Source: Candidatus Desantisbacteria bacterium CG1_02_49_89 (GTDB taxonomy: Bacteria; Desantisbacteria; UBA1551). Taken from it: a stretch of 24,288 bases of DNA. The stretch covers positions 1 through 24,288 of the forward strand of contig MNUP01000090.1 of NCBI GenBank assembly GCA_001871075.1, read 5' to 3'. Both the position numbers and the translations under genes were made by a program. The notes under the pieces were generated by a model that made no database searches, was not told the origin of the DNA, and saw only the letters and a program-made list of their open reading frames with translations. Below are positions 1 through 24,288 of the stretch, one piece after another (the stretch's first letter is position 1; every line of letters starts with the position of its first letter).

Positions 1-119
1 GATTTTCTGCTCATCTTTTAACACAATAATCTTTTTGTTGGGGATAAGACACACGGTTACTTCTTGCTCCGGAAATCGACCTACCTTCCAGATTCTGCCT
101 TCGAGAGTACCCACCCCCC

Positions 120-166
120 TCACCCTACCCCTCTCCCTCGAGGGGAGAGGATAAAGGAGAGGGTGA
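120..166. repeat. intergenic palindromic repeat of the CTCTCCC...GGGGAGAG type
   Basis: Nested inverted repeat. The outer arms TCACCCT (120-126) and AGGGTGA (160-166) pair exactly. The inner arms CCTCTCCC and GGGGAGAGG flank CTCGAG with a one-base slip. From memory, elements of this CCCTCACCCT/CTCTCCC form are common intergenic repeats in many bacterial genomes. Confidence 0.75.
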
Positions 167-204
167 TTATTACCTGATTTTTAAACCAGCCAGCCTAAAT
201 CAAT

Positions 205-256
205 TTCCCCCAGATAGGTATACTTCTGATTGTTCCCCAGGTATACTTTTGATTAT
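205..256. repeat. two-copy direct repeat containing GGTATACTT
   Basis: Two successive units share TTCCCCCAG, GGTATACTT and TGATT: 205-232 and 233-256. The first has about four extra bases after CCCCAG. It may be the edge of a mobile element or simple duplicated spacer. No transposase is visible in the window. Confidence 0.5.
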
Positions 257-265
257 TTCCGCACA

Positions 266-306
266 GGAAAAAAGGAAAAAAAAAGGAAAAAAAAGGAAAA
301 AAGGAA
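266..306. repeat. GGAAAAAA purine microsatellite
   Basis: Five consecutive units of GG followed by 6-9 A residues. On the minus strand this is a pyrimidine tract about 190 nt downstream of the mltG stop. It is low-complexity sequence prone to slippage. Confidence 0.8.
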
Positions 307-352
307 TTTTCACGTTTTTCCCTGTAGTTCTGATCCCTGCAACCTTAATGAT

Positions 353-500
353 CCCCCCTACTTTCTTTCGAAAGTGACAGGGGGGACCTGCGAGCCAGAA
401 CGTGTTGCCCCCACAGGTTTCTACGAAACCAAAACGCGGGGGTCTACGAGTCAGAACCGAGTGAATGACTCTTCGATCGATGACCCTACGGTCAGGTACC
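353..500. repeat. degenerate tandem hairpin units
   Basis: Small hairpins recur at roughly 60-nt spacing: CTTTC/GAAAG near 361-374, GGTTTC-TAC-GAAACC at 417-430, and TGACC-CTAC-GGTCA at 481-494. The first two are each followed by a related string (GGGGGACCTGCGAGCCAG, then GGGGGTCTACGAGTCAG), so the region looks like diverged copies of one structured unit. The last hairpin overlaps the mltG stop codon. Confidence 0.45.
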
Positions 501-1481
501 CTGGTACTTCAGCTTTGCCCTTTTGTGCGATTCGTAATCCCTGCTGAAATAGTGCGTTCCGTTATTCCTTGAGACGAAATACAGGTAATTTACGTCAGCC
601 GGCCTTATAGCCGCCTCTATCGAAGGGACACCCGGGCTGCATATCGGCCCGGGCGGCAAGCCCGTGCATATATAGGTATTGAACGGGGATTTTACCTTTA
701 GGTCCTCATTGCTCAGCTTACCCCTGAATTTACCAAGCGCGTACATGACCGTAGGGCAGCTTTGCAGCATCATGCCTTTTTTCAGGCGGTTGTAAAAGAC
801 CCTGGTTATGATCGGCCTTTCGGGATTTATAAGGGCCTCTCTTTCAACAAGTGACGCCATAATAAGCACTTTTTCAAGCGTGTAACCTTTTTGTTCTATC
901 TCAGCGGAATATACGTCCACTACCCTTTTCTTGAACTCCCTCAGCATTTCCATTATTATATATTCTTCCGCGTTGGGCACTTTGGCAAACTTGTATGTTT
1001 CCGGGAACAGGTAGCCTTCAAGCTTCGCCGGAAAGCTGAACGTATCCACGGTCAAATTCGCGTTGTTGGCAAGGGCGATGAACTTCCTGAAATCCACCAG
1101 TCCTTCCATGGAAAGCACCAGCGCTATCTCCTCCATGGTATAGCCTTCCGGGACCGTGACAACGTGGATCTTGATGTCGCCGCTTGCGAGTTTCTTCACG
1201 ACGTCAAGAGTGGACGCCCTTGAGCCGAAGCTGTATTCGCCCGCCTTTATGTTCTTAAAAAGCTTGTAGAATTCTCCGAGGAACCGGAAGAGCAGCCTGT
1301 TCCTGATTATGCCTTTTTCCTTCAGGATCAACGCTATCTCGCCGGATTTGGAGCCGGGCGGGACATAAACAGTGCCGACGCTTATCGGTACGGGGAAAAA
1401 AAGCAGGTAGGAATTTACCGCAAAAAAAGCGAGAAGGGCTAAAACCACGATTAATTTTTTTCTGTCCGTACGTTTTCCCAT
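492..1481 (-). CDS. mltG: MltG, endolytic murein transglycosylase
   Basis: MltG (YceG family) cuts nascent glycan strands at the inner membrane and is thought to end their polymerisation. The 329-residue protein has a short basic N terminus, one membrane segment (about residues 10-29), a LysM-like region, then the catalytic domain. Visible family motifs are YLFPETY (157-163), MASLVEREA (208-216) with the expected catalytic Glu213, FNTY (267-270) and GLPPGPICSPG (274-284). The usual LQTDPTV segment reads LQSCPTV, so the conserved Asp is Cys242. Length is normal for the family. It starts 7 bases below the stop of the CsgG-like gene, so the two are probably co-transcribed. The stop (TGA) lies in a hairpin-rich region. 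Confidence 0.93.
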   Translation of the reverse strand: MGKRTDRKKLIVVLALLAFFAVNSYLLFFPVPISVGTVYVPPGSKSGEIALILKEKGIIRNRLLFRFLGEFYKLFKNIKAGEYSFGSRASTLDVVKKLASGDIKIHVVTVPEGYTMEEIALVLSMEGLVDFRKFIALANNANLTVDTFSFPAKLEGYLFPETYKFAKVPNAEEYIIMEMLREFKKRVVDVYSAEIEQKGYTLEKVLIMASLVEREALINPERPIITRVFYNRLKKGMMLQSCPTVMYALGKFRGKLSNEDLKVKSPFNTYICTGLPPGPICSPGVPSIEAAIRPADVNYLYFVSRNNGTHYFSRDYESHKRAKLKYQGT

Positions 1482-1487
1482 AACCGC

Positions 1488-2477
1488 CTATTTTATCCTT
1501 ACAATGTCCCTGACGCTGAAATCGCTTCCCTGGACCGCGGATGCTATGGACAGTTTTTCCCTTACTTCCTCTATCCTTATCATCCCTATCCTGTTCTCTT
1601 CGGCGCCAAGCGACATGCCTGTTTCCGGGTCAATGATGTCCTCTCCCGGCCTGTATACCGTGAACTCGTCCCCGGCGCTTATGCCCGTGCTGAGCCCGAC
1701 GTTCAGGTAGATCTTTCCTTCTTTTATGAGCGCTATGCGCGCCTGCCAGGGCATGTTGGCGGATTTTGAAATAATATAATCCACCGCTTCCTGTATGCAT
1801 TCCCTTACCGCTTTTCCTATGGGTGTTTTCTGGAACCCGCCGCCGCCGAATTTGATGCCCCTGAGCCGCGCAGCCATGACAAGACCGCTTTCGGTGACTT
1901 CTTTTTCAAAATTCATGGCTTCTATTACGACCCCTGTTGCCGCGTCTATCAGTTTTATATCGATCGCGACCTTGGCGAATGATGACTGAACACCCATGGC
2001 AAAGGGGCCCAAGTCAAAACCGCCCATGCCGCCGCCTGTCTTTTCCTGAAATTCAGTGACCGCGCCTTTTATAAGGACCTGCGCGCCCACCAGCTCCCCT
2101 ATTTTCGTTGTAGTCTGGTCCGCCACCATGCCTGAAGCGCCCAGCTGCTGTTCCTGCATTACGTCCTGAAGGCTCTGCCTTTCCACCACTATGAATTTCC
2201 CGGACTTGAACAGCGCGGTTGTAAGCATGTCGCTCATCCCGGTCCCGATATTCGCCTGTTCTTCGCGCTGACCCCCAAAAAGCATTTCCAGGAGGCCTGC
2301 CCTTTCCTGGGTCCTGGGGACCTTATCCTCAAAATCCAGGACCGCGATCCTCTTCTTGGGTCCTGTAAGGACCGGGGCCTTTGCGATCTCAGGTTCTTCT
2401 TTCAGGGCCTGCTGCCCGGTTGTTGCGCACCCGCACGCAGCCAGCGCGATCAAAAATATCAGTAACATTTTTTTCAT
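1488..2477 (-). CDS. CsgG/HfaB-family outer-membrane lipoprotein
   Basis: I place the start at 2477 (MKKMLLIF), where GGGG lies 6 bases upstream; an ATG five codons earlier has no good site. This gives 329 residues. The N terminus is a lipoprotein signal with lipobox LAAC (Cys15). Residues about 45-235 match the CsgG fold: RIAVLDFEDK, then GMSDMLTTALFKSGKFIVVERQ, then KIGELVGAQVLIKGAVTEF. The C-terminal part (about 250-329), with GISAGDEFTVYRPG and ending VRDIVRIK, resembles the beta domain at the C terminus of FlgT-like proteins. CsgG relatives form outer-membrane export pores or periplasmic assembly factors. No curli subunits are nearby, so the cargo is unknown. It sits between argH and mltG. 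Confidence 0.85.
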   Translation of the reverse strand: MKKMLLIFLIALAACGCATTGQQALKEEPEIAKAPVLTGPKKRIAVLDFEDKVPRTQERAGLLEMLFGGQREEQANIGTGMSDMLTTALFKSGKFIVVERQSLQDVMQEQQLGASGMVADQTTTKIGELVGAQVLIKGAVTEFQEKTGGGMGGFDLGPFAMGVQSSFAKVAIDIKLIDAATGVVIEAMNFEKEVTESGLVMAARLRGIKFGGGGFQKTPIGKAVRECIQEAVDYIISKSANMPWQARIALIKEGKIYLNVGLSTGISAGDEFTVYRPGEDIIDPETGMSLGAEENRIGMIRIEEVREKLSIASAVQGSDFSVRDIVRIK

Positions 2478-2492
2478 TTCATTCCCCGTCAT

Positions 2493-2530
2493 AACTAGCT
2501 CAATAGTCTAATTGTCCAATAGCTCAATAG
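2493..2530. repeat. short tandem repeat array, AGCTCAATAG word
   Basis: The word AGCTCAATAG occurs twice (2497-2506, 2521-2530) with a related GTCCAATAG between. The array fills the gap between argH and the CsgG-like gene and supplies the argH stop codon and its last two Tyr codons. Confidence 0.7.
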
Positions 2531-3927
2531 TAAAGGAAGTTGTCGGTTATTATCTTAACCTTTAACTTTCTACGCGCAAGCCTGATCTGTTCCAGCACCC
2601 GCACCTTTGCCGTGCCGCCTGAGGATTTCCTGCTGCCCACGGCGTTTTCCGGTTTTAAATTGCGGTAAACATCTCCGGAAAATTTTTGGGAAAAAGCCTT
2701 AAGCTCTTTCAGGGTCAGCTCATCAAGCCTTTTGCCATTTTCAAGGCAGCTGTTTACTATTTTGCAGGCCACAGAATATGCCTCGCGGAAAGGCAGTCCT
2801 TCCCTGACAAGGTAATCTGCCAGGTCAGTAGCTGTGGAAAAGCCATCATCTGCGCTCTGCAGCATTTTTTTCCTGTTTATGGTTATGTTTTCCAGCAGGC
2901 AAGAGTAGATCCTGAGGCATTTTTTTACAGTCGTAACAGCGTCAAAAACCGCTTCCTTATCTTCCTGCATGTCGCTGTTATAAGAGAGCGGCAGGCCCTT
3001 CATTGTTACAAGCAGGGAATTCAGGCTGCCGATGACCCTGCCAGTCTTTCCCCTTACGAGCTCGGCAACATCCGGGTTTTTCTTCTGCGGCATTATGCTT
3101 GAACCTGTGCAGAAAGATTCGTCAATATCCACAAACCCGAATTCCGGACTGCTCCACAGCACGAGTTCTTCGCTGAACCTGCTCAGGTGCACCATTATAA
3201 TGGAAAGGCACCCCAGCGTTTCGATCGCGAAATCCCTGTCGCTTACGGCGTCTATGCTGTTCTGAGAGACCTCTGAGAAACCCAGGAGCTTTGCCGTGTA
3301 TTTCCTGTCTATGGGGAACGAAGTTCCTGCCAGAGGCCCTGAACCGAGCGGCATTACGTTTATCCTTTTAAGGCAGTCTGACAGCCTTCCGGCATCCCTG
3401 TCCAGCATCCAGAAATACGCCATAATGTGGTGCGAAAAAAGCACGGGCTGGGCGTGCTGGAGATGCGTGTATCCCGGCATCACCGCGCCGATGTTCTTTT
3501 GAGCTGTCTTTATGATGACTTCCTGAAGGACTTTCAACAGCAATTTAATATCAGCGGCTGCATCCCTCAGGAACATCCGGAGATCGAGGGCTACCTGGTC
3601 GTTCCTGCTCCTTGCGGTGTGCAGTTTCTTGCCTGTCTCCCCTATTTTCCGGATAAGCATCTGTTCCACAGCCATATGTATATCTTCCGAGGTTTCGCTG
3701 AACTTCAGCTTGCCTGTATCTATTTCCCTGCAGATCCGCGCCAGGCACTTTATTATCTTGCCGGATTCTTTCTTTGTGATTATCCCGCATTTGCCCAGCA
3801 TTTTGGCGTGCGCGATGCTTCCGGCTATGTCGTATTTGCACAGTTTTTTGTCGAATGCGAAGGACGAAGTGAAATCCAGCGCGTCCTTGTTCAATTTTTT
3901 CCTGAACCTGCTCCTTAATAAATTCAT
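2524..3927 (-). CDS. argH: ArgH, argininosuccinate lyase
   Basis: Catalyses the last step of arginine synthesis, argininosuccinate to arginine plus fumarate, in the cytoplasm as a homotetramer. The 467-residue protein has the fumarase/aspartase-superfamily blocks: GSIAHAKML (36-44), HTARSRNDQ (103-111), PGYTHLQHAQP (151-161, catalytic His155) and the signature GSSIMPQKKNP (275-285) with the catalytic Ser loop. The N terminus lacks the usual LWGGRF and reads MNLLRSRF. An AAGGAG site 7 bases upstream fixes the start. The last residues (FLYY) are encoded by the adjoining tandem-repeat array. It is separated from argG by a DUF2283 gene and a DUF4258 pseudogene, an insertion into what is otherwise a continuous arg cluster. 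Confidence 0.96.
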   Translation of the reverse strand: MNLLRSRFRKKLNKDALDFTSSFAFDKKLCKYDIAGSIAHAKMLGKCGIITKKESGKIIKCLARICREIDTGKLKFSETSEDIHMAVEQMLIRKIGETGKKLHTARSRNDQVALDLRMFLRDAAADIKLLLKVLQEVIIKTAQKNIGAVMPGYTHLQHAQPVLFSHHIMAYFWMLDRDAGRLSDCLKRINVMPLGSGPLAGTSFPIDRKYTAKLLGFSEVSQNSIDAVSDRDFAIETLGCLSIIMVHLSRFSEELVLWSSPEFGFVDIDESFCTGSSIMPQKKNPDVAELVRGKTGRVIGSLNSLLVTMKGLPLSYNSDMQEDKEAVFDAVTTVKKCLRIYSCLLENITINRKKMLQSADDGFSTATDLADYLVREGLPFREAYSVACKIVNSCLENGKRLDELTLKELKAFSQKFSGDVYRNLKPENAVGSRKSSGGTAKVRVLEQIRLARRKLKVKIITDNFLYY

Positions 3928-3951
3928 TCCCTCTCCTTAAAAAACTTTGAG

Positions 3952-3983
3952 TTATTGAATTTCGCAAATGCGAAATTCAATAA
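3952..3983. repeat. perfect 15-bp-arm palindrome, TTATTGAATTTCGCA family
   Basis: Arms TTATTGAATTTCGCA (3952-3966) and TGCGAAATTCAATAA (3969-3983) pair perfectly around AA. It lies 25 bases upstream of the argH start. Related inverted repeats occur upstream of argG (about 5807-5871) and tgt (16000-16041), so this is a repeat family. There is no T-tract after it, so it is not a classical terminator. Confidence 0.85.
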
Positions 3984-4010
3984 TAGATATCAATAGATTT
4001 TTATGAATTT

Positions 4011-4229
4011 CTATTTTGCTGCTTCAGACGTAACTTCATGTTTTACAGGCAATAGCTCATCTAGGTTTAAATGCTTAGAAGCATCGAGAATCTCGATGCC
4101 CACAATCCTGTTGTCGTCTCCGATATCCAAGACGATATCATCTGAAATGCGTTTATTAACCACCTGTTGTTTTCTGCTGTCTAACCGAAGATAAAGCAAA
4201 TCAGTGTTTGAATTATATTGAATCTGCAT
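4011..4229 (-). CDS. DUF2283 family protein, copy 1
   Basis: A 72-residue protein starting MQIQYNSNTD; the start at 4229 has GGAGG six bases upstream, better than the ATG ten codons earlier. The pattern YNSNTDLLYLRL followed by ISDDIVLDIGDDNRIVGIEILDASK is characteristic of DUF2283. Such genes often sit beside DUF4258 genes, and the pair is often suspected to be a toxin-antitoxin-like module; the biochemical role is not established. Here the DUF4258 partner upstream (4213-4494) is broken by an in-frame stop and overlaps this gene by 17 bases. Copy 2 at 13956-14198 keeps an intact partner. Confidence 0.8.
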   Translation of the reverse strand: MQIQYNSNTDLLYLRLDSRKQQVVNKRISDDIVLDIGDDNRIVGIEILDASKHLNLDELLPVKHEVTSEAAK

Positions 4230-4494
4230 GTTCCCCCTCCCATTTTCCATAATAAACATAAACTGTAACAGTTATAACAATACCCTTTTCAAAAGTGTAA
4301 AATACCTCTACTCTTTTCTGTTCATAATATTTACCGCATCGATTCTGTTTGAAATCATATATTTTAGCTTTTCCTTTTCTATCATATTTGGCAGAGACGG
4401 AAAATCCAGTGTTAATTACTTCTCTTATTTCTTTTTCGTTTGTTCCTCTTTCTTAGGCACGCTCCAACGTATGCAAATCAATTTGGATTTCCAT
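4213..4494 (-). pseudogene. DUF4258 family gene interrupted by in-frame TAA
   Basis: On the minus strand an ATG at 4494-4492 opens a frame reading MEIQIDLHTLERA, then TAA (4455-4453), then continues without frameshift as ERGTNEKEIREVINTGF and KIYDFKQNRCGKYYEQ to VITVTVYVYYGKWE, ending at TAA 4215-4213. It aligns by eye with the intact DUF4258 protein at 14210-14461 (KERMQERGAKEEEV, QIEVFAVEE, AITVLVKYF). The stop stands where a Lys-like codon (AAA to TAA) would fit. There is no usable start after the stop, so I call it a pseudogene. Its 3' end overlaps the DUF2283 start by 17 bases. Confidence 0.75.
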
Positions 4495-4534
4495 TCTATC
4501 CCAGCCTTATATTTTTTAGTTGCTTTTGCCTTTT

Positions 4535-4567
4535 GTCGCCACTTCGGCGACCCGCCGATGAGGCGGG
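4535..4567. repeat. two tandem hairpins after argG
   Basis: GTCGCC-ACTTC-GGCGAC (4535-4551) is followed directly by CCCGCC-GATGA-GGCGGG (4551-4567). It starts 4 bases past the argG stop. The minus strand after it is A-rich, not T-rich, so it does not read as an intrinsic terminator in the direction of argG. The second hairpin belongs to the CCCGCC/GGCGGG palindrome class seen elsewhere here. Confidence 0.65.
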
Positions 4568-4570
4568 ACT

Positions 4571-5767
4571 CTATCGATTCCTTTTTAAAGCTTGAGCCCG
4601 TATCTTATACGGAAGCCCCCACAGTTCTATGAATCCCTTGGCGAGTTTCTGGTCAAACGTTGAGCCCTTGTCATACGTGGCAAGTTTGTAGTTGTAGAGC
4701 GAATACGGCGATTTCCTGCCGGCAACAGCGCAGGTCCCCTTGTAAAGTTTTACCCGCACATCGCCTGTCACGTATTTCTGGGTTTCGTTAACGAACGCGT
4801 CCAGCGCTTTTTTCAAAGGCGTATACCACAGCCCGTAATATACCAGCTCGGAATATTTCTGCGAAACCAGTTCCTTGTAATGCGCTGTTTCCCTGTCCAG
4901 CACAAGGCCTTCCAGCTCTTTATGCGCGGTATTAAGTATCGTTGCAGCGGGTAGTTCGTATATCTCGTGCGATTTTATGCCCACAAGCCTGTTCTCGACC
5001 ATATCAACCCTGCCGACCCCGTGCGCCCCGCCGATCTTCGCGACCTTGCATATCAGGGAAGACGGCTTCATCCGTTTTCCGTCCAGTTTTACCGGGACCC
5101 CCTTTTCAAACGAGATCACCAGGTATGCCGGTTTATTGGGCGCGGCCTGCGGGGATTTTGTTATCTGGTAGGCGTCTTCAGGCGGCTCTTTCCAAGGGTC
5201 TTCCAGAACACCCGCTTCTATGCTTATGCCCCAAAGGTTCCTGTCAATACTGTAAGGGCTTTTTTTAGTCACGTCGACAGGAATGCCGTGCTCTTTGGCG
5301 TATTCGATCTCCTCGTCCCTTGACCCGAGTTCCCACTCCCGTACCGGCGCTATGACTTCCAGGTGCGGGGCAAGCGTTGAAATACCCACCTCGAACCTTA
5401 CCTGGTCGTTGCCCTTGCCTGTGCAGCCGTGCGCAGCGGAGCCGCATTTTTCAATGACCGCCACCCGCGCGAGCTCCCATACTATCAACGGCCTTGAAAG
5501 GGCTGTCGCAAGAAGGTAACCTTTCTCGTAAACGGCGCCGGCTTTAAGGGCCGGGAAAACGAATTCGTTTATAAATTTCTCCTTCAGGTCGGAAACATAT
5601 ACCTTACTCGCGCCTGAGGCGATAGCCCTTTTGTCTATCTTGAGTATGTCCTCTCCCTGCCCGACATCCGCGTAGACGCATATTATACTGGCACCGTATT
5701 TCTCTTTCAGCCACTTTATCGCCACTGAGGTATCAAGCCCCCCGGAATAAGCCAGCGCAATTTTCAT
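4571..5767 (-). CDS. argG: ArgG, argininosuccinate synthase
   Basis: Joins citrulline and aspartate with ATP to make argininosuccinate; cytoplasmic tetramer. The 398-residue protein begins MKIALAYSGGLDTSV, containing the ATP-pyrophosphatase P-loop (residues 6-14). Other family blocks are YADVGQGED, EKGYLLATALSRPLI, HGCTGKGNDQVRFE, SPYSIDRNLWG, and the C-terminal YKGTCAVAGRKSPYSLY. Length is typical. GAGGAG five bases above the ATG fixes the start. It follows argF after a 143-base spacer that is a large imperfect palindrome. The stop is only 4 bases from a double hairpin. Confidence 0.97.
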   Translation of the reverse strand: MKIALAYSGGLDTSVAIKWLKEKYGASIICVYADVGQGEDILKIDKRAIASGASKVYVSDLKEKFINEFVFPALKAGAVYEKGYLLATALSRPLIVWELARVAVIEKCGSAAHGCTGKGNDQVRFEVGISTLAPHLEVIAPVREWELGSRDEEIEYAKEHGIPVDVTKKSPYSIDRNLWGISIEAGVLEDPWKEPPEDAYQITKSPQAAPNKPAYLVISFEKGVPVKLDGKRMKPSSLICKVAKIGGAHGVGRVDMVENRLVGIKSHEIYELPAATILNTAHKELEGLVLDRETAHYKELVSQKYSELVYYGLWYTPLKKALDAFVNETQKYVTGDVRVKLYKGTCAVAGRKSPYSLYNYKLATYDKGSTFDQKLAKGFIELWGLPYKIRAQALKRNR

Positions 5768-5782
5768 TTCGTCTCCTCAATT

Positions 5783-5905
5783 GATTACACAGATTCAAAC
5801 ATAATTATTATTGAACTTCGCAAAATAGATTTTCAGATGTTTTTGCGAGCGTTTATGCGAAATTCAACAATCGGTGTAATCATCTTTTCGAAAATCTGTG
5901 TAATC
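5783..5905. repeat. long imperfect palindrome between argF and argG
   Basis: Outer arms GATTACACAGATT (5783-5795) and AATCTGTGTAATC (5893-5905) pair exactly. Nested inside is a diverged copy of the TTNNTGAATTTCGCA palindrome (about 5807-5823 with 5855-5871). The element fills the spacer; a transcript through it could fold into one long stem. Confidence 0.75.
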
Positions 5906-5910
5906 ATTAT

Positions 5911-6831
5911 TTATTTGGAAAGCCACAGCATAAGGACCGCTTTCTGCGTATGCAGGCGGTTTTCCGCCTGATCCCATACAACCGACTGCTTCCCGTCCAG
6001 GACTTCGGAAGTTATTTCCTGGCCCCTGTGCGCCGGAAGGCAATGCATGATCATACAATCCTGTTTTGCTTTCTTAAGCAGTTTTGCGTTTACCTGGAAC
6101 AGCCTGAATGCCTTTACGCGTGCCGCCTCTTCTTTTTCCTGGCCCATGCTGACCCAGGTGTCGGTATATATGACGTCCGCTTCCCGGACCGCCTTTTCCG
6201 GATCATACTCGATCTTTATGCTTCCGCCGTTCTTTTTTGCTTCTGCAACAGTCTGTTTCAGTATTTTCCCGTCCGGTTCGTATCCTTCCGGCCCGGTAAA
6301 TACCATGTTCATCCCGAATTTTGCCGCCCCCTGCATAAGCGACTGGCAGACATTGTTCCCGTCTCCCACAAAAACCACTTTAAGGCCCTTCGGCTCCATG
6401 CCCCTTTCCTTTATAGTAAAAAGGTCGGAGAGTATCTGGCACGGATGGAATTTCTCTGTAAGCCCGTTTATCACCGGTATTGTCGAATTTTTCGCCAGCC
6501 CCGCAAGGAACCTATGCTCGCCCCTTATCACCATCCCGTCCATGTACCTGGAAAGGACCCTTGCGGTGTCTTCAATGCTTTCGCCCCTGCTGAGCTGCAG
6601 GTCCGCGAGGTTAAGTATTATCGCCTTGCCCCCGAGCTGGAACATGCCTGCGTCGAACGAAACCCTTGTGCGCGTGGAAGGTTTCTGGAATATAAGGCCC
6701 AGGGTTTTCTTCTTGAGAGGTTCGTAGAGCTCACCCCTTTTCTGCTTATCCTTAATATACTGGGTGATGTCAAGGATCTCCTGCATTTCCTCTTTTGTAA
6801 CGTCATCGAACGATATCAAATTTTTCCTCAT
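5911..6831 (-). CDS. argF: ArgF, ornithine carbamoyltransferase
   Basis: Transfers the carbamoyl group from carbamoyl phosphate to ornithine to give citrulline. I start at 6831 (MRKNLISFDD), where GGAG lies 6 bases upstream; an ATG eleven codons earlier falls in repeat sequence. This gives 306 residues, the normal length. Visible motifs: STRTR (52-56, carbamoyl-phosphate binding), HPCQ (129-132), DTWVSMGQE (224-232, ornithine-binding SMG loop) and MHCLPAHRG (262-270). All catalytic motifs are intact. It lies between argD and argG in the arg cluster. Confidence 0.97.
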   Translation of the reverse strand: MRKNLISFDDVTKEEMQEILDITQYIKDKQKRGELYEPLKKKTLGLIFQKPSTRTRVSFDAGMFQLGGKAIILNLADLQLSRGESIEDTARVLSRYMDGMVIRGEHRFLAGLAKNSTIPVINGLTEKFHPCQILSDLFTIKERGMEPKGLKVVFVGDGNNVCQSLMQGAAKFGMNMVFTGPEGYEPDGKILKQTVAEAKKNGGSIKIEYDPEKAVREADVIYTDTWVSMGQEKEEAARVKAFRLFQVNAKLLKKAKQDCMIMHCLPAHRGQEITSEVLDGKQSVVWDQAENRLHTQKAVLMLWLSK

Positions 6832-6850
6832 TGTTTTCTCCGTTAAATTC

Positions 6851-6880
6851 CGTTCTTCGTTCATCGTGCATCGTTCATCG
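6851..6880. repeat. short tandem repeat array, CGTTCATCG word
   Basis: CGTTCTTCG, TTCATCGTGCATCG and CGTTCATCG follow one another just upstream of argF. The array creates the spurious earlier ATG of the argF frame. Confidence 0.65.
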
Positions 6881-6960
6881 CTAGAAAAAGTTGTGTGTTG
6901 TGAGTTGTCAGCAATCTAATATAAAAAGCTGTTTTCCTTCACTTGTATCTTGCCCCTGTG

Positions 6961-6982
6961 CTATATGCTATGAGCTATGAGC
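6961..6982. repeat. short tandem repeat array, CTATGAGC word
   Basis: CTATATG then CTATGAG twice. It straddles the argD 3' end and encodes its last three residues and stop. The same word recurs at 8238-8275 and 13281-13297. Confidence 0.7.
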
Positions 6983-8161
6983 ATTTTTAAGCACACTTTC
7001 AAAGATGCTGACCGCTTTGTCTATCTGTTTTTTGGTAACAATCAGCGGGGGCAGAAAGCGTATGACCTTTTCGGCTGTGCAGTTGGTAAGCAATCCTTTT
7101 TTAAGGCACGCCGCGGCGATCTCTTTTCCCTCTCTTTTCAGCTCCACGCCTATCATCATACCCATTCCCCTTACTTCGGATATGACCGCGTGCTTTTTCT
7201 TCAGCTCATTGAGCTTCTGCAAGAAATATTTTCCGTTTGACAGGGCTTTTGCAAGCAGGCCCTCACTTTTTATCGTGTCAAGGACCGCACAGGAAGCCGC
7301 GCAAACAACAGGGTTGCCGCCGAACGTGGACGCGTGCATGCCGGGCTTGAGAACCCCGGCGTGTTTATTCCTTACGATCATAGCGCCTATCGGAAGCCCC
7401 CCGCCCAGTGCTTTCGCGAGAGTTACCATGTCCGGGACCGCATCCGCGCCGTAGTGCTGGAAAGCGAACATTTTCCCTGTCCTGCCGATCCCGGTCTGGA
7501 CCTCATCGAATATCAGGAGCATTTTCTTTTTATCGCACAGTTCCCTCAGCCCTTTCAGGAATTTTTTCTCCGCGATGTTGACCCCACCTTCTCCCTGGAT
7601 CGGCTCAACCATTATCGCGACTGTCTTTCCGCCTGCCATTTTCTTAACGGCGTTAATGTCGTTGAATGGAACATATTTGAAACCCCGCGCGAGAGGCTGG
7701 AAACCTTTCTGGTATTTTGTCTGCCCGGTGGCGGTTATGGTTGTCACTGTCCTTCCGTGGAAGGATTCTTTCATTGTTATAATGCCGTTCCTTCCGGGAT
7801 TGCCGTATTTCCTCGCGAGTTTTATGGCAGCTTCGTTCGCTTCCGCCCCGCTGTTGCAGAAAAACACCTTTCCGGGGAAAGAGAGCTTTATCAGTTTTTG
7901 AGCGAGCTCTGCCTGCGGCTGCGTGTAATAAAGGTTCGACGTGTGCATAAGTTTCCGCGCCTGCGCGCAGACCGCCTTTACGATTGCGGGATGGCACTGC
8001 CCAAGGTTGTTGACCGCAAGGCCGGAGAAGAAATCAAGGTACTTTCGGCCTCCGGCGTCCCTTACCTCGGCGCCTTTGCCTGACACGAGCGCGACCGGGC
8101 TCCTGCCGTAGGTTTTTAAGATGTATTTATCCGTTAGTTTGATTATCTCTTTTTCATTCAT
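6968..8161 (-). CDS. argD: ArgD, acetylornithine aminotransferase
   Basis: PLP enzyme that converts N-acetylglutamate semialdehyde to N-acetylornithine with glutamate as amino donor. The 397-residue protein shows class-III aminotransferase features: FFSGLAVNNLGQCHP, FFCNSGAEANEAAIKLAR (PLP phosphate loop, about 100-117), SFHGRT, EPIQGEGG, LLIFDEVQTGIGRTG with Asp219, and LAKALGGGLPIGA with the Schiff-base Lys250. The start at 8161 has only a weak GGAAAA site but matches family length. The last codons (AHSS and TAG) are encoded by a CTATGAGC tandem array, suggesting that spacer repeats have extended the C terminus slightly. Confidence 0.96.
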   Translation of the reverse strand: MNEKEIIKLTDKYILKTYGRSPVALVSGKGAEVRDAGGRKYLDFFSGLAVNNLGQCHPAIVKAVCAQARKLMHTSNLYYTQPQAELAQKLIKLSFPGKVFFCNSGAEANEAAIKLARKYGNPGRNGIITMKESFHGRTVTTITATGQTKYQKGFQPLARGFKYVPFNDINAVKKMAGGKTVAIMVEPIQGEGGVNIAEKKFLKGLRELCDKKKMLLIFDEVQTGIGRTGKMFAFQHYGADAVPDMVTLAKALGGGLPIGAMIVRNKHAGVLKPGMHASTFGGNPVVCAASCAVLDTIKSEGLLAKALSNGKYFLQKLNELKKKHAVISEVRGMGMMIGVELKREGKEIAAACLKKGLLTNCTAEKVIRFLPPLIVTKKQIDKAVSIFESVLKNAHSS

Positions 8162-8237
8162 GTTTTTTCCGATTACAGTGATTTAAACTGAGATTACAAT
8201 GATTATTTAAAATAACTGTTTAAGGAATTTATCTTAA

Positions 8238-8275
8238 GCTATGAGCCATCAGCCATGAGCCATGAGCCATGAGCG
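8238..8275. repeat. short tandem repeat array, GCCATGAGCCATGAG words
   Basis: Consecutive ATGAGCC and GCCATGAG words fill the gap between argB and argD, ending 4 bases from the argB stop. Confidence 0.75.
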
Positions 8276-8279
8276 GTTT

Positions 8280-9119
8280 TTATGTTATTTGGGTTCCTAT
8301 TCCTTCATCCGTGAATATTTCAAGCAGCAGCGCGTGCGGTATCCTGCCGTCTATTATGTGCACTTTTTTTACGCCCCTGCTAACTGCTTCGAAACACCCC
8401 TTGAGCTTCGGTATCATTCCCTTCCCTGCCGCCGACATAGCTTTCTTCGCGTTCTTTTTGCTGATGCTTGACATCAGCTTCCCTTTTTTATCAAGCACGC
8501 CGCGCACGTCCGTAAGCATAATGAGCTTGTCCGCTTTCAGCGCCACTGCGATCTTTGAGGCGGCTTCGTCCGCGTTGACGTTATACACCTGCCCTTTTCC
8601 GTCAACCCCGACCGGAGCTATGACCGGTATAAAATCCTTGGCAAGCGCGCTGAGGAACCTGCTGTTAACCTTTACAACCTCGCCCACGAACCCTATGTCC
8701 AGCCCGCCGGGCATATATTTCTTCACAAGCAGGAATCCCGCGTCCCTGCCGTTAAGCCCCATCGCTTTGCCGCTGTGCTTGTTTATGTAATCGACGATGT
8801 TCCTGTTTATCTTTTTTACAAGCACCCGCTCCACCACTTCCATGGTCCGCCTGTCTGTCACCCTCAGGCCGTGGATGAAGTTTGTTCCCAGGTTCTGTTT
8901 TTTTAGCACGCGGGTTATTTCGGGCCCGCCCCCGTGCACGAGCACCGGGTTTATGCCCACATATTTCATTAGTATGACGTCCTGCGCCACCTTTTCGGCT
9001 AGGTCCGATTTGTCCATCGCCGCCCCGCCGTATTTGACAACGAACGTGTTTCCCCGGAATTTCCTTATGTAGGGAAGCGCTTCTATCAGTATATTCGCCC
9101 GCTCTATTACCTTCTTCAT
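8280..9119 (-). CDS. argB: ArgB, acetylglutamate kinase
   Basis: Phosphorylates N-acetylglutamate, the committed second step of arginine synthesis. The 279-residue protein has VVKYGGAAM (phosphate loop, about 27-35), VLVHGGGPEI, GLRVTD, NVNADEAASKIA and LIMLTDVRGV. The N-terminal helix before the kinase core (VIERANILIEALPYIRKFRG), together with the C-terminal EIFTDEGIGTQI, is the arrangement of arginine-sensitive hexameric acetylglutamate kinases, so feedback inhibition by arginine is likely (inference from family). The start is supported by GGAG five bases upstream. AT-rich and GAGCC repeat arrays flank the gene. Confidence 0.96.
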   Translation of the reverse strand: MKKVIERANILIEALPYIRKFRGNTFVVKYGGAAMDKSDLAEKVAQDVILMKYVGINPVLVHGGGPEITRVLKKQNLGTNFIHGLRVTDRRTMEVVERVLVKKINRNIVDYINKHSGKAMGLNGRDAGFLLVKKYMPGGLDIGFVGEVVKVNSRFLSALAKDFIPVIAPVGVDGKGQVYNVNADEAASKIAVALKADKLIMLTDVRGVLDKKGKLMSSISKKNAKKAMSAAGKGMIPKLKGCFEAVSRGVKKVHIIDGRIPHALLLEIFTDEGIGTQIT

Positions 9120-9136
9120 TTTGACTCCGTCAAAAT

Positions 9137-9169
9137 AAATTATGAATTATGAATGATAAGTTATGAGTC
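9137..9169. repeat. short tandem repeat array, AATTATGAATTATGA words
   Basis: Tandem ATTATGA-type words directly upstream of argB. They match, in inverse orientation, the arrays at 9209-9235, 16400-16431 and 20544-20577. Confidence 0.75.
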
Positions 9170-9208
9170 AAAAACAAGGTTTTTAATTTAAATATAATTC
9201 CATGCAGT

Positions 9209-9235
9209 TGATTCATAATTCATAACTCATAATTG
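9209..9235. repeat. short tandem repeat array, ATTCATAATTCATAACTCAT words
   Basis: Tandem ATTCATA/ACTCATA words just downstream of argJ. With 9137-9169 it forms an inverted pair enclosing the argJ-argB spacer. Confidence 0.75.
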
Positions 9236-9238
9236 GTT

Positions 9239-10444
9239 TTAATTGTAGGCCGCGTTGATCCTCACGTACCTTGTCGACAAGTCTGAAGTCCATATAACAC
9301 AGCCGGATTTCCCTGTCTGCATATCCACTTCGATCACAGCGTTTTTCCCGGTAAGCAGTTCCCTGGCTTTCTCCCTGGACCCGGGAACAGGAGCGTTGTT
9401 CTTCACTACCAGTATCCCGTTTATGTAAACCTTCAGTTTTTCAGGATCCATACTTACAGGCGCGTTGCCCACAGCCGAAACTATCCTTCCCCAGTTGGGG
9501 TCGGAGCCGTACATAGCGGTCTTGAAAAGGCAGGAATTGGCTATTGAAAAAGCCGTTTTTTTCGCGTCGCTTAAGCTTGCCGCGCCCTTTATTTTTATCT
9601 CGATAAATTTTGTGGCGCCCTCCCCGTCTTTCACGATGGCTTTCGCGAGGCGCAAACAAACGTATTCAAGGGCCTGGCAGAATGTTCCATATCCCGGAGA
9701 GCCTGAAGTTATTTTCTTGTTCCCTGCCCTTCCGTTCGCTAATACGAGCACCGTATCATTGGTGCTCCTGTCCCCGTCCACGGTTATCATGTTGAAAGAA
9801 CTGCCGACAGACTGTTTAAGGGCTGAAGACAGCGCCCTCCTTTCAATAACCGCGTCTGAAGTTATAAAACAGAGCATTGTCGCCATTCCGGGATGTATCA
9901 TTCCGGAACCTTTCACGATGCCGCCTATCCTTATTTTCTTTCCGCTGACCGTTGTCTCGACTGCAATTTCCTTCCTGGCAAGGTCAGTCGTCATTATCGC
10001 GGTTGCGGCGTCTGTCCCGGAAGCATAGGATTCGTTCATTATGGATGCAGCCAGCTTCACCCCGTATTTTATCCTGTCAAGAGGCAGAGGCATGCCTATC
10101 TTGCCCGTGGAAGCTACAAAAACGTTGTCCTGCGGGATACCGAGTAAAGCCGCGGTGAATTTCATTGTTTCCACAGCGTCCTTTATGCCCTGCCTGCCTG
10201 TGCAGGCATTCGCGCTGCCGCTGTTAGCTACAACTGCCTGGACCGGGCCGCCCTTCTTTATTATCTGCTTATCTACAAGCACCGGAGCTGCTTTTACCTT
10301 ATTAGTGGTGAAAACAGCGGCTGCGACAGCGGGGACCTTCGAGAAAATAAGGGCAAGGTCCTTCCTTTTCTTCTTGATACCGCTGTGGACTCCTGCTGCG
10401 GCAAAACTCTTCGGGGCAGTCACGCTCCCCTTAATAACTTTCAT
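9239..10444 (-). CDS. argJ: ArgJ, ornithine acetyltransferase / N-acetylglutamate synthase
   Basis: ArgJ recycles the acetyl group from N-acetylornithine to glutamate; bifunctional forms also acetylate glutamate from acetyl-CoA. The 401-residue precursor is a self-cleaving Ntn-like enzyme. The cleavage motif KGSGMIHPGMATML places the cut at Ala188/Thr189, with Thr189 becoming the nucleophile of the beta chain. ASTGKIGMPL (111-120), NSGSANACTG and the C-terminal GSDPNWGRI and AYN also match. The start has GGGAG about 8 bases upstream. It is first in the arg cluster; argC, which often precedes argJ, is absent, and a tRNA-Gly gene lies upstream instead. Confidence 0.96.
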   Translation of the reverse strand: MKVIKGSVTAPKSFAAAGVHSGIKKKRKDLALIFSKVPAVAAAVFTTNKVKAAPVLVDKQIIKKGGPVQAVVANSGSANACTGRQGIKDAVETMKFTAALLGIPQDNVFVASTGKIGMPLPLDRIKYGVKLAASIMNESYASGTDAATAIMTTDLARKEIAVETTVSGKKIRIGGIVKGSGMIHPGMATMLCFITSDAVIERRALSSALKQSVGSSFNMITVDGDRSTNDTVLVLANGRAGNKKITSGSPGYGTFCQALEYVCLRLAKAIVKDGEGATKFIEIKIKGAASLSDAKKTAFSIANSCLFKTAMYGSDPNWGRIVSAVGNAPVSMDPEKLKVYINGILVVKNNAPVPGSREKARELLTGKNAVIEVDMQTGKSGCVIWTSDLSTRYVRINAAYN

Positions 10445-10473
10445 TAAACCATCTCCCTTAAGTATAATGATTT

Positions 10474-10492
10474 AAGCCATTATATATGGCTT
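10474..10492. promoter_or_regulatory. candidate operator/promoter upstream of argJ
   Basis: Inverted repeat AAGCCAT (10474-10480) and ATGGCTT (10486-10492) about a TATAT centre, 30 bases upstream of the argJ ATG. On the minus strand the centre includes TATAAT, a perfect -10 sequence. I see no good -35 at the right distance, and the dyad does not resemble an ArgR box. A regulator overlapping the promoter of the arg cluster is plausible but unproven. Confidence 0.3.
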
Positions 10493-10538
10493 GCCATGAA
10501 CCCGAGCGTAGCGAGCGCAGCGAATTGAAAATTGAACA

Positions 10539-10590
10539 ATAGACCGTCCCGATGTAAAATCGGGACTCTATTTTTCGCTGTGCGAAAAAT
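10539..10590. repeat. two hairpins 3' of tRNA-Gly
   Basis: TCCCGAT-GTAAA-ATCGGGA (10545-10563) and ATTTTTCGC-TGT-GCGAAAAAT (10570-10590) lie directly below the tRNA-Gly CCA end in the direction of transcription. They could help 3' processing or termination, but no clean T-tract follows. The first resembles the hairpin after argG, including the trailing ACTCTA. Confidence 0.55.
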
Positions 10591-10591
10591 C

Positions 10592-10666
10592 TGGAGCGGG
10601 CAATGGGATTCGAACCCACGATCTTCGGCTTGGGAAGCCAACATTCTACCGCTGAACTATGCCCGC
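10592..10666 (-). tRNA. tRNA-Gly(CCC)
   Basis: A 75-base gene with encoded CCA. The minus strand begins GCGGGCATAGTTCAGCGGT. The acceptor stem GCGGGCA/TGCCCGC is perfect, the anticodon stem TTGGC/GCCGA flanks loop TTCCCAA (anticodon CCC), the T loop is TTCGAAT, and the discriminator base is U, as expected for glycine. Confidence 0.95.
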
Positions 10667-10676
10667 CCTCAATTAC

Positions 10677-10720
10677 AGTTTACAAAGTTTACAAGTCTAT
10701 AAGTTTACAAGTATAAATAC
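10677..10720. repeat. short tandem repeat array, AGTTTACAA word
   Basis: AGTTTACAA occurs three times with a variant AGTCTATA, lying between the two tRNA genes. Confidence 0.75.
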
Positions 10721-10761
10721 CGCTGCCTGCCCGCCTTTCAAACAACCCGCCATGAACCCGA

Positions 10762-10782
10762 CCCGCCAACATTCGTGGCGGG
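10762..10782. repeat. CCCGCC palindrome, copy A
   Basis: 21-bp palindrome with arms CCCGCC and GGCGGG and a 9-base centre AACATTCGT. It differs by one base from the copy at 13343-13363 and from the inverted copy at 11145-11165 inside the tRNA-Cys remnant. Confidence 0.8.
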
Positions 10783-10792
10783 GAGTGGTTTA

Positions 10793-10868
10793 TGGAGGCG
10801 ACGAGCGGACTCGAACCGCTGAATCGAGGTTTTGCAGACCTCTCCCTTAGCCACTTGGGTACGTCGCC
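10793..10868 (-). tRNA. tRNA-Cys(GCA)
   Basis: A 76-base gene with encoded CCA. The minus strand begins GGCGACGTACCCAAGTGGCT. The acceptor stem GGCGACG/CGTCGCC is perfect, the anticodon stem GAGGT/ACCTC flanks CTGCAAA (anticodon GCA), the T arm has TTCGAGT, and the discriminator is U, as expected for cysteine. It starts 6 bases after the stop of the GIY-YIG gene. A disrupted second copy lies on the far side of that gene. Confidence 0.95.
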
Positions 10869-10874
10869 GAATCG

Positions 10875-11117
10875 CTAATTATCAATTAACTTTATAAACT
10901 CTCTTCCTTTGCCCGTCTTTAAAAATCTTTCTCTTTTTGTTGCGTCTTTTTTATCAGGATATGATTCATAATGAATAATTTTCAATGGTGTTCTGTTTTG
11001 TGTCGATTTTACACTACCGTTATTATGTTCTGCTAATCTGAGCTCAAGGTTTGATGTCATTCCAATATAGTGCTTGCCGTCTTTTTCGCTTTTTAAAATA
11101 TAGACATAATATATCAT
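10875..11117 (-). CDS. small GIY-YIG nuclease-domain protein
   Basis: An 80-residue single-domain GIY-YIG protein of the YhbQ/UvrC-like group. Visible: YYVYILKS (3-10, the GIY strand), KHYIGMTSNLELRLAEHNNG (the YIG strand with the catalytic-type Arg), YPDKKDATKRERFLKTGKGREFI (the conserved Glu-containing helix). No other domain is present and the protein looks complete. There is no clear ribosome binding site; the ATG at 11117 lies in AT-rich sequence. It is flanked by an intact tRNA-Cys (6 bases downstream) and a tRNA-Cys remnant (18 bases upstream), which suggests arrival or duplication at this tRNA locus. Its substrate is unknown. Confidence 0.85.
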   Translation of the reverse strand: MIYYVYILKSEKDGKHYIGMTSNLELRLAEHNNGSVKSTQNRTPLKIIHYESYPDKKDATKRERFLKTGKGREFIKLIDN

Positions 11118-11134
11118 GTATACTCAATTTTACA

Positions 11135-11229
11135 AGCGGACTCGCCCGCCACGAATATTGGCGGGTTGCAGACCTCTCCCCTCCACTAAAGATTTGGCGG
11201 GCAAGCCTTAGCCACTTGGGTACGTCGCC
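11135..11229 (-). pseudogene. tRNA-Cys remnant disrupted by two palindromic inserts
   Basis: Same orientation as the intact tRNA-Cys. From its 5' end the first 24 bases match exactly (GGCGACGTACCCAAGTGGCT and onward). Then comes an insert of about 26 bases with an imperfect GGCGGG hairpin, then the anticodon-arm string GGAGAGGTCTGCAA, then a 21-base CCCGCC palindrome replacing the 3' anticodon strand, variable region and part of the T arm, then CGAGTCCGCT. The acceptor 3' strand is missing, so it cannot fold as a tRNA. Confidence 0.85.
11145..11165. repeat. CCCGCC palindrome, copy B, inside the tRNA-Cys remnant
   Basis: Arms CCCGCC and GGCGGG with centre ACGAATATT, the exact reverse complement of the 21-mer at 13343-13363. 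It replaces 18 bases of the tRNA-Cys sequence. Confidence 0.85.
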
Positions 11230-11267
11230 AATAATAATCTATTATCTATTGCTCTATTTTCTGCTTT

Positions 11268-11543
11268 TTATTTATTGACTATTCTTTTAAGTATTTTCCC
11301 TGGTTTAAAATAAGGGACTTTCCGGGCAGGAATACGGATAGTGGTCTTCGTTTTCATTATCTGCGCCGGTTTGGACTTTCTCTGCCTGACCTCAAACGTG
11401 CCCAGGCCGCGCAGCTCTATGGTCTCGCCTTTTTTAAGCCCTTCCCGGATAGCGCCGATCATCCTGTCAAGGATCATCTTCGCTTCCTTAGGCTTAAGGT
11501 TCGCCGCTTTCCCGATAGCGTTTATCAGCGCTTTGCTTGTCAT
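11268..11543 (-). CDS. HU/IHF-family DNA-binding protein
   Basis: A 91-residue bacterial histone-like protein that binds and bends DNA as a dimer. The fold is recognisable in order: N-terminal helices (MTSKALINAIGKAANLKPKEAKMILDRM in part), IELRGLGTFEVRQRKS (residues about 42-57), the beta-arm region TTIRIPARKVPYFKPGK, and the closing helix KILKRIVNK. The Pro that intercalates DNA in this family is present (IPARKVP). It follows hisG and precedes the tRNA-Cys remnant. Only a weak GGGAT site precedes the ATG, within a GTAACAT tandem array. I cannot separate HU from IHF subunits on sequence alone. Confidence 0.93.
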   Translation of the reverse strand: MTSKALINAIGKAANLKPKEAKMILDRMIGAIREGLKKGETIELRGLGTFEVRQRKSKPAQIMKTKTTIRIPARKVPYFKPGKILKRIVNK

Positions 11544-11552
11544 TTTTTATCC

Positions 11553-11587
11553 CGTAACATCGTAACCTCGTAACATGGTAACATCGG
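11553..11587. repeat. short tandem repeat array, GTAACATC word
   Basis: GTAACATC, GTAACCTC, GTAACATG, GTAACATC in tandem upstream of the HU gene; an inverted partner (GATGTTACGATG) lies at 11607-11618. Confidence 0.8.
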
Positions 11588-11632
11588 CAGGATTTTGACG
11601 ACCAACGATGTTACGATGAACGACGCACGAGT

Positions 11633-12508
11633 TTAAGGTATTACTTTATTAAGCGGGTACTCGATAATTCCTTCCGCCCCCGCCCTTTTGAGCGCGGGTA
11701 TGATCTCCCGGACCTGCTTCTCGTCCACTATCACCTCAAGCGCCACCCAGTCACCCTTGGTAAGAGAAGAGACGGTCGGGTTTTTCATAGCCGGAAGTAT
11801 CTTCAGAACCATCGCAAGGTTCTCCCTGGATACGTTCATTTTTAACCCTACTTTTTCACCTGCGAGCAGCGCGCCTTTCAGGAGTATTGACAGGTTCTCT
11901 ATTTTCTTCTTTTTCCAGGCGTCTTTCCAGGACCCCGGGTTTGCTATCAGCCTTGTGGTGGATTCAAGCACGGTGTCCACTATCCTGAGGTTATTCGCGG
12001 CAAGCGAACTCCCGGTTTCTGTCAGCTCTACTATCGCGTCCGCGAGGTCAGGGACCTTTGCTTCTGTCGCGCCCCATGAAAATTCCACGTCCGCCCTTAC
12101 CCCTTTCCCTTTCAGGAACCTGTTGACCACGTTTACCACTTCCGTCGCGATCTTTTTGTTGTTTAAATCCTTTACTTTTCTTATCGGCGAGTTGATAGGC
12201 ACTGCCAGGACCCACCTGACAGCCGTGAACCCGCTTTTCGCGTAGGTAAGGTCTTCCACTTCCTTCACTTTCGCGCCGCATTCCATTATCCAGTCTTTGC
12301 CGGTCAATCCGGCGTCAAGCTTTCCCATCTCAACGTACCTTGGCATTTCCTGAGCCCTTATAAGCCTGCAGGACATTTCCGGGTCGTCGCAGTACGGCGT
12401 GTAGGATCTGGAAGAAGCCACAATGTTAAACCCGGCCTTTTTGAATAATTCAATGGTTGCCTGTTCAAGGCTCCCCTTCGGTATCCCCAGCTTTAATATC
12501 TTTTTCAT
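11633..12508 (-). CDS. hisG: HisG, ATP phosphoribosyltransferase (long form)
   Basis: Catalyses the first step of histidine synthesis, joining ATP and PRPP. The 291-residue protein starts [14 protein letters not shown] and has [54 protein letters not shown] (the PRPP-binding region, about 164-190) and a C-terminal ACT-like regulatory domain (about 212-291, [20 protein letters not shown]). This is the long, hexameric form, feedback-inhibited by histidine, which does not need HisZ. AGGAG six bases upstream fixes the start. No other his genes are in the window; it stands between rsmD and an HU gene. Confidence 0.96.
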
Positions 12509-12583
12509 TTTGTACTCCTGATGACAGCGATTTTTTACTGCCGATTACAACGATAAAAAGACAAACGCCTTTTTCACAGGGAT

Positions 12584-13165
12584 TTAAAGAGATTTAAAAG
12601 GCTGAACCGGCTTAACCGGCTTAACTTTTATTATAAGAAGGACGGTGTCGCCGTATTTCCTTTCGTCCGCAAGCGCAAGCCCGCCCGGTATAATTACTTT
12701 TTCCTTTTTATGCCGCTGGACGAAGATCACCCCGCCTTCTCTGAGAACGTTCTTTTTTTCGAGAGAATCAAGGACCCTGTCCGCGTATCCCTTGTAATAA
12801 GGCGGGCCTATAAAAATTATGTCGAACTCATCCCCTTTTGCTTCGGCAATGTTCAGCCAGGAAAGAACGTCGTTCCTGAAAACGGATGACCTGCCCCCGA
12901 TGCCGAGTGTTTTAAGGTTGTATTCTATTACCCGGACCGCTTTTTCCGCGTTCTCCACAAAAACAGCGGACACGGCGTTCCTGCTGAGCGCCTCGATCCC
13001 AACGCTGCCAGTGCCCGCGAACAGGTCCAGGAAAGCGGAATCTATCACTCGCGGCCCTATAAGGTCAAAAAGGGCCTTCCTTGCCATTTCAGATATGGGG
13101 CGGGTGGAGATTCCTTCAAGGGTTTTGATCTTCCTGCCTCTGAACTCGCCCCCGGTTATTCTCAT
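12584..13165 (-). CDS. rsmD: RsmD-like 16S rRNA guanine-N2 methyltransferase
   Basis: RsmD methylates G966 of 16S rRNA. I start at 13165 (MRITGGEFRGRKI, the usual N terminus), giving 193 residues; the longer frame to 13249 adds residues encoded by GATTACACAGATT tandem repeats. Visible: RPISEMARKALFDLIG, the AdoMet loop LDLFAGTGSVGIEALSR (46-62), AVFVENAEKAVRVIEYNL. The motif IV, normally DPPY or NPPY, reads IGPPYY (Gly120), a substitution at a residue expected to contact the base. The last residues (KPVKPVQPFKSL) come from AACCGGCTT tandem repeats. Weak ribosome binding site. It may still be active, but the Gly is a warning sign. Confidence 0.88.
   Translation of the reverse strand: MRITGGEFRGRKIKTLEGISTRPISEMARKALFDLIGPRVIDSAFLDLFAGTGSVGIEALSRNAVSAVFVENAEKAVRVIEYNLKTLGIGGRSSVFRNDVLSWLNIAEAKGDEFDIIFIGPPYYKGYADRVLDSLEKKNVLREGGVIFVQRHKKEKVIIPGGLALADERKYGDTVLLIIKVKPVKPVQPFKSL
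12600..12625. repeat. short tandem repeat array, AACCGGCTT word
   Basis: AACCGGCTT occurs twice with a flanking partial copy, inside the rsmD 3' end, encoding the KPVKPV tail. The AACCGGCT word recurs at 23313-23341. Confidence 0.75.
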
Positions 13166-13175
13166 CATGTTTTCA

Positions 13176-13211
13176 CTGATTACACAGATTTTTAAATAGA
13201 TTACACAGATT
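13176..13211. repeat. short tandem repeat array, GATTACACAGATT word
   Basis: Two direct GATTACACAGATT copies just upstream of rsmD. The same word forms the outer arms of the palindrome at 5783-5905. It creates the spurious 27-residue extension of the rsmD frame. Confidence 0.8.
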
Positions 13212-13247
13212 AAATAAATTCCTTTCCCGAAGGAATCCCCTTGGGAC

Positions 13248-13297
13248 ATCCAGGATCTAGCATCCAGGATCTGTATCCGGCTATGAGCTATGAGCTA
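13248..13297. repeat. two short tandem arrays: CATCCAGGATCT and CTATGAG
   Basis: CATCCAGGATCTAG and CATCCAGGATCT in tandem, then CTATGAG twice (13281-13297), between rsmD and the outer-membrane protein pseudogene. Confidence 0.75.
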
Positions 13298-13331
13298 CAG
13301 TAGGCCCATTGCTTCAGCTCTGGGCCGTAGG

Positions 13332-13370
13332 TCCCTGCATTGCCCGCCAATATTCGTGGCGGGGCAGGGA
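13332..13370. repeat. CCCGCC palindrome, copy C, with outer TCCCTGC arms
   Basis: Inner 21-mer (13343-13363): CCCGCC, AATATTCGT, GGCGGG. Outer arms TCCCTGC (13332-13338) and GCAGGGA (13364-13370) extend the stem. It is identical to the inverse of copy B in the tRNA-Cys remnant. Confidence 0.85.
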
Positions 13371-13387
13371 TGAGCCATATGCGTTAG

Positions 13388-13852
13388 TTAAAAGTAATAC
13401 GTCATTCCCGCGTTGAATATAAGTCCCCAGTCCGCATAACTGCCGATCGTACTGGTAAGGCTGACCCAGTATATGCCCGCGTCGCCGCCCATAGCTATAT
13501 TCTTGGCCGCAAAGAACTCTGCCCCCGCAAACCCGCCTGTGACTAAGCCGCCCGTAAGGACGTCGGAGAATATCCAGTCAAACTCGCCGCCTGTTTAGAT
13601 AGTTATGGGGATGCTTCCGGGTATCTCGAACAGGTTATAGTATCCCCTGCCCCCGACAGTGATGTTGTTAAGCGCGAACTGGGCCCTTCCTTCAACAAGA
13701 ATGTTATCCGTGATGCCGTACCTTACCTGTAAACCCGGGTAATTGGCGCCCACGCCCAGCTTGCCTTTGATATCAGCGCTGAAACAGTCCACTGTCCACA
13801 TTCCGCAGACCACGGCAAACGCTAAAACCACTAACAGCACTAACTTTTTCAT
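13388..13852 (-). pseudogene. small outer-membrane beta-barrel-like protein interrupted by in-frame TAA
   Basis: Start ATG at 13852 has a strong AGGAGG site five bases upstream. The frame begins MKKLVLLVVLAFAVVCGMWT, a signal peptide, then alternating strand-like segments (GKLGVGANYPGLQVRYGITD, LVEGRAQFALNNITVGGRGY). Codon 86 is TAA (13597-13595). Reading on in the same frame gives TGGEFDWIFSDVLTGG and GGFAGAEFFAAKNIAMGGDA and ends AGMTYYF at TAA 13390-13388. The aromatic C-terminal residue is typical of outer-membrane barrels. Restored length is 154 residues. I call it a nonsense-disrupted gene; programmed readthrough or a sequencing error are alternatives. I do not recognise a specific family. 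Confidence 0.7.
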
Positions 13853-13955
13853 TTGACCCTCCTGTGTAAAAACGATTAGAGCGATTTTAAAAATGTTTAT
13901 CCCAATGAGATCCCTTTGAGATTGTAGGGCGCCGGTGGAATTCGGGGAAATAGAA

Positions 13956-14198
13956 TTAGCCTGCACTAACAGATAATTGTGCGGTTTTACCTGTAAGTTT
14001 ATCAGTTAAAACAAATTTACCACCCTTTATAATCTGGAGTTGTTCGTTTGCATTCAGCAGTTCAATACCACAGATTTTTCCATCAGAGGAGATGTCAACA
14101 TTTAATTCATCACTTATTTTGATGGTATCAACTTCACCAGATTTCTCCCTAAACTTGATGTACGCGATATTATACTTGGAGTCATAACTTACTTCCAT
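13956..14198 (-). CDS. DUF2283 family protein, copy 2
   Basis: An 80-residue protein beginning MEVSYDSKYNIAYIKFRE, with ISDELNVDISSDGKICGIELLNAN, the DUF2283 pattern. GGGGGTGAG lies just upstream of the ATG. It starts 11 bases after the stop of the intact DUF4258 gene, so the two form one unit. Suspected, not shown, to be the antitoxin-like half of a two-gene module. It is clearly related in layout to copy 1 at 4011-4229 but diverged in sequence, so the two are not recent duplicates. It is the second last member of the tgt transcription unit, if that runs on. Confidence 0.85.
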   Translation of the reverse strand: MEVSYDSKYNIAYIKFREKSGEVDTIKISDELNVDISSDGKICGIELLNANEQLQIIKGGKFVLTDKLTGKTAQLSVSAG

Positions 14199-14209
14199 AA
14201 TCTCACCCC

Positions 14210-14461
14210 CTAAAAGTATTTCACCAAAACCGTAATTGCAACCCAGTCTTTCCCTTCCTCAACGGCGAATACTTCTATCTGTTTTGTGTAGTATTTCTTC
14301 CCTCTCCACATTTCATCAAAAACAAAGTTGTGTCTAAATCCTGTCCGGCCAAATCTTGCTGGAAATTTCTCACCTACTTCTACTGTTTTTATTACTTCCT
14401 CTTCTTTTGCTCCACGTTCTTGCATTCGTTCTTTAGCATGAGGACGGATTTTTATAGTCAT
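14210..14461 (-). CDS. DUF4258 family protein, intact
   Basis: I start at 14461 (MTIKIRPHAKERMQERGA), with GGAAGG upstream; an earlier start eleven codons up has no support. The 83-residue protein has the DUF4258 pattern: His-Ala near the N terminus followed by RMQERGAKEEEVIKTV, then FRHNFVFDEMWRGKKYYTKQIEVFAVEE, then VAITVLVKYF. DUF4258 proteins are small, RelE-like or RNA-associated in some predictions, and often paired with DUF2283. It gives a direct comparison for the interrupted copy at 4213-4494. Confidence 0.85.
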   Translation of the reverse strand: MTIKIRPHAKERMQERGAKEEEVIKTVEVGEKFPARFGRTGFRHNFVFDEMWRGKKYYTKQIEVFAVEEGKDWVAITVLVKYF

Positions 14462-14500
14462 TGGATTCACCTTCCAAAGTTTTAAACTGGACACTGTATT

Positions 14501-16044
<1,544 letters not shown>

Positions 16045-16216
16045 TTATATTGATTTTTGCTCAAAATGCAAGTAAAAAAACTAATTTAACCACACGATTA
16101 CACACGATTTACACGAGATTGCCCTTGTTCCTGCTTTGACACTCTGATTCTATGACTCTTTGACTCTAAATTTAACCACAGAGGCACGGAGGCATAGAGT
16201 AATCTTTGGTTTTTAC

Positions 16217-16244
16217 AAATGACTAACAACTAATGACAAATGAC
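16217..16244. repeat. short tandem repeat array, AATGACAAATGACT word
   Basis: AAATGACTAAC, AACTAATGAC and AAATGACT in series. The same words recur next to the cpaF stop at 17920-17951. They resemble the short tandemly repeated repetitive sequences described in cyanobacteria. Confidence 0.75.
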
Positions 16245-16280
16245 TGCATTTTAACCACAGGTTAACACAGGTAAACACTG

Positions 16281-16377
16281 TTTGAGTAACTCAAACCTTC
16301 AGGTTTGATATCAGGGCTAAAGCCCTGAGTTATCCGCCCCGATGTTCATCGGGGCGAGACCTCGCCCCAAAGGGGCG
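16281..16377. repeat. cluster of hairpins downstream of the purF-like gene
   Basis: AAACCT-TC-AGGTTT (16293-16306), CAGGGCT-AA-AGCCCTG (16312-16327), CGCCCCGATG-TT-CATCGGGGCG (16335-16356) and CGCCCC-AAA-GGGGCG (16363-16377), with outer AACTCA/TGAGTT arms enclosing the first two. No T-tract follows on the minus strand. It may act as an mRNA 3' end or be a mosaic of mobile palindromes. Confidence 0.75.
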
Positions 16378-16399
16378 GGCAATTAAATTCCTTGTTTTT

Positions 16400-16431
16400 G
16401 ATTCATAATTCATAACTCATAATTCATAATT
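16400..16431. repeat. short tandem repeat array, ATTCATA words
   Basis: ATTCATAATTCATAACTCAT and further copies, 17 bases downstream of the purF-like stop. Same vocabulary as 9137-9169, 9209-9235 and 20544-20577. Confidence 0.8.
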
Positions 16432-16447
16432 GAATTTAAACCAGCCG

Positions 16448-17788
16448 CTATTTTTTGATGTATTTTCTCGCCACCGGGTAGATCCCGTTAAGGCATGCCA
16501 TGCATAAGCCTTTGTGCCCTATTGCCTGCTCGAGCATCGGGACCGTGGGGTAGCACACGCCGTCAGCTCCCAGCTTTTTGGCGACTTTCCTGCCTATTTT
16601 TTCAACAGGCATCTTGTACATACCGAAAGCCGCGTAGTTTGTGCCGCCCGGGTCCTTGAAACAGGGGAAACATAGCGGCGGGCAGGAAATTATGCAGTAA
16701 ACCTTTTCCGCCTTGCAAATCCTGAGCTTTTTGATGGTGCCATCCCGCACAACCGTGCCCCTGACTATGCTGTCGTCCCCTATGCCGACTCGCTTTCCGC
16801 GAACAACTTCTTTGTTGATGAAGAATTTCGCCCTCGCGGCTTTTTTCCTCTCTTCCGGATCTTCAACCTGGAAAGTCCTTTTCGCACCCGGGTTCTTAAT
16901 AACAGCTTCTTCGAAAGGCACGCCTGACCTTTGCGCGAAGCCCAGAGCCACTCCCCTGCCTGAATCAGGGGATGCGACTATCACATCGGTGTCTATTTTA
17001 TACTTGTCCGCGAGCATTTCTCCCAGCTTCTTACGGACGAAATAAACGTTTTTGCCCTCAATTACAGAAGTCGGGTCGGCAAAATACACCCATTCGAAGC
17101 AGCAGTGCATATGCGGTTCCTTCTTCATAATTCTCGATCTCATGCCCTTCTTGGAAATAACTATAACTTCACCGGGTTCTATGTCCCTCACAAGCCTTGC
17201 TCCGGCTCCGTAAAGGCCTTTTGACTCGGATGAAACCAGGAGCTGGCTGTCTATCCTGCCAAAACAGAAAGGCTTTATGCCCATGGGATCCCTCATTGCC
17301 ACAAGTTTCACTTCTCTTTTGTCCTTGACCAGGGCTGTTATGCAGTATGAGCCCTTGCCCGCAAGCTTGTTCATCAGGGTCTTTGACGCTTTGAAAATAT
17401 CTTTTTGCCTTTCAAGCGCCTCAAGAAAGATCTTTTTGGCGTAAACGTCGTGCTTTCCTTCAACACCCAGGAGAACGCCGTCCATCGCGAAAGCGATCTT
17501 GTACCTTCGGCCGGACGCTTCAGTGGGTTGAAGGCCTTCGGTGCTTTCGTAAAGCACGTGCCCTATGCCCGCGTAAGGCTCAACCGCGTCAAGAAGGCTC
17601 AGTTCGTCCTTGAAAAGGTAGTAAACAAGTTCGGTGCCGTCTTTTGTCAGCAGGTCATCCCCGTCCTTGGCTATGGATATCCCCGCCCCTGCTTCTCCCC
17701 TGTGCTGCAGCGCTGTCAGCCCATAAAAAAGCGCGTCCGCGATATTCCCGTTCTTCGCCGTTGAAAAAACCCCGAGGACTCCCGACAT
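16448..17788 (-). CDS. PurF-like protein with degenerate glutaminase domain
   Basis: Amidophosphoribosyltransferase homologue, 446 residues. The start is firm: AAGGAG six bases above ATG. PurF normally starts with a Cys nucleophile (CGVFGI); here it is MSGVLGVFS with Ser2 (codon TCG). GHVRYST reads GHVLYEST (Leu79 for the glutamine-binding Arg), HNGNL reads MDGVL (Asp103 for the oxyanion-hole Asn), and HRGQ reads HRGE. By contrast the PRPP loop GDDSIVRGT (337-345), PDSGRG (274-279) and the four Fe-S cysteines of Bacillus-type PurF (Cys230, Cys376, Cys429, Cys432) are kept. It is probably not a glutamine-using enzyme; ammonia use, a partner glutaminase, or a new role are possible. No other pur genes are nearby. 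Confidence 0.88.
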   Translation of the reverse strand: MSGVLGVFSTAKNGNIADALFYGLTALQHRGEAGAGISIAKDGDDLLTKDGTELVYYLFKDELSLLDAVEPYAGIGHVLYESTEGLQPTEASGRRYKIAFAMDGVLLGVEGKHDVYAKKIFLEALERQKDIFKASKTLMNKLAGKGSYCITALVKDKREVKLVAMRDPMGIKPFCFGRIDSQLLVSSESKGLYGAGARLVRDIEPGEVIVISKKGMRSRIMKKEPHMHCCFEWVYFADPTSVIEGKNVYFVRKKLGEMLADKYKIDTDVIVASPDSGRGVALGFAQRSGVPFEEAVIKNPGAKRTFQVEDPEERKKAARAKFFINKEVVRGKRVGIGDDSIVRGTVVRDGTIKKLRICKAEKVYCIISCPPLCFPCFKDPGGTNYAAFGMYKMPVEKIGRKVAKKLGADGVCYPTVPMLEQAIGHKGLCMACLNGIYPVARKYIKK

Positions 17789-17814
17789 TGGTTGCTCCTT
17801 CCCTCTTCTTTGAA

Positions 17815-17828
17815 GGTAAATGTTTACC
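17815..17828. promoter_or_regulatory. candidate operator upstream of the purF-like gene
   Basis: GGTAAA-TG-TTTACC inverted repeat, 27 bases upstream of the start codon. The form (TAAAC/GTTTA about a two-base centre) recalls LacI/PurR-type operators, but the match is loose and no regulator gene is in the window. Confidence 0.25.
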
Positions 17829-17919
17829 GACTTTTTTATCTGAACAATTTTTTATTTGAACGATATTCATCTTGAAACAGTTATTAATTGTCTAAAGTCT
17901 GTTTTTAATTCAAGTTTTT

Positions 17920-17951
17920 AACTAATGACCAATGACTAATGACAAATGACT
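17920..17951. repeat. short tandem repeat array, AATGAC words
   Basis: ACTAATGACC, AATGACTAATGAC and AAATGAC in series, ending 6 bases from the cpaF stop codon. Confidence 0.8.
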
Positions 17952-17956
17952 GTTTT

Positions 17957-19306
17957 TCATTCATTGAACAGTTCAGTTGGTATTTCAATCCCCTTCGCCC
18001 GCCAGTCTTCAGCGAACTTCGGGATGTTGCCGGTCGCGGCAAAATCACCCTGAACTTTTCCATCCTTGCCAAACCCGGTCTGTTTGAAAACAAATATGTC
18101 CTGCAAGGTGATCCTGTCGCCTTCAAGCCCTGTGACTTCCGTGATATTCGTTATCTTCCTTGAGCCGTCAGAGAACCTGCTCTGCTGCACTATCAAATCT
18201 ACTGCTGAGGCTATCTGTTCCCTTATAGCCCTTACAGGAAGCTCCATTCCAGCCATAAGCACCATTGTTTCAAGCCTTGAGATCACATCTCTGGGTGAAT
18301 TGGCGTGGACCGTGGTAAGTGAGCCGTCATGGCCCGTATTCATCGCCTGGAGCATATCCAGGCATTCCCCGCCCCTTACTTCGCCCACCACGATCCTGTC
18401 AGGCCGCATCCTGAGGCTGTTCCGCACCAGGTCCCTGATCGTAACCTGCCCTTTCCCTTCTATATTGGAAGGCCGGGATTCAAGCGATATAACGTGTTCC
18501 TGGCAAAGTTTCAGTTCGGCTGAATCTTCTATTGTCACGATCCTTTCTTTTGGAGAAATGAAATTTGAAAGGATGTTAAGCAGCGTTGTCTTACCTGAGC
18601 CTGTGCCTCCTGAGATAACCACGTTGCACCGGTTAAGCACGCATAGCTCAAGGAACTGCGCCATCTTTTTGCCGATCGACCCTGAATTTATCAGCTGGTC
18701 TATGCCCAGGATATCCTTCGAGAACTTGCGTATCGTTATCACCGGCCCGTGCAGGGAAAGAGGCGGTATTACGGCATTCATCCTTGAGCCGTCAGGCAGC
18801 CTTGCGTCAACCATGGGGGAACTTTCGTCTATCCTTCTGCCTATGGGCGTTATGATCCTTTCTATAACATTCATTATCTGCCTGTCGCTTACGAATTTCT
18901 TGTGCGAAAGTTCCAGCTTCCCGCTCTTTTCAACGTATATCTTATCTTTGCTGTTGACCATTATCTCGGTAACCTGCGGGTCCTTGAGAAGGTCCTCAAG
19001 AGGCCCGAAACCGAGTATTTCATCCATTATTTCTTTCAGGAGCTTTCCGCGGTTCATCCTTGCGGGGATCGTCCCCGACATTTCATTTAATATGTCGTTT
19101 ATCGAAATGACCGCGGTTTCCTTTAATTTCTCTTCGTCTTTTTCGTTCAGCTCTATCTTTTTCTCGCCTATCCTGCTTATAAGCTCCTTATGCACCTTTG
19201 ATTTTATGCCGTCAAGGATCTCTGCTTCCTCCTCTTTCCTGTAAAAAACAACGGGATCGGAATTATTATTTTCCACGCCCGGCCCCCGTGTCGGATCGTG
19301 TCTCAT
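17957..19306 (-). CDS. cpaF: CpaF/TadA, Tad pilus assembly ATPase
   Basis: Secretion ATPase that powers Flp pilus assembly at the inner membrane. The 449-residue protein has an N-terminal helical domain (DEILGFGPLEDLLKDPQVTEIMVN, about 95-118), then the RecA-like core: Walker A GGTGSGKT (233-240), TIEDSAEL (258-265, Asp box), Walker B IVVGEVRGGE (305-314) and the His box TGHDGSLTTVHAN. All motor motifs are intact. The frame overlaps the secretin gene by 41 bases; a GTG at 19276 with a G-rich leader would cut the overlap to 11 bases and is a fair alternative start. The usual tadB and tadC do not follow; the purF-like gene does. Confidence 0.95.
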   Translation of the reverse strand: MRHDPTRGPGVENNNSDPVVFYRKEEEAEILDGIKSKVHKELISRIGEKKIELNEKDEEKLKETAVISINDILNEMSGTIPARMNRGKLLKEIMDEILGFGPLEDLLKDPQVTEIMVNSKDKIYVEKSGKLELSHKKFVSDRQIMNVIERIITPIGRRIDESSPMVDARLPDGSRMNAVIPPLSLHGPVITIRKFSKDILGIDQLINSGSIGKKMAQFLELCVLNRCNVVISGGTGSGKTTLLNILSNFISPKERIVTIEDSAELKLCQEHVISLESRPSNIEGKGQVTIRDLVRNSLRMRPDRIVVGEVRGGECLDMLQAMNTGHDGSLTTVHANSPRDVISRLETMVLMAGMELPVRAIREQIASAVDLIVQQSRFSDGSRKITNITEVTGLEGDRITLQDIFVFKQTGFGKDGKVQGDFAATGNIPKFAEDWRAKGIEIPTELFNE

Positions 19307-20453
19307 CCGCGCTGATCTTCCTGTAATCGGAAACAGAGATCGCCGCGGGAAGGTAAGGCGTAACGAAAATGAGAAGTTCCGTGTCTTTTATCTGGGTATA
19401 GCTGCCGCTGAAAAACCAGTTAATGACCGGGATGTAGCCCAGCACAGGCACTCTTCTCGTGCTGCGCGACACCGTCTTTTGCAGCAGGCCCGCTATTATC
19501 GCGGTTTCCCCTTTTTGCAGGAGAAGGTTTGTCTGCGCTGAACGGGTAAGCACACCCGGGACCCCGCCTGACGCGCTCGCCCAGTCAGGATTGCTGAATT
19601 CCGCTTTCAAAACAAGATTTATATTGCCGCTCTGGTCAATGCCCGGCTTGACGTTAAGGCTAACCCCGTATTTTTTCCACTCCGTGGTAACCCCGCCAAG
19701 ACTGCCCTGCGAGACCTGGAAAGGTATCTCCCCGCCCGCGAAGAAGCTCGCTTCCTCGCCGCTCGCGACCACAAGCCTTGGCTTGGCAAGCAGTTTGGCC
19801 TTCCCTTCCTTTATCCATATATTCAGCTGGGAAAAATCTATGCCTGTCGTAACCGAATAAAGCGAACCCGGGGGCGGACTCAGAAATTCGTAGCTTGCGC
19901 TCAGCGGTATCGGGTTGAGATCGTTTATAAGTTCCTCGTCAATTTCCACTATCTTGACGTCAATTTCAACCATCTGCCTGAGTTTAGGGTTGACCCTTAC
20001 AAGGTCTATCACGTTGGGATAAGTTTTTGTGATCTGGTTGTACCTGTAAAGATCGGGCTGCTTAAAAAGCTCGCCTTCTATAATGACGTTCGGGCCCGCA
20101 ACTTTTACCTGGATGCCGTCTATGTCTCCCAGAAGCTGCTTCAGTTCGTCAGCGGTGGATTTCGGGTCCTTTTCCCAGACCGTGATCCTCCTGGTTTCCT
20201 TGTTCCCGTCCTTGTCCCAGATCACGAGGTCGGTAGTGCCAATGCCCTTTCCGGTCACAAGCACCTGCTTGCGGTTGGACGTGAGGAAAACATCCGCCAC
20301 GCTTTCATTGCCTATGGCTATCCTCTGCGGCGAATCAACCTCTACAACTCTTTGCTGTCCTGTAACAAGCTCTATGGACTGGCGTTCCTGCGCCCGGATT
20401 GCAGTGCCTGATAAAATACAGATAACGGCCAAGCACAAATATTTCTTTTTCAT
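19266..20453 (-). CDS. cpaC: CpaC/RcpA, Tad pilus secretin
   Basis: Outer-membrane channel of the Tad system. I start at 20453 (MKKKYLCLAVICILSGTAIRAQ, signal peptide) with GGGAG upstream; the frame's longer start adds 33 residues encoded by AGTAACAAGT repeats. Length is 395 residues. The N-terminal region (about 25-125: SIELVTGQQRVVEVDSPQRIAIGN, VADVFL, KQVLVTGKGIGTTDLVIWD) matches the pilus/secretin N domain. The C-terminal secretin domain contains KLLAKPRLVVASGEEASFFAGGEIP, GVSLNVKP, LLLQKGETAIIAGLL and VPVLGYIPVINWFFSG. It overlaps cpaF by its 3' end, indicating co-translation. Confidence 0.93.
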   Translation of the reverse strand: MKKKYLCLAVICILSGTAIRAQERQSIELVTGQQRVVEVDSPQRIAIGNESVADVFLTSNRKQVLVTGKGIGTTDLVIWDKDGNKETRRITVWEKDPKSTADELKQLLGDIDGIQVKVAGPNVIIEGELFKQPDLYRYNQITKTYPNVIDLVRVNPKLRQMVEIDVKIVEIDEELINDLNPIPLSASYEFLSPPPGSLYSVTTGIDFSQLNIWIKEGKAKLLAKPRLVVASGEEASFFAGGEIPFQVSQGSLGGVTTEWKKYGVSLNVKPGIDQSGNINLVLKAEFSNPDWASASGGVPGVLTRSAQTNLLLQKGETAIIAGLLQKTVSRSTRRVPVLGYIPVINWFFSGSYTQIKDTELLIFVTPYLPAAISVSDYRKISADETRSDTGAGRGK

Positions 20454-20473
20454 TCTGTCTCCCTTTTCCTTAA

Positions 20474-20506
20474 AGTAACAAGTAACAAGCGTCAAGTAAC
20501 AAGTTA
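20474..20506. repeat. short tandem repeat array, AAGTAACAAG word
   Basis: AAGTAACAAG occurs three times (once via GCGTC) just upstream of the cpaC ribosome binding site. Confidence 0.8.
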
Positions 20507-20543
20507 AATAATTACTCATCATATTTTTAAAAATACCTTGTTG

Positions 20544-20577
20544 TTGACTCATAACTCATAATTCATAACTCATAATT
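20544..20577. repeat. short tandem repeat array, ACTCATA/ATTCATA words
   Basis: ACTCATAACTCATAATTCAT and further copies between cpaB and cpaC, ending about 10 bases from the cpaB stop. Confidence 0.8.
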
Positions 20578-20587
20578 TTATCGAAAA

Positions 20588-21397
20588 TTACTGGTTCTGT
20601 TCCGCCACTCCGCCTTTTATGATCTCGGTCCGTTCAACCTGCCTTTCTTTTCTCTGGGCATTCAGCCTTCTTTCGGTTTCAAGTATTGAGCCCAGGCTGA
20701 CCTCCGGCAGATTTTCTTTCACGTCCAGGTCCGCGGGATTCCTCAGGACAAGGGCAAGCTTGCCCCTTTCCTGCGCGAGAACAAGCATTTCCGCTTCTTC
20801 AGGCGTTACCGCGACTGTCACTGAAGAATAAGCGCCCTGCAGCATTGAACCTATCATGTTCATTTCCGCTTCATCCTTGTTTTCGCTGCTTGATACTTTG
20901 GTGCCAACGCCTATAACGGTCACGTTCTGCAGAATGACCTTTGTTATGGTCCTGCCGCCTGATTCAAACGTTCCAAGCACGTCCACCCTGTCATTCGGCT
21001 TAAGGCTTCCGGCGATACCGGTTATTTCATCAACTGCGATCGCCATTGCCCTTTCGCCCGGATTCAGGGCTGCCGAGAACCCGCCTTCCCCTTTGCCTAT
21101 GTCAGACCACAGTATCGGCTGGCCCTTTAAGAGTGTGTATCTTGCGGGCTGTCCGAGTATTACGTCCCTGCTGTCAGGATATATGGCGTGGGGATGGACG
21201 AACCCGGACGGCACCTTTCTTATCGCGAGATTGCCTGCCTGGATAGGCGTTTCCCTGGGGATGTCAGACGCGGCTACCAGGACTTCTACCCCGGAGCCTC
21301 CGAATACCTGCTTTTCCTTTTGCTGCATGTAAACAAACAGCAGCAGGACCGCTGCCGCGGCAATTATTACTGCGAACCATATTCTTTTTTTCTCCAT
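20588..21397 (-). CDS. cpaB: CpaB/RcpC, Tad pilus assembly protein
   Basis: Periplasmic, membrane-anchored Tad component that works with the secretin. The 269-residue protein has one N-terminal membrane helix (about 6-24), an SAF domain starting VEVLVAASDIPRETPIQAGNLAIRKVP (37-63), GQPARYTLLKGQPIL, and the RcpC/CpaB region with ALNPGERAMAIAVDEITGIAGSLKPNDRVDVLGTF, followed by VTVAVTPEEAEMLVLAQERGKLALVLRNP. The C terminus is charged (ETERRLNAQRKERQVERTE), possibly a coiled coil. AAGGAA five bases above the ATG fixes the start. It lies between a TadE-like gene and cpaC. Confidence 0.94.
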   Translation of the reverse strand: MEKKRIWFAVIIAAAAVLLLFVYMQQKEKQVFGGSGVEVLVAASDIPRETPIQAGNLAIRKVPSGFVHPHAIYPDSRDVILGQPARYTLLKGQPILWSDIGKGEGGFSAALNPGERAMAIAVDEITGIAGSLKPNDRVDVLGTFESGGRTITKVILQNVTVIGVGTKVSSSENKDEAEMNMIGSMLQGAYSSVTVAVTPEEAEMLVLAQERGKLALVLRNPADLDVKENLPEVSLGSILETERRLNAQRKERQVERTEIIKGGVAEQNQ

Positions 21398-21430
21398 GTA
21401 AATTCCTTTGAGCGAGATTTTTTACTGGAT

Positions 21431-21949
21431 TTATTCTGTTTTGAAAAATCCCATTATGGTCTGTCCGATATTCGCCCAGGAGCCGCGCGCCATGCTGCAT
21501 TCGGCCTTTATGGGAACCGAGTAAGGTATAATGCCTGCGAAATACCGCGGTGTTTTTGTTCCGTATGTCATTGTAACCTTATAGGAACCATTCATTTTGT
21601 TTAGCATGTCTCCAAGCACCGGCAGATCAACCGGGATAAAAGAAGAGTTTTTGGTGTCCAATTCCACAAGCATTTCCTCGGTGCCTTTTTCGAAGGCAGT
21701 GAAAAACATTCCTGTTCTTTCTTTGATCTCATCGTGGCTCAGGTTAGTATGCGCTTTAAGCCATGCACCGTGGCGCACAGCCATTTCGCATCTTTGCTGG
21801 ACCAGGTTCAGCCTGCCAATTAGATATATTCCCATGAACATAAGCGTCAGCACAGGAATTACCAGCGCCAGCTCAATCAGGGCCTGCCCGGATTGTTTCA
21901 ATTGAAGATTGTAGGATTTAAGATTGAGAGATTTAAGGAATTTATTCAT
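21431..21949 (-). CDS. TadE-like minor pilin, copy 1
   Basis: TadE-family pseudopilin. The 172-residue protein has the prepilin-type motif GQALIELALVIPVLTLMFMGIYLIGR (about residues 21-46): a Gly, then Glu at the usual distance, then a hydrophobic helix. The rest is a soluble domain with no motif I recognise. The N terminus (NLKSYNLQL) is encoded by AGATT tandem repeats and the start has no ribosome binding site, so the true start is uncertain. It sits between TadG-like and cpaB in the Tad block. Confidence 0.85.
   Translation of the reverse strand: MNKFLKSLNLKSYNLQLKQSGQALIELALVIPVLTLMFMGIYLIGRLNLVQQRCEMAVRHGAWLKAHTNLSHDEIKERTGMFFTAFEKGTEEMLVELDTKNSSFIPVDLPVLGDMLNKMNGSYKVTMTYGTKTPRYFAGIIPYSVPIKAECSMARGSWANIGQTIMGFFKTE
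21901..21939. repeat. short tandem repeat array inside the tadE copy 1 leader
   Basis: ATTGAAGATT, ATTTAAGATTG and AGATTTAAGG words follow one another within the first codons of the gene. Confidence 0.6.
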
Positions 21950-21969
21950 ATTTTCATTTTATTTTTCAT

Positions 21970-22008
21970 TTGACGTTGACACGTTGATACGCTGACACGT
22001 TGACACGA
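21970..22008. repeat. short tandem repeat array, ACGTTGACACG words
   Basis: ACGTTGACACG, TTGATACGCTGACACG and TTGACACG in series between TadG-like and TadE copy 1. An array of the same words occurs at 22815-22845, so the TadG-like gene is bracketed by direct copies. Confidence 0.85.
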
Positions 22009-22011
22009 ATT

Positions 22012-22788
22012 TTAATGGTAAACCTGCTTGCCCATAAACTGCCCTCGTTCCCCGTTGAATACCCGCACAGGCATCAGGCAGGCACCCCAGCCTGCCACCA
22101 CCTTGTCTTTCTTAAGCTGCCCTTTTTCAAACCTGGGCCTTGCGCTGGCGACAACGAAGAAAGGCCTGTTTTTCAAACCGATAATATCCAGCCCGAAAAC
22201 TTCTTCTTTTTTCTTGAAGCCGAATATTGTAGCGAATGGGCCGTTTCTTTCCTGCGGCGACCAGTATTTCGGCGAGTCCAGTTTGTATATGGTAAAGGCA
22301 TTTTCCATAAATGCGATCTTCTTTGTTTTTTTCACCCCAAGGGACAGGGCTTTTCTGAAATCCTTGTCGTTGACCGGCCAGGCAGCGTCAAGGCCATTTT
22401 TCTTTGCAGCCATGAATGCGGAAGCCATCGCAATACCTGGGAACATATTTGCTATTTTTTCCTGCAGCATTGAAACCTTAATGGATGCCTGGCGTATTTT
22501 TTCGGCTGCCGGCGGATCAACAAGGGCGGGAAAATACGCCAGGAACAGGCTTTCCTGGATGAAATTCAGGTGACCTTCAAAGTTCAGGCCTCTTGCCTGC
22601 CAGAGCGCGGCTGTCTGCGCCGCGGAGTCAATCGCGTTCTGCATTTTTATGCGCTGCGCGACCATTCTCCCCGTGTTAAAAGTTACCAGGAAGAACATCG
22701 CAAGCACAAGCAGCATCAGCGCCGTAAATACCAGCACCTGCCCCTTCCGGCTCGATAGCAGATCTAAAACTTTTGACTTTTGTTCCAA
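22012..22788 (-). CDS. TadG-like pilus-associated protein
   Basis: I start at a TTG at 22788: AAGGAG lies five bases upstream, and the protein then reads MEQKSKVLDLLSSRKGQVLVFTALMLLVL. The longer frame to 22845 starts inside a GTTGACACG repeat array. This gives 258 residues with one N-terminal membrane helix (about 17-36) of the TadE/TadG type, followed by IKMQNAIDSAAQTAALWQARGLNF, which is typical of the TadG N-terminal (DUF2134-like) region. The C-terminal part has no vWA-like motif that I can see and is shorter than classical TadG. It probably helps initiate or anchor the pilus. Confidence 0.75.
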   Translation of the reverse strand: MEQKSKVLDLLSSRKGQVLVFTALMLLVLAMFFLVTFNTGRMVAQRIKMQNAIDSAAQTAALWQARGLNFEGHLNFIQESLFLAYFPALVDPPAAEKIRQASIKVSMLQEKIANMFPGIAMASAFMAAKKNGLDAAWPVNDKDFRKALSLGVKKTKKIAFMENAFTIYKLDSPKYWSPQERNGPFATIFGFKKKEEVFGLDIIGLKNRPFFVVASARPRFEKGQLKKDKVVAGWGACLMPVRVFNGERGQFMGKQVYH

Positions 22789-22814
22789 AGGAACTCCTTC
22801 AGAGCATTTTATCT

Positions 22815-22845
22815 TTGACACGTTGACACGCTGATACGTTGACAC
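22815..22845. repeat. short tandem repeat array, ACGTTGACACG words, second copy
   Basis: GACACGTTGACACGCTGATA and following copies, upstream of the TadG-like ribosome binding site. Confidence 0.85.
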
Positions 22846-22850
22846 TGCAG

Positions 22851-23300
22851 TTAGTTCTCCATCCTCATAACGCAGCTTGCCCTTACAGGAATGCGCTGGA
22901 TACCCAATCCGCCCCAGAAGAAACTGAACAGCTTTCCCACGAGCGGAAACTGCAGTTTGTAGTAATGTGTTACTGTAACCTTAAGTTCTGTCAGCGGGAT
23001 CGTGCCCTGCCTGATCATCAGGTCCTTTTCAACTGAAGTTGATATTAAAGCTATGGCAAGATTTCCGGCAATCGGGGCGCAGGCAGTTGAAGCTGACAGC
23101 CTCATCTGGTTGTCATCCGCGTTGTGGACAATGCCGCTCCTGCACGCGCAGAACGCCGCGTAGTTCACAACCGAATACGCGTTAATAATAAGCCCGAACT
23201 GGGCTATACCCATTATAAAAAGCAGCAGCAAAGGAAAAGCTATCGCAGTTTCAACCAGCGCTTGTCCTTTTTGATATCGCGGCATGATTAAATTACTCAC
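22851..23300 (-). CDS. TadE-like minor pilin, copy 2
   Basis: Pseudopilin of 149 residues. KGQALVETAIAFPLLLLFIMGIAQFG (about 11-36) is the TadE prepilin motif: Gly followed by Glu at +5 and a hydrophobic helix. NAYSVVNYAAFCACRSGIV follows, as is usual for TadE. Four to five Cys residues (CACRSG, STACAP, ASCVM) suggest a disulphide. The start is GTG at 23300 or ATG at 23285; neither has a ribosome binding site. It lies directly after the Flp pilin gene. Confidence 0.87.
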   Translation of the reverse strand: MSNLIMPRYQKGQALVETAIAFPLLLLFIMGIAQFGLIINAYSVVNYAAFCACRSGIVHNADDNQMRLSASTACAPIAGNLAIALISTSVEKDLMIRQGTIPLTELKVTVTHYYKLQFPLVGKLFSFFWGGLGIQRIPVRASCVMRMEN

Positions 23301-23312
23301 TTGTTTCTACCA

Positions 23313-23341
23313 GTGAACCGGCTGACCGGCAAACCGGCTAA
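23313..23341. repeat. short tandem repeat array, AACCGGCT words
   Basis: GAACCGGCTGACCGGC and AAACCGGCTAAC between Flp and TadE copy 2; same word as in the rsmD 3' end. Confidence 0.75.
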
Positions 23342-23347
23342 CTTTAT

Positions 23348-23566
23348 TTATTTTTTCCCGAAAGCGTCCTTCGTGGTGGACTCTATCTTCTCGCTTGACT
23401 TGGTGAACATCCCGGCGATCTGCTTGCCGAACTTTGAGACCACTACAAGCGCCGCCACTGCCACGAGCACGATGATGAGTATGTACTCTGTCATTCCCTG
23501 CCCTGAACTTGAGCGAAGCGAATAGTTTAGGGCCTGCCATCTTTTACCTTTACCGAATAACTTCAT
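23348..23566 (-). CDS. flp: Flp/Fap-type major pilin
   Basis: A 72-residue prepilin. The cleavage motif G/QGMTEY fits the Flp consensus (Gly22 before the cut, Glu27 and Tyr28 after), followed by the hydrophobic helix ILIIVLVAVAALVVV and a short charged C terminus with Lys-rich end. The mature pilin would be 50 residues, typical for Flp. GGAGG six bases above the ATG fixes the start. The leader (MKLFGKGKRWQALNYSLRSS) is longer than common and its last half is encoded by an inverted repeat at 23500-23533. First complete gene of the Tad block here. Confidence 0.93.
   Translation of the reverse strand: MKLFGKGKRWQALNYSLRSSSGQGMTEYILIIVLVAVAALVVVSKFGKQIAGMFTKSSEKIESTTKDAFGKK
23500..23533. repeat. 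palindromic element inside the Flp leader coding region
   Basis: Arms GCCCTGAAC (23500-23508) and GTTTAGGGC (23525-23533) with one mismatch, around a GAGCGAAGCGAA word also found (as GAGCGTAGCGAGCG) at 10504-10517. It is in frame and encodes about residues 12-22 of the prepilin leader. Confidence 0.75.
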
Positions 23567-23609
23567 CGTTCCCTCCCTATTTTTTTACTGTCTTCCATAC
23601 CTGTTTTTA

Positions 23610-23641
23610 ACTTTCAGCTTCCGGCATTCAGCTTTCAGCTG
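23610..23641. repeat. short tandem repeat array, CTTTCAGCT words
   Basis: ACTTTCAGCTTC, CATTCAGCTTTCAGCTGA in series between the SBBP gene and the Flp gene. Confidence 0.75.
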
Positions 23642-23644
23642 AAA

Positions 23645-24288
23645 TCAGTACTGCCGGTATTTTATGGTGAAGTAATCCCATGTTGAAGCATTGTCAGAAT
23701 ATCCTGCCACATATACGTTGCCGGAAGAATCTACCGCGATGCCGCGGCCGCCGTCATAATCTCCCCCGTCATACCTTTTTTGCCAGATCTGGTTTCCGCC
23801 TGCATTATATTTAATAGTAAGAAAATCATAATCTCCGGGGAACGGGTCCGGGTTGAACGAATCTCCGGTTACGTAAACACAGCCTGAGCCGTCAACCGTA
23901 ACGCAATAACCATGGTCGTTGTCAAGATAATCGTATCTCTTAAGCCAGAGAGTTTCGCCGTTTGAATCGTATTTAATTGTGAGGTAATCCGATAAAATAC
24001 TTGGTGTTTTTGATGACGACCCGGTTACGTAGACATTGCCTGAACCGTCAACTGTAATGCTGCGTCCGTAATCGTTCTTCCCGTTATCGTATCTTTTCTG
24101 CCAGACTGTATTGCCGTTTGAATCGTATTTGATCGTCAATTAATCAAAGTCCGCGCCGCTGTGAGAATACCCGGTCACGTAAACGTTTCCCAAGGCATCT
24201 ACGGCGATTTTTTGGCCGGAATCAACGTTCCCGCTGTTGTATCTTCTCTCCCAGACGGTATTGCCGCCTGAATCGTATTTGATAGTTA
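23645..24288 (-). pseudogene. SBBP beta-propeller repeat protein, 5' truncated by window, in-frame TAA
   Basis: The frame enters from beyond the right edge. It encodes repeated blades of about 50 residues with the pattern KRYDNG, GRSITVDGSGNVYVTGSS and DYLTIKYDSNG: the SBBP (beta-propeller) repeat. At 24142-24140 a TAA stands exactly where the others have Tyr (DFD-stop-LTIKYD against SDYLTIKYD). The frame is open on both sides, so this is a point change from TAT/TAC. After it the frame runs to TGA at 23645, ending FTIKYRQY, the same end as the other SBBP gene. A TTG just after the stop (24139) could restart. Likely a secreted surface protein, given family and neighbours. Confidence 0.75.

Follow-up and report, generated by a model that had tools for sequence, protein, structure and literature searches.

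Brown et al. 2011 (PMC3261824) described archaeal paralogues of PurF that lack the N-terminal catalytic cysteine and named them PurF'; the crenarchaeal ones are proposed to use free ammonia. The same study cites the finding that the C1S and C1A forms of E. coli PurF lose activity with glutamine and retain activity with ammonia. It also describes Mlab_0150 of Methanocorpusculum labreanum, a PurF duplicate that lies beside the canonical PurF, carries serine in place of the cysteine and arose by recent local duplication. Y74 and I335 of PurF form part of the ammonia channel wall and are involved in interdomain signalling (PMC7953260). Besides Brown et al., literature searches on Cys-less PurF yielded nothing relevant.

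The window analysed here is a stretch of 24,288 nucleotides from Candidatus Desantisbacteria bacterium CG1_02_49_89 (contig MNUP01000090.1). It contains an ORF of 446 residues, designated P0001, whose product begins with MSGVLG. P0001 shares the predicted whole-length fold, the PRPP loop, the basic residues of the flexible loop and four Fe-S cysteines with the Fe-S PurFs of the B. subtilis type (EC 2.4.2.14, TIGR01134). Unlike these proteins, to which it is about 30-38% identical, P0001 lacks Cys1, Arg73, Asn101 and Asp127 and has altered channel and acceptor residues. It resembles Mlab_0150 in having serine for the nucleophile, but belongs to a clade with a long stem, whereas Mlab_0150 is a recent purF duplicate. 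Since Cys-less paralogues as such are already known from Brown et al. 2011, the P0001 clade is a variant of the PurF' kind; it differs from the described PurF' in residues, hosts and genomic context.

The P0001 gene and its surroundings

The TIGR01134 (purF) model matches P0001 over its full length, with a score below the curated cut-off of 350 bits (Table 1). The GC content of the gene is 0.515, and both GC content and codon usage agree with those of the neighbouring genes. The gene is flanked by tad/Flp pilus genes (TadA-type ATPase, secretin and CpaB) on one side and by tgt on the other, with intergenic gaps of about 170 and 460 nucleotides. Isolated between the pilus cluster and tgt, it receives no hint to its function from its neighbours. 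Short, nearly identical repeats, among them 'tcatttgtcattagtcattggtcattag' and 'aattatgaattatgagttatgaatta', lie in the intergenic sequences (15991-16447 and 17789-17956). An Rfam scan of the window returned two tRNAs and nothing else, which speaks against control of the gene by a riboswitch or other RNA. Elsewhere in the window, two small ORFs lie next to each other on the minus strand (13956-14494) and presumably resemble a DUF2283/DUF4258 pair.

Table 1. Features of the P0001 locus, in window coordinates.
Feature	Position	Strand	Basis
PurF-like paralogue with substituted glutaminase site	16448..17788	-	TIGR01134 254.9 bits; AF2 pLDDT 94.7
AAGGAG, Shine-Dalgarno-like, 6-nt spacer to ATG	17795..17800	-	read directly
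Ser2 replacing nucleophile Cys1	17783..17785	-	S in 8/8 clade, C in 44/44 canonical
H29-R-G-E32 (canonical HRGQ)	17693..17704	-	HRGE also in canonical PurFs
L79-Y80-E81 replacing R73-Y74-S; start of shortened glutamine loop	17546..17554	-	L, Y and E each 8/8
M102-D103-G104 replacing H100-N101-G102 (oxyanion Asn)	17477..17485	-	M 8/8, D 8/8
Fe-S cysteine C229	17102..17104	-	aligned to canonical Cys
F236-A-D-P239 replacing canonical F-A/S-R-P (R261->D)	17072..17083	-	D 7/8, S 1/8
PRPP flexible loop K298-K321; K326, R332, T333, F334, R342, K349 retained; I335->Q, P337->E	16826..16897	-	
PRPP motif GDDSIVRGT (337-345), followed by T374->V346	16754..16780	-	residue alignment
Rebuilt hood segment 369-390; canonical YGID->KDP, deletion of ~3 residues; L415->aromatic	16619..16684	-	K, D and F/Y each 8/8
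Fe-S cysteine C376	16661..16663	-	aligned to canonical Cys
Fe-S cysteines C429 and C432 (CMAC)	16493..16504	-	aligned to canonical Cys

Substitutions in the glutaminase domain

Canonical positions are numbered as in E. coli PurF, whose sequence was matched at the positions named in PMC7953260 only. The columns compared comprise the eight proteins of the P0001 clade, 44 canonical PurFs and 13 crenarchaeal PurF'; for the HRGE motif, 54 Cys-bearing PurFs were used. Ser2 of P0001 is aligned with Cys1 because the AAGGAG and ATG mark a clear start and no cysteine precedes the ATG in the open frame. The other replacements are L79 for R73, M102 for H100 and D103 for N101. D127 is absent, Y74 is retained and the glutamine loop is about five residues shorter than in canonical PurFs. 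The serine, leucine and aspartate at the Cys1, Arg73 and Asn101 sites are present in all eight clade proteins. In addition, 22 residues of the N-domain are near-invariant and specific to the clade. The catalytic cysteine, Arg73, Asn101 and a TIGR01134 score of at least 350, which are among the marks of the glutamine-dependent PurFs (EC 2.4.2.14), are all missing from P0001.

The original prediction held that the N-terminal domain no longer hydrolyses glutamine. This predicted loss is strongly supported by the clade-wide replacement of four defining residues and by the lack of glutamine activity in E. coli C1S (PMC3261824). The firm start and the Ser2, Leu79 and Asp103 substitutions on which the prediction drew are borne out by the alignment, the AAGGAG and seven homologues. 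It had also counted HRGE as evidence of a dead glutaminase. The glutamate is indeed present, but 5 of the 54 Cys-bearing PurFs carry it as well; the change from Gln to Glu is therefore no sign of a dead glutaminase.

The PRPP site, the acceptor side and the Fe-S cysteines

The second half of P0001 is conserved at the predicted PRPP site. K326, R332, T333, F334, R342, K349, D366, D367, S368, R371 and G372 are kept by 8/8 clade proteins, although the invariance of one stretch of the PRPP loop (K298-F306 of P0001) is partly built in, since it lay in the pattern that found six of the orthologues; the other columns are unaffected. The four Fe-S cysteines align with cysteines of all 44 canonical PurFs and are predicted ligands of a [4Fe-4S] cluster of the B. 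subtilis type. The GDDSIVRGT motif and these cysteines are thus intact, as originally noted.

The acceptor and channel side, on the other hand, is rebuilt. I335 is replaced by Gln, P337 by Glu and T374 by Val throughout the clade, and R261 by Asp in seven of the eight proteins. In the hood, Lys is found for D408, Asp for M409 and Phe or Tyr for L415 (8/8 each), compared with D408 and L415 in 44/44 canonical PurFs; the equivalences of D408 and L415 depend on the alignment, which contains a gap of about three residues here. From the replacements on this side, we infer that the acceptor, besides the nitrogen donor, has changed in the clade.

Predicted structure

An AF2 model of P0001, computed from an alignment of 56 rows, has a pLDDT of 94.7 and a pTM of 0.92; an earlier model from seven sequences only reached a pLDDT of 67.7. 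The nearest solved structures are PurFs, with Z scores of 41-44. The model superimposes on 1ao0 with a Z score of 43.8 and an rmsd of 2.2 over 408 residues, a match that is partly expected because canonical PurFs were included in the AF2 alignment. P0001 is thus predicted with high confidence to adopt the two-domain PurF fold. GlmS and beta-lactam synthetase are further matches of the N-domain of the model; in beta-lactam synthetase, the class-II glutaminase-like domain does not work as a glutaminase.

A rare clade under purifying selection

Relatives of P0001 were sought with a degenerate DNA pattern for KNPGx(K/R)RTF, which was run against 84,980 genomes, and by profile searches. The pattern scan found six orthologues: L079, L104 and L074 in Ca. 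Aenigmatarchaeota, L067 and L069 in Ca. Pacearchaeota, and L130 in CSMAG_44. Their phmmer scores are 440-524 bits, against 211-214 bits for the canonical PurF of the window genome. A seventh relative, L189 in genome G510, came from a profile search. A search of genome contigs with the P0001 sequence itself returned no relative, and 386 genomes across the bacterial domain contained nothing nearer than canonical PurFs and no bacterial orthologue. All seven relatives come from small DPANN-type archaeal MAGs. One of these, CSMAG_44 (G388), is labelled only 'bacterium' and is probably a DPANN archaeon, because the genomes drawn as its relatives include the two Pacearchaeota hosts. The clade is rare: the phylum of host G386 has it in 4 of 156 genomes, and the phylum of G390 in 2 of the 371 genomes sampled. 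Its members are 49-55% identical to P0001.

The eight proteins form one clade in the tree (SH-aLRT 100), so that the Ser/Leu/Asp set is a clade marker, as had been envisaged. The clade is separate from crenarchaeal PurF' (SH-aLRT 100), from a Cys-less bacterial family with the motif HSHLGT and from all canonical PurFs, and its stem is long, at 1.06 changes per site. AU tests of a shared origin of the Cys-less lineages gave p values of 0.386, for union with crenarchaeal PurF', and 0.55, so that a common origin is not rejected.

Within the clade, mean identity is 56% in the N-domain and 64% in the phosphoribosyltransferase domain; the corresponding values for canonical bacterial PurFs are 52% and 54%. 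For two archaeal pairs with dS of 1.1-1.6, the remaining pairs being saturated, the N-domain has a dN/dS of 0.14-0.20 and the phosphoribosyltransferase domain one of 0.12-0.13. The N-domain is therefore under purifying selection and maintained. Together with the clade-wide Ser/Leu/Asp set, this indicates a conserved redesign and not decay or sequencing error. The description of the glutaminase site as 'dismantled' in the original prediction is accordingly misleading, as the substituted residues do not vary within the clade and are maintained by purifying selection.

Three other origins were considered. A sequencing error, which the original prediction had named as the alternative, or a wrong start is ruled out by the clear Shine-Dalgarno sequence and start and by the serine common to the seven homologues. 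A decaying pseudogene is ruled out by dN/dS and by the host-like GC content and codon usage. A phage origin is argued against by viral contigs, which gave canonical-type PurFs only, with cysteine at both readable N-termini. In L223 and L224 from IMG/VR contigs, Cys, Arg and Asn are intact.

Comparison with other Cys-less families

Crenarchaeal PurF' resembles P0001 in lacking the N-terminal cysteine and keeping the PRPP domain, and 8 of its 13 members have Asp at position 101. In contrast to P0001, it retains R261, T374 and L415 in 13/13 and has Ile or Leu at 335. In the genomes found here, its genes directly follow purF, unlike the P0001 gene.

The HSHLGT family shares with P0001 an MSG or MGG start, the absence of Arg73, and the retained PRPP loop and Fe-S cysteines; some members also have the one-residue insertion of P0001 after the PRPP loop. 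It differs in having HLG for HRG, a deleted Arg-Tyr segment, Gln for T374 and a conserved L415. P0001 carries QHRGE and GHVLYE, and thus neither the HxHLGT motif nor the Arg-Tyr deletion. Among 372 bacterial genomes sampled, about 22 encode the family (L142-L163, in G007, G036, G040, G058, G088, G114, G145 and others), often together with a canonical PurF at another locus. Two members were scanned against NCBIfam, and neither had a dedicated model. Its neighbours in the tree, L167 (G125) and L170 (G262), keep the N-terminal cysteine and lack the Arg73 segment and Asn101.

Hosts and purine genes

The window genome (2.48 Mb, 93.5% complete) encodes a single further PurF homologue, on a separate contig (C76:7934-9265). 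It is the second, canonical PurF that the original prediction had proposed to look for: Cys, Arg and Asn are intact, it is 37% identical to P0001, and its gene adjoins pyrG. PurD and PurM are also encoded. The one other genome examined from the phylum of the window (G001) has a canonical PurF only and no copy of the P0001 type; PurD and PurM were not found over cut-off in it, which may reflect incompleteness (87% complete).

Six archaeal hosts (G386-G391) were examined. They are MAGs of 0.5-1.0 Mb that may be incomplete, so that each gene absence is soft when taken singly. Canonical PurF, PurD and PurM are over cut-off in G386 only. In the other five hosts none of the three was detected over cut-off, weak partial PurF matches being other proteins; that the same three genes are missing from five genomes alike is suggestive.

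The clade gene of G386 adjoins Kae1 and is clustered with purN, folD, purD, canonical purF and guaA; this clustering is the chief argument for a link to purines. The clade gene also lies near Kae1 in G387 and G389, and follows orc1 and the small and large polD genes in G390 and G391. No neighbour gene is common to all hosts in the stretches read, and purF or other purine genes are found beside the clade gene in G386 only, being absent from the window and from the stretches read in G387-G391. Because orientation and partners differ, the archaeal neighbours were not used to assign a function.

Possible functions

The residues and hosts point to a PRPP-using PurF paralogue that receives no ammonia from glutamine and acts outside purine synthesis in most hosts, a reading to which we give even chances. 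The N-terminal Ntn-fold domain would serve as a structural or ligand-binding lid, and the C-terminal type-I phosphoribosyltransferase domain would still bind Mg-PRPP. An acceptor other than channelled ammonia, such as a small amine, a nucleobase-like molecule, phosphate or water, would attack C1; with such an acceptor, the protein would have no part in de novo purine synthesis in the majority of hosts. A job different from purine synthesis is probable because the rebuilt protein occurs in tiny archaea without detected purine-pathway genes. Against this reading, the protein could bind PRPP through the conserved residues without converting it, the gene of G386 lies in a purine cluster, and the window host makes purines too. 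A more specific form, somewhat less likely than not, is a PurF-derived phosphoribosyltransferase whose acceptor and product are both new, at work in DPANN archaea unable to make purines and in one bacterial lineage, in which the former glutaminase domain would bind the new ligand. Of the outcomes that the original prediction offered, use of PRPP for a different product fits best, as a candidate judged from residues and gene content.

The protein might instead be an ammonia-dependent PRPP aminotransferase that, as crenarchaeal PurF' is proposed to do, combines PRPP with free ammonia to give phosphoribosylamine (PRA) for purines or another PRA route. The intact PRPP residues, the ammonia activity left in E. 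coli C1S and C1A (PMC3261824) and the clustering of the G386 gene with purF, purD, folD and purN are consistent with this. Yet R261, T374, L415 and I335, kept by crenarchaeal PurF' (I335 as Ile or Leu), are replaced in the clade, PurD, the user of PRA, and PurM are undetected in five of the six archaeal hosts, and both PurD-bearing hosts have a canonical PurF as well. Ammonia-dependent PRA synthesis, also raised in the original prediction, is weakened by these data and appears rather unlikely.

A non-catalytic sensor of PRPP or nucleotides, or a regulatory subunit, would report the PRPP level or control a partner protein. Both domains are conserved despite the loss of the glutaminase, the window genome and G386 have a second PurF, and duplicated enzymes commonly end as regulatory pseudoenzymes. 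However, five of the six archaeal hosts have no detectable canonical PurF to regulate, the hosts do not have a neighbour gene in common, and the catalytic PRPP-loop residues, D366 and D367 included, are all kept; a sensor is therefore unlikely.

Serine acts as a nucleophile in other Ntn hydrolases, and Ser2, invariant in the clade (8/8) and N-terminal once Met is removed, could act on another amide or ester and pass the released group to PRPP, with E32, E81, E90, D103, K112 and D114 as new near-invariant N-domain residues. This is very improbable, given Asp for the oxyanion Asn101 in 8/8, the replaced channel residues and the failure of Ser to substitute functionally for Cys in E. coli PurF (PMC3261824).

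Significance

The P0001 clade, read as PRPP-using paralogues, appears to have exchanged both the nitrogen-donor site and the acceptor pocket. Automatic annotation of such proteins as 'amidophosphoribosyltransferase' can mislead. The P0001 clade, crenarchaeal PurF' and the HSHLGT family are three lineages with differing acceptor-side residues, and form a test set for the role of Cys-less PurF'. The syntheses of purines, pyrimidines, histidine, tryptophan and NAD all branch off at PRPP. That a PurF relative of PRPP-binding type is conserved in genomes of 0.5-1.0 Mb in which no purine synthesis was detected suggests that PRPP has a use not yet assigned.
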